This document shows, piece after piece, positions 1-64,000 of a DNA stretch of 64,000 nt. This DNA comes from Actinoplanes utahensis (GTDB lineage Bacteria; Actinomycetota; Actinomycetes; Mycobacteriales; Micromonosporaceae). A model generated the notes under the pieces. The model made no database searches and had not been told where the DNA came from. It saw only the letters and a list, made by a program, of their open reading frames with translations. The first letter of the stretch is position 1, and each line of letters begins with the position of its first letter. The translations under genes were made by a program, and so were the position numbers. The stretch spans positions 1-64,000 of the forward strand of contig NZ_BOMZ01000033.1 in NCBI RefSeq assembly GCF_016862455.1, given 5' to 3'.

Positions 1-2752
1 TCGGGATGTCCGGGTGGTCCGGCGGGGTCGGGCGGTCGGGTGGGCCGGTGTCCCAGGGATCGGGGCCCGGTGGAGTGGGAGGAAGGCCGCCCGGGCCGTC
101 GCCGAAACGGCGGACGGGAGTGGCGAGTTCGGTGAGAAAGCGGCTCGGCTGCTCCTCGCCGATCTGGCCGCCGGCCGCGGCCGAGGCGACGGCGGTGACG
201 ACCAGGCGGCGGCGAGCCCTGGTGACCGCCACGTAGAACAGGCGGCGCTCCTCGTCGAGCAGGGCGGAGGTCTCGGCCATCACCGCCTCGGGCCCGGAAG
301 CGGGACGGCCGGCGATCACGTCCACGAGACGTTCGGAACCGAGCAGGCTGCCGCGGAGACGCAGGTCCGGCCAGATGCCCTCCTGGACGCCGGCGATGAT
401 CACGACATCCCACTCCAGGCCTTTCGCGGCATGGGCGGTCAGCAGGCGGACGGCCTCGCCACGGTCGGCGCTCGGGGCGATCGAGTCGGCGGGCAGGTCC
501 TGGCCGAGCACGTGGTCGAGGAAGACACCGACCCCCGCACCGGGCAGGCGGTCGGTGAACCGGGCGGCGGCGTCGAACAGGACCACCATCGCGTCCAGGT
601 CACGGTCGGCCGCCTCGGAACGCCACTGCCGGGCCCGGCCGGAGTCACGCTGCTCCGGCATCGGAACGTCACCGGTGCTCATCGCGAACCATCGGTCGTG
701 CAGGCCGCTCTCCCGCCAGACCGTCCACAGAACCTGTTCAGCGGAGGCGCCCGGCTCGGCGGCCGCCTCCCGGGCCACGGTGATCAGCCGGGCGATGGTC
801 TGTGCCGGCCGGGCCCAGCGCCGCTCCACCAGGTCCAGGCCGGACGGGTCGCGAACCGCGTCGACCAGCAGCTCACCGGAGGGACGACGGTCGCCGGCGG
901 CCACCGCCAGCGCCCGCAGACCCTGCCGCAACCGCCGCTCCGAGAGCGGGTCCGCCCCGCCGAGCGGAGAGTGCAGCAGCGCGACAGCGGCTTCCTCGGT
1001 GAGCGCCGGCGGGTCGATCGCGCAGCGCAGCAACAGCAGGAACGGTGCGACAGCCGGTTGCAGGTGCAGCGGCAGGTCCTCGGGATGGACGACGGTAGGA
1101 ACCCCGGCGGCGGCGAGGGCGCGCTGTACCGAAGGCTGCTGCAGCGTGGTGGACCGCATCAGCACCGCCATCCGTGACCAGGGCACGCCGTGCAGCAGGT
1201 GCGCCTCCCGCAGCGCGTGCGCGATGTAGGCGGTCTCCGCAGCCGTCGACCGGAAGGTCCGCACCACCGCCTCCGGCCGTGGACCGAACGCCCCGGCCTC
1301 GACCACCTCGGCCCCGGCCGCACCGGACCCGGCCGTTCCCGTGCCCGTCGTCTCAGCCGTGGCGGCCCCGGTGCCGGGACCTCCCGCCGCAGAGGCCGCG
1401 GCGGGTCCGTCGCCCGCCGAGGTCTCCAGGGGCGAACTCGCGACGGCGGTGCTGCGGGCGTCCGGAGCCAGAGCGGCGATGCCAGCGGATGCGGCGGAGC
1501 CATCCCCGGCCGGACCAGCCACACCGGCAGATGCGGCAGAGCCACCCCCGGCCGGACCAGCCACACCGGCAGATGCGGCGGAACCATCCCCGGCCGGGAC
1601 GGTGATGCCGGCGGATGAGGCAGGGCTGTCCGGGGATGGGGTGGGCTGGGGTGGGCGCATGGGGCGGTGGCGGAACGGACCGCGCATGCGGCGCGCGACG
1701 CGGGACGTGGCGGTGAGCAGGGGTGGGACGGCGCGGTAGTTGGTGTGCAGGGTGATCGTCTCGGCGGGGGTGCCGGAGGCGGTCGGGAAAGTGGTCGGGA
1801 AAGTCGTGACCACGGTGGGATCGGCGCCACGGAAGGCATAGACGGAGGAGTCGGGGTCGGCGAAGGCGACCAAGGGTTTGCCGCCGCCGGCGACCAGGTT
1901 GAGCAGCTCGATCTGGGCGGGGTCCGTCTCGGCCAGCTCGTCGACGTAGACGAAGGCGAGGCGGCGGCGCTCGGCCTCCAGCAGGTCGGGCTCGTCGGCG
2001 AGCAGTCCGGAGGCGGCACGGACCAGCTCGGCGGGGTCGTAGGCGGCGGAGCCACGGGTGGTGACGTCACGTAAGGCGAGGACCGCGACGTATTCCCGGA
2101 GGAAACGGGCGGCGGCGGGCCAGTCGTCACGGCCCAGGCGCTCGCCCAGGCGGGCCAGCTCGACCGGGCCGACGCCGCGCTCGGCGGCGCGCTGCATGAG
2201 GTCGCGCAACTGCTGGGCGAAAGCGCGGGTGGGCAGGGCCGGGCGCAGGGCCTCGGGCCAGCCGATCTGATCGTCGGGGGTGTCGGGGTCGGCGACGACG
2301 GACAGCAGCTCGCGGATGATCAGGTCCTGCTCGGGGCCGGTGAGCAGCCGCGGAGAGGGCTCGCCGCGCTCGGCGGCGGCCCGGCGAAGGAGACCGAACG
2401 CGTAGGCGTGGAAGGTGCGGACCAGGGGCTCGTGCACGATGCGGCCGGGATCGTCGGCGACGCGGGCCTCGATCCGGTCGCGCAGGGCGGCGGCGCCCCG
2501 GCGGCCGAAGGTGAGGATCAGGATGCGCTCCGGGTCGACGCCCTCGGCGATGCGGGCGGCGACGGCCTCGACCAGGACCGAGGTCTTGCCGGTGCCGGGA
2601 CCGCCGAGCACGAGCAGGGGCCCGGTGGTGTGGCCGGTGACCCGGCGCTGGACCGGGTCGGCAGGCAACTCGGGCAGGACCGGGCGGGGGCGCCGGACCA
2701 GGCGGTAACTCGCCGGACGGCGCACCGGGGGAAGGGGGACCGGCGGGCTCAC
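1..2752 (-). CDS. adnA: AdnA-type ATP-dependent helicase-nuclease, 5' part
   Basis: The gene runs off the left edge; 917 codons are visible from a GTG at 2750-2752. In actinobacteria AdnA pairs with AdnB as a DNA motor-nuclease that resects double-strand breaks; adnB is expected just outside the window. Seen: Walker A GGPGTGKTS at residues 50-58, then LILTFGRRGAAALRDR, a Walker B region VYVDELAETDPAQ, a NYR motif, and late in the visible part the UvrD C-terminal motifs AHAAKGLEWDVV and EERRLFYVAVTRARRRL. The order and wording match mycobacterial AdnA better than AdnB or PcrA. The nuclease domain would lie beyond position 1. No strong ribosome site precedes the GTG. A 14-residue repeat linker sits near residues 380-422. 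Confidence 0.88.
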   Translation of the reverse strand, partial: MSPPVPLPPVRRPASYRLVRRPRPVLPELPADPVQRRVTGHTTGPLLVLGGPGTGKTSVLVEAVAARIAEGVDPERILILTFGRRGAAALRDRIEARVADDPGRIVHEPLVRTFHAYAFGLLRRAAAERGEPSPRLLTGPEQDLIIRELLSVVADPDTPDDQIGWPEALRPALPTRAFAQQLRDLMQRAAERGVGPVELARLGERLGRDDWPAAARFLREYVAVLALRDVTTRGSAAYDPAELVRAASGLLADEPDLLEAERRRLAFVYVDELAETDPAQIELLNLVAGGGKPLVAFADPDSSVYAFRGADPTVVTTFPTTFPTASGTPAETITLHTNYRAVPPLLTATSRVARRMRGPFRHRPMRPPQPTPSPDSPASSAGITVPAGDGSAASAGVAGPAGGGSAASAGVAGPAGDGSAASAGIAALAPDARSTAVASSPLETSAGDGPAAASAAGGPGTGAATAETTGTGTAGSGAAGAEVVEAGAFGPRPEAVVRTFRSTAAETAYIAHALREAHLLHGVPWSRMAVLMRSTTLQQPSVQRALAAAGVPTVVHPEDLPLHLQPAVAPFLLLLRCAIDPPALTEEAAVALLHSPLGGADPLSERRLRQGLRALAVAAGDRRPSGELLVDAVRDPSGLDLVERRWARPAQTIARLITVAREAAAEPGASAEQVLWTVWRESGLHDRWFAMSTGDVPMPEQRDSGRARQWRSEAADRDLDAMVVLFDAAARFTDRLPGAGVGVFLDHVLGQDLPADSIAPSADRGEAVRLLTAHAAKGLEWDVVIIAGVQEGIWPDLRLRGSLLGSERLVDVIAGRPASGPEAVMAETSALLDEERRLFYVAVTRARRRLVVTAVASAAAGGQIGEEQPSRFLTELATPVRRFGDGPGGLPPTPPGPDPWDTGPPDRPTPPDHPDIP
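1485..1613. repeat. 42-bp in-frame tandem repeat within adnA
   Basis: The word GATGCGGC recurs at 1488, 1530 and 1572 with a decayed copy at 1614, so the period is 42 bp (14 codons). On the minus strand it encodes Ala/Gly/Ser/Pro units of the form AASAGxAGPAGxGS. It lies between the NYR region and the later helicase motifs and looks like a flexible linker that grows or shrinks by slippage. Confidence 0.85.
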
Positions 2753-2955
2753 GGCATCTATGAGAGCACGCCGGTATGACGTTATTCCGAGCCAGGAAGG
2801 AGCCCGGCCCCGGATTCACACCAGGACGGCCGATTCGGGTGAGCCCGTTCGGACTGCCCGGCCAGTGGAAAGCCGGCGCCTGCCCACCGAAACCTCACCC
2901 GGGCTACCGGGAACGGCAGCGCCGCACGGAGAGCCGAACCTCAGCTCGCGAAGCG

Positions 2956-3052
2956 CCGGAGCCGACCGGCAGCCGGTAACCGGGCCCCGGCCTGCGCAAC
3001 ACCGGAGCCGACCCGCGACCGGTAACCGGTCCCGGCCTGCGGAACGCCGGAG
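2956..3052. repeat. Two imperfect 45-bp tandem repeats in a 432-bp gene-free gap
   Basis: Between the adnA start (2752) and the LOG stop (3185) I see no convincing gene. Copies at 2956-3000 and 3002-3045, with a third beginning at 3046, share CCGGAGCCGAC, CCGGTAACCGG and CCCGGCCTGCG. The central CCGGTAACCGG is itself nearly palindromic. Function is unknown. Confidence 0.6.
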
Positions 3053-3184
3053 CGCGCACGCGGCCCGGAAAGACGGGAGATTCCGTGCTTCACCGGGCCG
3101 CGCCGGACGGACATCTGGCGAGGCAGAGCGCGAGGAGCGTACCGATAAAGGGTGTGCGAGACGGGATGACCGGAAGTCGGGGGA

Positions 3185-3790
3185 TCAGCGCTCCGCGGGG
3201 CTGGCCGTGCCGGAGGCGGTGCCGGAAGGCGCATCGGGCGGACCCGCGGCGAGACGGGTCTCGATGTGGTCGACGGCTTCCGCGACGGTACGCACGACGT
3301 GCAGCAACTCCATCGCCGGCGGGCGGATGAACTTCTGGTCGGTCAGGCCGGAGAGCCAGTGGAGCAGTCCGTCGTAGAAGCCGTCGGGGTCGAGGAGCAC
3401 GATCGGTTTGCGGTGGACGTCGAGGGTGGCGGTGGTCCAGACCTCGAACAGCTCGTCGAGGGTGCCGAGCCCGCCGGGCAGGGTGATGAACGCGTCCGAG
3501 CGGTCGATCATCAGGTTTTTCCGGGCCGCCATGTCGCCGGTGACGATCAGCTCGTCCGAGGCCCGGTCGGCGACCTCGAGGTCGACCAGGCACTGCGGGA
3601 TGATGCCGAGCGTGTGGCCCCGGGCGGATCGGGCGCCGTCGGTGACCGCGCCCATCATGCCGACGCAGCCACCGCCGGAGACCAGGGTGTGACCGCGTTC
3701 GCCGAGGACGCGCCCGGTTTCGTGGGCGAGGTCGGTCCAGCGTTCCTCGAGGGTGTTGGAGGAGGCGCAGAAGACGCAGATCGCGGCCAC
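3185..3790 (-). CDS. LOG-family Rossmann protein (TIGR00730), second of a tandem pair
   Basis: A 201-residue lysine decarboxylase-like/LOG protein. Characterised LOG enzymes are phosphoribohydrolases that free cytokinin bases from nucleoside 5'-monophosphates; the substrate here is inferred only. Seen: an N-terminal Rossmann strand AAICVFCASS, SGGGCVGMMGAV, RKNLMIDRSD and the diagnostic LPGGLGTLDELFE. I start at the GTG 3788-3790, one base after the stop of the upstream paralogue, because the conserved fold begins right there; an upstream in-frame extension to 3886 would be antisense-like sequence inside the neighbour. Translation is probably coupled to the upstream gene. Confidence 0.87.
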   Translation of the reverse strand: MAAICVFCASSNTLEERWTDLAHETGRVLGERGHTLVSGGGCVGMMGAVTDGARSARGHTLGIIPQCLVDLEVADRASDELIVTGDMAARKNLMIDRSDAFITLPGGLGTLDELFEVWTTATLDVHRKPIVLLDPDGFYDGLLHWLSGLTDQKFIRPPAMELLHVVRTVAEAVDHIETRLAAGPPDAPSGTASGTASPAER

Positions 3791-3791
3791 G

Positions 3792-4559
<768 letters not shown>

Positions 4560-4733
4560 GCCACAAAGGTAGTGCGGACCGTCAGTACCCGGTGAATAAC
4601 CGGTCGCGTTTCGGTAAGAGCATTGCGACCCGCAGACCTTTTTGCCAGATTGAAGCAACCGACAGTGACTCTGCCGCGTGTGTACTGTTACCGACCCTGG
4701 CATCACCGGGCTCCCGGCGAAGGAGCGACCACC

Positions 4734-4904
4734 GTGACGAACCGATACGAGCGTCTCAGGATGCAGCGCCGGATCCGCCTGGTGCTGGAGGAACGGCGGG
4801 CCGCCTTCGCGGGGCGGGACTCCGAGCCGGCAGTGGATCCGGAAGCGACCATGGAGATCCCCCCACCGCAGCGTGCCGTGGGGCGGGTGACCGTCCGATA
4901 TTGA
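4734..4904 (+). CDS. Small hypothetical protein, 56 residues
   Basis: I do not recognise this protein. It begins at GTG 4734, eight bases after a good ribosome site GAAGGAG (4719-4725), and ends at TGA 4902-4904, just before the dapE stop on the other strand. The N-terminal half is strongly basic (TNRYERLRMQRRIRLVLEERR) and the C-terminal half is acidic/proline-rich. It is divergent from the LOG pair; a possible -10 TACTGT lies near 4683. No membrane segment or signal peptide is visible. Ribosome site and codon use support it as a real gene. Confidence 0.6.
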   Translation: MTNRYERLRMQRRIRLVLEERRAAFAGRDSEPAVDPEATMEIPPPQRAVGRVTVRY

Positions 4905-4907
4905 GCA

Positions 4908-5978
4908 CTAGGGAGCGAGCCAGCGGTAAAGGGTGGCGACCCCGTCCCGGATCTTGCCGATCTCGACGTGCTCGTCCGGCGCGTGCGCGAGCGACGGGTC
5001 GCCCGGGCCGTAATTGAGCGCCGGGACGCCGAGGGCGGCGAACCGGGCCACGTCGGTCCAGCCCAGCTTGCCGGCCGGCTCGATGCCGACGGCGGCGAGG
5101 AACTCGCGGGCCGGGGCGGCGTCCAGGCCGGGCAGCGCGCCGGGGGCCGAGTCGGTGACCTCGAGGTCGAAGCCGTCGAACACCTCGCGCAGGTGCTCGA
5201 GGGCCTGGTCCTCCGAGCGGTCCGGGGCGAACCGCAGGTTGACGTCGACACTGCACTCGTCGGGCACCACGTTGCCGGCGACGCCGCCGGAGATCCGGAC
5301 CGCGCTCAGGCCCTCCCGGTAGGTGCAGCCGTCGATGGTGACCGTCCGCGGGTGGTATTTCTCCAGCCTGCGCAGCACCTCGCCGGCGGCGTGGATGGCG
5401 TTGACCCCGCGCCAGGCACGGGCGGTGTGCGCGCGCCGGCCCCGGGTGCGCACCCGCACCCGCATGGTGCCCTGGCAGCCGGCCTCGACGGTCCCGAACG
5501 TGGGTTCGAGCAGCACCGCCAGGTCGGCCTCGAGCCATTTCGGGTGCTCGCGGGCGACCAGGTTGAGCCCGTTGAACTCGGACTCGATCTCCTCGGCCTC
5601 GTAGAACAGGTAGGTCAGGTCGTACTGCGGGTCGGGGAGGGTGACGGCCAGGTGCAGGGCGAGGGCGACGCCGGCCTTCATGTCGGCGGTGCCGCAGCCG
5701 TAGATCAGGTCGTCGACGACGGTGGACGGCAGGTTGCCGTTGACCGGGACGGTGTCCAGGTGGCCCGCGAGGATCACCCGCTGTTCGCGGCCGAGCTTGG
5801 TACGGGCCATCACCGTGTTGCCCACGCGGCGCACGCTCAGGTGCGACACCTTGGCGAGGACGTCCTCGACGCAGTCGGCGATCACCTTCTCGTCGCGGGA
5901 GACGGACTGGATGTCGACCAGGGCGCGGGTCAGCACGACCGGGTCGACCAGCACGTCCGGGGTAAGCGGGTTGGCCAT
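4908..5978 (-). CDS. dapE: Succinyl-diaminopimelate desuccinylase
   Basis: A 356-residue M20 metallohydrolase that removes succinate from N-succinyl-LL-diaminopimelate, giving LL-DAP for lysine and peptidoglycan. Seen: metal ligand regions LAGHLDTVPV and GCGTADMKAG, the Glu pair in YEAEEIESEFNGL, and dimerisation-domain sequence GRRAHTARAWRGVNAIHA. Length fits actinobacterial DapE. Start is ATG 5976-5978 (MANPLTPD). The same frame stays open far upstream because it lies antisense to dapD, so longer starts are rejected. It is divergent from dapD, the preceding pathway enzyme but one, across only 66 bp. Confidence 0.95.
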   Translation of the reverse strand: MANPLTPDVLVDPVVLTRALVDIQSVSRDEKVIADCVEDVLAKVSHLSVRRVGNTVMARTKLGREQRVILAGHLDTVPVNGNLPSTVVDDLIYGCGTADMKAGVALALHLAVTLPDPQYDLTYLFYEAEEIESEFNGLNLVAREHPKWLEADLAVLLEPTFGTVEAGCQGTMRVRVRTRGRRAHTARAWRGVNAIHAAGEVLRRLEKYHPRTVTIDGCTYREGLSAVRISGGVAGNVVPDECSVDVNLRFAPDRSEDQALEHLREVFDGFDLEVTDSAPGALPGLDAAPAREFLAAVGIEPAGKLGWTDVARFAALGVPALNYGPGDPSLAHAPDEHVEIGKIRDGVATLYRWLAP

Positions 5979-6031
5979 GTGCGCACCATACCGGGGGGCG
6001 ACGAGCCAACTGACGGCCAATGAGGCTCCGG

Positions 6032-6044
6032 TAAAGTTCGCCTC
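6032..6044 (+). promoter_or_regulatory. Leaderless -10 element for dapD
   Basis: TAAAGT at 6032-6037 is followed by seven bases and then the GTG start at 6045, the geometry of a leaderless actinobacterial promoter (transcription begins at or very near the start codon). There is no ribosome site. Confidence 0.6.
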
Positions 6045-6992
6045 GTGGAAACCGTGATCTCGACTTCGCCCGCCTGGGGCATCGGCCTCGCCACCGTGAC
6101 CGCCGACGGCCAGGTCCTGGACACCTGGTTCCCGGCCGGCTTCCTGGGCCTCGGTGAGGAGCCTGCCGACGCGCCGGCGCTCCCGGCCGGGCAGACCGGG
6201 CCGAAGCTTCTTCCCGGACTGAGCACCGTCGAGGTGCGGGTGACGGTCAAGTCGCTGGCCGACCCGATCGCCGACGCCTCGGACGCGTACCTGCGCCTGC
6301 ACCTGCTGTCCAGCCGCCTGGTCCGGCCGAACGAGCTGAACCTGGACGGCATCTTCGGCAAGCTGGCCAACGTGGCCTGGACCTCGGCCGGCCCGTGTCT
6401 GCCGGAGCAGGTCGACGAGCTGCGTTTCCTGGAGCGCGCGGCGGGCCGTCAGCTCGCCGTCTACGGGGTCGACAAGTTCCCCCGCATGATCGATTACGTG
6501 GTGCCGGCCGGTGTCCGGATCGCCGACGCCGACCGGGTCCGCCTCGGCGCCCATCTGGCGTCCGGCACCACCGTCATGCACGAGGGATTCGTCAACTTCA
6601 ACGCGGGCACGCTCGGCACCTCGATGGTCGAGGGCCGGATCGTGCAGGGCGTGGTGGTCGGTGACGGCTCGGACATCGGCGGCGGCTCGTCGATCATGGG
6701 CACGCTCTCCGGCGGCGGCAAGGAGAAGGTGCGCATCGGCGAGCGCAGCCTGCTCGGCGCGAACGCGGGTGTGGGAATCTCGCTCGGCGACGACTGCGTG
6801 GTCGAGGCGGGCGTCTACATCACCGCCGCCTCGAAGATCACGCTGCCCGACGGCCGTGTGGTGAAGGCCATCGAGCTGTCCGGTGTGAACAATCTCCTGT
6901 TCTGGCGCAACTCGGTCTCCGGCGCCCTGGAGGCGAAGCCGCGCAAGGGCACCGGCATCGAGCTGAACAGCGCGCTGCACGCCAACGACTGA
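6045..6992 (+). CDS. dapD: Tetrahydrodipicolinate N-succinyltransferase
   Basis: A 315-residue left-handed beta-helix acyltransferase that succinylates tetrahydrodipicolinate in the DAP/lysine pathway. Seen: long hexapeptide-type repeats in the middle ([63 protein letters not shown]) and an N-terminal domain typical of the actinobacterial DapD class. Start is GTG 6045 with a leaderless -10. It is divergent from dapE and ends eight bases before the lysG stop, so lysine synthesis and export genes sit together. Confidence 0.95.
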
Positions 6993-7000
6993 TCTCTCTC

Positions 7001-7813
7001 CTATCGCAGGACCAGGGCGGCCGCCGTGCGAACGGCGGCCGTCAGCGCGTCCAGGCTCGGCGAGGAGAGCCGCCAGCACTGCCAGTAGAGAGGCACGTCC
7101 AGGTGGCGGCCGGGGCGGATCTCGACGAGGCGGCCGGCCTCCAGGTGCGGGACGGCCTCCCGTTCGTAGAGCATCCCCCAGCCCAGGCCGAGCAGCATCG
7201 CCTGGTTGAAGGCGGCGGTGGCCGGGATGTAGTGCACCGGCGGGTCGTAGCGGGCGGTCAGGAACCGGTGCTGGATCCGGTCCTTGCGGTTGTAGGCGAG
7301 CACCGGTGTCCGGTTCAGATCGGAGATGTCGAGTTTGGGCGCGGCCACCGCCCGATAGCGCATGACGCCCAGCCTCTCCACCCGGCAGCCCTGGACCGGC
7401 ACGTGATCGGCGGTGACCGCGGCCATCACGGCACCGGAGCGCAGCAGGTCCGCGGTGTGATCCTGATCGTCGGTGTGCAGCTCGAAGAGCACGCCGGGCA
7501 GGCTGGTCAGCACCGGCAGGAACCAGCTGTCCAGCGAGTCGGCGTTGACCACCACGGAGAGCCGGGTGGTCTCGGCGCCGAAGAGCTCGCCCTCCAGCAG
7601 CGCGACCTGGTTGGCGAACCGCAGCACGGCCTCGCCGGCGACGGTGGCCGCGCACGGCTTGGCGCGCCGCACCAGGACCTGGCCGACACTCTGCTCGAGG
7701 GCTTTGATCCGCTGACTGACCGCGGACGGCGTGACGTGCAACACCCGTGCCGCCGCCTCGAAACCACCCTGCTCCACGACGGCCTGGAAGGTCGCCAACT
7801 GCACCTGGTCCAC
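7001..7813 (-). CDS. lysG: LysR-type regulator of the lysine exporter (ArgP/LysG family)
   Basis: A 270-residue LysR-type regulator. The N-terminal winged helix-turn-helix is clear (LATFQAVVEQGGFEAAARVLHVTPSAVSQRIKALE), followed by a periplasmic-binding-protein-like effector domain. ArgP/LysG proteins sense lysine, arginine or histidine and activate the divergent exporter gene, and lysE is exactly there. Start is GTG 7811-7813, preceded by TAAATT-N7, a leaderless arrangement. The length and the AVSQRIKALEQ recognition helix fit the IciA/ArgP/LysG subfamily. Confidence 0.92.
   Translation of the reverse strand: MDQVQLATFQAVVEQGGFEAAARVLHVTPSAVSQRIKALEQSVGQVLVRRAKPCAATVAGEAVLRFANQVALLEGELFGAETTRLSVVVNADSLDSWFLPVLTSLPGVLFELHTDDQDHTADLLRSGAVMAAVTADHVPVQGCRVERLGVMRYRAVAAPKLDISDLNRTPVLAYNRKDRIQHRFLTARYDPPVHYIPATAAFNQAMLLGLGWGMLYEREAVPHLEAGRLVEIRPGRHLDVPLYWQCWRLSSPSLDALTAAVRTAAALVLR
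7019..7040. terminator. Hairpin at dapD/lysG convergent ends
   Basis: GGCCGCCGT (7019-7027), loop GCGA, ACGGCGGCC (7032-7040): a perfect 9-bp stem lying inside the last codons of lysG, 27 bases after the dapD stop. No U-tract. It may end dapD transcription. Confidence 0.45.
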
Positions 7814-7883
7814 GTTAGAGAATTTAATCCATCTTGAGAATGATTAGCTGGAGCTTGGTTCGCCCGGACCGTAGCGTCGGATC
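7814..7883. promoter_or_regulatory. Divergent lysG-lysE control region
   Basis: This 70-bp AT-richer region holds two facing leaderless promoters: TAAATT (minus strand, 7821-7826) seven bases before the lysG GTG, and TAGCGT (7872-7877) six bases before the lysE ATG. An inverted repeat TAATC (7825-7829) / GATTA (7842-7846) with a 12-bp spacer is a candidate LysG site overlapping the lysG -10. Confidence 0.6.
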
Positions 7884-8483
7884 ATGGCCTCCTCCGCTTT
7901 AGCCGGTTTTGTCGCGTCGGCTGTCCTGATCATCGCCATCGGCGCCCAGAACGCGTTCGTCCTGCGCCAAGGCCTGCGCCGGGAACACGTGCTCCCGGTC
8001 GTGCTCACCTGCGCCCTCTCCGACCTGGCGCTGATCTCCGCCGGGATCGCCGGCCTCGGCGCCGCGATCGAGGCGCGACCGGGGCTGATCACGGTGATCC
8101 GCTACGCCGGGGCCGCCTTCCTGATCGGCTACGCGGTGCTCGCCGCCGGCCGGGCGCTGCGCCCGCAGGCGATGGACCCGGCGGCGAAGGCCCCGGCCAC
8201 CCTCCGGGCGACCCTGCTCACCTGCCTCGCGCTGACCTACCTCAACCCGCACGTCTATCTGGACACCGTGCTGCTGCTCGGCTCGGTCGCGCAACAGCAC
8301 GCCGACCGCTGGTCGTTCGGCCTGGGCGCGGCGGCCGCCAGCCTGACCTGGTTCGTCACGCTCGGCCTCGGCGCGCGGAGACTGGCCCCGCTGCTGGCCC
8401 GGCCGGGCGCCTGGCGGGTGCTCGACGCCCTGATCGCCCTGGTCATGGCAGCGCTGGGAACCATGCTTCTGATTCAGGCCTGA
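7884..8483 (+). CDS. lysE: LysE/ArgO-family amino acid exporter
   Basis: A 199-residue inner-membrane exporter that expels excess basic amino acids. Seen: about five to six hydrophobic segments, the family hallmark [20 protein letters not shown] near the N-terminus and the conserved [18 protein letters not shown] in the middle. Start is ATG 7884, six bases after a -10 TAGCGT, so probably leaderless. Divergent from lysG, its expected activator. Lysine or arginine is the likely substrate; the sequence alone does not decide between them. Confidence 0.93.
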
Positions 8484-8521
8484 CCCTCTCCACCGGGCAC
8501 GAGGAGAGCGCGGGTGCACGC

Positions 8522-8552
8522 TTGACTCTCGACGAGGTCGAGACACCAGGGT
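8522..8552 (+). promoter_or_regulatory. MerR-type promoter/operator
   Basis: TTGACT (-35, 8522-8527) and CAGGGT (-10, 8547-8552) are 19 bp apart, the over-long spacing that MerR-family regulators untwist. The spacer holds a perfect palindrome TCTCGAC-GAG-GTCGAGA (8527-8543). The regulator gene follows immediately, so autoregulation is likely. Confidence 0.75.
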
Positions 8553-8572
8553 TCGAGGACGTGGAGAGCGAC

Positions 8573-9610
8573 ATGCGAGGCATCGGCGAGGTGGCCCGGG
8601 CCAGTGGGCTGAGCGTCAGCGCGCTGCGGTTCTACGACGGCGCGGGCGTGCTGGTCCCCGCCGCGGTGGACCCGGCGACCGGCTATCGCCGGTACACCAC
8701 GGACCAGATCAAGGCGGCCCGGCTCATCGCCGGGCTGCGGCGGGTGGGCATGCCGGTCGCCGAGATCGCCGCGGCGGTGCGCGACATGCGGAACCCCGCG
8801 CTGGTACGGGTGACGCTGGACACCCATCTCACCCGCCTGGAGTCCGGTCTCGCCGACGCCCGGCGTGAGCTCCTCCGCCTGCACACCCTGCTCGACCTGG
8901 AGGAGAACCTGATGACCCGGATCACCCTGACCGCCGCCGACCTGTCCGCCGCGTTCGGCGCCGTGCTGTTCGCAGCTGCCGGATCCACCGGCCCGATCCC
9001 GGCCGGCGTGCTGCTGGAGACCGGCGACGGCACCGTCACGCTGGCCGCCACCGACCGCTACCGGATCGCCGTCGCCTCGGTCACCGCCACCGTCGAAGGT
9101 TCCGCGGCCCGGCTCTTCCTGCCGTTCGGTCTCGCCGGGGACCTGCACGACCTCCGCTCCGGCACGCTCACCCTCGACCTGACCGCCGACCGGGTCACCG
9201 CGACCGGTTCCACCGGCCGGGTGGTCGAGGGCAAGCCTCTCGACATGGAGTTCCCCGACTACCGGCGCCTGATCGACCCGGGCCCGCAACGGGTCACCGT
9301 CGACGCCGGCGCCCTGCGCGACCTGATCGCCGGCGCCCCGGTGATCGACCGGGAGCACGAGGGGCGGCCCTACCCGGTGTCGGTGCTGGCGGTCGGCCCG
9401 GACGGCGATCTCCGGGCCGTCGGCGCCGACGAGTGGGCCGCCGGCGCCGACTCGCACATCGCGGTCAACCGGGAGTTCTTGCTGCAGGCCGTGGACGCGG
9501 GCGGCCCCGGACAGCTCGTGCTCGCACTGGACGGCCCGGTCCAGCCGCTCGTGATCCGCCCGGTGGGTGAAGAGTCCCGTTTCTCGCTACTGATGCCGGT
9601 CCGCCACTGA
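8573..9610 (+). CDS. MerR regulator fused to a DNA polymerase III beta-clamp-like domain
   Basis: 345 residues from ATG 8573 (GGAG at 8562-8565). Residues 1-70 are a MerR winged helix (IGEVARASGLSVSALRFYD, GYRRYT) and 75-112 a dimerisation helix. From about 115 the protein resembles the second and third domains of the beta sliding clamp: a VLLETGDGTVTLAATDRYRIA stretch near residue 146-166, a PDYRRLIDPGP linker and the typical C-terminus LLMPVRH. The first clamp domain is missing. A TTG at 8522 in frame is really the -35 box. The clamp-like part probably senses a ligand or binds a replication/repair partner; this is inference. The regulatory target may be only its own promoter. Confidence 0.85.
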   Translation: MRGIGEVARASGLSVSALRFYDGAGVLVPAAVDPATGYRRYTTDQIKAARLIAGLRRVGMPVAEIAAAVRDMRNPALVRVTLDTHLTRLESGLADARRELLRLHTLLDLEENLMTRITLTAADLSAAFGAVLFAAAGSTGPIPAGVLLETGDGTVTLAATDRYRIAVASVTATVEGSAARLFLPFGLAGDLHDLRSGTLTLDLTADRVTATGSTGRVVEGKPLDMEFPDYRRLIDPGPQRVTVDAGALRDLIAGAPVIDREHEGRPYPVSVLAVGPDGDLRAVGADEWAAGADSHIAVNREFLLQAVDAGGPGQLVLALDGPVQPLVIRPVGEESRFSLLMPVRH

Positions 9611-9703
9611 TCTGGTAACCGTTCAGCCACAGTCCGGCACCGGTCCTGGAAAGGCCGTGAGATCGAGTCGCTGGGGAACCGGGAGTCCGGCTACGTTCGG
9701 TCC

Positions 9704-10453
9704 GTGCGCAGCAACCGGCAGGGGGAAGATCTCAACGCCGCGGCTACCGGCGCCTCCATGACCGGGTGGGAGTTCGCCTGGCTGGACGGCCTGGCCGTGG
9801 CGTCCGAGCCGACCTGGTCGTACCTGGATCTGGCTCGCCCTCTGGTCCGCCGGGCCACCAGCGTCCTCGACCTCGACACCGGCGGCGGCGAGTTGCTCGC
9901 CGAGCTGGCCCCGCTGCCCTCGCACACGGTGGCGGTGGAGACCTGGGCGCGGAACACCCCGGCCGCCCGGGAGCGACTGGCTCCGTTCGGCGTGCCGGTG
10001 CTGACCGAGCTGCCGTCCGAGGAGGACGAGTTCGACCTCGTGCTGAGCCGGCACGGGCGGCTTCCGGCGGCCGACATCGCCCGCCTGCTCAAGCCGGGGG
10101 GCGTGCTGCTGACCCAGCAGGTCGGCAGCGACGACCTGGCCGAGCTGAACACCGCCCTCGGCGCCCCTCCCCCGCATCCCCGGCGCTGGGACGCCGAGGT
10201 CGCGGCGACCGCGCTGCTCGCGGCCGGGCTGCGGGTCACCGACGTGCGGGAGGAGCGGCCGCTGCTGACCTTCCGCGACATCGCGGCGGTGGTCCACCAT
10301 CTGCGCACGGTTCCCTGGCAGATCCGGGACTTCACCCCGATGCGGTACGAACGTGAGCTGGCCCGCCTCACCGCGGTCATCCGGGCCCGGGGCGAGTTCA
10401 CCGTGCGGGCGCACCGGTTCCTGGTGAAAGCCGAGCGACCGACAGAGGCATAG
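9704..10453 (+). CDS. Class I SAM-dependent methyltransferase-like protein
   Basis: 249 residues from GTG 9704, which lies six bases after TACGTT and so may be leaderless; an internal ATG at 9761 is an alternative. The Rossmann motif I is degenerate but readable (TSVLDLDTGGGELLAELAPL), followed by the acidic strand VAVETWARN and the post-I region FDLVLSRHG with LLKPGGVLLTQQVG, all typical of methyltransferase domains. Substrate unknown. Preceded by the MerR-clamp gene with a 93-bp gap. Confidence 0.8.
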   Translation: MRSNRQGEDLNAAATGASMTGWEFAWLDGLAVASEPTWSYLDLARPLVRRATSVLDLDTGGGELLAELAPLPSHTVAVETWARNTPAARERLAPFGVPVLTELPSEEDEFDLVLSRHGRLPAADIARLLKPGGVLLTQQVGSDDLAELNTALGAPPPHPRRWDAEVAATALLAAGLRVTDVREERPLLTFRDIAAVVHHLRTVPWQIRDFTPMRYERELARLTAVIRARGEFTVRAHRFLVKAERPTEA

Positions 10454-10950
10454 CGCCTAAGCATCTTTCAGGCGACTGACGGGCCCGATGGCCTAATCCG
10501 TTAGGGTTCGATGCGCTGAAATCGTTCCGAGACCCATTCCGGTTTCACCTTTTCTCGAACCCGGAATTCACGTTTCAAGCATCTTCTCGGGCCTCCCCGG
10601 CAATCCGAGGAGAACTCGGGCTTGCCTGATCGGTCGAATGGTGCGGGCGGCCTTCGTCGCAGGTGAGAGCGGTTCTACCGATCTTCGGAAAGACCGGGAT
10701 TGATCGGTACGGCGGGCGCTGTCACGCCTGCGGGTTAGCCGGGACGGGTCGCGTCCGCCGTCGTCTCGCATGCAACAGGCCGACGGTACGGACGATCGCC
10801 GGGCTGGGACGGGTCCGCCATCTTTGTCGCAGCGCCGGGTGGCCTTGTGGGCCCCGGTGACATCCGATTAACGACGTGCACCCCGTTTCCGTCGCACCTG
10901 ACCCGCGACGGGGTGACCGCACGCCGTCCCGTTCCAGGAGGAACACTCAC
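10454..10950. other. 497-bp gene-free leader with possible RNA structure
   Basis: No credible gene is seen. A stem ACCGATC (10677-10683) / GATCGGT (10702-10708) encloses a smaller UCUU/AAGA hairpin, followed by GC-rich sequence. Position before an exported-protein gene suggests a long 5' leader, but no known riboswitch consensus could be matched by eye. The ribosome site CCAGGAGGAA (10934-10943) belongs to the next gene. Confidence 0.35.
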
Positions 10951-11493
10951 ATGGGTAACTTCACCAAGCGCTCCGCCGCCGTCGTCGCCGGCTCCGTTCT
11001 GGCCGTCGCGGGTGGGACCGCCGCCTTCGCCTACGCCCAGGGCTGGTTCTCCGGCAACGGCACCGTCTACGCCGCGTCCTCCTCGATCCTGCCGGTCCGG
11101 GCCACGGCGAACCTCGGCAGCACCACGACGTCCCGCCTGTATCCGGGGAAGACCGTGGCGATCACGTCCGCCAGCCTGAACAACCCGAACGACTATCCGG
11201 TCCAGGTGACCGAGATCGCGATCAGCAACGTCACCTCGAACAAGCAGGGCTGTGGCGCGGGTGAGGCCAAGCTGGAGTTCGGCGCGGTTCCGGCCGGCAC
11301 CACCGTCGCCTCCGGCACGACGGCGACGGCGGTGTCCCTGGGCTCCATCACGATGGACGAAGAGGCCCTGCCGGTCTGCGCCGGCGCCGTCTTCACCATC
11401 ACCGCGAACCTGACCGGCGGAATCGCCGATGCGGCCGGCTCGGGTTCGGGGAGCGGATCCGCCCCGGGCACCGGTGCGGGCGCCGGCAACTGA
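10951..11493 (+). CDS. Exported protein with SipW/TasA-like N-terminus
   Basis: 180 residues from ATG 10951 behind the strong ribosome site CAGGAGGAA. A basic N-terminus and one hydrophobic segment (about residues 8-30) are followed by YAQGWFSGNGT, reminiscent of SipW-dependent/camelysin-type signal regions in which the mature protein starts near an aromatic/Gly motif. The mature part looks like an all-beta domain (NLNNPNDYPVQVTEIAISN style) with two cysteines (GCGAG, VCAGA) and ends in a Gly/Ser/Ala tail. Shares its plan with the gene at 12656. Role at the cell surface is inferred. Confidence 0.7.
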   Translation: MGNFTKRSAAVVAGSVLAVAGGTAAFAYAQGWFSGNGTVYAASSSILPVRATANLGSTTTSRLYPGKTVAITSASLNNPNDYPVQVTEIAISNVTSNKQGCGAGEAKLEFGAVPAGTTVASGTTATAVSLGSITMDEEALPVCAGAVFTITANLTGGIADAAGSGSGSGSAPGTGAGAGN

Positions 11494-11559
11494 CATTCCG
11501 GGCGGGGCGTCGGTGCGCCCTGACTGTCGTTGCGACCGGCGATCACGAGGGTAGGGCTG

Positions 11560-12285
11560 ATGCGGAACCGGGCCAGATATCTGCTGATGGGAACGACCAC
11601 CATGCTGGTGGCTTTCGGCGGCATGCTCGCGGTCTACGCGGACTGGTCCGTGCCCGGCGTCAGCGCGGTGACAGCACAGGCAGCCGGTATGCCGCGTGGC
11701 AGCACACCGCGGATCCTCGAGAAGCCGGGGGAGGTCGTCGTCAGGTGGAGACGGCAGGAGATCACTCCCGGCTCTCCGATGGACCACTATCTCGTCATCG
11801 CCCATCACGCAGGCGGTCCGGCGAAACCGGACATCAGCCGGACGGTGGTGGCCGGGGGCGCCGCGACCGAGTCGGTGAGCTTCACGACGGGTGAGCTGGC
11901 CGGTGGCAGGTGGTACTGGACGGTCACGCCGAAGCTGCACGGCTGGAGCGGGGACGCGAGCCCGAAGAGCGAGGAGCTCACTCTCCCGGCCGCGCCCGCC
12001 GCCCGGCCGGCGAGTCCGAGCGGAACGGCCACGGCCGGGGGCGGGGCGGTCGAGCCGGGTCCGGCCACGACCGCGACCGCACCGGCCGGACCGGGGGCGT
12101 CACCGGCCGGTTCCGGGAAGGGACCCGCGGGTTCGCCGGGTGCGGGCACCGGGTCCGGCGGGCACGGGAAGCGGCCGGAACCGAAGGTCACCACGACGGG
12201 TCCGGGCGCTCCGGAGCGGGTTCCGGCGCCGGCGCCGATCGAGTCGGAGAGCACCGCGGTGGAGCCGCCACCCGCCGTCGGGTAG
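11560..12285 (+). CDS. Exported protein with fibronectin III-like domain
   Basis: 241 residues from ATG 11560 (GAGGG at 11547-11551). One hydrophobic segment (residues 8-26) leads into AVYADWSVPG. Residues about 48-138 look like a fibronectin type III domain (PGEVVVRWRR, SPMDHYLVIAH, RWYWTVTPKL). The remaining 100 residues are a disordered Pro/Gly/Ala/Thr-rich tail, as in cell-wall or surface-exposed proteins. It lies 66 bp after the SipW/TasA-like gene and is followed by a terminator, so the two are one transcript. No catalytic motif is visible. Confidence 0.65.
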   Translation: MRNRARYLLMGTTTMLVAFGGMLAVYADWSVPGVSAVTAQAAGMPRGSTPRILEKPGEVVVRWRRQEITPGSPMDHYLVIAHHAGGPAKPDISRTVVAGGAATESVSFTTGELAGGRWYWTVTPKLHGWSGDASPKSEELTLPAAPAARPASPSGTATAGGGAVEPGPATTATAPAGPGASPAGSGKGPAGSPGAGTGSGGHGKRPEPKVTTTGPGAPERVPAPAPIESESTAVEPPPAVG

Positions 12286-12300
12286 GCGAAACCCGTGGGA

Positions 12301-12326
12301 GCCCTCGGTGCGGCCGCACCGAGGGC
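12301..12326 (+). terminator. Perfect 26-bp palindrome after the exported-protein operon
   Basis: GCCCTCGGTGCGG/CCGCACCGAGGGC is a perfect inverted repeat 15 bases after the stop at 12285, followed by TTGCC. It reads as an intrinsic terminator without a long U-tract, the usual actinobacterial form. Confidence 0.75.
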
Positions 12327-12605
12327 TTGCCGTCATGTCCGCCGATTTGGGTGTGGTGCGACCTCGCCGGGGCGACGTCGTGGCTGGCAGCACCGGTTAC
12401 CGGCCGAAAACGATCATTCCGGGCAGGAGGTCGTACGGTCGATCGAATCACCCCGCAGAGTTAAGCCGCATGGGCAGACCTGTCCGATTTATGCGCCGGA
12501 AGGGCGTACGGAAAACCGATCACATCGGACATCTGCGTCGGGGAACGTTGTATTGAGCGCCGAACCCGGCAACATCCCACCGGCCTTCGAGGAGGAACGA
12601 GCCGC
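12327..12605. other. 280-bp leader before the coupled small reading frame
   Basis: No gene seen. Short stems include CCGAT-CAC-ATCGG (near 12518-12530) and GGGCA-GACC-TGTCC (near 12471-12484). A strong ribosome site GAGGAGGAAC sits at 12589-12598. Confidence 0.35.
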
Positions 12606-12659
12606 ATGCCACACCCGAGCGCCCCCGGCGCGGCTGCGACCACCGAGGTTTCTTCGTGA
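12606..12659 (+). CDS. 17-codon upstream reading frame coupled to the next gene
   Basis: ATG 12606 follows GAGGAGGAAC by eight bases, the best ribosome site in the region, and opens a short frame MPHPSAPGAAATTEVSS ending TGA 12657-12659. Its stop overlaps the GTG start of the downstream gene as GTGA. The downstream gene has no ribosome site of its own other than sequence within this frame. It therefore looks like a leader peptide whose translation feeds the main gene by termination-reinitiation. No recognisable function for the peptide itself. Confidence 0.6.
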   Translation: MPHPSAPGAAATTEVSS

Positions 12660-13279
12660 ACCGGCGTGACGTCCTGCACGGTGTCACCGCCGGCGACGAC
12701 CCGCCGTCCGCGCGTATCGAGCTGGATCTCGCGGATCACGAGGAACCCACCTGGGAGGTGCACCGGCCCGGACCGCGGCAACGGTTCGACCGGCGCGCCC
12801 GCACCATCCTGACCGTGGCGGCGGTCGCGGCACTGCTCGCCAACGCCGGCGCGGCCTGGGCGTACTGGCGGTTCAACGGGGACACCGGGCGGGCGGACGA
12901 GGTCGCCGCGCCGCCGACCGCCGGGACCGCGGTGGACCTCGTGCTGAGCGCCACCTCGAATCCGGCGCGCGTGCTGCGGCCGGGCGACACCGGAGACCTC
13001 ACGGTCACCGTGACCAACCAGCACCCGGTGGTGGTGCGGGTCCTCGCGATCCAGCCCACCGGCCCGATCGTCGCCGACCACGACAGCCGGGAGACGGGAT
13101 GCGCCGATCCGAAGGTGCAGCTCACCGGGAAGAGCTTCCCGGTGACGTGGAACGTGGCGCCGAACAACGTGGCGGCGTTCACCGTGCCGAAGGCGCTGAC
13201 GATGCGGGCGGACAGCCCGGCGGCGTGCAAGGGGGCGACGTTCACCGTGCCGCTACGGGCTCAGGCCGTACGCCCCTGA
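12656..13279 (+). CDS. Single-pass membrane protein with TasA-like beta domain
   Basis: 207 residues from GTG 12656. A 50-residue cytoplasmic segment is followed by one hydrophobic helix (about 50-72) ending AAWAYWRFNGDTG, again like SipW-dependent N-termini. The outer part has beta-rich sequence (GDTGDLTVTVTNQHPVVVRVLAIQP) with two cysteines (GCADPK, ACKGAT) placed as in the 10951 protein. Codons begin inside the stop of the 17-codon frame, so expression is probably coupled. Convergent with the DUF4407 gene 12 bases downstream. Function unknown; a surface or matrix role is a guess. Confidence 0.65.
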   Translation: MNRRDVLHGVTAGDDPPSARIELDLADHEEPTWEVHRPGPRQRFDRRARTILTVAAVAALLANAGAAWAYWRFNGDTGRADEVAAPPTAGTAVDLVLSATSNPARVLRPGDTGDLTVTVTNQHPVVVRVLAIQPTGPIVADHDSRETGCADPKVQLTGKSFPVTWNVAPNNVAAFTVPKALTMRADSPAACKGATFTVPLRAQAVRP

Positions 13280-13291
13280 AAAGTCCCGAGG

Positions 13292-14539
13292 TCACGCGTT
13301 GATGCGGTGGCGCGGGATCGGCCGCTCGATGTGCGCCGGGTCGACGACCACCGCGTCGTGCAGCACGTGCCGGGCCCGGTCGGTGGCGGCACGGGCGAGG
13401 CCGCCGTCGTGGCTGGCCGCCTCGATGCCGTCGGCGATCACCTTCGCGGTGGCCTCGCCGTACGTCCGGGCGTCGTGGATCTCCCGCTCGTGCATGAGGG
13501 ACGCCTCGTGCTCCCGCAGCCGGGCGATCCGGGCCTCGGCGCGTTCGTAGGCGTTGCCGCGGGAGGCCAGCTTGAGCCCGATGGCCGCGCAGTCCAGGGC
13601 CACCAGCAGCAACGCGATGCCCAGGTAGAACACGCCGACACCCCAGAAGTCGGTCTTGACCAGGTGCCACATCGCGGCGGTCCGCGCCCCGAACCCGGCG
13701 TCGTTGCGTACCACCTCGGCGTTGGCCGCCTTCTCGGTGCTGATCAGGTCGCCGAGGCGGGCCTGTTCCCCCGCCCGGGCGGCCCGGACCCGGCGCTGCT
13801 CGCGCTGCAGACCGGCGGCCTGCTGGTCGAGCCGCGCGGCCTGGTCGTCGAGGGCCCGGGACCGCTGCACGAGCGCGTGGCAGTAACCGCCGCGCGGGCA
13901 GCCGGGACTGCGGGTGACGCCACGGCCGGCCGAGTCGTCCAGGGCCTGGCGGTAGAGCAGGCGGGCGTCCTCGCGCTTCGCGGCCGCCCGGTCGGTGATC
14001 CGGCGGATCGCGGCGTCGTCGGCGGCCGCCTCCTTGCGCAGGTCGGCGAGCCGGGCCGCGTAGCCGGCCACCGCTCCCCGCGAGTCCAGATCGGTGAGCT
14101 GGGCGCTGTGCACGTCGGCGAGGTGGGCGTCGATCTCACCGCGGTACCGGGCCAGCATCAGCGGCTCGGTGATCACCAGGGCGAAGAGCAGCGCCAGGCC
14201 CAGCCGGCACAGGTAGAGACCGAGGGTGGGCGGGCGCAGCAGGTGCCGCGGGTCCGCCGACTCGAGCCGTTCGTAGCTGATCGTCACCCGGCCCACCACG
14301 GCCCGGTCGTAGGCGACCACGCCGACCGCCACCAGCGGGCCGACCACCCACTGGTACCACGGGTGGGCGTAGCCGGAGCTGGCGTCGATGAACGCGGCGC
14401 CGCCCACCGTCGCGTAGACGAAGTACAGCAGGACGAATACGCCGATCGATGAATACAGCACGCGATCCGAGTGCGTGTTCACACTTCGGGGATTCACGTT
14501 CGCCACCCGCAGCAGCAGGTGCCCGAGGCCCTTGCGCAT
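13292..14539 (-). CDS. DUF4407 membrane protein
   Basis: 415 residues from ATG 14537-14539. Two hydrophobic segments near the N-terminus (YSSIGVFVLLYFVYATVG; WVVGPLVAVGVVAYDRAVV), a third near residue 110-130, then a long charged coiled-coil region (about 150-285, with many Ala/Arg/Asp and a pair of cysteines in SPGCPRGGYC), a fourth hydrophobic segment (FYLGIALLLVALDCAAI) and a charged tail. The arrangement YDRAVVGR after the second segment is the hallmark of DUF4407. Function is unknown for the family. Follows the SIMPL gene after 49 bp on the same strand. Confidence 0.82.
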   Translation of the reverse strand: MRKGLGHLLLRVANVNPRSVNTHSDRVLYSSIGVFVLLYFVYATVGGAAFIDASSGYAHPWYQWVVGPLVAVGVVAYDRAVVGRVTISYERLESADPRHLLRPPTLGLYLCRLGLALLFALVITEPLMLARYRGEIDAHLADVHSAQLTDLDSRGAVAGYAARLADLRKEAAADDAAIRRITDRAAAKREDARLLYRQALDDSAGRGVTRSPGCPRGGYCHALVQRSRALDDQAARLDQQAAGLQREQRRVRAARAGEQARLGDLISTEKAANAEVVRNDAGFGARTAAMWHLVKTDFWGVGVFYLGIALLLVALDCAAIGLKLASRGNAYERAEARIARLREHEASLMHEREIHDARTYGEATAKVIADGIEAASHDGGLARAATDRARHVLHDAVVVDPAHIERPIPRHRINA

Positions 14540-14588
14540 GCTGCCGAGTCTGGCCGACGACCCGCCCGCCCGGGACGGATTCGGCGGA

Positions 14589-15230
14589 TCAGGTCCCCGG
14601 GACGGTCGGTTCGGTGATCGTGACCCGGAGCAGGACGCGCACCTCGACGGTCTGCTGCTGCGGGTGCAGGTCGAACGCGTCGCCGGTGTCGGCGGCCTCG
14701 AAGGCCATCGCCCGCATCATCTGCGGCGCGGAAGCGGCGTCGGCGTCCGCGATCTCGACGATGCGGTCCAGCCGGGATCCGACGGCCGAGGCGTAGTCCC
14801 GGGCGCGGTCGAAGGCGTCGGCGACCGCGGCACGGCGGACGTCGGCTCCCGCTCCGCTGCCCGGGCGAAGCTGCCACCAGGGGCCGGACAGCGACGTCAG
14901 CTCACCGGCGGCGAGCTGCGCGAGCAGCTCGCCGAGCGGCTCGAAGTCGGTGACCGTGACCGTCGTGGTGATCGAACCCGCGAAGGAGACGGCCTTCTCG
15001 CCGCGCCGCTTGAACTCCGGGTGCACCTGGAGGCCGGTGGTCTCCCGCCGCTCGATCGCGGTGCCGAACCGGTCCAGGATCGTGCCGACCTCGGCCGCCC
15101 GCCGGGTGAGACGGGCGACCACCGTCGCCTTGTCGCGGTCGGAGGCGTTGACCGTCACCGCGAAGACGGCCTGCTCCGGCGGCACTTCACGGCGTGCCTC
15201 GCCGTGGACGATCACGATTGTCGGGTCCAC
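14589..15230 (-). CDS. SIMPL domain protein (DUF541)
   Basis: 213 residues. SIMPL proteins are periplasmic or cytosolic beta/alpha proteins of unclear role. Seen: PTIVIVHGEARREVPPEQA, VNASDRDKATVVARL and GLQVHPEF, followed by the typical ARDYASAVG and a C-terminal VEVRVLLRVTI strand. Start GTG 15228-15230 is chosen because CGGAG lies eight bases ahead; a GTG at 15237-15239 three codons earlier is possible. No signal peptide is visible. It begins 14 bases after the dapC stop and is likely cotranscribed with fdxA and dapC. Confidence 0.82.
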   Translation of the reverse strand: MDPTIVIVHGEARREVPPEQAVFAVTVNASDRDKATVVARLTRRAAEVGTILDRFGTAIERRETTGLQVHPEFKRRGEKAVSFAGSITTTVTVTDFEPLGELLAQLAAGELTSLSGPWWQLRPGSGAGADVRRAAVADAFDRARDYASAVGSRLDRIVEIADADAASAPQMMRAMAFEAADTGDAFDLHPQQQTVEVRVLLRVTITEPTVPGT

Positions 15231-15244
15231 GGCGGGCACTCCGT

Positions 15245-16342
15245 TCAGTAGGCGGCCAGGCGGTCGGCCGCAGCGGCCACCCGCTCGTCGGTGGCGGTCA
15301 TCGCGACCCGCACGTGTCTCGCCGCCGCCGGGCCGTAGAAGGCGCCCGGAGCGGCCAGGATGCCGAGCCGGGCGAGCCGGTCCACGGTCACCCAGCAGTC
15401 CTCGTCGCGGGTCGCCCACAGGTAGAGGCCCGCTTCCGAATGGCTGATCTCGAAACCGGCCTTCACCAGAGCGGACCGCAGCGTCTCCCGGCGGGCGGCA
15501 TAGCGGTCGCGCTGCTCCGCCACGTGCGCCTCGTCGGTCAGCGCGGCGACCATGGCGGCCTGCACCGGCGCCGGGACGATCATCCCGGCGTGCTTGCGGA
15601 CCGCCAGGAGCTCGCCGACCAGGGCCGGGTCGCCGCCGATGAAACCGGCCCGGTAACCGGCCAGGTTGGACCGCTTGGAGAGCGAGTGCACGGCCAGGAC
15701 GCCGGTGTAGTCGCCGCCGGTCACCTCGTCGGACAGCACCGAGACGGGTGCGGTGTCCCAGCCGAGTGACAGATAGCACTCGTCGCTGACCACCGTGACC
15801 CCGCGCTCGCGGCCCCAGTCGACCACCTTGCGCAGGTGCTCGGCGGGGAGCACCCGTCCGGTCGGATTGGACGGCGAGTTGATCCAGATCAGCTTGACCC
15901 GCGGGTCCGGGCCGATCGCGGTGAGCGAGTCGGACCGGATCACCTCGGCGCCGGCCAGCTTGGCGCCGACCTCATAGGTCGGGTAGCAGACCGACGGGAT
16001 CACGACCACGTCACCGGGCCGGACCCCGAGCAGCGTGGGCAGCCAGGCGACCAGCTCCTTGGAGCCGATCGTCGGGAGCACGCCCACCTCACCGGAGGCG
16101 CCGCACTCCCGCCGCAACCAGCCGGCGATGGCCGCGCGCAGCGCCGGGGTGCCCGCGGTCAGCGGGTAACCGGGTGAGTCCGACGCGTCCGTGAGGGCCT
16201 GCCGGACGGCCGGCGGGACCGGGTCGACGGGGGTGCCGACCGACAGGTCCACGATGCCGTCCGGGTGTGCCGCCGCGATCGTCTTGGCCGGCTCCAGCAG
16301 GTCCCAGGGGAAGTCCGGCAGAGCCGACGACAGGGCGCTCAG
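15245..16342 (-). CDS. dapC: Succinyldiaminopimelate transaminase
   Basis: 365 residues of fold type I PLP aminotransferase that converts N-succinyl-2-amino-6-ketopimelate to succinyl-DAP. Seen: [15 protein letters not shown], the NSPSNPTGR motif, [10 protein letters not shown] and the Schiff-base lysine in [13 protein letters not shown]. The conserved protein begins at [15 protein letters not shown], but no ATG, GTG or TTG is available there; the only local candidate is CTG 16340-16342 overlapping the fdxA stop as CTGA, preceded by GGGGA. The fdxA-dapC order is common in actinobacteria. Completes the lysine branch with dapD and dapE nearby. Confidence 0.88.
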
Positions 16343-16665
16343 TGTGCGTCCCCGCGCGGCGGCTGGGCGAGGATGAACGGCGTGTCCTTGTCGATCTTGC
16401 CGACCTTGGAGGCGCCGCCGGGCGAGCCGAGGTCCTCGAAGAACTCGTAGTTCGCGCTCGTGTAGTCCTTCCACTGCTCGGGGACGTCGTCCTCGTAGAA
16501 GATCGCCTCCACCGGGCAGACCGGCTCGCAGGCCCCGCAGTCGACGCACTCATCGGGGTGGATGTAGAGCATCCGGTTGCCCTCGTAGATGCAGTCGACC
16601 GGGCACTCCTCGATGCACGCCTTGTCGAGAACATCGAGGCAGGGCTCAGCGATGATGTAGGTCAC
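16339..16665 (-). CDS. fdxA: 7Fe ferredoxin
   Basis: 108 residues, an actinobacterial FdxA-type ferredoxin carrying a 3Fe-4S and a 4Fe-4S cluster. Seen: [20 protein letters not shown] at the N-terminus and [16 protein letters not shown] further in, then a C-terminal extension of about 45 residues as usual in this class. Start is GTG 16663-16665 after GAAGGG. Its stop overlaps the dapC start by four bases. Electron carrier for unknown partners. Confidence 0.95.
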
Positions 16666-16748
16666 TGGTCTTTCCCTTCAAAGCCACGCCGCGGGAACCG
16701 CCGACGACAAATTGCAGAGCCTAGTATTCCCGCCGAGGGAGGTATCAC

Positions 16749-17708
16749 GTGCTCCGACAGCAGGATGTGGGACACCGGGTGGTGGTACGGCGAATTGTAG
16801 GCGTAACCGGGGACCGCACGCTCTTCACGGATGCGCTCGGGGAACTCGTCGACCTCACCGAGACCGATCTCACCATCGCCACCGACAAGGGCACCGTCCG
16901 GGTGCCGCTGCGTGAGGTGCACCGGGCCAAACGGGTGCCGCCGGCCCGCCGGCCGCACGCCGCCGCGGTGATCGCGCTGGAACTCGCCGCGGACGAGGCG
17001 TGGCCCGCCCCGGTCCGGTCCCGGCTCGGAGGCTGGATCCTGCGGGCCGCGGACAACTGGACCGGCCGGGCCAACTCGGCGCTCGCCGTCGGCGACCCGG
17101 ACCGCCCGCTCGACGCGGCGATCGACGCGGTGATCAAGTGGTACGCCGACCGTGGCCAGCAACCGCTGGTCAACACGCCGATGCCGCTGGCCGCCCCGGT
17201 CAGCGCGGCCCTGGACGAGCGCGGCTGGACCACCCGGCCGCTCACTCTGGTGCAGACCGTGGCGCTGGCCCCGCTGGTGACCGCTCCCACGCCGGGCGAT
17301 CTGCCGCCGGTCGATCTGGCCGACTCCCCCGGCGACGACTGGTACGCCATGGTCGCCGAGCACAAGGGCACGCTCCCGGGGGCCGCGCTGAGCATTCTGA
17401 ACGGCGTACCGGAGAAGGTCTTCGCCCATGTCCGCGACGCGGACGGTGAGCTGCTCGCGGTGGCCCGTGGCGCGGTGACCGGACCGGATCGCTGGCTCGG
17501 CGTGTCGCTGCTGCAGACGGCGCCCGCCGCCCGCCGGCGCGGCCTGGGACAGCACGTGATGCGCGGGCTGGCGCGGTGGGCGGCACAACGCGGCGCCGCC
17601 CGCGCCTACCTCCAGGTGGAGGAGCGGAACACCGCGGCGGTCGCGTTGTACGGCCGGCTCGGGTTCAGCACCCACCACACCTATCTGACCAGGCAGGGAC
17701 GCGTCTAA
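16749..17708 (+). CDS. GNAT acetyltransferase, N-acetylglutamate synthase CG3035 family
   Basis: 319 residues from GTG 16749 with GGGAGG at 16737-16742. The first 65 residues form a small beta domain (RIVGVTGDRTLFTDALGELVDLTETD) followed by a linker and a C-terminal GNAT domain with the acetyl-CoA loop RRRGLGQHVMRGLARWA and LQVEERNTAAVALYGRLGF. The architecture matches the NAGS family described from corynebacterial Cg3035, which acetylates glutamate in arginine synthesis; function here rests on that similarity. Divergent from fdxA; its stop overlaps the end of the next gene by four bases. Confidence 0.82.
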   Translation: MLRQQDVGHRVVVRRIVGVTGDRTLFTDALGELVDLTETDLTIATDKGTVRVPLREVHRAKRVPPARRPHAAAVIALELAADEAWPAPVRSRLGGWILRAADNWTGRANSALAVGDPDRPLDAAIDAVIKWYADRGQQPLVNTPMPLAAPVSAALDERGWTTRPLTLVQTVALAPLVTAPTPGDLPPVDLADSPGDDWYAMVAEHKGTLPGAALSILNGVPEKVFAHVRDADGELLAVARGAVTGPDRWLGVSLLQTAPAARRRGLGQHVMRGLARWAAQRGAARAYLQVEERNTAAVALYGRLGFSTHHTYLTRQGRV

Positions 17709-18178
17709 CGCCGGCCGACGACCCGGCGCGGGCGGGTGGTCCGGGCCTGGGTGAACGCCTTCAGCGCGCGGGAGCGGTAGTCCCGGCCCAGCATCACGGC
17801 GACCCCGTAACCGATCGCGATGCCGACGACGCCGAAGCCGCAGTAGAGCCAGATCTGTGAGAAGAATTCACCCGCGCCGTTGGCGAACGGGCCGATGCCG
17901 CTGACGAACGGGCCCACCAGAACCGTCAGCAGCATGCCGGCGAGCGCGCCGAACCCCACGTCGGGCATCCAGTCGGAGAGCTTGTCCCGCTGCGACCGGA
18001 CGAAGGTCAGAACGGCCAGCACCAGCGCGACCACCACGAACATCACGATCGTGGCCAGGCTCTGCGCCCGGCCGTCGTCACCGTCCGAACTGAAACGGAT
18101 CACCAGCCGGGCGATCACGTTGATCGCGAACAGGGCGACGGCCAGCGCCCCGATCCGGAACCAGCGCTGCTGCCTCAT
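17705..18178 (-). CDS. Membrane protein with four predicted helices
   Basis: 157 residues; not recognised by family. Hydrophobic segments: about 8-25 (IGALAVALFAINVIARLVI), 37-60, 74-95 and 108-130. A basic C-terminus (TTRPRRVVGRR) is cytosolic by the positive-inside rule. Start ATG 18176-18178 is preceded by GTGGAGGACGAG; in-frame sequence further upstream does not look coding. Tail-to-tail with the NAGS-like gene, overlapping by four bases. Confidence 0.7.
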   Translation of the reverse strand: MRQQRWFRIGALAVALFAINVIARLVIRFSSDGDDGRAQSLATIVMFVVVALVLAVLTFVRSQRDKLSDWMPDVGFGALAGMLLTVLVGPFVSGIGPFANGAGEFFSQIWLYCGFGVVGIAIGYGVAVMLGRDYRSRALKAFTQARTTRPRRVVGRR

Positions 18179-18260
18179 CTCGTCCTCCACCGTCGAACAC
18201 CATGAATCTCGTGGGCGGGATCGTAGCGCCCGCACCATCGTCACGGGTGATGCACGTGGA

Positions 18261-18752
18261 TTACTTGGCAGCGCCTGGAATTTCGCTGTCAGTCCGCAGC
18301 GGTCTCAGGATCAGCCGGTACGAATGGACGGCGAACGTCAGGCTCCCGGCCAGGATCGTCACCAGCGCCACCACGTTGGTCCCGCCGACCAGATAGTCGC
18401 CCTCGGCGGTCCGGGTGCCGGCGGCCGCCATCATGACCAGCGTCCACAGCACCCACGGCACCACCAGGCCCCGGCGGCGGCCGGTGGTGTAGACCGCGAA
18501 CCAGCCGATCGCCAGGTTGGCCAGCACCGCCACCGGGACGGCCAGCGGCAGCGGGTCGCCGGAGCCCTCGTACGGCGAGTCGCCGGCGAGGACGGTGCGG
18601 AACGCGCCGATCCGCAGCGCGCTCAGCTCCAGCTCCAGGAACGCGGTGACCACGGCGGCGACGGCCGCGACGACGACCCCGGCCACCCGGATCACGATCT
18701 CCAGCCCGGCCGGGGACCGCCGGGTGTCCGGTATCCGGGTCTCCGGCATCAT
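18261..18752 (-). CDS. Membrane protein downstream of mshB
   Basis: 163 residues with four hydrophobic segments (about 18-42, 68-88, 97-113, 122-145) and a short charged start [11 protein letters not shown]. Start ATG 18750-18752 overlaps the mshB stop (ATGATG with TGA), so it is translated from the mshB message. Family not recognised. The coupling to mshB hints at a link with mycothiol or the envelope, but nothing in the sequence proves it. Confidence 0.7.
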
Positions 18753-19627
18753 CGCGGTGCCACGTCCAGCCCGCTGAACAGGTCGCTCTCCCAGCCGAAC
18801 GGGCCCGAACCGGGACCGCGCGAACCCTTGGCGAGCGTGTAGTACTCCACGCCCATGAACTCGCCGCCGAAGTCGCCGGCGATGCCGTAGAGCCAGGAGT
18901 TGTCCGGGATCTGGGTGGCGTGGGCGCGCATCGCCGCGGTCTTCTTCGCGTAGTGGTCGGTGCCGTCGACGCGGGCGGCGATCTCGTCGTCCGGCGTGCC
19001 GAACGGCAGGTCCTCCACCTTCTCCACCTCGGCGAACGGGTTGCTGTCCGACTCCCGGAACGCCTCCATGCCGTCCTGCAGGACGCTCAGCGGCATCGCG
19101 GTCCAGTAGATCTTCTCCGGGCCGTCGTCGCCGGCCAGCTCGGCGGCGCGCATCGCGACCCGGTGCGCCTGGATGTGGTCCGGGTGGCCGTAGAAGCCGT
19201 TCTCGTCATACGTGATCATGACCTGCGGGCGGATCTCGCGGATGATCTCGACCAGGTGGGCGGCCGCCTCGTCCAGATCGGCGCCCCAGAACGCGCGCGG
19301 ATGCTCGTTGGTCGGCAGGCCCATCATGCCGGAGTCCCGGTAACGGCCGACCCCGCCGAGCATCCGGTGGTCGGTGACGCCGAGCGCGGCACACGCCCGC
19401 TCCCACTCCACCAGGCGGTAACCGCCGAGCTGGTCGGCGTGGGCGGCGCCGAGCGCGGCCAGCTCGGGCACGTGGATCTCACCCTCCTCACCGAGGGTGC
19501 AGGTCACCAGGGTCACGTGGGCGCCGGCGGAGACGTAGTGCGCCATCGTCGCCCCGGTCCCGATGACCTCGTCGTCGGGATGGGCGTGAACGAGTAGCAG
19601 ACGGCGGGCGGGCAGCTCTTCAGTCAC
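18749..19627 (-). CDS. mshB: Mycothiol biosynthesis deacetylase MshB
   Basis: 292 residues of the PIG-L/LmbE metal-dependent deacetylase family. MshB removes acetate from GlcNAc-inositol in mycothiol synthesis. Seen: the zinc motif [18 protein letters not shown] near the N-terminus, THxx-type [13 protein letters not shown], and the second ligand region [11 protein letters not shown]. Length is close to mycobacterial MshB. Start is GTG 19625-19627; TACAGT on the minus strand (19635-19640) lies seven bases ahead, so the transcript is probably leaderless. Followed by a translationally coupled membrane protein. Confidence 0.92.
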
Positions 19628-19720
19628 GGCCGATACTGTACGCGCGACCACCGACGAACTCGCTTCACCAGCCCGCGGTTTGCCCGGCGCGAGTCGCCCC
19701 CGATCGGCGATGCTGGGAGC

Positions 19721-21475
19721 GTGGGATACCCGTACGCCGTGACGGTCGGCGCCGACAGTGCCCGTGTCCTCTTCCTCCGCTGTTCCGAGCTCTGGCTGCT
19801 CGACCTCGCCGACGGGACGCGGCGGCGGGTCGGCGCAGGGCCGGTGGACGCGTACGCGACCGACCGGGACGCCCGGATCGCCGCGCTCGTCCGCGGCGGC
19901 GAGCTGTTCCGTGCCGACCTGACCGAGGGCACCGTCGTCCGGGTCGGCACGGCCGGGCCGGCGCACGACGCGCGGCCGGACCCGACCGGGACCCGGATCG
20001 GCTACCTCACCGAACCGCACGGCGCGGCGTCACTGCACGTGTCCGGGCCGGACGGCGACCGGCTGCTGGCCGGCGAGCCGGGGAACGCGTGGCGCGAGCA
20101 CGGCGGGACGATCGCCTGGGGGGTGCCGGGGGCGTCGGCGGGCGAGTTCGGGCGTACCCGCGGCTGGTGGTGGGCCCCGGACGGCTCGCAGATCCTCGCC
20201 GTGCGCAGCGCCCGGACGGTCAGCCTGCACCTGCTCGACCTGGACCACGGCTGGGTCGACGTGCACTGGGACCGGGAGACGTACCCGCATCTGGCGCAGG
20301 TGCGCTGGGCCGGTGGCGGCCCGCTGATCACCGTGCTGCGCCGCATGCAGCAACACGGCCTCGTGCTCTCCGTCGACCCGCGCACCGGTGAGACGCAGGT
20401 GCATGCCGAACTCGCCGACGCCCGCTGGGTGGAGCCGATCCCGGGCACGCCGCGGCACCTGCCGGACGGGCGGGTGCTGGTCGGCGGGGAACTGGCCCAC
20501 GACGGGTTCGACGCCCGCTGCCTGTTCGCCGACGGGAGCCTGCTCACCCCGCCCGGCCTCTACGTGCGGCGAGTCGCCGGGACGCTGCCCCGCGCGGACG
20601 GGCCGGCCGGCTCACCGGACCTGATCGTCGAGGGAAGCCTGGGCGACCCGGCGGTGCGGGAGATCTTCCGGCTGCGCACCTCGCTGGGTGGCGGCGGCCC
20701 GGAGCTGCAGCGGATCGCCGCGCTGGGCGCCGGCGAACAGGTCACGGTCGGCGGGGACGTGCTGATCGCCGGTGACCGGGTGTGGCACGCCGGCCGGCTG
20801 ATCTCGCTGGGTGACCCGCCACCGTCGCCGTCCGCGGCGCCGGTGCTGGAGCGCGTCACCGACCGCCGGCTGTCGGCCGGGGTGCTCTACCCGGCCGGGC
20901 ACGTCGCCGGGACGCGGCTTCCGGTGCTGGTCACGATGGGCGAGGGACCCGGACGGCAGCAGGTGCTGGCGGATCCGCGGGCCTGGCGGGAGCGGCAGCG
21001 GTGGGCCGACTCCGGCTTCGCCGTCGTGAGCATCGATTCCCGGGGTACGCCCGGAGTCGCGCCCAGTTACGAGAAGGCGGTGCACCGGCGGACCGCGGAC
21101 GTGATGCTGGGCGACCAGGCGGACGCGTTGCGCGCCCTGCACGGCAAGCACCCGGACCTGGACCTGGGCCGGGTCGCGGCGCGCGGCGCCGGGCTCGGCG
21201 GATGGCTGGCCGCGATGGCGGTGCTGCGCCGGCCCGAGGTGTTCCACCGGGCGGTGGCCCGGGAGCCGGTGCTGGACTGGGCGGATCTGCCGGCCGCGTT
21301 CGCCGAGCGTTACCTGGGTGACCGGAACGACTCCCCGGACGTGTACGCCCACCACTCGCTGCGGGAGTCCGGCGGCTCGCCGGACGTGCTGCTGGTCGGC
21401 GCGGAGCTGGCCGGTTTCCCGTCGCGTCCGGCCGCGACCTTCGAGGAGGAGCTAACCTTCTTGGATGGGTGGTAG
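19721..21475 (+). CDS. S9 prolyl oligopeptidase-like protein lacking the catalytic triad
   Basis: 584 residues from GTG 19721 (GATGCT six bases ahead, probably leaderless). The first two thirds look like the DPP-IV-type beta-propeller ([38 protein letters not shown]); the last third is an alpha/beta hydrolase domain. In active homologues the nucleophile elbow is G-x-S-x-G-G; here residues 489-494 read GAGLGG, so the serine is Gly491. The protein also ends about 40 residues after the region that should lead to the Asp and His, with no DD or H motif. It is therefore probably a non-hydrolytic relic or binding protein. Divergent from mshB. Confidence 0.82.
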
Positions 21476-21543
21476 TCGCTTGAGGGGTTGATATGCGACT
21501 AGATGACGTGCAACCATTGTCTTCCGACAACACGGGAGACGCC

Positions 21544-22098
21544 ATGACATCCGCTCTTCACCTCGCCAAACGCACCTGGACCGAGTCGGAGTACCTGGCC
21601 ATCGGCGAAACGCCCGAGCGCATCGAGCTTTTCGACGGGAGCCTGCACGTGTCGCCGATTCCCACCGGGGGCCACCAGCACATCGCCAGCGAACTCCAGG
21701 CCGCGATGCGGGACGCGGTGCGGCACGCGGGGCTCTACTCGTTCCAGGGGCTCAACATCCGCCTTCGCCCAGGCCACATCCGCGTTCCCGACTTCCTCAT
21801 CACGACGACGATCGACTACCAGGAGTCGGTCTACGACGTCGGAGTGGTCCGGCTGGCTTGCGAGATCGTCTCGCCCTCCAATCCGGCCACCGACAAGCTC
21901 CACAAGATGCACTACTACGCGGAGGCCGGCATTCCGTGGTACCTGGTGATCGATCCGCGAGCGGAGACATTCCACCTCTACCAGCTCAACGGGAACAGAT
22001 ACGCGGAGCACGCCTCCGCCTCTCCCGGTAAGCCGCTGGAGCTCATCGAGCCCGTCGCCGTGACCATCGATCCGGCGGACTTGCTGCCGCCTTCCTGA
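21544..22098 (+). CDS. Uma2-family (DUF820) restriction endonuclease-like protein
   Basis: 184 residues from ATG 21544 with GGGAG nine bases ahead; an in-frame ATG at 21493 is less likely. PD-(D/E)XK fold protein. Seen: GETPERIELFDGSLHVSP, the catalytic-type VPDFLI and ACEIVSPSN acidic residues, and KMHYYAEAGIPWYLVIDP, all hallmarks of Uma2 proteins, which are very common in Actinobacteria and Cyanobacteria and of unproven role. Sits alone between the S9 homologue and tldD. Confidence 0.88.
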   Translation: MTSALHLAKRTWTESEYLAIGETPERIELFDGSLHVSPIPTGGHQHIASELQAAMRDAVRHAGLYSFQGLNIRLRPGHIRVPDFLITTTIDYQESVYDVGVVRLACEIVSPSNPATDKLHKMHYYAEAGIPWYLVIDPRAETFHLYQLNGNRYAEHASASPGKPLELIEPVAVTIDPADLLPPS

Positions 22099-22129
22099 AA
22101 CTGTCGCACCCGGCGCATAGGGTCGATTC

Positions 22130-23566
22130 ATGACCCACTTCGATGAGGCGGGTGCGGCGGTGCAGGCCGCGCTCGACGCGGGGGCTCGATATGCCGATGC
22201 CCGGGTGATGGTGCGGCGGACCGAGTCCATGTCCGCACGGGACGGCGATGTGGAGGATCTCGGCTTCGACGAGAGCGCCGGCCTGGGTGTCCGGGCGCTG
22301 GTCGGCTCCAGCTGGGGTTTCTACGCCGTGCCCGATCTGTCCGACCCCTCCGCCCGTGCCGCCGGGAGGCGCGCCGCCCGGATCGCCGCCGCCGGGTCCG
22401 CGGTCCCGGGCCCGCCGGTCGATCTCGTCCCGGTCGCCCCGATCGTGGCGAGCTGGGCCAGCGACTGCGTGGTCGATCCGCTCGGCGTGCCGCTCTCCGA
22501 CAAGGGTGACCTGCTGGTCCGGGCGACCGCCGCGGCGAGAGCGGCGGGCGCCGACGTGGCCGAGGCCAACTACGCGATCTGGGACACCCGCAAGTGGTTC
22601 GTCTCCAGCGAGGGCCACCGCATCGACCAGCACATCCGGGAGTGCGGCGCCGGTGTCACGGCGATCGCGATCGGCGCCGGCGAGGTGCAGCGGCGGTCCT
22701 GGCCGTCGCACCGGGGCCAGTTCGGCACCCGCGGGTGGGAGCTGGTCGACGAGATCGATCTGGTCGGCAACGCGCCGCGGATGGCCGAGGAGGCCCGGGC
22801 GCTGCTGACCGCGCCGCTCTGCCCGTCCGGCGAGACCACTCTGGTGCTCGGCGGCGAGCAGCTGGCCCTGCAGATCCACGAGTCGGTGGGGCACGCCATC
22901 GAGCTGGACCGGATCCTCGGCTGGGAGGCCGCGTTCGCCGGCACGAGCTGGCTCGACCTGAGCCGTCTCGGCTCGCTGCGTTACGGCTCCGATCTGATGA
23001 ACATCACCATCGACCCGACCTTCCCCGGCGCGCTGGGCAGCTTCGGGTTCGACGACGAGGGCACCCCGGCGGCGAAACGGCACGCGGTCCGTGCCGGTCT
23101 CTGGGTGGGCGTGCTGGCCGGGCGCGACTCGGCGGCGGTCGCCGGGCTGGATTACGCGGGCAGTGTCCGCTCCGACGGCTGGGCCCGCCTGCCCATGGTC
23201 CGGATGACGAATGTGGGGCTGGAGCCCGGCCCGCACACCCTCGACGAGATCATCGCCGAGACCCGCGACGGCGTGTTCATGGACGTCAACCGCTCCTGGT
23301 CGATCGACGACCGCCGGCTGAACTTCCAGTTCGGGTGCGAGATCGGTTACGAGATAAAGAACGGGAAGCTGGGCCGGATGCTGCGCAACCCGACCTACAC
23401 CGGGATCGGTCCCCGCTTCTGGCAGTCGATGGACATGCTGTCCAGCGAGACGATCGCCTGGGGCACGCCGAACTGCGGAAAGGGCCAGCCCGGCCAGGTC
23501 GGGCACACCGGGCATCCGGCGGCGCCGGCCCGGTTCACCGACGTTCGGGTGGGGGTGCACGGATGA
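22130..23566 (+). CDS. tldD: TldD-type metalloprotease subunit
   Basis: 478 residues. TldD/TldE (PmbA) form a heterodimeric zinc protease that trims modified peptides and degrades unfolded peptides. Seen: the zinc motif in QIHESVGHAIELDR and the conserved GTPNCGKGQPGQ cysteine region near the C-terminus, so this is the catalytic partner. Start is ATG 22130; TAGGGT lies six bases ahead, a leaderless layout. The stop overlaps the start of the partner gene (ATGA). Confidence 0.92.
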   Translation: MTHFDEAGAAVQAALDAGARYADARVMVRRTESMSARDGDVEDLGFDESAGLGVRALVGSSWGFYAVPDLSDPSARAAGRRAARIAAAGSAVPGPPVDLVPVAPIVASWASDCVVDPLGVPLSDKGDLLVRATAAARAAGADVAEANYAIWDTRKWFVSSEGHRIDQHIRECGAGVTAIAIGAGEVQRRSWPSHRGQFGTRGWELVDEIDLVGNAPRMAEEARALLTAPLCPSGETTLVLGGEQLALQIHESVGHAIELDRILGWEAAFAGTSWLDLSRLGSLRYGSDLMNITIDPTFPGALGSFGFDDEGTPAAKRHAVRAGLWVGVLAGRDSAAVAGLDYAGSVRSDGWARLPMVRMTNVGLEPGPHTLDEIIAETRDGVFMDVNRSWSIDDRRLNFQFGCEIGYEIKNGKLGRMLRNPTYTGIGPRFWQSMDMLSSETIAWGTPNCGKGQPGQVGHTGHPAAPARFTDVRVGVHG

Positions 23567-25020
23567 GTGGGGAGAGCGGCCGGGCAGGGGCCGAGCTGGA
23601 GCTGGCGGCGCATGTCATCCAACTCGTCCGGGAGCTGGCCGGGCGGGAGGCCGAGGCCGAGGTCAACGTGCGGCACGAGGCCGAGGCGCTGACCCGGTTC
23701 GCCAACTCGGCGATCCACCAGAACGTGGCCTCGGCGAGCACCGGCGTCCGGCTGCGGCTGCACGCCGGCGGCCGCACGGCGGGCGGCTCCACCACGCTGA
23801 ACAGCGCCGACGGTCTACGGACCCTGGTCGAGCGCACTCTGGCCGCGGTCCGGGTGTCGCCGGCCGACCGATCCTGGCCGGGTCTGGCAGCGCCGGCCCC
23901 GCTGCGCCTGTCGGCCGGGCATCCCGGCTCCGGTGAGCGGTCCGGGCTGGCGTTCGGCTTCGACGAGGCGACGGCCCGAGCCGACCCGTCCGAGCGCGCC
24001 GACCGGGTCCGTGACTTCGTCCGGGCCGCCGACGGCCTGGAGACGGCCGGTTACTGCCGCACCGTCTACGTCTCGGCCGCGTTCGCCAACAGCGCCGGCC
24101 AGGCCGTCGAGGGCCGCACCGCCGAGGCCGCGATGGACGGGATCGCCCGTTCCGGCGGCGCGGACGGGGTGGCCCGGCTGGCCGCCGCGCGCCTGGCCGA
24201 CCTGGACGGGGCGGTGCTCGGCGCGCGGGCCGCGGCCAAGGCGCGGGCCGCACGCGAGCCGGTCGAGCTGCCACCGGGGCATTACGAGGTGGTTCTCGAG
24301 CCGGATGCGGTCCGCGACATGCTGGAGAACTTCGCGTTCTTCGGCTTCGACGGCAAGGCGCACAACCAGCAGCAGAGTTTCGCCGAGCCGGGCCGGGAGC
24401 AGTTCGATCCGTCGGTGACCATCGTGGACGAGCCGCTCGGCAGCCGCGACGAGCCGGCCGCCGATCTGCCGTTCGACGAGGAGGGCACGCCGCGCCGGCC
24501 GCTGGTGCTGGTCCGGGACGGGGTGACCACCGCGGTGACGCACGACCGCACCTCGGCGGCGCAGGCCGGCACCGAGTCGACCGGGCACGCGTCCGCGGTG
24601 TCCCGGTCGTGGGGTCCGCACGCACGGAACCTGCGGCTGGAGGCGGCTCCGCTGCTGGGCGCCGCGCCGGGCGCCGGGGGCACCGGCGCGATCGCCGACT
24701 CGGCCCGCCCGCTGATCTCCGCGGTCCGGCGTGGACTGCTGATCACCGACCTCTGGTACACGCGCGTTCTCGACCCCAAGGCCCTGGTGATCACCGGCCT
24801 GACTCGAAACGGGGTGTGGCTGATCGAGGACGGGCAGATCACCTCGCCGGTGGGCAACCTGCGGTTCACCCAGTCCTATCCGCGGGCGCTGGCTCCGGGG
24901 AAGGTGCTCGGGATCGGCGCCGAGACGGTGCTGCTGCCGGAGTCCTGGGGCCGTGCGCGGTACGCCGCGCCGGCCCTGCATCTGGCGGAGTGGAACATCA
25001 CCGGCAACGCCTCGGGCTGA
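23563..25020 (+). CDS. TldE/PmbA-like partner of TldD
   Basis: 485 residues, start ATG 23563 inside the tldD stop (ATGA). The protein has the TldD/PmbA fold (RFANSAIHQNVASASTGVRLRL at the N-terminus, RRGLLITDLWYTRVLDPKALVITGLTRNGVWLIEDG near the C-terminus) but lacks the HExxxH zinc motif, as expected of the non-catalytic TldE/PmbA subunit. Together the two genes make one coupled operon. Substrate peptide unknown; no ribosomally made peptide cluster is seen nearby. Confidence 0.88.
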   Translation: MSGESGRAGAELELAAHVIQLVRELAGREAEAEVNVRHEAEALTRFANSAIHQNVASASTGVRLRLHAGGRTAGGSTTLNSADGLRTLVERTLAAVRVSPADRSWPGLAAPAPLRLSAGHPGSGERSGLAFGFDEATARADPSERADRVRDFVRAADGLETAGYCRTVYVSAAFANSAGQAVEGRTAEAAMDGIARSGGADGVARLAAARLADLDGAVLGARAAAKARAAREPVELPPGHYEVVLEPDAVRDMLENFAFFGFDGKAHNQQQSFAEPGREQFDPSVTIVDEPLGSRDEPAADLPFDEEGTPRRPLVLVRDGVTTAVTHDRTSAAQAGTESTGHASAVSRSWGPHARNLRLEAAPLLGAAPGAGGTGAIADSARPLISAVRRGLLITDLWYTRVLDPKALVITGLTRNGVWLIEDGQITSPVGNLRFTQSYPRALAPGKVLGIGAETVLLPESWGRARYAAPALHLAEWNITGNASG

Positions 25021-25336
25021 CGACCCGGGCGGGGAGTCGGCCGCTGTCCGCGTGACCGCCCGCATCGAAGCCCTCATCGCCGCAGGAGGGTGACGAAAGG
25101 GTGGCCGGGCTACCGCGCCGCGCCCCTGCCTCACACCGCGAGGAAGATCTGATACTTCATCGGTGATGATCTTTGCGTACCGGGATGATGTTTTTGTGAC
25201 CCAGTCCGCAAAGTGTCAGACGTTCGGCGTAACGTGTGCCCCACATCACCGTCGCGATGCGACGGAGGCGTGGGGCACCGTCATGTCCTGACCTCCTCGC
25301 GCCGCGGCCCCTGTCACGGCATTGTCAGGAGATGGA
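25021..25336 (+). promoter_or_regulatory. sdhC upstream region with a two-tier hairpin
   Basis: No gene seen in these 316 bp. GTGCCCCAC (25236-25244) pairs with GTGGGGCAC (25270-25278), and between them CCGTCGC (25249-25255) pairs with GCGACGG (25259-25265): a 43-base nested hairpin with an ATCA/AGGC internal loop. Just ahead, ACGTT (25220-25224) and AACGT (25231-25235) form another dyad. With no U-tract and 58 bases still to go to the sdhC ATG, it could be a leader structure or regulator site. Confidence 0.5.
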
Positions 25337-26131
25337 ATGACGACGACGGCTACGAAGCCGGGCGGCGGCGGCAAGGCGCGGGCGGCGATCGCCGCCCGGA
25401 CGCTGCGCACCGACCGCTGGTGGCTCGCGCCGCTGGTGACCTTCGTCGGGCTGGGCGCGTGGGTGGCCTACGCGACCGTCCGGGTGTTCATGCACAAGTG
25501 GTTCTACGTGGAGCAGTACCACTATCTGACACCGTTCTATTCGCCGTGCATCACCGACGTGTGCGGTCCGGCGGCGGAGTTCGGCACCCCGCTCCCGAGC
25601 TTCTTCCTCATCCCGGAGGCGGCGTTCACCCTGCCGTTCCTGCTGCTCTTCCGGCTGACCTGCTACTACTACCGGAAGGCCTATTACCGGGCGTTCTGGC
25701 TGTCGCCGCCGGCGTGCGCGGTGCCGGACGGTCACCGGAGGTATTCCGGGGAGACCCGCTTCCCGCTGATCTTCCAGAACGCCCATCGGTACGCGTTCTA
25801 CGCCGCCGTGATCATCTCGGTGATCAACACGTGGGACGCGGTGCGGGCGCAGACGACCGGTCTCGGCCTCGGCAACGTGATCCTCTGGGTCAACGTGATC
25901 ATGCTGTGGGCGTACACGCTGTCCTGCCACTCCTGCCGGCACATCGCCGGCGGCCGGCTGAAGCACTTCTCCCAGCACCCGGTCCGCTACCGCTTCTGGA
26001 CGTTCGTGTCGAAACTCAACGCCCGTCACATGCAGCTGGCCTGGATCACGCTCGGCACCCTGGCGCTGACCGACTTCTACATCATGGGCCTGGCCGCCGA
26101 CTGGTTCTCCGACCTGCGGATCATCAACTAG
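25337..26131 (+). CDS. sdhC: Succinate dehydrogenase membrane anchor, cytochrome b subunit
   Basis: 264 residues, start ATG 25337 behind AGGAG (25327-25331). About five hydrophobic segments with histidines suited to heme ligation (NAHRYAFYAAVIISV, CHSCRHIAGGRLKHF, NARHMQLAWITLG). Size and position match the Sdh1-type anchor of mycobacteria (Rv0249c-like), which passes electrons from the iron-sulfur subunit to menaquinone. sdhA follows after 11 bp. The unusual AYATVRVFMHKWFYVEQYHYLTPF loop after the first helix is typical of this type. Confidence 0.88.
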   Translation: MTTTATKPGGGGKARAAIAARTLRTDRWWLAPLVTFVGLGAWVAYATVRVFMHKWFYVEQYHYLTPFYSPCITDVCGPAAEFGTPLPSFFLIPEAAFTLPFLLLFRLTCYYYRKAYYRAFWLSPPACAVPDGHRRYSGETRFPLIFQNAHRYAFYAAVIISVINTWDAVRAQTTGLGLGNVILWVNVIMLWAYTLSCHSCRHIAGGRLKHFSQHPVRYRFWTFVSKLNARHMQLAWITLGTLALTDFYIMGLAADWFSDLRIIN

Positions 26132-26142
26132 GAGGCGCAGGA

Positions 26143-28038
26143 ATGAGCACCACCATCGAACGACACCTGTACGACGTCGTCGTGATCGGGGCCGGCGGCG
26201 CCGGCCTGCGTGCGGCGATCGAGGCCCGGCTCGCCGGGAAACGCACCGCGATCATCTCCAAGTCGCTGTTCGGCAAGGCGCACACGGTGATGGCCGAGGG
26301 CGGCGCCGCCGCCGCGCTGGGCAACGTCAACTCGCGTGACAACTGGATGGTCCACTTCCGCGACACGATGCGCGGCGGCAAGTTCCTGAACAACTTCCGG
26401 ATGGCCGAGCTGCACGCCAAGGAGGCCCCGGAGCGGATCTGGGAGCTGGAGACGTACGGGGCGCTCTTCGACCGTACGAAGGATGGGAAGATCTCTCAGC
26501 GCAACTTCGGCGGCCATGAGTACCCCCGGCTCGCCCACGTCGGCGACCGCACCGGCCTGGAGCTGATCCGCACCCTCCAGCAGAAGATCGTCTCCCTGCA
26601 GCAGGAGGATTTCGCCGCCACCGGCAGCTACGACTCGCGGATCCGGGTGTTCCAGGAGACCACGATCACCGAGCTGCTGCTCGACGGCGACCGGGTGGCC
26701 GGCGCGTTCGGCTACTACCGGGAGTCCGGCGAGTTCGTGCTCTTCGAGGCGCCGGCCGTGGTGCTGGCGACCGGTGGGGTGGGCCGCAGTTACAAGGTCA
26801 CCTCCAACTCCTGGGAGTACACCGGCGACGGCCACGCGCTGGCCCTGCGCGCCGGCGCGACCCTGATCAACATGGAGTTCCTGCAGTTCCACCCGACCGG
26901 CATGGTCTGGCCGCCGAGCGTGAAGGGCATCCTCGTCACCGAGTCGGTCCGCGGCGATGGCGGGGTGCTGCGCAACTCCGAGCAGAAGCGGTTCATGTTC
27001 GACTACGTCCCCGACGTCTTCCGCAAGCAGTACGCGGAGACCGAGGAGGAGGCCGACCGCTGGTACACCGATCCGGACAACAACCGCCGCCCACCCGAGC
27101 TGCTGCCCCGCGACGAGGTGGCCCGGGCGATCAACAGCGAGGTCAAGGCGGGCCGGGGCAGCCCGGCGGGCGGGGTGTTCCTGGACGTGTCGACCCGGAT
27201 GCCGGCCGAGCAGATCATCCGGCGACTGCCGTCGATGCACCACCAGTTCAAGGAGTTGGCCGACGTCGACATCACCAAGGAGCCGATGGAGGTCGGGCCG
27301 ACCTGCCACTACGTGATGGGCGGGGTGGAGGTCGAACCGGACACCGGTGCGGCGCTCGGCCGGGTGCAGGGCCTGTTCGCGGCGGGCGAGGTGTCCGGCG
27401 GCATGCACGGATCCAACCGGCTGGGTGGCAACAGCCTGTCCGACCTGTTGGTCTTCGGCAAACGGGCGGGCGAGCACGCGGCGGCCTATGTGGAGACGCT
27501 GCCGTCCCGGCCCAAGGTGGCGAAGGTGGACGTGGCCGCTGCCGCGGAGGTGGCGCTCGCGCCGCTGGTGCGGCCGGGTGGCGAGAACCCGTACACCCTG
27601 CAGCAGGATCTTCAAGCCGTGATGGGGGACCTGGTCGGCATCATCCGGCGCGCGGGTGAGCTGACCGACGCGCTCAAACGGCTCCAGGAGCTGCGCGTCC
27701 GGGTGGCGAACGTGGGCGCCGACGGCGGCCGGCGATACAACCCCGGCTGGCATCTGGCCCTGGACCTGCGCAACATGCTCGTCGTCTCGGAGTGCACGGC
27801 GAAGGCGGCACTGGAGCGCGAGGAGTCACGCGGCGGCCACACCCGCGAGGACTTCCCGAAGATGAGCCCGGAGTGGCGGCGGATCAACCTGGTCTGCTCG
27901 CTGGAGGAGACCGGCGAGGTGCATCTGGAACGCAAGCCGGTCCCCCGGATGCGTGCCGAGCTGATCACCTTGTTCGAGCGCACCGAGCTGGCGAAATACC
28001 TGACCGATGAGGAACTGTCCGACGTGGAGGCCCAGTGA
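26143..28038 (+). CDS. sdhA: Succinate dehydrogenase flavoprotein subunit
   Basis: 631 residues, start ATG 26143 behind GGAGG (26131-26135). Oxidises succinate to fumarate with covalent FAD. Seen: dinucleotide fold VVVIGAGGAGLRAAIEA, the FAD-linking histidine region SKSLFGKAHTVMAEGG, the active-site stretch FHPTGMVWP, and ANRLGGNSLSD-type SNRLGGNSLSDLLVFG. Length matches the mycobacterial Sdh1 flavoprotein. The stop overlaps the GTG of sdhB by four bases. Confidence 0.95.
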   Translation: MSTTIERHLYDVVVIGAGGAGLRAAIEARLAGKRTAIISKSLFGKAHTVMAEGGAAAALGNVNSRDNWMVHFRDTMRGGKFLNNFRMAELHAKEAPERIWELETYGALFDRTKDGKISQRNFGGHEYPRLAHVGDRTGLELIRTLQQKIVSLQQEDFAATGSYDSRIRVFQETTITELLLDGDRVAGAFGYYRESGEFVLFEAPAVVLATGGVGRSYKVTSNSWEYTGDGHALALRAGATLINMEFLQFHPTGMVWPPSVKGILVTESVRGDGGVLRNSEQKRFMFDYVPDVFRKQYAETEEEADRWYTDPDNNRRPPELLPRDEVARAINSEVKAGRGSPAGGVFLDVSTRMPAEQIIRRLPSMHHQFKELADVDITKEPMEVGPTCHYVMGGVEVEPDTGAALGRVQGLFAAGEVSGGMHGSNRLGGNSLSDLLVFGKRAGEHAAAYVETLPSRPKVAKVDVAAAAEVALAPLVRPGGENPYTLQQDLQAVMGDLVGIIRRAGELTDALKRLQELRVRVANVGADGGRRYNPGWHLALDLRNMLVVSECTAKAALEREESRGGHTREDFPKMSPEWRRINLVCSLEETGEVHLERKPVPRMRAELITLFERTELAKYLTDEELSDVEAQ

Positions 28039-28997
28039 AACGCCACTTCCGTGTCTGGCGCGGTGACGCCGGCGGCGGTGACCTGCGCGACTTCGAGGTC
28101 GAGGTGAACGAGGGCGAGGTCGTCCTCGACATCATCCACCGGCTGCAGGCCACCCAGGCGCCCGATCTGGCCTGCCGGTGGAACTGCAAGGCGGGCAAGT
28201 GCGGCTCCTGCTCGATGGAGATCAACGGCAAGCCCCGGCTGGGCTGCATGACCCGGATGTCGACGTTCGCCGAGAACGAGTTGATCACGATCACCCCGAT
28301 CCGCACCTTCCCGGTGATCCGCGACCTGGTCACCGACGTCTCCTTCAACTACGAGAAGGCGCGGGAGACCCCGGCGTTCGCCCCGCCGTCCGGCGTCGCT
28401 CCCGGCGACTACCGCATGCAGCAGGTCGACGTGGAACGCAGCCAGGAGTTCCGCAAGTGCATCGAGTGCTTCCTCTGCCAGAACACCTGTCACGTGATCC
28501 GTGACCACGACGAGAACAAGCCGGCCTTCTCCGGTCCGCGTTCCTTCATCCGTGCCGCCGAGCTGGACATGCATCCGCTCGACTCGCGCTCCGACCGCAA
28601 GGAGTACGCGCAGGCCAGCCAGGGTCTCGGCTACTGCAACATCACCAAGTGCTGCACCGAGGTCTGTCCCGAACACATCCAGATCACCGACAACGCGATC
28701 ATCCCGATGAAGGAGCGGGTGGTGGACCGGCGTTACGACCCTCTGGTCTGGCTCGGCCGCAAGATCCTGCGCCGGGACCAGCTCGAGACCCGCCCCGCGC
28801 CGTCCTCCGTGGCCGCGCCGCCGTCCAGCGCCCGCCTTCCCGCGAGCGCCGCGGTCGGTCCCGACGGCCACATGGACATCGCCGAGCTCACCGCGCCCCT
28901 GCAGGGTGGCCCCTCTCCGTTCGGCGACGACCTCACCTTCCCGATCGCACCGGAGGAGCTGCTCTACAACCACCCCGACAAGGGCAACAAGCCTTGA
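28035..28997 (+). CDS. sdhB: Succinate dehydrogenase iron-sulfur subunit with C-terminal extension
   Basis: 320 residues from GTG 28035 (GTGA overlap with sdhA). Carries the 2Fe-2S ligands in CRWNCKAGKCGSC and a later Cys, and the two cubane-type clusters in CIECFLCQNTC and CNITKCCTEVCPEH. The usual subunit is about 250 residues; here some 70 extra residues follow the last cluster, Pro/Ala/Ser-rich then acidic (AVGPDGHMDIAEL, FPIAPEELLYNHP). The extension ends cleanly at 28997. Its role is unknown. Confidence 0.93.
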   Translation: MKRHFRVWRGDAGGGDLRDFEVEVNEGEVVLDIIHRLQATQAPDLACRWNCKAGKCGSCSMEINGKPRLGCMTRMSTFAENELITITPIRTFPVIRDLVTDVSFNYEKARETPAFAPPSGVAPGDYRMQQVDVERSQEFRKCIECFLCQNTCHVIRDHDENKPAFSGPRSFIRAAELDMHPLDSRSDRKEYAQASQGLGYCNITKCCTEVCPEHIQITDNAIIPMKERVVDRRYDPLVWLGRKILRRDQLETRPAPSSVAAPPSSARLPASAAVGPDGHMDIAELTAPLQGGPSPFGDDLTFPIAPEELLYNHPDKGNKP

Positions 28998-29030
28998 CCC
29001 GGCCCGGTCCGCCGTCGGCCGCCTCTGCGG

Positions 29031-29561
29031 TCAGCGCGGTCCGGAGGGGGACTCGTCGCCGGTGATCAAGGTGAGCTGGCTGATGGCGACGTCGCGCCAG
29101 GCGCCGTGCTTCCAGCCGATGCGGGGATGGACGCCGACCGGCTGAAAACCGAGCGAGGCATGCAGGCCCATGCTGGCGTCGTTGGGCAGGGTCATCTTGG
29201 CGACGGCGGTCCGGTAACCACGGGCCGCCAGCCGGGGAAGCAGCACGCCGTAGAGGGCACGGCCGGCTCCGGTGCGCCGGCGGCCGGTCTCCAGATAGAC
29301 GCTGACCTCGCAGGACCAACGGTAGGCCGGGCGGGCGGCGAACGGCCCGGCGTACGCGTACCCCACGGCCTCGCCGGCGACCTCGGCGATCAGCCAGGCG
29401 TAACCGTCGAGGGCCGTCTCGATCCGCCGGGCCATCTCGGCTTCGTCCGGCGGATCGGTCTCGAACGAGATCGCGGTGTCCACCACGTACGGCCGGTAGA
29501 TGGCCGCGCACACGGCCGCGTCCTTCACCGTCGCGTCCCGAACCGACAGTTCTCCACTCAC
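29031..29561 (-). CDS. GNAT acetyltransferase, phosphinothricin acetyltransferase-like
   Basis: 176 residues from GTG 29559-29561. Seen: IYRPYVVDTAISFETDPPDEAEMARRI, a typical PAT/bar-like N-terminus, the acetyl-CoA loop ETGRRRTGAGRALY and GLHASLGFQPVGVHPRIGWKHGAWRDV. Family members acetylate phosphinothricin, methionine sulfoximine or other small amines; the substrate cannot be read here. Convergent with sdhB (33 bp apart) and downstream of the TetR gene on the same strand. Confidence 0.85.
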   Translation of the reverse strand: MSGELSVRDATVKDAAVCAAIYRPYVVDTAISFETDPPDEAEMARRIETALDGYAWLIAEVAGEAVGYAYAGPFAARPAYRWSCEVSVYLETGRRRTGAGRALYGVLLPRLAARGYRTAVAKMTLPNDASMGLHASLGFQPVGVHPRIGWKHGAWRDVAISQLTLITGDESPSGPR

Positions 29562-29676
29562 CTTGCGTCCTTCACCAGCAGCACCGGAGTCACTCCGTGA
29601 CCCGGATCGACAGCAACGACTTCACCACCCGGCCGGGCCGGCGACCTCCGCTTCAGGCCTGGGCCCGAAGCGGATG

Positions 29677-30405
29677 TCATGCGGTGGGCCGGGTGAGCCA
29701 TTGTTCGAGGCCGTCGAGGATGCGGTCCAGTCCGAAGGCGAAGCTCTGGTCGAACCCCTCGGTGGGATCCATCTCGGCGACGCCGTTCTCCTCACGCCAC
29801 CTGGCGTAGTCCGGGTAGTCCACCGCCACCTTGTCCATGAACGGCTCCATCCGCGCGCGCAGCTCGGCCGCGGTCCTCCCGGACCGGCGGACGGCAGCGA
29901 CCACGGCGCCCTCCATCGTCGCCGACCCGATCACGTGCGCCGTGACCAGCGCATGCACGTGGGACAGGCCCGGGCCGGTGAACCCGGCCGCCGACAGCAA
30001 CGCGATGGTGCGGTTGCTCATCCGCAGAACGTTGGGGCCGATGGTGGGCCGCATCCCGAGATAGCCGATCACCCACGGGTGGCGCAGCAGCATGGCCCGT
30101 AGCCCGTTGGCCATCACGCTCACACCGACCCGCCACGGGGCGTCACCCGGCTCGGGCACGTAGACCTCGCCCATCACCTCGTCGACGGCCAGCTCGACGA
30201 GATCGTCCTTGGTCGCGACGTGCCAGTAGAGCGAGGTGGCGCCGGAGCCGAGCCGGGCGCCGAGGCGGCGCATGCTCAGCCCGTTCGCCCCCTCGGCGTC
30301 GAGCAGCTCGATCGCCGACCGGACGATCTGCTCCCGGCTGAGGCTGGGCTGACCGGTGCGGGGCCGGGCGGGTCTGGTCCACACCGAGTCGGTGAAGTCG
30401 GGCAT
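29677..30405 (-). CDS. TetR-family regulator of the divergent MFS pump
   Basis: 242 residues. HTH near residues 24-65 (LSREQIVRSAIELLDAEGANGLSMRRLGARLGSGATSLYWHVATKDDL), with an all-helical ligand domain of the TetR_C type that binds tetracycline-like or hydrophobic drugs. Start ATG 30403-30405; TAGGAT on the minus strand (30412-30417) is six bases ahead, so it is leaderless. Divergent from the MFS gene with a dyad between them. Confidence 0.88.
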   Translation of the reverse strand: MPDFTDSVWTRPARPRTGQPSLSREQIVRSAIELLDAEGANGLSMRRLGARLGSGATSLYWHVATKDDLVELAVDEVMGEVYVPEPGDAPWRVGVSVMANGLRAMLLRHPWVIGYLGMRPTIGPNVLRMSNRTIALLSAAGFTGPGLSHVHALVTAHVIGSATMEGAVVAAVRRSGRTAAELRARMEPFMDKVAVDYPDYARWREENGVAEMDPTEGFDQSFAFGLDRILDGLEQWLTRPTA

Positions 30406-30448
30406 GACGCCATCCTACGGGGACTCGCACACTGTTCGAGTCCACTGG

Positions 30449-30478
30449 TACGGTGTTCGAGCTTTCCCGAACGCCGTA
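30449..30478. promoter_or_regulatory. TetR operator between regulator and MFS pump
   Basis: TACGGTGTTCG (30449-30459) faces CGAACGCCGTA (30468-30478), an 11-bp inverted repeat with one mismatch and an 8-bp spacer. A further ACTGTTCGAG at 30431-30440 repeats the left half in direct orientation. It lies between the two divergent starts, where a TetR repressor would act. Confidence 0.65.
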
Positions 30479-30494
30479 CGAGAGAGGAATATCA

Positions 30495-32012
30495 ATGCCC
30501 GAACGTCACCCGCGGCGCTGGCTGATCCTGGGCGTGCTCTGCCTGAGCCTGCTGGTAGCCGTCGTGGACAACATGGTGCTGAACATCGCCATCCCCTCGC
30601 TGATCCGCGACCTGGGCGCGAGCACCGCCGACATCCAATGGATCCTGGACGCCTACATCCTGGTCTTCGCCGGTGTGCTGCTCACCGCCGGCAGCCTCTC
30701 CGACCGGCACGGCCGCCGCCTCGGCCTGGTCCTCGGCCTGGCGATCTTCGGTGGAGCGTCCGCGCTGGCCACCGCGTGCGAGACCCCCGGTCAACTGATC
30801 GCGGTCCGGGGCCTGATGGGTCTCGGCGCCGCCTTCCTGATGCCGGGCACCCTGGCCATCCTGACCACGGTCTTCGACGAGACCGAACGCAAGAAGGCGA
30901 TCGCGATCTGGAGTTCGGTCCTGATGCTCGGTGCGCTCGGCGGCCCGACCCTGGGCGGCCTGCTGCTGGAGCATTACTGGTGGGGCTCGGTCTTCCTGAT
31001 CAACATCCCGATCGCGGTCCTCGGCATCGTGGCCGCCGTGCTGATCATCCCGGAGTCCCGTGGCCCCGCCACCCGGCCGGACACGATCGGGGCACTGCTC
31101 TCCACGATCGGCATGACCGCCCTGGTGTGGGGCGTGATCTCCGCGCCCGAGCACGGCTGGGGGTCGGCACGGACGGCCGGTGGCTTCGCCGTCGCGATCC
31201 TCGCCCTGACCACCTTCGTGATCTGGGAGCGCCGGGTCACCGAACCGATGCTGCCGCTCGCCCTCTTCCGAAACCGCAACTTCCGGGGCGCGAGCATGTC
31301 GCTGGTCATCCTCGCCTTCTCGGCCGGTGGCGTGATGCTGGCGATCACCCAATACCTGCAGTTCGTCCTCGGTTACGAGCCGATCCGGGCGGGCGCCGCG
31401 TTCATCCCGATGCTCGTGACGACGATGATCTTCAACGGCGTGGGCGTGATGGTGGACAAGCGCTTCGGCGCACGGGTCGCCCTGTCGGCCGGTCTGCTGC
31501 TGGTGGCCGGCGGGTTCGCGGTCCTCGCCTCACTGAGCCCGGCCGACGGATATCTCAAGCTCGCGGCCGCGCTGGTGGTGATCGGGATGGGCAGCGGGGT
31601 GGCCTCGCCGGCCGCGGTGGGGACGCTGCTCGGCGCCCTGCCCCCGGAACGAGCCGGTGTCGGCTCGGCGGTCAACGACACGGTGCAGCAGATCGGGACG
31701 GCCCTCAGCATCGCCGTCCTGGGCAGCGTGCTGACCACCGCATATCGCGCGGCGATGCCGGCCGGCACCACCGGGCCGGCCCGCGACTCGCTGGGCGACG
31801 CCCTCGGGGTCGCCACCGCGACCGGGGACGCCGGACTGGCCGAGGCGGCCCGGGCCGCCTTCGTCGACGCCATCGCGATCACCTCCCTGGTCGGCGTGGT
31901 CGGCGGAATCGCGGCGGCGATCCTGGCCGCCACGGTGCTGCGCCCGCAACCCGCCCCCACCGCCACCCCATCGCCCACCGCGGAAGCCCCGACCCCGATC
32001 CCCAGCAACTGA
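30495..32012 (+). CDS. MFS drug-efflux transporter, DHA2-like with 14 helices
   Basis: 505 residues from ATG 30495 behind AGAGAGG (30481-30487). The length and about fourteen hydrophobic segments fit the DHA2 family of H+/drug antiporters. Seen: motif A-like GSLSDRHGRRLGLVLGL after the second helix, LVAVVDNMVLNIAIPSLIRDL at the start and motif C-like GALGGPTLGGLLLEHYWW. A polar Pro/Thr tail ends the protein. Controlled most likely by the divergent TetR. Confidence 0.9.
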   Translation: MPERHPRRWLILGVLCLSLLVAVVDNMVLNIAIPSLIRDLGASTADIQWILDAYILVFAGVLLTAGSLSDRHGRRLGLVLGLAIFGGASALATACETPGQLIAVRGLMGLGAAFLMPGTLAILTTVFDETERKKAIAIWSSVLMLGALGGPTLGGLLLEHYWWGSVFLINIPIAVLGIVAAVLIIPESRGPATRPDTIGALLSTIGMTALVWGVISAPEHGWGSARTAGGFAVAILALTTFVIWERRVTEPMLPLALFRNRNFRGASMSLVILAFSAGGVMLAITQYLQFVLGYEPIRAGAAFIPMLVTTMIFNGVGVMVDKRFGARVALSAGLLLVAGGFAVLASLSPADGYLKLAAALVVIGMGSGVASPAAVGTLLGALPPERAGVGSAVNDTVQQIGTALSIAVLGSVLTTAYRAAMPAGTTGPARDSLGDALGVATATGDAGLAEAARAAFVDAIAITSLVGVVGGIAAAILAATVLRPQPAPTATPSPTAEAPTPIPSN

Positions 32013-32136
32013 CCCGGCCACGGCGAGTCACGACGCCGAGTGGTTCCAGGTCGGTCGCCGTTCGTGTGCCGTGCGGTCGTGTGACGGCCGAACCGAACAC
32101 GGAGGGTTGGTCGAACGTCCGTACTAACATGGCGGC

Positions 32137-32772
32137 ATGACCAGCGCCTATCAGCCTTCGATGTTCGACCTGATGTCCGGGGCGGGCGAGGCGGTCACCT
32201 CGCTGACCGGCCGGGTCACCCGGCACCGGCTGACCGCCGGCGCGTGGGCCGACGTGCTGCCGGGGTGGCTGCACGGGTCCGACGCGGTGTTCGAGACCCT
32301 GCTCGGCATCGACTGGAAAGCCGAGCGGCGCAAGATGTATGACGACGTCGTCGACGTGCCCCGGCTCCTGCGGTGGTTCGGCCCGCGGGAGCCGCTTCCG
32401 CATGCCGCGCTCGACGCGGCGAAGACCGAGCTCAACCGGTATTACGCGGCCGAGCTCGGCGAGGAGTTCGTGACGGCGGGCATGTGCCTCTATCGCGACG
32501 GCCGGGACAGTGTGGCCTGGCACGGTGACACGATCGGCCGGTCGGCGACGCAGGACACCATGGTCGCGATCGTCTCCTTCGGATCGCCACGCAACCTGCT
32601 GCTGCGGCCACGCGCGGGCGGGCACGAGACGTTGCGGTTCCCGCTCGGGCACGGCGATCTGATCGTGATGGGCGGCTCCTGTCAGCGCACCTGGGAGCAC
32701 GCCGTGCCGAAGACCGCGAAACCGGTGGGACCGCGGATCAGCGTGCAATTCCGGCCCCTCGGCGTCGCCTGA
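32137..32772 (+). CDS. AlkB-like 2-oxoglutarate/Fe(II) dioxygenase
   Basis: 211 residues from ATG 32137. AlkB homologues remove alkyl groups from DNA or RNA bases oxidatively. Seen: the iron ligands in AWHGDTIG (H, D) and TWEHAVPK (H), and the 2-oxoglutarate arginines in GPRISVQFR; plus the substrate-lid region CLYRDGRDSV. TAACAT at 32125-32130 is six bases ahead, a leaderless layout. It stands alone between the MFS gene and a repeat region; alkA and ogt lie 30 kb away. Confidence 0.87.
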   Translation: MTSAYQPSMFDLMSGAGEAVTSLTGRVTRHRLTAGAWADVLPGWLHGSDAVFETLLGIDWKAERRKMYDDVVDVPRLLRWFGPREPLPHAALDAAKTELNRYYAAELGEEFVTAGMCLYRDGRDSVAWHGDTIGRSATQDTMVAIVSFGSPRNLLLRPRAGGHETLRFPLGHGDLIVMGGSCQRTWEHAVPKTAKPVGPRISVQFRPLGVA

Positions 32773-32774
32773 GA

Positions 32775-33172
32775 GCGACAAGCATGCAAGTCCGGCGCAT
32801 CAGCCGCCGGCAGCGGCAGGCATGCGAGCCGGCCAGCTCGTTGACGCCCGCGACGACGTCGCTGCGGGCTGCCGGCCACCATAGTTCGGCGCATCAGCCG
32901 CCGGCAGCGGCAAGCGTGCGGTTCGGACGCATCGAGCTGCTGGGAACGCTCACCCCCGGCTGCTTGTCACTGCTGTCTCAAGCGCGCTTGAGACAGCAGT
33001 GACGACCAGCCGGACGACAATGCGGTTCTGGGACAGCAACGCCGCCGCGAGCGACGGGCATGGCGATTTCGGCATATCAAAGCGGCGGAGAACGACATGC
33101 ATACGATTCCGGCGCAACAACGCCGTCGCGATCGACAAGGGTGCAATCCCGGCCTATCGCCGTCGCCGGAGC
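32775..33172. repeat. Array of degenerate ~40-bp repeats
   Basis: At least seven degenerate copies of roughly CGACAAGCATGCGATTCCGG plus CGCATCAACGCCGCCGCGAG recur, for example from 32776, 32813, 32911, 33015, 33052, 33093 and 33133 (spacing 37-41 bp in the right half). Two copies of CGGCGCATCAGCCGCCGGC plus AGCGGCA (32793-32818, 32887-32912) are identical. No gene is credible in the 545 bp. Units abut without spacers, so it is not a CRISPR. Confidence 0.65.
32956..33013. repeat. 58-bp near-perfect inverted repeat
   Basis: A perfect 38-bp palindrome (32966-33003, arms GTCACTGCTGTCTCAAGCG) is flanked after 4-bp mismatched stretches by CCGGCT (32956-32961) and AGCCGG (33008-33013). It would make a very stable hairpin or cruciform. 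It sits between alkB-like and liv genes and inside the 40-bp repeat array, and may terminate readthrough toward the liv operon. Confidence 0.8.
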
Positions 33173-33225
33173 GCTCGGGGAATGCCCTGATCACGGCTGC
33201 CGAGTAACGGGGACATTGCAAGTGG

Positions 33226-33263
33226 TTGACGAGTCCGCGGAGAAAGTTACACTCCAAGTGTAA
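33226..33263 (+). promoter_or_regulatory. liv-operon promoter with overlapping palindromic operator
   Basis: TTGACG (33226-33231) and TACACT (33248-33253) are 16 bp apart. The -10 is embedded in a perfect palindrome TTACACT-CCA-AGTGTAA (33247-33263). A closely similar site is found at 44341-44357 before the TetR gene at 44383, which is therefore the likely repressor. Confidence 0.7.
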
Positions 33264-33317
33264 ATAGTTGAGGCTCCATCTCCACTCAGGACTTCCACCG
33301 GTCCGATCGAGGCGGCC

Positions 33318-34025
33318 ATGCCAACAGATCCCCAGCTCAAGGAGCTTGCGCTCCAGGACATCACCGTCCGCTTCGGCGGCCTGACCGCTCTCGAGAACGT
33401 TTCCCTGCGCGTGCCGCCGGGACGGATCGTCGGCGTCATCGGGCCGAACGGCGCGGGCAAGACAACCCTTTTCAACGTCATCTGTGGTTTCGTGCAGCCG
33501 ACCTCCGGGTCGCTGACGTTGGACGGTCAGCCCTGGCGGCCCCGTCCGCACCACCTGAATCGTCTCGGTATCGCCCGGACCCTGCAGGGTGTGGGCCAGT
33601 TCGCCGGCATGACCGTGCTGGAGAACGTGATGGTCGGTGCCCGGCACCGGCATGCCGAGCGGGAGGCGCTTGCCGCTCTGGAGCGGTGCGGCGTCGCGAA
33701 ATACGCGCCGGCCCACCCGGGCGCCCTGCCCTATGCGATCCGCAAGCGGATCGAACTGGCCCGGGCCCTGGTCGCCAAGCCGCGCATCCTGATGCTCGAC
33801 GAGCCGGCCGGCGGGCTGGACTCCGACGAGATCCGCTGGCTGGGCAACCTGATCAAAGAGGTCGGCACCACCGTTCTGCTGGTCGAGCACCACATGGACC
33901 TGGTGATGTCGGTCTGCGACGAGATCCTGGTGCTCGACTTCGGCAAGTCGATCGCGCTCGGCACCCCGAGTGAGATCAGCGAGAACCCCAAGGTCACCGA
34001 GGCCTACCTGGGCGTCGCGGCCTGA
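33318..34025 (+). CDS. livG: LivG-type ABC transporter ATPase
   Basis: 235 residues from ATG 33318. One of two ATPases of a branched-chain amino acid type importer. Seen: Walker A GPNGAGKTT, the Q-loop region, Walker B ILMLDEPAGGL with LVEHHMDLVM. The signature stretch reads ALPYAIRKRIELARAL rather than the usual LSxGQ/PYGxQ form. First gene of the importer, but separated from livF by 386 bp that holds a tandem repeat. Substrate is likely not an amino acid given the downstream catabolic genes. Confidence 0.88.
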   Translation: MPTDPQLKELALQDITVRFGGLTALENVSLRVPPGRIVGVIGPNGAGKTTLFNVICGFVQPTSGSLTLDGQPWRPRPHHLNRLGIARTLQGVGQFAGMTVLENVMVGARHRHAEREALAALERCGVAKYAPAHPGALPYAIRKRIELARALVAKPRILMLDEPAGGLDSDEIRWLGNLIKEVGTTVLLVEHHMDLVMSVCDEILVLDFGKSIALGTPSEISENPKVTEAYLGVAA

Positions 34026-34035
34026 TCGGCCCTAC

Positions 34036-34194
34036 GCGTGGTGAGCTGCGGCGCGCCTGACGGCCGAACTCGCCACACAGCGAAGCGTGGTGAGGTGCGG
34101 CGCGGACAGCGGCCGAACTCCACACGAGACGAAGCGTGGTGAGGGACGGCGCGGACAGCGGCGGATCTCCACACGCGGAATGAAGCGCAACACC
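34036..34194. repeat. Three tandem ~49-bp repeats between livG and livF
   Basis: Copies start with GCGTGGTGAG at 34036, 34085 and 34134 (period 49 bp) and share GGCGCG, CAGCGGCCGAACTC and CCACACG. No gene is seen in the 386-bp gap. A ribosome-like GAAGGAGG lies at 34359-34366, before a short frame starting ATG 34374. Confidence 0.75.
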
Positions 34195-34411
34195 CCACAG
34201 CCTGGGGTCGGTCCGGCCTCAGGTGTCACATATCCGGAAAGCCGGGCACGTACCGGCTTCCCTCGGCATACCCGGAAGCCGGCGAGACGGCGGCCGGCGT
34301 CGGCGGAAGCCGGCGAGAGAACGACCGGATCCAGGCACATGAACGAACGAGCGGCCCCGAAGGAGGAGCGCCGATGATCACCCGTACCCCGGCACTGCCG
34401 GGAGACTCCCG

Positions 34412-35131
34412 ATGAGCGGCGCGCTGCTGCAGGTGGACGGCCTGACCGCCGGGTACGGCGCGGCGCCGGTCCTGCACGACGTGAACCTCACCGTCCAACC
34501 GGGAGAGATCGTCGCCGTGCTCGGGGCGAACGGCGCCGGCAAGACGACCCTGCTGCGCACCCTGTCCGGCCTGGTCAAGTCGGCCGGTGGCCGGGTCGCC
34601 TTCGACGGCGCCGACCTGGCCGGCACCAAGGTGGAGCATCTGGTCCGGCGCGGTATCGCGCACGTCCCGGAGGGCCGTGGCGTGGTCACCGAGCTGACCG
34701 TGGACGAGAACCTGCGGCTCGGCGGCCTGTGGCGGCGGGACCGGGCGGACGCCAAGAAGGCGCTCGACGAGGTGTACGAGCTGTTCCCGTCGCTGGCGCA
34801 GCGCCGCACCTTCGCCGGTCATCAACTGTCCGGTGGCGAGCGGCAGATGCTGGCCCTGGGCCGGGCCCTGATCGGCCGGCCGAAACTGCTGCTGCTCGAC
34901 GAGCCGTCGCTGGGCCTCGCCCCGAAGGTCACCGCCCACATCATGACTCTGCTGCGTGACCTGCGGGAACGCACCGGGTTGGCGGTGCTGCTGGTCGAGC
35001 AGAACGTACGCAGCGCACTCTCCATCGCCGACGAGGGCGTGGTGCTGGCGCTGGGCCGGGTGGTCACCCGGAACAAGGCCTCGGTGTTGCGCGACGACGC
35101 CGATCTCCGTCACGCCTACCTGGGGTTCTGA
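34412..35131 (+). CDS. livF: LivF-type ABC transporter ATPase
   Basis: 239 residues. Second ATPase of the importer. Seen: Walker A GANGAGKTT, signature LSGGERQMLALGRAL, Walker B LLLLDEPSLGL and the LivF-specific VPEGRGVVTELTVDENL. Unlike the livG product its ABC signature is canonical. Start is ATG 34412; the stop shares a base with the livH start (TGATG). Confidence 0.93.
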   Translation: MSGALLQVDGLTAGYGAAPVLHDVNLTVQPGEIVAVLGANGAGKTTLLRTLSGLVKSAGGRVAFDGADLAGTKVEHLVRRGIAHVPEGRGVVTELTVDENLRLGGLWRRDRADAKKALDEVYELFPSLAQRRTFAGHQLSGGERQMLALGRALIGRPKLLLLDEPSLGLAPKVTAHIMTLLRDLRERTGLAVLLVEQNVRSALSIADEGVVLALGRVVTRNKASVLRDDADLRHAYLGF

Positions 35132-36009
35132 TGGACGAGTTCATCTATCTGACGTTCGACGGGCTCAGCCGCGGGCTGGTGTATGCGGCGTTCGCGCTGG
35201 CCCTGGTGCTGATCTGGCGGGCCGCCCGGATCGTCAACTTCGCGCAGGGCGCGATGGCGGTGGCCGCGGTCTACGCCGGTTATTCGGTCACCAACGCGAC
35301 CGGGTCGTACTGGCTCGGGTTCGTGGTGGCGCTGCTGACCGGGCTGCTGCTCGGGGTGGTGGTCGAGCGGGTGGTGATGCGCTTCGTCGACCACTCGTCG
35401 CCGCTCAACGGGGTGGTGGTGGCGCTCGGCCTGGTGCTGATCATCCAGGGCACGCTCGGGATCATCTACGGCAACGAGTTCCAGCCGGTGCAGACGCCGT
35501 TCAGCCGGGACGCGTTCGAGGTGGGCGGGATCGCGCTGCTGTCGCGGTACGACCTGTTCGTCTTCGCCGCGGTCGGCTCGGTGGTCGTGATCCTCACACT
35601 GCTGTTCACCCGGACGGCGGTGGGCCTGCGGATGCGGGCGGCGGCGTTCGCCCCGGACGTGTCCCGGCTGCTGGGCGTCTCGGTCGGCGGCATGCTGACG
35701 CTGGGCTGGGCGCTCGCCGCGGGCGTGGGCTCGCTCGCCGGGATGCTCGTCGTCCCGACCGAGCTGGGTGTGCATCCGACGGCGATGGACATCGTGTTCG
35801 TGTCGGCGTTCGCGGCCGCGGTCGTGGGTGGGCTGGACAGCCCGATCGGCGCGGTGATCGGCGGTCTGATCGTGGGCCTGCTCCTGTCGTACGTCAGCGG
35901 CTATGTCGACGTCTCGGTCACCCCGATGGCGGTTCTCGCCCTGCTCGTGGTGGTGCTGCTGGGCAGGCCGGGCGGGCTCTTCTCCAGTTCGAAGGCGAGG
36001 GTGGCGTGA
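35131..36009 (+). CDS. livH: LivH-type ABC importer permease
   Basis: 292 residues from ATG 35131. Integral membrane subunit with about eight hydrophobic segments. Seen: GLVYAAFALALVLIWRAARIVNFAQGAMA, the characteristic LivH start, and the EAA-like loop ARLLGVSVGGMLTLGW-type sequence near residue 180. Forms the channel with livM. Stop overlaps the livM GTG (GTGA). Confidence 0.93.
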   Translation: MDEFIYLTFDGLSRGLVYAAFALALVLIWRAARIVNFAQGAMAVAAVYAGYSVTNATGSYWLGFVVALLTGLLLGVVVERVVMRFVDHSSPLNGVVVALGLVLIIQGTLGIIYGNEFQPVQTPFSRDAFEVGGIALLSRYDLFVFAAVGSVVVILTLLFTRTAVGLRMRAAAFAPDVSRLLGVSVGGMLTLGWALAAGVGSLAGMLVVPTELGVHPTAMDIVFVSAFAAAVVGGLDSPIGAVIGGLIVGLLLSYVSGYVDVSVTPMAVLALLVVVLLGRPGGLFSSSKARVA

Positions 36010-37073
36010 CCGGCGTGCAGACGAACGAGGGTGGCGTGACCGACGTGCAGACGAAACAGAACGCGGAGCCCGTACCGAAGCAGGGTGTCGATCTGCCACG
36101 ACGGCGCGGGTGGCGCCCGCATCCGGTGATCGTCGTCCTGGCAGGCGCGCTGATCGTGGTGGGGCTGACCTATGTCCTTCCGCCGTTCCGCAACTATCAG
36201 CTGGCCACGGTCGGCGCGTACCTCTGTGTGACGGCCGGCCTGACCGTCCTGACCGGACTGAACGGGCAGTTGTCGCTCGGGCACGGCGCACTGATGGCGA
36301 CCGGCGCGTACACGCTCGCGCTGACCCAGAACAAGTTCGAGAACCTGCCGCTCAGCTTCGCCGCCGCGATCGCCGTGACCACGGTGGCCGGCGCGATCAT
36401 CGGGCTGGCCGCGGCCCGGTTGCGCGGGCCCTACCTGGCCGGGCTGACGCTCGCCGTGGCGATCGTGGTGCCGTCGGTGGCCAGCACGTTCGACGAGACG
36501 TTCAACAGCGACCAGGGCCTGTCGGTGATGCTGAACCCGCCGCCGGAGCAGTTTCCGATGGAGCAGTGGCAGGCCTGGCTGTGCTGGAGCGCGGCACTGA
36601 TCGTGGTGCTGCTGCTGGCGCTGCTGTCGCGCGGCCGGTTCGGGCGGGACATGCGGGCGGTCCGTGACGACGAGACCGCGGCGAAGCTGGCCGGTGTCAA
36701 CATCGCCCGTACCCAGGTGCTGGCCTTCGTGGCGAGCGCCGCCTGCGCCGGTGTGGCCGGCGCCCTGTTCGCCGTGCTCGCGCAGAGTGTGTCGCCCGGC
36801 GCGTTCCCGCTGACGCTCTCGCTGTTCCTGCTCATGGCGATCGTGATCGGCGGCCTGGGGAGCCTGTTCGGCGCGCTCTGGGGTGCGCTGCTGCTCGTCG
36901 TCCTCCCCGCCCTGTCCCAGTCCGTCAGCGAGCAGGCCGGATCGCAGCGGCTCGAGGGCAACCTCGCGCTGATCGTCTTCGGCGTGGTGCTCGTCGTCGT
37001 CATGCTCGCCGCCCCCGGCGGCCTCGCATCCATCCCATCGCGAATCTCACGAATGCTCAGGAGGAATCGATGA
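36006..37073 (+). CDS. livM: LivM-type ABC importer permease
   Basis: 355 residues from GTG 36006 (GTGA overlap with livH). About nine to ten hydrophobic segments; GLNGQLSLGHGALMATGAYTLAL and AVRDDETAAKLAGVNIARTQVLAF are hallmark LivM sequences. The first 17 codons carry a direct duplication: 35996-36025 is repeated at 36026-36055 with one mismatch, giving GGVTGVQTN then GGVTDVQTK and a second possible GTG start at 36036. Overlaps the binding-protein start by four bases. Confidence 0.92.
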   Translation: MTGVQTNEGGVTDVQTKQNAEPVPKQGVDLPRRRGWRPHPVIVVLAGALIVVGLTYVLPPFRNYQLATVGAYLCVTAGLTVLTGLNGQLSLGHGALMATGAYTLALTQNKFENLPLSFAAAIAVTTVAGAIIGLAAARLRGPYLAGLTLAVAIVVPSVASTFDETFNSDQGLSVMLNPPPEQFPMEQWQAWLCWSAALIVVLLLALLSRGRFGRDMRAVRDDETAAKLAGVNIARTQVLAFVASAACAGVAGALFAVLAQSVSPGAFPLTLSLFLLMAIVIGGLGSLFGALWGALLLVVLPALSQSVSEQAGSQRLEGNLALIVFGVVLVVVMLAAPGGLASIPSRISRMLRRNR

Positions 37074-38335
37074 AACGTATAGCTGCGTCGGCGCTGGCCG
37101 TCGCGTTGCTGGCCGCGGGCTGCACGAACGAGGGTGGCGGTGGTTCCGGCGGAACCGGCGGCGACGTTCCGGGTGTGACCGACACGTCCATCGTGGTCGG
37201 CACCCACATGCCGCTGACCGGCCCGGCCGCCGCCGGTTACTCGAAGATCGCGCCGGCCACCAAGGCGTACTTCGACTACGTGAACGCCAACGGTGGTGTG
37301 CACGGCCGCAAGATCGAGTACAAGGTCAAGGACGACGCCTACAACCCGGCGAACACCCAGACCGTGGTACGCGAGCTGGTCCTGCAGGACAAGGTGTTCG
37401 CGATCCTGAACGGCCTGGGCACGCCGACGCACACCGGCGTCCTGGACTTCCTGAAGACCAACCGGGTGCCGGACCTCTTCGTGGCCAGCGGCAGCCGGAG
37501 CTGGAACCAGGCGGACAAGTACCCGGGCACGTTCGGCTTCAACCCGGACTACACGGTCGAGGGCAAGATCCTCGCAACCCACGTCAAGGAGACGTACGCG
37601 GGCAAGAAGACCTGCTTCCTCGGCCAGGACGACGACTTCGGCCGGGACAGCCTGCTCGGCGTGAAGAAGATCCTCGGGACGGTCGCGGCCGAGGAGAAAT
37701 ATGTCACCAGCAGCCCGAACGTCGGGCCCCAGATCGGCGCTTTCAAGGCGGCCGGCTGTGAGGTCGTGATCCTGGCGACCATCCCGCCGTTCACCGCCCT
37801 GTCGATCGGCACGGCCGCGAAGATCGCGTACAAGCCGCAGTTCGTGGTGAGCAACGTGGGCGCCGACCCGACCACCGTCGCGAAGACCCTCGGCGACGCG
37901 GCGCCGCTGATGGAGGGCCTGGTGGCGGCGAACTACCTGCCGCTGAACACCGACGAGTCGAACCCGTGGATCCAGCTCTTCCAGAAGGTCAACAAGGAGC
38001 ACAACGCCGGTGCGGAGTTCGACAACAACGTCGTCTACGGCATGTCGGTCGGCTACCTGTTCGTACAGGCGCTGCAGTCCGCCGGCAAGGACCTGACCCG
38101 CGACAAGATCGTCGAGGTGGTGCAGAAGAACGGTTTCCAGGGACCGGGTCTGGTGCCGCTGCGCTTCTCCGCGCAGGATCATTCGGGGTACGGCGGCGAG
38201 CAGCTCACGAAGATCGAGAAGGGCAAGGCGGTGTACTTCGGCACCCCGTACACCACCGATGACGGGGACGGCCCGGTGACGCCGTACACCAACCAGCCTG
38301 TGACTCCGCCGCAGAGCGGCGTCCCGGCCGCGTAA
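37070..38335 (+). CDS. Substrate-binding lipoprotein of the LivK type
   Basis: 421 residues from ATG 37070 (ATGA overlap with livM). Type I periplasmic-binding fold: lipobox LLAAGC with Cys18, a Gly/Ser linker, then IVVGTHMPLTGPAAAGYSKIA and a GRKIEYKVKDDAYNPANTQTVVREL region typical of Leu/Ile/Val-binding relatives. Anchored to the membrane outside. The substrate is unknown; the neighbours suggest a hydroxylated or carboxylic compound that becomes a CoA ester. Last gene of the importer operon, ending in a polar tail. Confidence 0.9.
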   Translation: MKRIAASALAVALLAAGCTNEGGGGSGGTGGDVPGVTDTSIVVGTHMPLTGPAAAGYSKIAPATKAYFDYVNANGGVHGRKIEYKVKDDAYNPANTQTVVRELVLQDKVFAILNGLGTPTHTGVLDFLKTNRVPDLFVASGSRSWNQADKYPGTFGFNPDYTVEGKILATHVKETYAGKKTCFLGQDDDFGRDSLLGVKKILGTVAAEEKYVTSSPNVGPQIGAFKAAGCEVVILATIPPFTALSIGTAAKIAYKPQFVVSNVGADPTTVAKTLGDAAPLMEGLVAANYLPLNTDESNPWIQLFQKVNKEHNAGAEFDNNVVYGMSVGYLFVQALQSAGKDLTRDKIVEVVQKNGFQGPGLVPLRFSAQDHSGYGGEQLTKIEKGKAVYFGTPYTTDDGDGPVTPYTNQPVTPPQSGVPAA

Positions 38336-38380
38336 TATATGCACTGAGACTGCAAATACACGACTCCAGGAGGTTGAGCG

Positions 38381-39124
38381 ATGGCTGACCAGGTAGCAAT
38401 CGTGACCGGAGCAAGCCGCGGGATCGGGCTGGCCATCGCCCAGCGTTTCGTCGCCCAAGGGGCGAGAGTCGTCGTCACCGGCCGGGACGCCGACGCCCTC
38501 GAAGCCGCCGTGAAGGAGCTCGGCGGCTCCGAGGTGGCGCTCGGCGTCGCCGGCAAGGGTGACGACCCGGCACACCGGGCCGCGGTGATCGACGCGGCCC
38601 GGGACCGGTTCGGCCCGGTGACCACGCTGATCAACAACATCGGGATCAACCCGGCGTACGGGCCGCTGGCCACCCTCGACCTCAACGCCGCCCGCAAGAT
38701 GGCCGAGGTCAACCTGATCGGCACGCTCGGCTGGGTGCAGGAGGCGCTGCGCGGCGGCCTGGCCGACGGCGGCTCGATCGTCAACATCTCGTCGGTCTCC
38801 GGTGTCCGCCCGGCCCCGGGGATCGCCTTCTACGGCACCACCAAGGCCGCCCTGATCCACCTCACCGAGGAGCTCGCCATCGAGCTCGCGCCGAAGGTGC
38901 GGGTCAACGCGGTCGCCCCGGCCGTCGTGAAGACCCGGTTCGCCACCGCCCTCTACGAGGGCCGCGAGGAGCAGGTTGCCGCCACCTACCCGCTCAAGCG
39001 CCTCGGCACCACCGACGACGTGGCCGCCACCGTCGCGTTCCTCTGCTCAGCGGAATCCGGCTGGATCACCGGCCAGACCATCGTGATCGACGGCGGCATC
39101 ACCCTCACCGGATCCGTCCAGTGA
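38381..39124 (+). CDS. Short-chain dehydrogenase/reductase, first of a pair
   Basis: 247 residues from ATG 38381 behind AGGAGG (38368-38373). Rossmann SDR with cofactor motif TGASRGIG, the structural NNIG, catalytic Ser in ISSVSG and Tyr/Lys in YGTTK, and C-terminal GWITGQTIVIDGG. VVVTGRD after the second strand suggests NADP(H), although this is weak. Begins the tight block SDR-SDR-kinase-acyl-CoA dehydrogenase-TetR in which each start overlaps the previous stop. Likely oxidises a hydroxyacyl-CoA. Confidence 0.9.
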   Translation: MADQVAIVTGASRGIGLAIAQRFVAQGARVVVTGRDADALEAAVKELGGSEVALGVAGKGDDPAHRAAVIDAARDRFGPVTTLINNIGINPAYGPLATLDLNAARKMAEVNLIGTLGWVQEALRGGLADGGSIVNISSVSGVRPAPGIAFYGTTKAALIHLTEELAIELAPKVRVNAVAPAVVKTRFATALYEGREEQVAATYPLKRLGTTDDVAATVAFLCSAESGWITGQTIVIDGGITLTGSVQ

Positions 39125-39900
39125 AGCGGGTCGTCGTCACCGGCGCCGGCGGCGGGATCGGCGCCGCCCTGGCCCGCCGGTTCGCCGCCGACGGCGCCCG
39201 CGTCGTCGTCAACGACCTCAACGCCGAGGCCGCCCGCGAGGTCGCCGACGAGATCGGCGGCCTCGCGGTGGCGGGCGACGCCGCCAGCGAGACCGACGTC
39301 CAGCGCCTCATCGACACCGCGTGGAACGAGCTCGGCGGGATCGATCTGTTCTGCTCCAACGCCGGGGTGCTGTCGTCCGGGGACGAGACGACGCCGGACG
39401 ACCAGTGGCAGCGTGACTTCGGGGTCAACGTGATGTCGCACGTCTACGTGAGCCGGGCGCTGCTGCCCCGCTGGCTGGACGGCGGCGAGCCGAAACGGCT
39501 GCTGATCACGGTCAGCGCGGCCGGGCTACTGACCCTGCTGGGCAGCGCGACGTACTCGGTGACCAAACACGCGGCGCTGGCGTACGCCGAGTGGCTGCGG
39601 GCCACGTACGCGCACCGGGGTCTGATCGTCCAGGCGCTCTGCCCGCAGGGGGTCCGCACCGACATGCTGACCCGCGGCAACGATCAGGGCAGCGGCAGCG
39701 CGGCCCTGCTCGCCGAGGGCGCCCTGCCCCCGTCGCAGGTGGCCGACCTGGTCGCGGAGTCGCTGAACGGGGAGGGTTTCCTGATCCTCCCGCATCCGGA
39801 AGTCGAGGGTTACTACCGCTTGCGTGCGAGCGATCCGGACCGTTGGCTGGGGGGCATGAACAAACTCCAGCGCGGTTTCGAGCAGAGGGCCGGCTCATGA
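39121..39900 (+). CDS. Short-chain dehydrogenase/reductase, second of a pair
   Basis: 259 residues, GTG 39121 overlapping the previous stop (GTGA). SDR with TGAGGGIG, NDLNAE after the second strand (Asp suggests NAD), SNAG, Ser in TVSAAG and YSVTK. The C-terminal part (FLILPHPEVEGYYRLRASDPDRWLGGMNKLQ) is typical of SDRs in fatty-acid or steroid-like catabolic clusters. The substrate is unknown. It precedes the APH-like kinase. Confidence 0.9.
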   Translation: MKRVVVTGAGGGIGAALARRFAADGARVVVNDLNAEAAREVADEIGGLAVAGDAASETDVQRLIDTAWNELGGIDLFCSNAGVLSSGDETTPDDQWQRDFGVNVMSHVYVSRALLPRWLDGGEPKRLLITVSAAGLLTLLGSATYSVTKHAALAYAEWLRATYAHRGLIVQALCPQGVRTDMLTRGNDQGSGSAALLAEGALPPSQVADLVAESLNGEGFLILPHPEVEGYYRLRASDPDRWLGGMNKLQRGFEQRAGS

Positions 39901-40877
39901 AGGGCCTCGACCTGGAACGACTCCGGGCATTCCTGGAAAGCCCGCCCCTGACCGGGACGATGTTCGCGGGCGGCAAGTCGAACCTGACGTATGCGGTCAC
40001 CGACGGGACGACCCGCTGGGTGCTGCGCCGGCCGCCGCTGGGACACGTGCTGCCCACGGCGCACGACATGGCCCGGGAGCACAAGGTTCTGGAGGCTCTG
40101 TCGAACGCCGGCTTCCCCGTACCGAAACCGGTGTTGCTCTGCACCGACGCCGAGGTCATCGGGGCGCCGTTCTACCTGATGGAGCACGTCGACGGCACGA
40201 TCTACCGGGACGCGGCGCTGATCGAGAAGGTGGACTTCCGGGCACTCACCTTCACCCTCGTCGACACGCTCGCCGACCTGCACTCGCTGGACCCGGCGGC
40301 GATCGGCCTGGGCGACTTCGGCAAGCCGGAGGGCTTCAACGCCCGGCAGGTGCGCCGGTGGAAGCAGCAGCTCGACGCCTCCCGCAGCCGTGAGTTGTCC
40401 GGCATCGAGGAGCTGCACGCCCGGCTCGCCACCGACATCCCGGCCGGTGGGCCCGGCGCTGTCGTGCACGGCGACTTCCGGCTGGACAACGTCCTGGTCA
40501 GTGACCAGCTGACGGTCAACGCGGTGCTGGACTGGGAGATGTCCACACTGGGCGATCCGCTCAGCGACCTGGCCCTGATGCTGGTCTACGCCGGCCGCCC
40601 GCTGCTGGAGCGCGACGGCCGGCCGGTGGCCCCGGTCGACATCCCCGGCCATCCGTCGCTGGACGAGATCGCCGCGCGGTACGCCGAGCGCAGCGGACGC
40701 GATGTCGGCGACCTGAACTGGTACGTGGGATTCGCCGCGTTCAAGCTCGCCGTCATCCTCGAGGGCGTGCACTACCGCTACACCAAGGGTCAGACGGTCG
40801 GCCCCGGCTTCGACTCCGTCGGGGCGATGGTTCCCGTCCTGGTCGAACAGGGCCATCGAGCGCTGGAAGGAAAGTAA
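39897..40877 (+). CDS. APH-family kinase, ACAD10/LvaA-like
   Basis: 326 residues, ATG 39897 overlapping the previous stop. Aminoglycoside-phosphotransferase fold: glycine-loop region [15 protein letters not shown] lysine region WVLRRPP, catalytic loop [12 protein letters not shown] and metal-binding [18 protein letters not shown], the exact wording seen in the kinase part of ACAD10-type proteins. Related LvaA phosphorylates 4-hydroxyacyl-CoA, which an acyl-CoA-dehydrogenase-like partner then converts. Here the next gene is just such a partner, sharing one base (TAATG). Antibiotic resistance is unlikely given this context. Confidence 0.85.
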
Positions 40878-42082
40878 TGGACTTCGAGTTCGACGCGAAG
40901 ACCGAGGACTACCGGAAACGACTGCTCGCCTTCATGGACGAGCACGTCTACCCGGCCGAGGCGACGTTCCACACCGGCCATGACGGTTGGGAGCCGCCGG
41001 CCGCGTTGAAGGGCCTGCAGGCCGCCGCGAAGGAGGCGGGCCTGTGGAACCTCTTCCTGCCGGGTGAGCACGGCGCCGGGCTGACCAACCTGCAGTACGC
41101 CCCGCTCGCCGAGATCACCGGCCGCAGCCCCGCCATCGCGCCGCCCGCTCTCAACTGCGCCGCCCCGGACACCGGCAACATGGAGGTGCTCGCCGACTTC
41201 GGCACCGCCGAGCAGAAGGCGAAGTGGCTCGCGCCGCTGCTGAACGGCGAGATCCGGTCGGCGTTCGCGATGACCGAGCCGCAGGTCGCCTCCTCCGACG
41301 CCACCAACATCAGCACCCGGATCCAGCGCGACGGCGACGACTACGTCGTCAACGGGCGCAAGTTCTACATCACCGGCGCGATGAACCCGAACTGCAAGAT
41401 CTTCATCGTGATGGGCAAGACCGACCCGGACGCCCCGCGCCACCTGCAGCAGAGCCAGATCCTGGTGCCCCGGGACACCCCCGGCGTGACGGTCAAGCGG
41501 GGCATGACGGTGCTCGGCTACACCGACGGCGACCACGGCGGCCACGCCGAGATCATCTTCGAGGACGTACGGGTGCCGGCCACCAACCTGATCGGCGAGG
41601 AGGGCGGCGGTTTCGCCATCTCCCAGGCCCGGCTCGGTCCCGGCCGGATCCACCACTGCATGCGGCTGATCGGCATGGCCGAGCGCGCCCTCGAGCTGAT
41701 GTGCACGCGCGCGCTGGTCCGCACCCCGTTCGGCAAGCCGCTCGCCGAGCAGGGCGTCGTCCAGGACTGGATCGCCGAGTCCCGGGTACGCATCGAGCAG
41801 TCCCGGCTCCTGGTGCTCAAGGCCGCCTGGCTGATGGACACGGTCGGCAACAAGGGCGCGCACACCGAGATCCAGGCCATCAAGATCGCGGTGCCGTCCA
41901 CGGTGGAATGGATCGTCGACAAGGCCATCCAGACGCACGGCGCCGCCGGCGTCGGCCAGGACTTCCCGCTCGCCGGGCTGTTCGCCAGCGCCCGTATGCT
42001 GCGACTCGCCGACGGGCCGGACGAGGTGCACAAGCGCTCCCTGGCCCACCGAGAGCTCAAGCGCTACCGGAGTAGTAAGTGA
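40877..42082 (+). CDS. Acyl-CoA dehydrogenase, ACAD10/11-like
   Basis: 401 residues from ATG 40877. Flavin-binding acyl-CoA dehydrogenase with [45 protein letters not shown] and [16 protein letters not shown], followed by [19 protein letters not shown]. The early [13 protein letters not shown] is typical of the ACAD10/11 subgroup, which in mammals and bacteria works with a fused or adjacent APH-like kinase. Expected role: elimination or dehydrogenation of phosphorylated hydroxyacyl-CoA. Stop overlaps the TetR start (GTGA). Confidence 0.9.
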
Positions 42083-42678
42083 CCAACCCACCAACCCGCG
42101 TCGATGGTCGTACCGCACGGTCCGAACGGACCCGCAACGCGATCATCGACGCGCACCTCCGGCTGATCGGCGAAGGGGACATGCGCCCCACCGCCGACCG
42201 GGTGGCCAAGCTGGCCGGGGTGTCGCTGCGCGCCCTGTGGAGCCACTTCGCCGACATGGAGGCGTTGATGGCGGCCAGTGGCCAGCGGGTGCTGGAACAG
42301 CGGGACGCCTCGTACCACCCGATTCCGGCGGATCTTCCGCTGGACGAGCGGATCGAGGCGTTCTGCCGTCAGCGTGCCCGGCTGCTGGAGGAGCTCGCGC
42401 CCGCGGCGCGGGCCTCCGCGCTGAAGGAGCCTTTCTCCACCGGTTTGCGGCACTACCGGAAAGTGCACGTCTCCCGGGTACGCGACGAGTTGACCGCCAC
42501 CTTCCCGGACGAGATCGGCAGCGACCAGGAACTGCTCGACGCCCTGACCGCGGCCAGTCTCTGGCCCACCTGGGCGAGCTGGCGTGACGCCATGGAACTG
42601 CCGGCCGACAGCGCCCGCGCCGCCCTGACCCGGGTGGTCACCGCGATGCTGGCGCCGGCCGCGCGTTCCGGAGCCTGA
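42079..42678 (+). CDS. TetR-family regulator at the end of the SDR-kinase-ACAD operon
   Basis: 199 residues from GTG 42079. HTH in residues about 12-60 ([50 protein letters not shown]). The ligand domain is divergent. Translationally coupled to the acyl-CoA dehydrogenase, so it may be a local sensor of the pathway. Convergent with the ligase gene across a terminator. Confidence 0.88.
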
Positions 42679-42711
42679 TCCCGCGCATCCCGCCTCGCCG
42701 GCGCGCTCGGC

Positions 42712-42737
42712 GGCCCGCTGTCGCGCGACAGCGGGCC
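42712..42737. terminator. Bidirectional terminator between TetR and acyl-CoA ligase genes
   Basis: GGCCCGCTGTCGC/GCGACAGCGGGCC forms a perfect 26-bp palindrome between convergent stops at 42678 and 42747. Confidence 0.8.
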
Positions 42738-42746
42738 ACGAAGCCG

Positions 42747-44282
42747 TTACGAGTACTGCTTGCGCAGTTCGCGCTTGAGGACCTTCATGCTCGGGCCGAG
42801 CGGCAGGGACTCGGTGAACCGGACCTGGCGCGGGTACTTGTGCTTGCCGAGCCGCTCCTTGGCCCACTCGATCAGCTCGTCGGCGGCCAGGCCCTCCTCC
42901 GCCGGCACGACGACGGCGCAGATCTCCTCGCCGAGGGTCTCGTCGGCGACGCCGATCACCGCGACCTGCTGGATGGCGGGGTGGCGGGCCAGCACCTCCT
43001 CCACCTCGCGCGGGTAGACGTTGAAGCCGCCGCGGATGATCAGGTCCTTGGTGCGGTCGACGATGCTGATGAAGCCCTGCTCGTCCTTGACGCCCAGGTC
43101 GCCGGTCCGGAACCAGCCCTCGACCAAGGCCTCGGCGGTGGCGTCGGGACGGTTGAGGTAACCGGCGAACACGTTGTGGCCGCGGATCACGATCTCGCCG
43201 AGCTCACCGTCGGGCAGGAACTCGATGCGCTCCGGCACCTCCGGGCGGGCGATCTCCACCTCGACACCCCAGATGGGGTGGCCGACCGTGCCGGGCTTGG
43301 CGCCGAAGCTGGGCTGGTTGGTGGTGGCCGTCGGGGAGGTCTCGCTCAACCCGTACCCCTCCCAGATCGTCGAGCCGAAGGCTCCGGCGAACTTCTCCAG
43401 GACCGCGACCGGCAGCGACGCGCCGCCCGAGACGCAGAGCTTGAGGTTCGGCAGGCGCTCGGCGGTGGCCGCCGCCTCCAGCAGGCCGATGTACATCGTC
43501 GGCACGCCGTGGAAGATCGTCACGTTCTCCTTGAGCATCAGCTCGATCGCGGCCTCGCCGGTGAACCGCGGCAGCAGCACCAGCGTCCCGCCCAGGCGGA
43601 ACGTCGCGTTCATCCCGACGGTCTGGCCGAAGGTGTGGAACAGCGGCAGGCAGCCGAGCACCACGTCGTCGCCGGTCAGCGGGTGCACGTCGAAGACGTT
43701 GACGGCCGCGTTCATCACCAGGTTGAGGTGGGTGAGCAGCGCGCCCTTGGGTTTGCCGGTGGTGCCGCTGGTGTAGAGGATGACCGCGACGTCCTCGGCC
43801 TCCCGGGTCACGTAGGTGCGCAGCGGCTCGAGGCCCTCGGAGATCTCCTCCAGCCGCGGCGGGTACTGCGGCAGGTCGGCGGGGAGCGGGCCGACGTTCG
43901 CCAGCCGGGTGCCGGTCGCGGCCGCCGCACCGCCGCCCGCGGCCAGGAACGCGGAGTGGGTGACCAGCAGCTTCGCGCCGCTGTCGGCGAGGACGTAACC
44001 CACCTCCTCCGCGTTGAGCAGCAGCGACACCGGCACGATCCGGGCGCCGACGGCCAGCGCGGCGTAGTAGACGCGCGGGAAGTCGGCGACGTTCGGGATC
44101 ATCACGGCGACCGTGTCGCCGGGGCCGACGCCCAGTTCCCGCAGGCCGGCCGCGTACGACCGGGACTGTGCCCAGAGATCGCGGTAGGTGATCCGGCCGC
44201 CCGTCTCGTCGACGATCGCCACCTTCTCGGGGTACCGCCGGGCGGCCTCGGCCAGAACGGTGGCGAGGGATAGCGTCGTCAT
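42747..44282 (-). CDS. Acyl-CoA ligase (long/medium-chain type)
   Basis: 511 residues from ATG 44280-44282. ANL-family enzyme that activates a carboxylic acid with ATP and CoA. Seen: P-loop YTSGTTGKPKGALLTH, GYGLSETSP, WFRTGDLG and the C-terminal hinge DRTKDLIIRGGFNVYPREVE with the catalytic lysine in GPSMKVLKRELR. Length fits medium/long-chain fatty acid ligases. Divergent from the TetR at 44383 and sharing an operator region with it. Expected to make the acyl-CoA used by the neighbours. Confidence 0.92.
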   Translation of the reverse strand: MTTLSLATVLAEAARRYPEKVAIVDETGGRITYRDLWAQSRSYAAGLRELGVGPGDTVAVMIPNVADFPRVYYAALAVGARIVPVSLLLNAEEVGYVLADSGAKLLVTHSAFLAAGGGAAAATGTRLANVGPLPADLPQYPPRLEEISEGLEPLRTYVTREAEDVAVILYTSGTTGKPKGALLTHLNLVMNAAVNVFDVHPLTGDDVVLGCLPLFHTFGQTVGMNATFRLGGTLVLLPRFTGEAAIELMLKENVTIFHGVPTMYIGLLEAAATAERLPNLKLCVSGGASLPVAVLEKFAGAFGSTIWEGYGLSETSPTATTNQPSFGAKPGTVGHPIWGVEVEIARPEVPERIEFLPDGELGEIVIRGHNVFAGYLNRPDATAEALVEGWFRTGDLGVKDEQGFISIVDRTKDLIIRGGFNVYPREVEEVLARHPAIQQVAVIGVADETLGEEICAVVVPAEEGLAADELIEWAKERLGKHKYPRQVRFTESLPLGPSMKVLKRELRKQYS

Positions 44283-44340
44283 GCCTGATCTCCCTTAGTG
44301 ATGTACATCGCAGCTGTGCTTAAACTAGCGGCGTAAGTTT

Positions 44341-44357
44341 TTACACGTCCAGTGTTG
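44341..44357. promoter_or_regulatory. Operator matching the liv promoter site
   Basis: TTACAC-GTCC-AGTGTTG lies between the divergent ligase and TetR genes and matches the perfect palindrome at 33247-33263 (TTACAC-TCCA-AGTGTAA) over both half-sites apart from the last two bases. A second palindrome GATGTACATC (44300-44309) lies close to the ligase start. Confidence 0.65.
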
Positions 44358-44382
44358 ATTCCGGTTTTTTCAGGGAGTTCTC

Positions 44383-45008
44383 ATGGCCCGGCCCCGGCAA
44401 GCGCTGCTCACCAGGGAGCGCATCGTCGAGGCGGCCGCCGCTCTGATCGACGCCGAAGGACTGGACGCCTGCTCGATGCGGCGCCTCGCGACCGAGCTGG
44501 GCGTGCAGGGGCCGTCGCTCTACAACCACTTCGCCACCAAGGCGGAGATCGTCGACGCGGTCGCCGAGCTGGTGGTCGCCCAGGTGGACATCACGGTCTT
44601 CCGGGGCAACGACTGGCGCGAGGCGCTGCGGCTGTGGGCGAAGTCGTACCACGCGGTCCTCGCCGCCCACCCGAACATCGTCCCGGTGCTGGCCACCGGC
44701 CCGGGTCGCCGCCCGGCCGGGCTGGCCATGGCCGAGGCCGTCTACGGCGCGCTGATCGACGCCGGGTGGTCCCGCGCGCGGGCCACCCACATCGGCGCGC
44801 TGATGCGTTACCTGATCACCGGCTCCGCGCTCGGCTCGTTCGCGCTCGGCTTCGACGCCGACCCGGAGCTGTACGACCGCTATCCGCACCTGCACCGCGC
44901 CCACGAGCTCGCGGCCCATCGCGCCGCCGTCGACGAGGGCGCGTTCGAACTCGGGCTGGATCTGCTGATCAACAGCCTTTCCGACCGCTATGACCAGGGG
45001 GTACGCCG

Positions 45009-45012
<4 letters not shown>
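44383..45012 (+). CDS. TetR-family regulator, probable repressor of the catabolic regulon
   Basis: 209 residues from ATG 44383. HTH residues about 9-50 (LTRERIVEAAAALIDAEGLDACSMRRLATELGVQGPSLYNHFATKAEI). The C-terminal domain is of the type common in TetR_C repressors with hydrophobic ligands. The nearby operator at 44341 recurs at the liv promoter, so it probably controls both transcripts, likely responding to a CoA ester or the substrate. Stop overlaps the aldehyde dehydrogenase start (ATGA). Confidence 0.88.
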
Positions 45013-46414
<1,402 letters not shown>

Positions 46415-46418
<4 letters not shown>

Positions 46419-47503
46419 CCGATTACATGACCGGCCTGGTGGTCCGCGAGCCCGGCACGCCCGCCGCGCTCGCCGAGCTGAAGCTGCCCGAGATCGGCCC
46501 CGGCCAGGTCCGGGTCCGGGTCCGGGCGGCCGGCGTCTGCCACTCCGACCTGTCCATGGTGAACGGCACCCTGGCCCCGCCGCACCCGCTCGTGCTCGGT
46601 CACGAGGCGGCCGGCGAGGTGGTCGAGGTCGGCGAGCACGTCACCCGGGCCGCGGTCGGCGACCACGTGGTGCTGAACTGGCAGCCGGCCTGCCGCGCCT
46701 GCTGGTTCTGCGAGCACGGCCAGCCGTGGCTGTGCAGCACCTCGCACGGGGTGGCGGCGATGCAGAGCGGCATCACCCTGAACGGCGAGCCGGTCCACGT
46801 GACGCTGGGCGTGGGGGCGTTCGCGGAGCAGGTGGTGGTTCCGGAGAACGCGGTCATCCCGGTGCCCCGGCAACTCGGTTTCGATCTCGCCGCCCTGCTG
46901 GGGTGCGCGGTCCTGACCGGCACCGGCGCGGTCCGCAACACCGCCCAGGTCGAACCGGGCGAGTCGGTGGTCGTCGTCGGCCTCGGCGGCGTCGGCCTGT
47001 CGGTGGTCAGCGCGGCCCGTGCCGCCGGCGCCGGGCAGGTCATCGCCGTGGACGTCAGCGAGGCGAAGAAGGGGCTGGCCGAGGCGGCCGGCGCCACCGA
47101 CTTCGTGGTCTCCTCGGACAACCTGTCCAAGGAGATCCGGTCCCGCACGAACCGGCTCGGCGCCGACCACACGATCGAATGCGTCGGCCGGGCCTCGACC
47201 ATCCGGGCCGCCTGGCGCGCCACCCGCACCGGGGGCCAGGTCACCGTGGTCGGCATGGGCGCGGCCGACGACATGGTCCAGTTCAGCGCCCTGGAGATCT
47301 TCTCCTCGGCGCGGATCCTGCGGGCCTCGGTGTACGGCCAGGCCGACACCGACCTGGAGGTCCCGGCGCTGGCCCGCGACGTGCTCGACGGCAAGCTGAA
47401 CCTCGATCATCTGATCACCGACCGGATCGGCCTGGCGGACGTGCCGGCCGCGTTCGACCGGATGGCCCGCGGCGAGGGCGCCCGCTCCGTCGTCAGCCTC
47501 TGA
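46415..47503 (+). CDS. Zinc-dependent alcohol dehydrogenase
   Basis: 362 residues from ATG 46415 (ATGA overlap). MDR family: catalytic zinc ligands in GVCHSDL and GHEAAGEVVEVG, structural zinc CRACWFCEHGQPWLC (C-x2-C-x2-C-x7-C), Rossmann GLGGVGLSVV and an Asp after the second strand (VIAVDVSE) indicating NAD. Likely oxidises a primary alcohol to the aldehyde used by the preceding enzyme. Ends overlapping the NUDIX gene tail to tail. Confidence 0.92.
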
Positions 47504-47876
47504 GCAGCGGCGGCAGCGCCGCCACGATCGGGACGTCGGCGGGCAGCCAGGGAACGCTGTCCAACTGGTCCACGGTCAGCCAGCGCATGGAGCGGTGCTC
47601 CAGCGCCTCCGGGACGTCGCCGTCGAGCAACTCGACGCCGTAGACCCGGAGCACGGCTCGGCCGTGGGCCAGCGGCACGTCGGGGCCGACCCGGTCCCCG
47701 ACCGCGACGCGGACGCCCAACTCCTCCCGGCACTCCCGGGCCAGCGCCTGCCGCTCGGTCTCCCCCGGCTCGACCTTGCCGCCCGGGAACTCCCATCGCC
47801 CGGCTGCCTCCGGCGGACTGCTGCGCTCGCAGGCCAGAACCCGGCCAGCGGTGATGATCACAGCCGCCACGATCAC
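47493..47876 (-). CDS. NUDIX hydrolase (MutT/CTP pyrophosphohydrolase-like)
   Basis: 127 residues from GTG 47874-47876; in-frame ATGs at 47916-47918 and 47943-47945 would add 14-23 residues without conserved sequence. The NUDIX box is complete: GGKVEPGETERQALARECREELGV. The start VIVAAVIITAGRVLACERSS and GRWEFPGG are typical of MutT-like nucleotide sanitising enzymes. Divergent from the pterin dehydratase-like gene; convergent with the alcohol dehydrogenase, overlapping by 11 bases. Confidence 0.87.
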   Translation of the reverse strand: MIVAAVIITAGRVLACERSSPPEAAGRWEFPGGKVEPGETERQALARECREELGVRVAVGDRVGPDVPLAHGRAVLRVYGVELLDGDVPEALEHRSMRWLTVDQLDSVPWLPADVPIVAALPPLLRG

Positions 47877-47916
47877 CCTGGGTGATGGCGATGGTTTGAC
47901 GTATTGTTCGGGCCGC

Positions 47917-47935
47917 ATGAGATCCAAGATCTCAT
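47917..47935. promoter_or_regulatory. 19-bp perfect palindrome between divergent genes
   Basis: ATGAGATC-CAA-GATCTCAT lies between the NUDIX and pterin dehydratase-like genes, over the latter's candidate start ATG 47934. It is a candidate operator for one or both. Confidence 0.5.
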
Positions 47936-48416
47936 GAAACTCCACCGTTCAGGTTGCCCGCTGGTGCCCCGATCGTCACGCAAACACGGATATGTGGGCG
48001 TGGACACCAGTGACCGGACGGACGAAACTGTGGTCACCGACCATGACGACACGGCGACAGTTCGGCCACAAGCCGGCAACGACGCCAAGGGGGGTGCGGC
48101 AGTGCGGGCCAGAAGACGCCGGAACTCCGGCTCGGATTATCTCAGCGACGCCTTGGAGCTGTTGAGCGGCTGGACCCGCGACGGTGTTCAGTTGCGCCGG
48201 GAGCTGCCGTGTGACGACAGTCAGCACGCCGCCTTGACCGAGCGCATCAAGGTGGCCGCGGACACGCTTCACATACGTCCGACCATTGTGCGGCGCGACG
48301 GTCACACTCAGATCTGTCTCGGCCCGCCGGACGGAACGACCATCACCGACGGTGAGGTCACGCTGGCGGCACGCATCGAGGATTTCTATCGCACCGTCGT
48401 CGGAACCCCGCAGTAG
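47934..48416 (+). CDS. Pterin-4a-carbinolamine dehydratase-like protein
   Basis: 160 residues if read from ATG 47934; GTG 48000 would give 138. The N-terminal 75 residues are charged and unrecognised. The C-terminal 85 (LELLSGWTRDGVQLRRELPCDDSQHAALTERI..., ending GEVTLAARIEDFYRTVV) has the alpha-beta plan of the PCD/DCoH fold. Typical catalytic HHP is not evident: the helix carries DDSQH and HIRPTIV instead, so activity is doubtful. These divergent forms are common in Micromonosporaceae-like genomes. Confidence 0.6.
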   Translation: MKLHRSGCPLVPRSSRKHGYVGVDTSDRTDETVVTDHDDTATVRPQAGNDAKGGAAVRARRRRNSGSDYLSDALELLSGWTRDGVQLRRELPCDDSQHAALTERIKVAADTLHIRPTIVRRDGHTQICLGPPDGTTITDGEVTLAARIEDFYRTVVGTPQ

Positions 48417-48437
48417 GCGCCGACTACGCTGCGCCGC

Positions 48438-48800
48438 ATGACTGACGTGGTGTACGACGACAAGGGTCAGCTCGAGCAGATCCAGAGCGGTCTGCTGGAG
48501 GGCGAGCGGATCATCGCGGTCTATGACGCGATCGGCGCCGGGACCGGCTTCATCGGCCTCACCGACCGGCGGATCATCATCCAGGACCGGTCCTACGTGG
48601 GCAAACGGTTCGCGATCACCAGTATTCCGTACGCCAAGGTGAGCAGCGTCAGTGTGATCAGCAACAAGAGCTGGGCCGGGCAGTTCTTCTCGTCCGGCAC
48701 GATCGGCATCACCGTCGGCACCCACACCTACGAGATCGAGTTCCGCGGGTCGGACAAGGCGCACCGGGTCCACAACGTGATCCTGGCCCACGCCTCCTGA
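48438..48800 (+). CDS. Bacterial PH-domain protein
   Basis: 120 residues from ATG 48438, with TACGCT seven bases ahead, so leaderless. A small beta-barrel pleckstrin-homology-like protein: GEIIAVYDAIGAGTGFIGLTDRRIIIQD is typical (here LEGERIIAVYD..., LTDRRIIIQD), followed by SIPYAKVSSVSV and GTHTYEIEF. Cytosolic, no membrane helix. Role unknown. Convergent with the next gene, one base apart. Confidence 0.82.
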   Translation: MTDVVYDDKGQLEQIQSGLLEGERIIAVYDAIGAGTGFIGLTDRRIIIQDRSYVGKRFAITSIPYAKVSSVSVISNKSWAGQFFSSGTIGITVGTHTYEIEFRGSDKAHRVHNVILAHAS

Positions 48801-48801
48801 C

Positions 48802-49695
48802 TCAGGACTGGGTGAGGTCCCAGACGTAGCGCCGGCCGGCGGGTTTCTCGTCCTGCCAGACGACCTCCCAACGGCCGCGCGCGTCCCGTTCCGGCTCGCT
48901 GATCCGGCCGTACCCCTGCCGCTCCTTGACGCTCGGCGGCTGATCGCCGTCCGGGAAGCTGAAGGTGATCTGGAACCGGGTGAACGCGGACGGCGTGCCG
49001 CTCGCGGTGGGCAGCCGGTCCTCCCAGACGAGCTGGTCCCAGCCGCGTTCGCGCAGCGGGCGCCACAGCCCGACCGGCCGGTACTCGAGCTGCCACTCGG
49101 TCGGCGTCGCCATCGCCGGATCGAAGATCAGCCACACCCGCAGCAGCCGGCTCTCCTCCAGCGGCAGCGCGGTGATGGTGCCGCCGACCGGCCGCAACGT
49201 CTTGAACGAGATCTCGTCGAGCCGGGCCAGCCGATCGGTGTGGGTCGGCACGATCGGCCGTACGGTCCGGTGGGTGACCAGGGGCTCCGGGGTGGTGACC
49301 CGCTTCTCCACGAACCGGTCGCCGTCGTCGTCGGAGCCGATCACGACGAGCACTTCGAGGGTCTCGGAGAACAGTGGCTTCTCGCGGTCGCTGATGCGCT
49401 GGATGGCGTCCCGGTAGAGCCGGTGACCGGCCTGCTGCATGGCGAGCAACTCGGTCACGTCCTTCAGGTCCGTCTTCAGCTCCCGGATCTTGAGGACGAA
49501 GACGATCTGCCACAGGCGGACCACGAAGTAGAGCAGGCAGGCCAGGAAGACGGCGGTCAGCACCCACTGGCCGACCGGGGTGGGGATCTCGGTGAGCTGC
49601 GCGACGCCCGATGCCAGACCGATGAGCACGACCGAGACGTTCAGGGTGCCCCTGAACAGGGTTTGATACTTCGACGGAGTCTCCGGCATCGTCAT
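48802..49695 (-). CDS. Membrane protein of unknown function
   Basis: 297 residues. Two hydrophobic segments at about residues 16-36 and 43-66 near the N-terminus; the remaining 230 residues are soluble, with a charged helix (KIRELKTDLKDVTELLAMQQ) and beta-rich C-terminus containing many Trp/Arg (RPVGLWRPLRERGWDQLVW). Family not recognised. Start ATG 49693-49695 (MTMPETPSK). Confidence 0.72.
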   Translation of the reverse strand: MTMPETPSKYQTLFRGTLNVSVVLIGLASGVAQLTEIPTPVGQWVLTAVFLACLLYFVVRLWQIVFVLKIRELKTDLKDVTELLAMQQAGHRLYRDAIQRISDREKPLFSETLEVLVVIGSDDDGDRFVEKRVTTPEPLVTHRTVRPIVPTHTDRLARLDEISFKTLRPVGGTITALPLEESRLLRVWLIFDPAMATPTEWQLEYRPVGLWRPLRERGWDQLVWEDRLPTASGTPSAFTRFQITFSFPDGDQPPSVKERQGYGRISEPERDARGRWEVVWQDEKPAGRRYVWDLTQS

Positions 49696-49807
49696 AATGA
49701 TGGCGAAAGATGCCTTAACGACAAATCCTCATAAAGAGTGACTGGCCACGGGACGGGACGCCTGATCGCCCGATGTCCAGTGACCGATCAGGGGAACGAC
49801 CATGCCA

Positions 49808-49957
49808 GTCCGGGCCACCCCGGACGGTTACCCACGAGTAACCATTGCTCGCCGTTTCCGGGGCGACGCATGCTACCCACAGTCCCGACCGCAATCAGGC
49901 ACTTCGATCCCAGGTTCTGTCTCGCCGCAGCCCCGCGGAATCCACGAGACAGAACCT
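49808..49957 (+). ncRNA. Candidate structured leader with stacked hairpins
   Basis: Three perfect stems: GTCCGGG-CCAC-CCCGGAC (49808-49825), GGTTAC-CCACGA-GTAACC (49826-49843) and AGGTTCTGTCTCG (49912-49924) / CGAGACAGAACCT (49945-49957), the last with an inner CCGC/GCGG. A weaker TCGCC/GGCGA lies between. The last stem ends seven bases before the ribosome site of the 68-residue membrane protein. Not matched to a named class. Confidence 0.45.
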
Positions 49958-49978
49958 CAACCCCGGAGGCGATCACCG

Positions 49979-50185
49979 GTGCTGACCCATCTGCAACGAC
50001 CGTTGACTCGGAGACACCGGGCCGAATTCTTCGGCTCCGACCTCGATCCGGTCCCGGCGGCAGGTGCGGGTGAGGGTGGCCAGCCGCGCCGCCGCAGGCT
50101 CTTGATCAGCCACAACGCCATCTTCGTGGTGGCTATGCTGCTCTCCGCGGTGCTGGTCGGTCTCGCCACGGTGGCCCTGCATTAG
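49979..50185 (+). CDS. Small single-pass membrane protein, 68 residues
   Basis: Starts at GTG 49979 with GGAGG at 49965-49969. N-terminal half is basic (LTHLQRPLTRRHRAEFFGSDLD, QPRRRRLLISH), followed by one hydrophobic helix (about 48-66, NAIFVVAMLLSAVLVGLATVAL) at the C-terminus, a tail-anchored layout. I do not recognise the family. Longer in-frame upstream starts run into the hairpins. The hairpin-rich leader suggests regulated translation. Confidence 0.6.
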   Translation: MLTHLQRPLTRRHRAEFFGSDLDPVPAAGAGEGGQPRRRRLLISHNAIFVVAMLLSAVLVGLATVALH

Positions 50186-50322
50186 GCACCCCGGCGAGAC
50201 CACGCTCAGCTACCGCCTTCGCCGCCCTTGACGGACATGGCTCTCCTCACCCCGACGATGGACTCCGCAGTGACAACGGAGCCGGTGCCCTTCGAGTTGC
50301 GGACACCTATCCAGCCTAGGCT

Positions 50323-51078
50323 CTAGGCGGTGGGCCCCGAGGGCGAAGGCAGGACCCGGGTCGGCAGCGGCGTCTCGGTCACCGATCCGTCGTCGGCACG
50401 CGTGAGCTCGTACGCCAGAGGCCCCGGACGATCCGCGACCGCCTCGGACAGTGACGTGCCGCGATAGATCAGCCCCGCGCCGTCGTCGGTGGCGAAGCCA
50501 TCCGCCAGGGTCCCGTCACCGACCAGCCGGTGCATGGTCGGCCGGCGCCGTTCCTCGCTGTCGTAGTGCACCCCGTTGCTGTACGGCAGGAAGCCCAGCC
50601 CGTCGGTGAAGCCGCGCAGCTCGTACCCGAAGCTGTCGGTGCTGCCGCCGGTGTGCCAGCAGATCGAACCGGCCGACACACCGCTGAGCACCACTCCGGC
50701 CTGCCACGCCTCGTGCAGGATCTCGTCGAGGCCGTGCACCCGCCAGACCGCGCAGAGGTTCGCGACGCTGCCGCCGTCGACCCAGATCACGTCCTGGGCG
50801 AGCAGGTGGGCGCGGATGTCGTCGACGTTGGGCATCGGGAACAGCTGCAGGTGCGACATGGTGAACTCGGTGCCGGCGAACGCCGCGTAGTGGTATCCGA
50901 TCCGGGCCTCCGGGTCACCGGTGGCCTGGGTCAGCACGCAGATCCTCGGCGCCGTCGTGTTGTTCGCCAGCTCGGCGGCCAGATAGTGGATCGCGCCCGG
51001 GCGCATGGCCAGCGGGCTGACCTTGCTGCGGCGGAAGAAGGCGCTGGTGGCGAGGATGGTGGGAACGTCAGCGGTCAC
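50323..51078 (-). CDS. Peptidase E (S51 family)
   Basis: 251 residues, GTG 51076-51078 overlapping the upstream stop (GTGA). Class I glutamine-amidotransferase-like serine peptidase that cleaves Asp-X dipeptides or related peptides. Seen: IWVDGGSVANL and the nucleophile elbow LSGVSAGSICWH; His and Glu partners follow (DSFGYELRGF, GLGFLPYSNGVHY). Translated with the nucleotidyltransferase-like gene. Confidence 0.87.
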   Translation of the reverse strand: MTADVPTILATSAFFRRSKVSPLAMRPGAIHYLAAELANNTTAPRICVLTQATGDPEARIGYHYAAFAGTEFTMSHLQLFPMPNVDDIRAHLLAQDVIWVDGGSVANLCAVWRVHGLDEILHEAWQAGVVLSGVSAGSICWHTGGSTDSFGYELRGFTDGLGFLPYSNGVHYDSEERRRPTMHRLVGDGTLADGFATDDGAGLIYRGTSLSEAVADRPGPLAYELTRADDGSVTETPLPTRVLPSPSGPTA

Positions 51079-51908
51079 CGCAGCATCATCGCGCACGCGT
51101 CGGCCGTCTCGAGCACGAGATCCGCCGCCAGGTCGATCGCGGTGGCCAGCCGCAGCGGATCACCCTCGACCGCCGCGAACACCGCGTCGACCCGCGCCCG
51201 GAACCGCTCGGGCGCGCCGGGCAGCGCGCCGGCCGTGGCCACCGCGCCCTTCTCGTTGATCAGCCAGTGGCCGGCCGCGCCGTGCAGCGCGTGCGCCAGC
51301 ACCCCGGCCAGCCGGAACAGGCAACCGGCGATGTAGGCGCTGTCGCCCCGGGACACCGCCTTGCGCGCCAGCCCGATCAGGAAGTCGGCCTCCCACAGAC
51401 CGGCCACCAGGGCCTCGGACAGCGCCCGCGGATAGACCCGGACGCGGCGTTGCAGATCGGCCAGGTCCCCGCGCGGGTCGGCGAGGATGCGGGCCAGGGC
51501 CAGCTCACCGGGGTACGAGAAACCGGTCACGCCCAGCGGATGCCCGGCCTGGACGTGAAACGCGTATCGTCCCTGTTCCGCCTCCGACCAGCACTGCTCC
51601 ACCCGGTCCAGATCGCGGTAGAGCCAGTCGACCGCGCTCGCGCCGATGCGCAGCCAGCCGCCGCCGTCCACCCACGGCCCCCACTCGCCGACCCCGGTCA
51701 CGCCGGCGTCCGGCCCGGCGACCTCCCGGGCCAGCTCGCCGATCCGGCCGGTGTCCAGCGGCGCCCGGTAGTAGAGGCCCAGGTCGTAGTCGGACTCCTC
51801 GGTGTGGGTGCCGCGGGCCCGGCTGCCGCCCAGGACCACCCCGACGACGCCGGGAACGGTCAGCAGCCGGTGCGCGAGCTCGTCGAGGACGGAATCGGTC
51901 AGCGCCAT
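51075..51908 (-). CDS. Nucleotidyltransferase-domain protein
   Basis: 277 residues from ATG 51906-51908. Pol-beta-like nucleotidyltransferase: VVLGGSRARGTHTEESDYDLGLYY carries the GS...DxD metal motif. The C-terminal helical region is like aminoglycoside nucleotidyltransferases and HEPN/KNTase partners. The actual substrate (antibiotic, protein or tRNA) is unknown. Coupled to the peptidase E gene. Confidence 0.83.
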   Translation of the reverse strand: MALTDSVLDELAHRLLTVPGVVGVVLGGSRARGTHTEESDYDLGLYYRAPLDTGRIGELAREVAGPDAGVTGVGEWGPWVDGGGWLRIGASAVDWLYRDLDRVEQCWSEAEQGRYAFHVQAGHPLGVTGFSYPGELALARILADPRGDLADLQRRVRVYPRALSEALVAGLWEADFLIGLARKAVSRGDSAYIAGCLFRLAGVLAHALHGAAGHWLINEKGAVATAGALPGAPERFRARVDAVFAAVEGDPLRLATAIDLAADLVLETADACAMMLR

Positions 51909-51936
51909 GTCCCGATCTTGCCCGGCCGTGGCCGGA

Positions 51937-52821
51937 TCAGCACAGCTTCGCGGGTTCGAGCCGGAGCGCGTCCAGGCCCTCCGGCCCGAGCAGTTCCAGG
52001 TCCTCCTCGGCGATCAGGATCTCGCCGGACTCCTCGACCTTCGCGGGCTCGGCCGGCGCGGCATCCGCGCCGGGCGGGCACACCGCGGAACGGCCGAGCG
52101 GCACACACAGGTTGAGTGCCTGTTCACAGGCCGGGTCCAGGGCGGACTGGCGGCGGGCGCCGAGGGCCACCACCCGGTGCTGCGGCGGTTTCGTGACGTC
52201 GCTGCCGAGCAGCCGCCGCGCGGTCTGCCGGCCGTCGGTGAGCGTCACCAGGTACCGCGTCGTCTGCTCGCCGGGCATGCCGTCCACCTGGACCCGGCGC
52301 GTGCCGCGGGGCAGCGACGCGTCCCGCACCACCTGGGTGTGGAACGGGATGGGCCGGGTCTCCACATCGGTGCGGGTGGTGACCACCGGTGCGGCGGCCT
52401 GCTTGCGGGGGGCCGGCCCACCGGTCTTCTTCCCGGGGGTACGCACGGAGCGCGGCCCGGTCCGGTCGGCGCGCTCGTCGGCCACCCGGGCGCGGCTGAG
52501 CTGATCGGTCACCGGGGCGGTCCGGGCCGGCGGCGGCGGCGGCAGCGCCGGGACGGTGACGGCCGGCGCCGTGGTGTGGGCGTGCCGGCGGGGCAGCGGC
52601 TGAGCGGCGGCGGCGGCCCGGCTGACCACCTCCGGGTTCTCCTCCAGCATCGGGGCGCCGAGGTCCGGTTCGGCCGTGGCCTGCGCGGCGTCGTCGGCCC
52701 GTGGTCCGGTCATGGTGGCGACGCCGGCCACCCCACCGCCGACGACCACGAAGATCGCGCTCGCGCCGGCGGCCATCCGGACGCCGAACGGCAGTCGAGC
52801 CCACCAAGACTTTCGTGGCAT
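51937..52821 (-). CDS. Secreted or membrane-anchored G5-domain protein
   Basis: 294 residues from ATG 52819-52821. One membrane segment (about 15-38), a long Pro/Ala/Arg-rich linker (40-145), then a G5-like domain at 145-222 (TRTDVETRPIPFHTQVV, GEQTTRYLVTLTDGRQ) and a cysteine-containing acidic tail. G5 domains bind cell-wall sugars or metal ions in other actinobacterial surface proteins. An earlier in-frame start up to 52908 is possible but lacks a ribosome site. Confidence 0.75.
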   Translation of the reverse strand: MPRKSWWARLPFGVRMAAGASAIFVVVGGGVAGVATMTGPRADDAAQATAEPDLGAPMLEENPEVVSRAAAAAQPLPRRHAHTTAPAVTVPALPPPPPARTAPVTDQLSRARVADERADRTGPRSVRTPGKKTGGPAPRKQAAAPVVTTRTDVETRPIPFHTQVVRDASLPRGTRRVQVDGMPGEQTTRYLVTLTDGRQTARRLLGSDVTKPPQHRVVALGARRQSALDPACEQALNLCVPLGRSAVCPPGADAAPAEPAKVEESGEILIAEEDLELLGPEGLDALRLEPAKLC

Positions 52822-53020
52822 TTCGAGCAGACGCTGCAAAGAGGCACTAGTTGTCTGGTTTTGCACCAAAACATTGTGACTTCTGCCCTCTCGAAGGTAA
52901 ACGACCACTTGTCACCCGAAATGCTGACCACCGCGCCCCACGACGGTCTTCACGCGTTGCCCCGGCGAGGCGCAAACTCGACAGCCGGTGGGGCTGCGCG
53001 GCGGTCGTACGATCAACGGC

Positions 53021-53473
53021 ATGGCCGCACCACCCGCTCCACTGAGCCCCGACGAGGAGGCGGTGATGCGTGCGCTCGGCCGGTTCCTGCTGGTCATGCC
53101 CCGTGCGCTGGACGCCGACCTGACCCGCGAGCAACGCATGTCCGCCAGCGAGTACGCGGTGCTGCGCCACCTCTCCGAGACACCCGGCCATCTCCTCCGG
53201 ATGAGTGAACTCGCCACGGCGTGTGACATGTCACTGAGCGGCATGACCCGGCTCGCCGCGAAACTCGAGTCGCTCGGGCTCCTCCGCCGGATCCGCTGCG
53301 CCGAGGACGCCCGCGGCGCCAACGCCGTCCTCACCGACAAAGGCATGGAACGGCTGCGCGAAGCCTGGCCCACCCACCTCGCCAGCGTCCGCCGGCACAT
53401 CTTCGACCACCTCGGCGACCTCGATCTCCAGCGCCTGGCGGCCGCGTTCAACGCGATGACCCGGGACACCTGA
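53021..53473 (+). CDS. MarR-family regulator
   Basis: 150 residues from ATG 53021, leaderless after TACGAT (53008-53013) and seven bases. Winged helix in the middle (MSASEYAVLRHLSETPGHLLRMSELATACDMSLSGMTRLAAKLESLGLLRRIRCAEDARG), flanked by the dimerisation helices. Target unknown; the divergent G5 gene is a candidate, and the next gene downstream is a PAP2-like membrane protein. Confidence 0.88.
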   Translation: MAAPPAPLSPDEEAVMRALGRFLLVMPRALDADLTREQRMSASEYAVLRHLSETPGHLLRMSELATACDMSLSGMTRLAAKLESLGLLRRIRCAEDARGANAVLTDKGMERLREAWPTHLASVRRHIFDHLGDLDLQRLAAAFNAMTRDT

Positions 53474-53529
53474 ACCGCCCGGACGGTCACCTCCCCGCTC
53501 CACCCTTCCCTGGTTGCGATGATGAAGGG

Positions 53530-54159
53530 GTGCTGAACACCACCCTCGACGAGGACCGCCCCGCCGCCTCCACCCCCGGAGTGCCCGACCGGATCGCGAT
53601 CGTCGTCTCGGAAGTGCTCGCGCCGGCGGTGCTGGTCGCGGTGCTGCTGCTCGTCGTCGGATGGCACGCCGGGGAGACGCCGGGGGTGTCCCGGTGGTGG
53701 GGGCTGCCGGGCGCGCTGTTCGCGGCGGTCATCCCGCTCGGCTATGTGCTGCACGGCGTACGCCGGGGCCGCCTCACCAACCACCACATCCCGGAACGCG
53801 CCGACCGCCGGATCCCGCTGCTGTTCGGCACCGCCTCCCTGGTCGCCGGGCTGCTCCTGCTGCTGGCCCTCGGCGCGCCGCGGGAGATCCTCGCCCTGCT
53901 CACCGCCGGCGGGGTCGGGCTGGCCGCGTTCGCGCTGGTCACACACTGGTGGAAGATGTCGATCCACGCCGGGGTCGCGTCCGGGACGGTCGTGGCGCTG
54001 ACCGCGGTGTACGGCGCCGTCGCGATGCTCGGCGTGCCGCTGGTGCTGCTCGGCTGCTGGGCCCGGGTCCGGCTCACCGCGCACACGCCCGCGCAGGTGG
54101 TCGTCGGCGCCCTGGTCGGCGCGGTCATCGCCGGCACCGTCTTTCCCGCCCTCCGCTGA
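53530..54159 (+). CDS. PAP2-like membrane phosphatase homologue
   Basis: 209 residues from GTG 53530 (AAGGGG just ahead). Six or so hydrophobic segments, with the PAP2-type active-site pieces WWKMSIHAGVASG (Ser/His) and RLTAHTPAQVVVGALVG (Arg/His) between the later helices. The K/R-x6-RP element is not obvious (ERADRRIPLLFG is the closest), so hydrolytic activity is uncertain. Lipid phosphate or undecaprenyl substrates are typical of the family. Confidence 0.75.
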   Translation: MLNTTLDEDRPAASTPGVPDRIAIVVSEVLAPAVLVAVLLLVVGWHAGETPGVSRWWGLPGALFAAVIPLGYVLHGVRRGRLTNHHIPERADRRIPLLFGTASLVAGLLLLLALGAPREILALLTAGGVGLAAFALVTHWWKMSIHAGVASGTVVALTAVYGAVAMLGVPLVLLGCWARVRLTAHTPAQVVVGALVGAVIAGTVFPALR

Positions 54160-54306
54160 CCCGTACCTCGCTTCGCCTTCCCTGCCCTCCCGCTGACCGA
54201 CTCCCACCTTCCGCTGGGCCAGCCTTCCGCTGACCCGCACCTCAGGCTGCGCTCTGCCTTTCCCACCCGGCCGGCCCACGCTCGGCGTGAATTCTCGGGA
54301 CGTGCG

Positions 54307-54894
54307 CTAGAGCAGGCCGTAGGCCGTCAGGGTGGCGTCGAGCATCCGCTCCTGGTCGGCGGCCGGGAAGGCGGCCGGGTCGGCGGCGGCATAGGCGCCC
54401 ATGCCCTCGGTCATCGCGATCAGGGCGAGGGCCGTGGTGGCGACGCGGTCGGGCGCCCAGTCCGGCGCGGCGGCCGCGGTGAGCCGTTCGACGCGTTCCC
54501 GCCAGAGCCGGTTGTTGCGCCGGTGCTCGGTGATCAGCTCCTCGTCGGCGACCGCCGCGGCGAGGAAGCCCGTCCACACCACCGCCTCCTGCCGGGTCGC
54601 CTCGTCAGGCGCCATCGACTGCTGCAGAACCGCCCGCAGCGCCGCCCGCGGGGTCGCCGCCGCCGATTCCAGCGCCTCGACCCGCTCCCGGGTGACCTGA
54701 TGGAGCAGGTGCCGGGCGTGCAGCAGGAGCGCCCGCCGGTTCGGGAACCGGTGCATGACCAGCCCGGTCGTGCACCCCGCCGCGGCCGCGACCGCCCGCA
54801 CGGTCAGCCGCTCCAGTCCCTGCTCGGCCAGCACGCTCCACACCGCCCGGGACAGCGTCTCCCCCTGCGCCGACCGATCCGCCGTCCGTGACAT
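54307..54894 (-). CDS. TetR-family regulator
   Basis: 195 residues from ATG 54892-54894 with GGGGAGG ahead. HTH region near residues 10-55 (ETLSRAVWSVLAEQGLERLTVRAVAAAAGCTTGLVMHRFPNRRALL). Divergent from the GNAT gene; two dyads that it likely binds lie in between, which would also repress its own gene. Confidence 0.87.
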   Translation of the reverse strand: MSRTADRSAQGETLSRAVWSVLAEQGLERLTVRAVAAAAGCTTGLVMHRFPNRRALLLHARHLLHQVTRERVEALESAAATPRAALRAVLQQSMAPDEATRQEAVVWTGFLAAAVADEELITEHRRNNRLWRERVERLTAAAAPDWAPDRVATTALALIAMTEGMGAYAAADPAAFPAADQERMLDATLTAYGLL

Positions 54895-54915
54895 GCGTCG
54901 CACCTCCCCTTTCCC

Positions 54916-54945
54916 GTAACGGATGTTACCGTAACGCCTGTTACG
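54916..54945. promoter_or_regulatory. Twin GTAAC-N4-GTTAC operators
   Basis: GTAAC-GGAT-GTTAC (54916-54929) and CGTAAC-GCCT-GTTACG (54930-54945) lie end to end, centres about 15 bp apart, between divergent TetR and GNAT genes. The second site ends 14 bases before the GNAT ATG, so binding would block its start. Confidence 0.72.
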
Positions 54946-54958
54946 AATGGAGGACGCC

Positions 54959-55447
54959 ATGACCTGGATCATCGAGTCCCGCCCCTGGGACGACCCCGCC
55001 GGCACCGCGCTCCGCACCGCCCAGCGCACCGAACTGGACGCCCGTTACGGCCACGGCGACCACGAGCCCGGCACCCCACCCTCCGGCGCCGACATCGACC
55101 TCTTCCTGGTCGCCACCCACCCGGCCACCGGCGAGCCGGTCGGCTGCGGAGCGCTGCGCCGCCTCGACGACTCGGCCGCCGAGATCAAACGGATGTACGT
55201 GGCGCCCGGCAGCCGCGGCTCCGGCGTCTCGACGGCGATCCTGCGCGCCCTGGAGGCGGCGGCCCTGGACCGGGGCTGGACCACGATCCGCCTGGAGACC
55301 GGCCCGGCCCAGCCGGACGCGATGCGCTTCTACGAGCGGGAGGGTTACCGCGAGATCCCGCTGTTCGGCGCCTACCTCGACTCCGACCTCTCGGTCTGTT
55401 ACGAGCGCACCCTTGTCGCTCACACGCCGGGAGCACTCTCGAGGTAG
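54959..55447 (+). CDS. GNAT acetyltransferase
   Basis: 162 residues from ATG 54959 with GGAGG at 54949-54953; an in-frame ATG at 54947 lies within the ribosome site. Seen: EIKRMYVAPGSRGSGVSTAILRALEAAA (acetyl-CoA loop RGSGVS) and RLETGPAQPDAMRFYEREGYREI. Substrate unknown. Under TetR control by position. Overlaps the end of the next gene by 28 bases on the other strand. Confidence 0.88.
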   Translation: MTWIIESRPWDDPAGTALRTAQRTELDARYGHGDHEPGTPPSGADIDLFLVATHPATGEPVGCGALRRLDDSAAEIKRMYVAPGSRGSGVSTAILRALEAAALDRGWTTIRLETGPAQPDAMRFYEREGYREIPLFGAYLDSDLSVCYERTLVAHTPGALSR

Positions 55448-55809
55448 TGGCCGGCGACGACGTGACCGAGAAGGGCGACGAGCGCAGCGGCGGCCACCCA
55501 GATCAGCACGGGATGCCGCCGCCTGATCCAGGCGCCGTAGACGATGAGAGCGATCCCCGCAGCGGCGGCGAGAGGGGCGCCCCACGGCCCGAGGATCCGC
55601 CCCGGCACCGAGCAGAAGTCGCTGTCCCCGCCGTCGCAGTTGCCCGACACCAACAGGGCCAGAAGGGCGAGGAACAGCCGGAACGCCAGCCACACCCCGA
55701 GCACGGCGACCGCCACCCCGGCCACCACGTTGTCCGGCCTGCTCCGCCGCGTCCGGGGCGCGGACGACGGATGCGCGTGCGGTGAGGGATGGTGTCCCGG
55801 CTCGGTCAT
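55420..55809 (-). CDS. Small membrane protein
   Basis: 129 residues from ATG 55807-55809. His/Pro-rich start, then three hydrophobic segments (about 28-54, 75-92, 97-118) with two cysteines (GNCDGG, DFCSVP) in the first loop. Family not recognised. Start set at MTEPGHHPSPH; upstream frame is antisense to the next gene. Confidence 0.65.
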   Translation of the reverse strand: MTEPGHHPSPHAHPSSAPRTRRSRPDNVVAGVAVAVLGVWLAFRLFLALLALLVSGNCDGGDSDFCSVPGRILGPWGAPLAAAAGIALIVYGAWIRRRHPVLIWVAAAALVALLGHVVAGHYLESAPGV

Positions 55810-55866
55810 GCCGAGACCGTACACACCCCCATCAATATCATCGCGTCCCGATGATGTAATCGCGGG

Positions 55867-56714
55867 ATGATCGAGGACGAGCCGCTGACCTGGGGCGTCG
55901 CGGCGAACGTCAGCCATGACGTCTTCACCCGCCAGCGGACGGACACGAAACGGCCGGGCACACGCCATTTCGTGCCCGGCGCCAAGGTGTGGGTGCTGCC
56001 GACCATGTGGGGTGACGGCGGCGAGCAGCGGTACGTGGTCGGGACCCGGCGCGGCACCGGCGGCCGCCGGCTCATCCGGCTGGTGATGAACACCGCCTAC
56101 CTGGTGAACTTCCGCGTCAAGCCGGTACACAGCCCCGCTGTCTACGCCGCCATGGGACAGCCGGGGAAGCACGGCAGAGAGTTGCCGCTGTACGCGTCGC
56201 GGGAGGACGCCCAGCGGACCGCCGACTCGTGGAAATGGGCACGGACCCGCCTGCCGCATCTCGGCCTGGGCGACGAGACGGCCACCATGCACGATGCCGA
56301 CGAGACATGCGAGTTCTGCGACGGCCGTGACGCCGCTCAGGCGGGCGCCGGGGCCGACGCGAATCCGTATGCGAAGCCGTCCGGTGAACCCGCGGGCAGT
56401 GTCGACTGGTGGGGCACCAGCCACGGCATGTGGTGGTGCGGCTGGCTCACCGAGACGAACCGGGGAAACGTGTACCGGATCGACGACCTGAGCGCACTGC
56501 ACATCGCTCTGGCCCGCCGGAGGCTGCGCCGCAGAGCGGAACACACCTGGCTCGTCTCGCGACCGGACGAACGGTCACCGAACTCGAGGACGACGGCATC
56601 GGCCGCAACCGGCTCCGCTTCGTCCGGGGCGCCTACTGGCCCCGCGCGCTCGACGGGATCGTCCACGCCTGGCTCGACGACGACAATCGGGTCGTCAGCA
56701 CCCAGGTCGGCTGA
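55867..56714 (+). pseudogene. Hypothetical gene interrupted by a frameshift
   Basis: I do not recognise the family. Reading starts at ATG 55867 and is convincing through VNFRVKPVHSPAVYAAM, SREDAQRTADSWKWARTRLPHL and DDLSALHIALARRR (about residue 225). After roughly 56545-56570 this frame turns into Ser/Thr/Arg noise, while the frame one base back continues with GRTVTELEDDGIGRNRLRF and RALDGIVHAWLDDDNRVVS to a stop at 56712-56714. Total length is 848, one base short of in-frame, so a single base was lost. Either a pseudogene or a sequencing error; no slippery sequence is visible. Confidence 0.6.
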
Positions 56715-56720
56715 CAGCCC

Positions 56721-57134
56721 TCACACCGGCACGAGCCGCACCCGGTCACCACAGAGTTTGCGCATGTCATCGACATCGGAGGTCAACATGACCACGGGAC
56801 GGCGCTGACGCAGCGCGGCCTCGGCGACCGCCGCATCGATGGCGTACTTGTGCCCGTGCAGGCCGGCATCCATCAACAGCCCCGACGCCGCCCGGGCCTC
56901 CTCGTCGCCGACCGGGATGACGCGCAGCCCGGAGAGCAGCCAGTTCAAACGTGACTTGTTCGTTCGGGCATGGACGGCCTCGATGATGGTGAGTGCGCTG
57001 ACCACAGCCTCCATGCCGCGCGAGCGCGCCTCGGCTGTCAGAGCCACCACCTGCTCGTCGTCGGCCAGCAGTTTCGAGAGCCCTTCGCTGTCGAGGACCA
57101 GCGTCCCCTCGTGGCTCAGCTTGCGGCGGGGCAT
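56721..57134 (-). CDS. PIN-domain toxin (VapC-like)
   Basis: 137 residues from ATG 57132-57134. PIN-fold ribonuclease with acidic residues placed as usual: D15 in LVLDSEGL, E52 in IIEAV, D100 in AIDAAVAE and D120 in LTSDVDD. Its start lies inside the antitoxin gene (19-base overlap), the normal layout of type II modules. Cleaves RNA when the antitoxin is lost; target unknown. Confidence 0.87.
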   Translation of the reverse strand: MPRRKLSHEGTLVLDSEGLSKLLADDEQVVALTAEARSRGMEAVVSALTIIEAVHARTNKSRLNWLLSGLRVIPVGDEEARAASGLLMDAGLHGHKYAIDAAVAEAALRQRRPVVMLTSDVDDMRKLCGDRVRLVPV

Positions 57135-57400
57135 TCACGCTCCTCGGCGAACACCTCGTCGAAGACCTGCCGCGCCCGCTGACGAACCACTTCGGAAACC
57201 GGCCCCTGGCGGCTCTCGTAGTCCGCCAGATACTCGTCGAGAAGCTGCCCGCGCAGCTCCCGCTCGACCGCTTCGGCGATGAAAGCCGAGAATTCCCGCT
57301 TGCCCACCCGGGCCCGAATCGCCTCGGCGGTCCCCTCCGGGAGCGAAAGGCTCACCCGCGTCGCAGGCCCTTCCCCGATGTTGTACGTCGCCTCACTCAT
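57116..57400 (-). CDS. Ribbon-helix-helix-type antitoxin
   Basis: 94 residues from ATG 57398-57400. Middle region TRVSLSLPEGTAEAIRARVGKREFSAFIAEAVERELRGQLLDEY has a beta strand plus two helices typical of RHH antitoxins, followed by a charged toxin-binding tail. Overlaps the toxin start. Expected to autorepress; no clear palindrome is visible just upstream. Confidence 0.83.
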   Translation of the reverse strand: MSEATYNIGEGPATRVSLSLPEGTAEAIRARVGKREFSAFIAEAVERELRGQLLDEYLADYESRQGPVSEVVRQRARQVFDEVFAEERECPAAS

Positions 57401-57453
57401 CGCCCGATTGTGTCAAACGAGTAGGAAACCCGCCATGCAGCCGGACGCGAGAC

Positions 57454-57682
57454 TCACGCCGCTCGTCCGGTCTCCTCAGCCCTGCGCAGGAGCGCCCGAG
57501 CCTCAGCCATCTCCTCGACGGTGAACGCCCCGAACTCGCCCTGATTAGTGGTCCAGCTCCTCGCGGAGGAGCCTGCGCCGCTCCGCCCGCTCGGCCAACT
57601 CGGTGAGGTAGCCGGGAACGTTGTCGGTGTGCGATTTCATGCTCCCCAGCAGCGTGATCGTCACCTTCTTCGTCCTCGCCAT
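57454..57682 (-). pseudogene. Frameshifted antitoxin remnant
   Basis: ATG 57680-57682 opens MARTKKVTITLLGSMKSHTD and NVPGYLTELAERAERRRLLREELDH, then stops at TAA 57545-57547. Shifting one base there (AAT at 57544-57546) restores NQGEFGAFTVEEM and AEARALLRRAEETGRAA ending TGA 57454-57456. The joined protein looks like a VapB/CopG-type antitoxin of the kind that ends with this Glu/Ala/Arg-rich helix. No cognate toxin follows, only the intact module. Programmed frameshifting seems unlikely. Confidence 0.65.
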
Positions 57683-58039
57683 TCAGCGACCATACCGCGG
57701 TATCACCGCAGCGAGGGGCCGTGTTCCGGGCGGGGCCGCACGCCCGGAACGACACTCGACCGGAATCAGACGTCGAAGCGGAAGTACTCCGCATTGATCC
57801 GCGACCTGCCGATCTTTCCCTGAACAGCGCCATAACCGGCGCTTACTGCGCTGGGTTGTGTTGGTTAGTTCCGACCCTCTGCGACCGTCCTGCGGACTAT
57901 TCACGGACCGCAGACCGCGGACCGCAGACCGCGCGGACCACCGAGCCCCCGCATCACCTCGCCCGACGACAGGCGAGCCCTACGGCTGGACCGGCACCGC
58001 TGTCACGCCGGTGCAGGTCGGCATTCGGCTCGCCTTCCT
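57683..58039. other. Gene-free region with a perfect hairpin
   Basis: No credible gene in 357 bp. GTTCCGGGCG (57723-57732) pairs with CGCCCGGAAC (57741-57750), possibly ending transcription of the GntR gene. A direct repeat GGACCGCAGACCGC occurs near 57908-57935. A short minus frame ending in INAEYFRFDV at about 57767 may be a gene remnant. Confidence 0.4.
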
Positions 58040-58780
58040 TCAGACGCCGAATACGTTCTCCAGCTCGTAAGCGCTGGCATCGAGCACCATTTCGTTCACT
58101 TCGACGCATTGCCGGGCGTCGGTGTAGGCACGCCGGGTGATTGAGATGACCCATGCACCTCGGGGCAGCGACAACGCCGCGGCCTCGGCCGGCGTAGGCG
58201 CGCGACAGATGACCCGCTCCTGGAGCACCTCCGGTCCGACGCCGACCTCCGTCATGCGGGCGTAGATGCCACCTGGGCCGGGCCCCGTGTATGCGACAGC
58301 CGGCGCGACCGCCACCACGGCCAAGGGGATATAGCTGGTGGCGATTTGTACGATCCGGTCGTCGACAGCGAAGCGGCGCGCCCTGACGAGAACTGCCGCG
58401 CCCACCGGCACGCCGAGCGCCTCGGCGATGTGCTCGGGCGCAGGGTGCTCCTCCACCTCGACGTGCACGACGCGGAGTCTGCCGCCGGTGTCGGCGTCCT
58501 GGATGGCGTTTCCCTCGCCCCACCATGATCGGGCGAGGCGGGCGGGTGACGAGCGGAGGATGCGCTTGAACCCGGAGACATAGAGCCCGCGGCCGTGTCG
58601 GGTGGTGATCACGCCGTCAGCCCGGAGGACGTCAACGGCCTTGGCCACGGTACCGATCGGCATTCCGAAACGGACCGCCATGTCCCGTACGGTCGGCAGC
58701 CGGTCTCCGTCGACGAGGCGCCGTTCTTCGATGTCGGCTCGGATCCGATCGGCGAGTTCTCGGTATGCCGGTTCACCCAT
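58040..58780 (-). CDS. GntR-family regulator with UTRA domain
   Basis: 246 residues. N-terminal winged helix (YRELADRIRADIEERRLVDGDRLPTVRDMAVRFGMPIGTVAKAVDVLRADGVITTRHGRGLYV) and a UTRA ligand domain. Start ATG 58778-58780. Operator-like half-sites GTGTTCA lie directly upstream, so autoregulation is likely. Divergent from a small basic protein. Confidence 0.88.
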   Translation of the reverse strand: MGEPAYRELADRIRADIEERRLVDGDRLPTVRDMAVRFGMPIGTVAKAVDVLRADGVITTRHGRGLYVSGFKRILRSSPARLARSWWGEGNAIQDADTGGRLRVVHVEVEEHPAPEHIAEALGVPVGAAVLVRARRFAVDDRIVQIATSYIPLAVVAVAPAVAYTGPGPGGIYARMTEVGVGPEVLQERVICRAPTPAEAAALSLPRGAWVISITRRAYTDARQCVEVNEMVLDASAYELENVFGV

Positions 58781-58782
58781 GA

Positions 58783-58830
58783 GTGTTCACGATACCCAGT
58801 GTTCAGCATGAACACGCCTTCGGTGTTCAC
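58783..58830. promoter_or_regulatory. GntR operator region
   Basis: A perfect palindrome GTGTTCA-GCA-TGAACAC (58799-58815) is flanked by direct GTGTTCAC copies at 58783-58790 and 58823-58830. The first begins three bases from the gntR start. Confidence 0.68.
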
Positions 58831-58858
58831 ACGTTCTGCTGCCAGATTGAGTGTCAGC

Positions 58859-58908
58859 GGCGGCGGGCACTGGCGCCCCCAAGAGTGTCTAGGCACCTGC
58901 CCGCCGCC
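58859..58908 (+). other. Long-stem hairpin in the leader of the small basic protein
   Basis: GGCGGCGGGCA (58859-58869) pairs with TGCCCGCCGCC (58898-58908), loop 28 bases. It lies 125 bp upstream of ATG 59033. The rest of the gap (58909-59032) shows nothing beyond the ribosome site. Confidence 0.4.
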
Positions 58909-59032
58909 GTGCAGGCTGTGCGCAACCGGAGGCGGCCCCTCGCGGTGCTGCACGGTCCGGCGGCGGCGGGGCGCGCACCCATGATGGCGCGTCTCGCCGC
59001 TGTCCCCCCGCTCACGGCAGGGAGGTGGCGCG

Positions 59033-59218
59033 ATGCGCAGAGATCGATACCCGATACACGGTCCGCGGCGTCGGTGGTTCCGACCCTGGCGGTTGATCTG
59101 CCGGTGCGGCCTGGACGCGTACCCGTGCGTCGTCATGAAGACCCATGCGGCCTACCGCGACCGGGTCAACGCGGCCCGGACCTGGCGCGACTACGAACGG
59201 CGGAACATCCGCTGGTAG
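59033..59218 (+). CDS. Small basic Trp/Cys protein
   Basis: 61 residues from ATG 59033 with the strong ribosome site GGGAGG (59020-59025). Contains many Arg and Trp (RRRWFRPWRLICRCGLDAYPC) and a CRCGL...YPC pattern that might bind a metal. No membrane segment. Family not recognised by name, although similar small GntR-linked proteins are familiar in related actinobacteria. Divergent from gntR, likely under its control. Confidence 0.55.
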   Translation: MRRDRYPIHGPRRRWFRPWRLICRCGLDAYPCVVMKTHAAYRDRVNAARTWRDYERRNIRW

Positions 59219-59349
59219 CTACCCTTGCCGGGGCGGTGAGGGCGTCGGACCGCCATCGAGGGATGTGGCGGCGGTCCGACGCTCTCGTCGTGTCTCAGGA
59301 CAGGTGATCCACGGAAGCCGCGACCACCCGGGCGATGGGCGCGGTTGTG

Positions 59350-60435
<1,086 letters not shown>

Positions 60436-60457
60436 GGAACGCCAGTCTACGCAAGCG

Positions 60458-61255
60458 TCATCGAAAGAACCTGCGCAGTTCGGCGGCGACCAGCTCCGGC
60501 TTGCCGCCGTCGTCCGCGGCGAGATGCCCGACGCCGGTGAAGGTCACCCGCCGCACTCGCGGCAGGACGGGCTCCAGGCCGTTCAATACCGAGGTGAGGT
60601 ACGCCGGGGAGCGCTCGCCACCCAGCAGAAGCGTCTCCGCGGTGACCGTCGCATAGGTGCTCAACGGCCCGGCCGCGTCCTCGACGACCGCGGCGTCCAG
60701 GCGCATCGTCGGGATCAGGTCACCGATGCGCCGCCGGCCCTGCCCGGCCCGGATCGCGACGCCGAGCAGCGGGATCAGGGCCGCGCGGGGCGCGTACCGA
60801 AGATCGCCTGTGCCTTTGGCGGCCGTGACGAAAGCGGCTGCCCGGCGGCCCCGGGCCAGCTCCTTCTCATATCTCGGCAGCCAGGCGACCGGATCGTGAT
60901 CGTCGTGTTTGAGGGGCGGCTCGTAGAGCGCGAGGCGCTCGATCGGCAGCTCCATCGCCGCCCGCAGCGCGATGACGGCGCCGGAGCTGAGGCCGAAGAC
61001 GTTGCGCGCCCCGGTCTCGTCGAGCACGGCGGCCAGGTCGTCGATCTCGGCCCGCAGACCGTGGCCGGATGCTGCCGGACCGCTGAGCCCGCGGCCGCGC
61101 CGGTCCGGCACGTAGACGGTGAAGCCGGTCGCCAGGGAACGGGCGAGCTTCGTGAGATTCGCCGAGGTCTGCATGCCGCCGTGCAGGAGCACGACCTTCG
61201 GGCCGCCACCGAAGGCGCGCCACCGGATGTCCGTCCTTGCCACCAAAGCCCTCAT
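60458..61255 (-). CDS. Alpha/beta hydrolase
   Basis: 265 residues from ATG 61253-61255; a TTG at 61274-61276 would add seven residues inside the operator. Seen: oxyanion region VVLLHGGMQTSANL, nucleophile elbow FGLSSGAVIA (G-x-S-x-G), acid and histidine region late (VTFTGVGHLAAD). Substrate unknown. Two palindromes abut its start, so a repressor probably controls it. Confidence 0.85.
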   Translation of the reverse strand: MRALVARTDIRWRAFGGGPKVVLLHGGMQTSANLTKLARSLATGFTVYVPDRRGRGLSGPAASGHGLRAEIDDLAAVLDETGARNVFGLSSGAVIALRAAMELPIERLALYEPPLKHDDHDPVAWLPRYEKELARGRRAAAFVTAAKGTGDLRYAPRAALIPLLGVAIRAGQGRRRIGDLIPTMRLDAAVVEDAAGPLSTYATVTAETLLLGGERSPAYLTSVLNGLEPVLPRVRRVTFTGVGHLAADDGGKPELVAAELRRFFR

Positions 61256-61258
61256 GCC

Positions 61259-61303
61259 GTCAACCGTAGTTGACAAGTCTCGAAGTCGTCAACTTCGGTT
61301 GAC
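61259..61303. promoter_or_regulatory. Two GTCAAC-N4-GTTGAC palindromes
   Basis: GTCAAC-CGTA-GTTGAC (61259-61274) and GTCAAC-TTCG-GTTGAC (61288-61303), 29 bp apart, sit three bases upstream of the hydrolase ATG. The cognate regulator is not adjacent. Confidence 0.7.
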
Positions 61304-61471
61304 AGGCGATATGCCGATCAGCGGCGCCTGGCAGGTGGACTCGCGGCATCGATCCGATTCCCGGTCAGCTCGCCCTCCGGTAGACGGTCTCCCGTGGGCG
61401 CCCCTCGCCGACCGACGGTCGTGTCCGAAACCCGCCAGCCGTGCGATGGCCGGCGGAGCAGACTCGACGGC

Positions 61472-62959
61472 ATGGAGCTGGACTTCGAGCACTGCTACCG
61501 GGCCGTCGACAGCCGGGACCCGCGGTTCGACGGATGCTTCTACACGGCCGTGCGCACCACCGGGATCTACTGCCGGCCGTCCTGCCCGGCGATCACGCCG
61601 AAACGGCAGAACGTCACGTTCTACGTGAGCGCGGCGGCCGCGCAGCGCGGCGGCTTCCGGGCCTGCCGCAGGTGCCGGCCCGACGCGGCCCCCGGCTCAC
61701 CCGAGTGGGACACGCGCGCCGACACCGTCGGGCGAGCCATGCGGCTGATCGGGGACGGAATCGTCGACCGGGAAGGGGTGCCCGGACTCGCGGCGCGGCT
61801 CGGGTACACCGAACGGCACCTCAACCGGATCCTCACCGCCGAACTCGGGGCCGGGCCGCTGGCGCTCGCCCGGGCACAGCGGGCACAGACCGCCCGGATC
61901 CTGGTGGAGACCACGGATCTGGGGCTGGCCGAGATCGCGTTCGCGGCCGGGTTCGGCAGCATCCGGCAGTTCAACGACACGATGCTCGAGGTGTACGCGC
62001 GGTCGCCCAGCCAGCTGCGGGAACGGCGGCCGGTGACACGGGGCGAGCCCGGCGCGGTCAACCTGCGGCTCGCGTATCGGCCGCCGCTGCACGCGGAATC
62101 GCTGCTCGAATTCTTCGGGGCGCGGACCCTGCCGGGCGTGGACGAAGTGGACGGTCACACGTACCGCCGGGGATTGAATCTCCCGAACGGGACCGCAACC
62201 GTCACGCTCCAGCCGGGCGACCGCTGGGTTCATGCGACGTTGCGGCTGAACGATGTGCGCGATCTGGCGCCGGCGGTGGCGCGGTGCCGGCGGCTGTTCG
62301 ATCTCGATGCCGATCCGGTGGCGGTCGACGGGCTGCTGGCGGGGGATCCGGCGCTGGCGGCGGCGGTGGAGGCGGAGCCGGGAGTGCGGGTGCCGCGGGC
62401 GGCGGACGGGTTCGAGATGGCGGTGCGGGCGGTGGTCGGGCAGCAGGTGAGTGTGGCGGGGGCGCGGACGACGCTGGTACGGATGCTGCGAGCGGCTGCC
62501 GGTGCGTCTTCGGGGGAACCCACCCCCATCCCCCAAACCGTCACCACCGCGCCGGCCACCACTTCGACGGCACCCCCCGACCTCACCGGCTTCCCCCCAG
62601 CCGATGTCATCGCCGCCCTGCCGGACACCGCTTTCGGCATGCCCGCCGCACGCCGCGCCACCGTCCGCGCTCTCGCCGAGGCCGTCGCCGACGGCAAGCT
62701 GGACCTGGATCCCGGCGCCGACCGCGCCGAGACCACCGCCCGCCTCACCGACCTTCCCGGCATCGGCGCCTGGACCGCCGGCTATGTCGCCATGCGCGCC
62801 ATCGGCGACCCCGACGTCCTCCTGTCCACCGATCTGGCCGCCCGCCGCGGCGCCGCGAATCTGGGTCTGCCGGGCTCGGCGAAAGCCCTGGCCGCCCATG
62901 GCGAACGCTGGCGTCCGTGGCGTTCCTACGCGCTGATCCGCCTGTGGCGCGCCGCTTGA
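61472..62959 (+). CDS. alkA: AdaA-AraC-AlkA fusion: methyl-phosphotriester sensor and 3-methyladenine DNA glycosylase
   Basis: 495 residues from ATG 61472. Residues 1-75 are the Ada N-terminal zinc domain with C34, C38, C65 and C68 spaced as Cys38/42/69/72 of E. coli Ada, so C34 should accept the methyl group. About 90-190 is an AraC-type HTH (GVPGLAARLGYTERHLNRIL). About 205-495 is AlkA: GQQVSVAGARTTLVRML, the helix-hairpin-helix LPGIGAWTAGYVAMRA and catalytic-type Asp in DVLLSTDLA. A Pro/Thr-rich insert lies in the glycosylase. Sensor, regulator and repair enzyme are in one chain. Confidence 0.93.
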   Translation: MELDFEHCYRAVDSRDPRFDGCFYTAVRTTGIYCRPSCPAITPKRQNVTFYVSAAAAQRGGFRACRRCRPDAAPGSPEWDTRADTVGRAMRLIGDGIVDREGVPGLAARLGYTERHLNRILTAELGAGPLALARAQRAQTARILVETTDLGLAEIAFAAGFGSIRQFNDTMLEVYARSPSQLRERRPVTRGEPGAVNLRLAYRPPLHAESLLEFFGARTLPGVDEVDGHTYRRGLNLPNGTATVTLQPGDRWVHATLRLNDVRDLAPAVARCRRLFDLDADPVAVDGLLAGDPALAAAVEAEPGVRVPRAADGFEMAVRAVVGQQVSVAGARTTLVRMLRAAAGASSGEPTPIPQTVTTAPATTSTAPPDLTGFPPADVIAALPDTAFGMPAARRATVRALAEAVADGKLDLDPGADRAETTARLTDLPGIGAWTAGYVAMRAIGDPDVLLSTDLAARRGAANLGLPGSAKALAAHGERWRPWRSYALIRLWRAA

Positions 62960-62994
62960 CCCGAAGTTACTCGCCGCCCGGCCGCCGCCCGGCG

Positions 62995-63020
62995 TCGTCC
63001 ACAGTGGCGACTTGTCCACA
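62995..63020. promoter_or_regulatory. Two DnaA-box-like sequences
   Basis: TCGTCCACA (62995-63003) and TTGTCCACA (63012-63020) lie 17 bp apart between alkA and ogt. The second matches the actinobacterial DnaA box exactly, the first with one change. Confidence 0.5.
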
Positions 63021-63082
63021 GGCCGATTCCGGCGGCCGGCCCGGCCGGGCGACGCTGGCGCCCCCTGACAAGGAGATGAACG

Positions 63083-63577
63083 ATGTTGGTGCATTCGACT
63101 CTGGACACCCCGATCGGCCCGTTCACGGTTGTCGTCAGCAGGACCGGCACGGTGCGGGCGGCGGGTTTCACCACCGATGTGGCGGAGCTGATGACGCTGG
63201 TGCATCCGGCTCTGCGGGAGCCGGTGGGGCCGGGTGATCCCGGGGAGGTGGGCGCCGCCGTGGTGGCGTACCTGGGCGGGGATCTGACCGCGATCGACGC
63301 GGTCGGGGTGGAGCAGCACACGGCGGGCGCGTTCATGGCGCAGGCGTGGCGGGTGATGCGCGGGATCAAGCCGGGCGCCCCGGTGACGTACACCGGTTTC
63401 GCCGAGCTCTCCGGGCGTCCGGCGGCGATCCGTGGGGCGGCTTCGGCGTGCGCGCGCAATCCGGTGGCGTTGTTCACTCCGTGTCACCGCGTTCTGCGTA
63501 CGGACGGCTCGCTCGGTGGCTACCGATGGGGCCTGCATGTCAAGGAGTGGCTGCTGAAGCACGAGTCCGTGAGCTGA
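63083..63577 (+). CDS. ogt: Methylated-DNA-protein-cysteine methyltransferase
   Basis: 164 residues from ATG 63083 with AAGGAG at 63069-63074. Suicide repair protein taking alkyl groups from O6-alkylguanine. Seen: the active-site PCHRVLRTDGSLGGYRWG and helix-turn-helix RGAASACARNPVALF (arginine finger). Follows alkA after 123 bp; the two make an alkylation repair set. Confidence 0.93.
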   Translation: MLVHSTLDTPIGPFTVVVSRTGTVRAAGFTTDVAELMTLVHPALREPVGPGDPGEVGAAVVAYLGGDLTAIDAVGVEQHTAGAFMAQAWRVMRGIKPGAPVTYTGFAELSGRPAAIRGAASACARNPVALFTPCHRVLRTDGSLGGYRWGLHVKEWLLKHESVS

Positions 63578-63621
63578 TAATGGCGTGGCAGCACGTCCCG
63601 GCCGGTCCTACGCTGACCGGT

Positions 63622-64000
63622 ATGACTGATACGGGAACCGGGCGTCTCGGTCTCCCCGAGCGGCCGTCTCTGGACGGGCTCGAGGGGAAGTGGGCGCCGC
63701 GCTGGCAGGAGGAGGGCACGTACACGTTCGACCGTTCGAAGGAGCGGGCCGACGTGTATGCGATCGACACACCGCCGCCGACCGTATCGGGCTCGTTGCA
63801 CATCGGGCACGTCTTCTCGTACACGCACACCGACATGGTCGCGCGGTTTCAGCGGATGCGCGGCAAGGCCGTCTTCTATCCGATGGGGTTCGACGACAAC
63901 GGGCTGCCGACGGAGCGGCGGGTTCAGAACGTGTTCGGGGTCCGCTGTGACCCGTCGTTGCCGTACGACCCGTCGTGGGAGCCGCCGGCCACTCCGCCGA
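63622..64000 (+). CDS. valS: Valyl-tRNA synthetase, 5' part
   Basis: First 126 codons from ATG 63622, running off the right edge. Class I aminoacyl-tRNA synthetase: WAPRWQEEGTYTFDR, the HIGH motif in PPPTVSGSLHIGHVFSYTHTD and FYPMGFDDNGLPTERRVQN are typical of actinobacterial ValS. TACGCT (63609-63614) is seven bases ahead, a leaderless promoter. Confidence 0.95.
   Translation, partial: MTDTGTGRLGLPERPSLDGLEGKWAPRWQEEGTYTFDRSKERADVYAIDTPPPTVSGSLHIGHVFSYTHTDMVARFQRMRGKAVFYPMGFDDNGLPTERRVQNVFGVRCDPSLPYDPSWEPPATPP

Follow-up and report, generated by a model that had tools for sequence, protein, structure and literature searches.

A gene in the window (the whole 64,000-nucleotide stretch of DNA analysed here, from the soil bacterium Actinoplanes utahensis) encodes a protein that joins a MerR DNA-binding and dimerization region to domains II and III of the sliding clamp, without clamp domain I. 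On balance, we favour the view that this fusion is an autoregulated MerR activator detecting compounds that bind the clamp pocket, so that a copy of the target serves as the ligand domain; antibiotics of the griselimycin/mycoplanecin kind would be the likeliest ligands. Computational evidence supports the architecture, the operator, its autoregulatory position, the target genes, the conservation of the pocket and a conserved internal start signal. The coding sequence and its parts are as follows:

8573..9610, + strand: coding sequence of the MerR-clamp regulator, 345 amino acids plus stop, counted from the ATG
8573..8911, + strand: MerR winged helix-turn-helix and long dimerization helix (residues 1-113; MerR_1 at residues 4-68; modelled helix at 75-113)
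8915..9280, + strand: clamp domain II-like region (about residues 115-236, boundary approximate; DNA_pol3_beta_2 at residues 124-229, TIGR00663 and Foldseek)
9284..9607, + strand: clamp domain III-like region (about residues 238-345, boundary approximate; DNA_pol3_beta_3 at 290-344, below cut-off, and TIGR00663)

The two halves are recognized by independent means. In the 345-amino-acid reading, the Pfam models MerR_1 (E = 1.7e-13) and MerR (E = 2e-12) both match above their cut-offs, DNA_pol3_beta_2 matches slightly above its own (E = 3.2e-6) and DNA_pol3_beta_3 falls under its own (E = 0.0057). The full-length DnaN model of NCBIfam, TIGR00663 (367 positions), aligns residues 115-344 to model positions 125-366 with E = 3.3e-15 and a score of 55.9 bits, under the cut-off of 137.65; since this alignment begins only at model position 125, clamp domain I is absent. 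The 60 PDB sequence matches listed, of 74, are MerR regulators over the first 111 residues and DnaN over residues 104-344. An AlphaFold2 model built with 18 aligned orthologs reaches a mean pLDDT of 79 and a pTM of 0.61; its confidence drops over the final 25 residues, which form the end of domain III and include the MPVR motif. Its best 50 Foldseek matches of 430 (E up to 0.001, the top one 2e-14) are beta-clamp entries or complexes titled otherwise, namely 8xla (twice) and 8vat (once); chain A of 8xla is itself named beta clamp. The initial annotation had proposed a MerR winged helix with a dimerization helix ending at residue 110, followed by a two-domain clamp fold lacking the first domain. 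Pfam and the model agree with the first part, with the end placed near residue 113, and Pfam, TIGR00663 and Foldseek agree with the second; the fold prediction on which that proposal had been staked gave beta clamps among the matches listed. The clamp ring is usually closed by a contact between domains I and III. Because domain I is missing, the fusion would not form a ring through this contact, and it is not a DnaN; the genome of the window has one separate dnaN match above the family cut-off.

The gene lies directly behind a promoter with the layout of MerR-controlled genes:

8522..8527, + strand: -35 hexamer TTGACT, from the sequence (TTGAC[TC] in 58/58 homologs)
8527..8543, + strand: MerR operator palindrome TCTCGAC-GAG-GTCGAGA, in the 19-bp spacer (8528-8546) plus a flanking base
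8547..8552, + strand: -10 hexamer CAGGGT (CA...T at equal spacing in most of the 58 homologs)
8561..8563, + strand: probable leaderless start GTG (VESDMRGIGE..., 349 amino acids)

All elements described in the initial annotation (i.e. TTGACT, the 19-bp spacer, the 7-3-7 palindrome and CAGGGT) hold as read. Spacers of 19-20 bp are described as typical of MerR promoters (PMC9909328). By itself the palindrome was ruled out as evidence: at the GC content of the window about 12 perfect 7-3-7 repeats would be expected, and 17 are present. We take it as real because its position and spacing are conserved across homologs. This sample of 58 comprises the window, 17 named Actinoplanes/Paractinoplanes loci and 40 loci picked by hand for diversity from the overlapping hit genomes of the family search (109) and class search (26), and is thus not random; by HMM score, we split it into a subfamily A (47 members) and a divergent subfamily B (11 members). 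A block of -35, operator and -10 with the 19-bp spacing stands directly upstream of the gene in 58/58, with loose-consensus scores of 28-31 out of 31. A block scoring at least 28 is also found at 55/55 loci of the family and class searches, which are largely the same genomes. Going by this position, the regulator gene is probably autoregulated. One copy of the regulator (L101) is preceded by tandem, near-identical operators 79 bp apart (G155:C318:15106 and 15185). An in-frame GTG or ATG follows the -10 by 6-8 nt in 58/58 homologs, so the transcript is probably leaderless and translation probably starts at GTG 8561. The TTG at 8522 was rejected as a start codon, being the conserved -35.

The clamp half includes the pocket between domains II and III, which in true clamps takes up peptides and griselimycins. 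Pocket residues were drawn from a review (the account in PMC11139829) and mapped through a PDB alignment, with R152 left unmapped. The motifs, together with the candidate internal start, are:

9050..9064, + strand: pocket motif TDRYR (E. coli T172-R176; T172 and R176 equivalents in 47/47 A and 11/11 B)
9254..9268, + strand: pocket motif PDYRR (E. coli P242-R246; P in 46/47 A and 11/11 B, R246 equivalent in 39/47 A)
9467..9478, + strand: pocket motif NREF (E. coli N320 and Y323, subsite II; N in 43/47 and F/Y in 47/47 A; lost in B)
9593..9604, + strand: pocket motif MPVR (E. coli M362-R365; M and P in 47/47 A and 11/11 B, R in 44/47 A and 3/11 B)
8899..8914, + strand: Shine-Dalgarno GGAGGAG inside the gene, followed by ATG 8912; candidate translation start for a clamp fragment on its own

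By these alignments, the pocket is conserved above the rest of the clamp half. In subfamily A, the mean majority identity is 0.84 at the 17 mapped pocket positions versus 0.57 elsewhere in the clamp half; in subfamily B, it is 0.71 versus 0.58, and subsite II is lost with only subsite I kept. The corresponding P values (5e-6 for A, 0.03 for B) treat alignment columns as independent, which they are not. In addition, the junction between the MerR and clamp parts, a variable linker, carries a translation signal. In the window it reads GGAGGAG AACCTG ATG, with the ATG at 8912. A Shine-Dalgarno core followed by ATG occurs at this junction in 35/47 A members (20/20 within the genus and 15/27 outside it) and 1/11 B members; in non-overlapping control windows the same combination is found in at most 2/47 A members. 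Such an internal start could yield a free clamp fragment, in the manner of TipA/TipAS.

Some genomes carrying the gene also carry the operator elsewhere. A strict form of the operator has 122 sites in 85 of 200 genomes of the family, compared to 0/200 for a reversed-pattern control. These 85 all belong to the 109 genomes with the gene, 24 of which have no strict site, and none (0/91) to those without it; Fisher's test gives 9e-35, or 1e-12 when the count is restricted to the 39 genomes that have non-self sites, values to be read knowing that genomes are not independent. A one-mismatch scan of 35 chosen genomes found the operator in 35/35 (reversed control 0/35), and a narrower pattern allowing up to 2 mismatches found a site in 33/40 genomes of the genus. 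Self and non-self sites among the 122 were sorted by hand from coordinates. The 45 non-self sites precede genes for TPR-like proteins (17), MFS exporters (12, from two families plus one more distant member) and YunG-family proteins (8), or point through the presumptive replication origin towards dnaN (6), and 2 (L196, L204) have no class; classes were assigned by similarity, and Pfam was applied to representatives of three of them (four TPR, two MFS, one YunG). Many targets have a leaderless geometry, their starts lying about 37-39 nt from the -35, and others start at 46-201 nt. In the genome of the window, the first pattern gives two sites, one at the gene itself and one (3 mismatches) on a different contig, where it precedes a TPR-like gene; pattern scans found no operator at an exporter, YunG or dnaN gene there, and its predicted regulon consists of the regulator's own gene and the TPR gene only. 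Six scanned genomes (f21, which we take to be Streptomyces-like) have the self site only.

The TPR-like and YunG targets allow the pattern to be followed gene by gene, in sets of genomes that we selected. In 8/11 subfamily B loci, a TPR-like homolog either forms one protein with the regulator or comes after it. Among 30 TPR loci examined (of 53 matches), 4 sit in the regulator's operon, the stand-alone relatives at 54-100% identity have the operator in 13/13 cases (15-17 of 17 fixed positions) and the 13 other loci, at 48% identity or less, lack it in 13/13 (best 10-12 of 17). Orthology alone only partly predicts which TPR genes bear the operator: a more distant type also has it (L207, L241, L242, L246, L248; 38-42% identity to the window genome's own TPR protein where measured). 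The TPR assignment comes from weak TPR matches under the Pfam cut-offs and one sub-cut-off NCBIfam match. Five YunG genes in operator-bearing genomes match at 18 of 18 positions; the YunG homologs of G056, a genome without the regulator, and of G592 reach at best 12 and 11 of 18, respectively. Among 20 further regions containing sites with up to 1 mismatch, 4 have no class (L196, L204, L210, L213) and 3 belong to another MerR gene (L208, L209, L212). L196 and L204 have perfect operators before a 483-amino-acid protein and a 188-amino-acid membrane-like protein of no recognized class. The other MerR gene represents a separate autoregulated family that has CTCAANNNGCTTGAGACGCCA as its conserved operator; here too, the start lies 38 nt from the -35.

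Genus g4 is probably Micromonospora. Six of its genomes have the operator 73-138 nt downstream of the end of a gene confirmed as dnaA in 6/6 (TIGR00362, E about 1e-156). It points through DnaA-box-like repeats towards dnaN, whose start is 689-701 nt downstream in 6/6; from dnaA, dnaN and the boxes, this region is the presumptive chromosomal origin. A pattern placing the operator beside GTCCAC is present in 19/151 genomes of g4, six of the 19 being those with dnaA and dnaN verified. In the window's genome, 4.1 kb around dnaN hold no operator (best 11 of 18 fixed positions). A 146-amino-acid frame, starting 38 nt past the -35, crosses the DnaA-box region in 4/6 origin loci (L205, L249, L251, L253), and may be a mere by-product of the DnaA boxes.

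As the initial annotation had guessed, similar architectures occur elsewhere in Actinobacteria, over several families of Actinomycetes. At E <= 1e-30, matches are found in 109/200 family genomes and 26/394 class genomes, three of the latter being of the window's family, with some matches partial or split; at E <= 1e-25, they occur in 10/296 phylum genomes, one of which (G980) covers the MerR part only. Within the genus, the family search finds the gene in 34/36 genomes. Plasmids of Streptomyces and Embleya add 6 records (identity about 41-44%), whose annotation goes no further than a MerR regulator. A search of viral contigs with two short peptide patterns matched 10 stretches, none a relative.

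The gene neighbourhood was dropped as a guide to function, no neighbour being widely common among 40 loci except the TPR gene in subfamily B; the largest neighbour cluster consists of antisense frames of the regulator gene itself. The regulator is therefore left unlinked to its own neighbours in the window, one lysE-like on the upstream side and one methyltransferase-like on the downstream side. Judged by eye, 7001-8483 of the window holds divergent genes for a LysR-type regulator and a LysE-type exporter, the latter ending just upstream of the MerR-clamp promoter and lying outside the regulon as defined by the operator. Also by eye, a succinyl-diaminopimelate desuccinylase (- strand) diverges from a tetrahydrodipicolinate succinyltransferase (+ strand) at 4756-6992, a lysine/diaminopimelate pair near this exporter. 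Elsewhere, 6 or 7 loci from five genera of the family (L088, L090, L091, L094, L099, L103, L104) have upstream genes in common, including one for a regulator-like protein of about 1000 amino acids on the opposite strand, 3-4 kb away.

Published findings bear on how these pieces might fit together. Griselimycins and mycoplanecins bind the sliding-clamp pocket (PMC10817943), and the account given there proposes that the second dnaN of the mycoplanecin producer (mypR), like griR of griselimycin, serves self-resistance. Mycobacterial griselimycin resistance is described with amplification of the dnaN/ori region, suggesting overexpression of dnaN (PMC5694481, PMC8765428). TipA is described as an autoregulated, drug-binding MerR protein with two start codons (PMC7762955). 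Taken with the conserved pocket and the predicted regulon, these precedents lead us to propose a sensor and decoy for clamp-binding antibiotics. Specifically, a dimer of the regulator would sit on the over-long 19-bp spacer, and a ligand in the clamp pocket would cause the promoter to be untwisted and the regulator's own gene to be turned on. The drug would next be mopped up by decoys: the full-length protein itself, joined in the main subfamily by the clamp fragment from the internal start. Copies of this operator elsewhere would turn on the TPR-like protein. Which further target responds would vary between genomes: an MFS exporter, a YunG-family protein or, by transcription that runs through oriC, dnaN and with it more target. 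The ligand, the direction of regulation, the decoy action and the use of the internal start are what we infer in this scheme. The exporters, along with a TipA-like, probably autoregulated gene containing a candidate internal start, are what make a clamp-directed antibiotic the favoured ligand. The initial annotation had suggested sensing of replication, repair or clamp-binding peptides: a binder of the clamp pocket agrees with the pocket conservation and with dnaN as a predicted target in some genomes, but a replication or repair signal is not the best fit when 12/45 non-self operators precede MFS exporters.

Several observations count against a drug sensor. The gene's presence in nearly every genome of the genus sits uneasily with the few clamp-binding antibiotics known to us. 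Subsite II is lost in subfamily B, the oriC operator was found in a minority of one genus, and the 24 gene-bearing genomes without a strict site also weigh on this side, as do the two sites (self and TPR) of the window's genome and the self-only sites of f21. The boldest form of the proposal is a target-decoy regulator, its ligand domain a duplicated piece of an antibiotic's target, that senses attack on the clamp, floods the cell with internal-start fragments and, in some species, fires an origin promoter that raises dnaN; we hold it tentatively, and with some doubt. If true, one operator would tie together antibiotic sensing, efflux and the replication origin.

The main rival to a drug sensor is the sensing of natural clamp partners. 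Here, the clamp half would bind the cell's own clamp-binding motifs (e.g. those of Pol III alpha, the clamp loader, DnaE2/ImuB or MutS), report free partners or a shortage of DnaN, and adjust dnaN and other genes as an endogenous sensor of clamp or replisome homeostasis. We regard this as unlikely, if still worth serious attention. A pocket conserved much like that of true DnaN, the targeting of dnaN with oriC in one genus and the near-universal, housekeeping-like presence of the gene in the window's genus would all be expected. On the other hand, only 6/45 non-self sites point to dnaN compared to twice as many at MFS exporters, the gene is patchy outside the family (the 26 class genomes of 394, including three of the family) and plentiful clamp partners would presumably hold the regulator on.

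A second explanation, which we consider improbable, is that the clamp fold has been adapted to some unrelated ligand, be it another drug or a metabolite, and that the pocket residues are inherited structure rather than a working site. In its favour, subfamily B no longer has subsite II, yet its operator has an unchanged layout and the TPR partner is still there, and MFS exporters would fit any drug; but in subfamily A conservation is concentrated in the pocket while the domain around it diverges, and the link to dnaN would have to be a coincidence. It is very improbable that a different MerR regulator, present in the same genomes, owns the trans operators and that the fusion controls itself only: the window's genome has 37 MerR_1 matches, another autoregulated MerR family has a similar operator (L208, L209, L212) and a MerR match (E = 1e-8) lies near 1 of the 13 operator-bearing TPR loci (L138), but the same block stands upstream of the fusion gene in every homolog sampled, its strict form is absent from all 91 genomes without the gene, the TPR gene adjoins the regulator in most subfamily B loci and the other 12 operator-bearing TPR loci have no MerR match within their 1.5 kb flanks.

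To return to the drug-sensor reading, the closest relatives in design are TipA of Streptomyces lividans (TipAL/TipAS) and the TipA class (Mta, SkgA, AlbA), which also combine a MerR N-terminus with a C-terminal ligand domain. Autoregulation, here judged by operator position, and a candidate internal start freeing the ligand domain would be further points of likeness; TipA is described as a minimal autoregulated multidrug-resistance system (PMC7762955). In contrast, the ligand domain TipAS (PF07739) is unrelated to the sliding-clamp-derived one of the fusion and is not among its Pfam matches at E up to 1, and the predicted regulon of the fusion differs, with exporters and in places dnaN. By analogy, the fusion may work like TipA, yet it would not be a TipA. 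BmrR is likewise a MerR multidrug regulator, and the best PDB sequence matches of the MerR half are chains of the 'multidrug-efflux transporter 1 regulator', over residues 3-71 only; its ligand domain is described as GyrI-like (PMC7762955), whereas that of the fusion is clamp-like. The clamps DnaN, GriR and MypR share domains II-III and most pocket residues with the fusion, which differs in lacking domain I and in being joined to a DNA-binding domain. A named relative is a 'MerR family transcriptional regulator' on Streptomyces atratus plasmids (PLSDB, three records), about 43% identical over its full length, whose annotation does not name the clamp half.

Among the titles and abstract openings listed, from a library with few of the subscription papers, there was no description of a MerR-clamp fusion; in the TipA paper, 'sliding clamp' occurs only in a reference title. 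The MerR mechanism is already known, and the fusion would, by analogy, belong with the drug-sensing MerR regulators as a variant of this class. To our knowledge, neither a clamp serving as MerR ligand domain nor an oriC that contains a MerR operator has been described before.

The DNA sliding clamp is a target of drugs against tuberculosis. Related regulators seem to govern drug pumps, and some species appear to have the clamp gene itself under such control; this suggests an alarm against antibiotics that jam the clamp. If this is true, a drug target has been recycled as sensor and decoy, a regulated promoter inside the chromosomal origin controls the clamp gene, and the system would provide a ready-made biosensor and resistance switch for sliding-clamp inhibitors. 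It would also suggest that bacteria of wide occurrence meet these inhibitors in soil often enough to maintain an alarm devoted to them.
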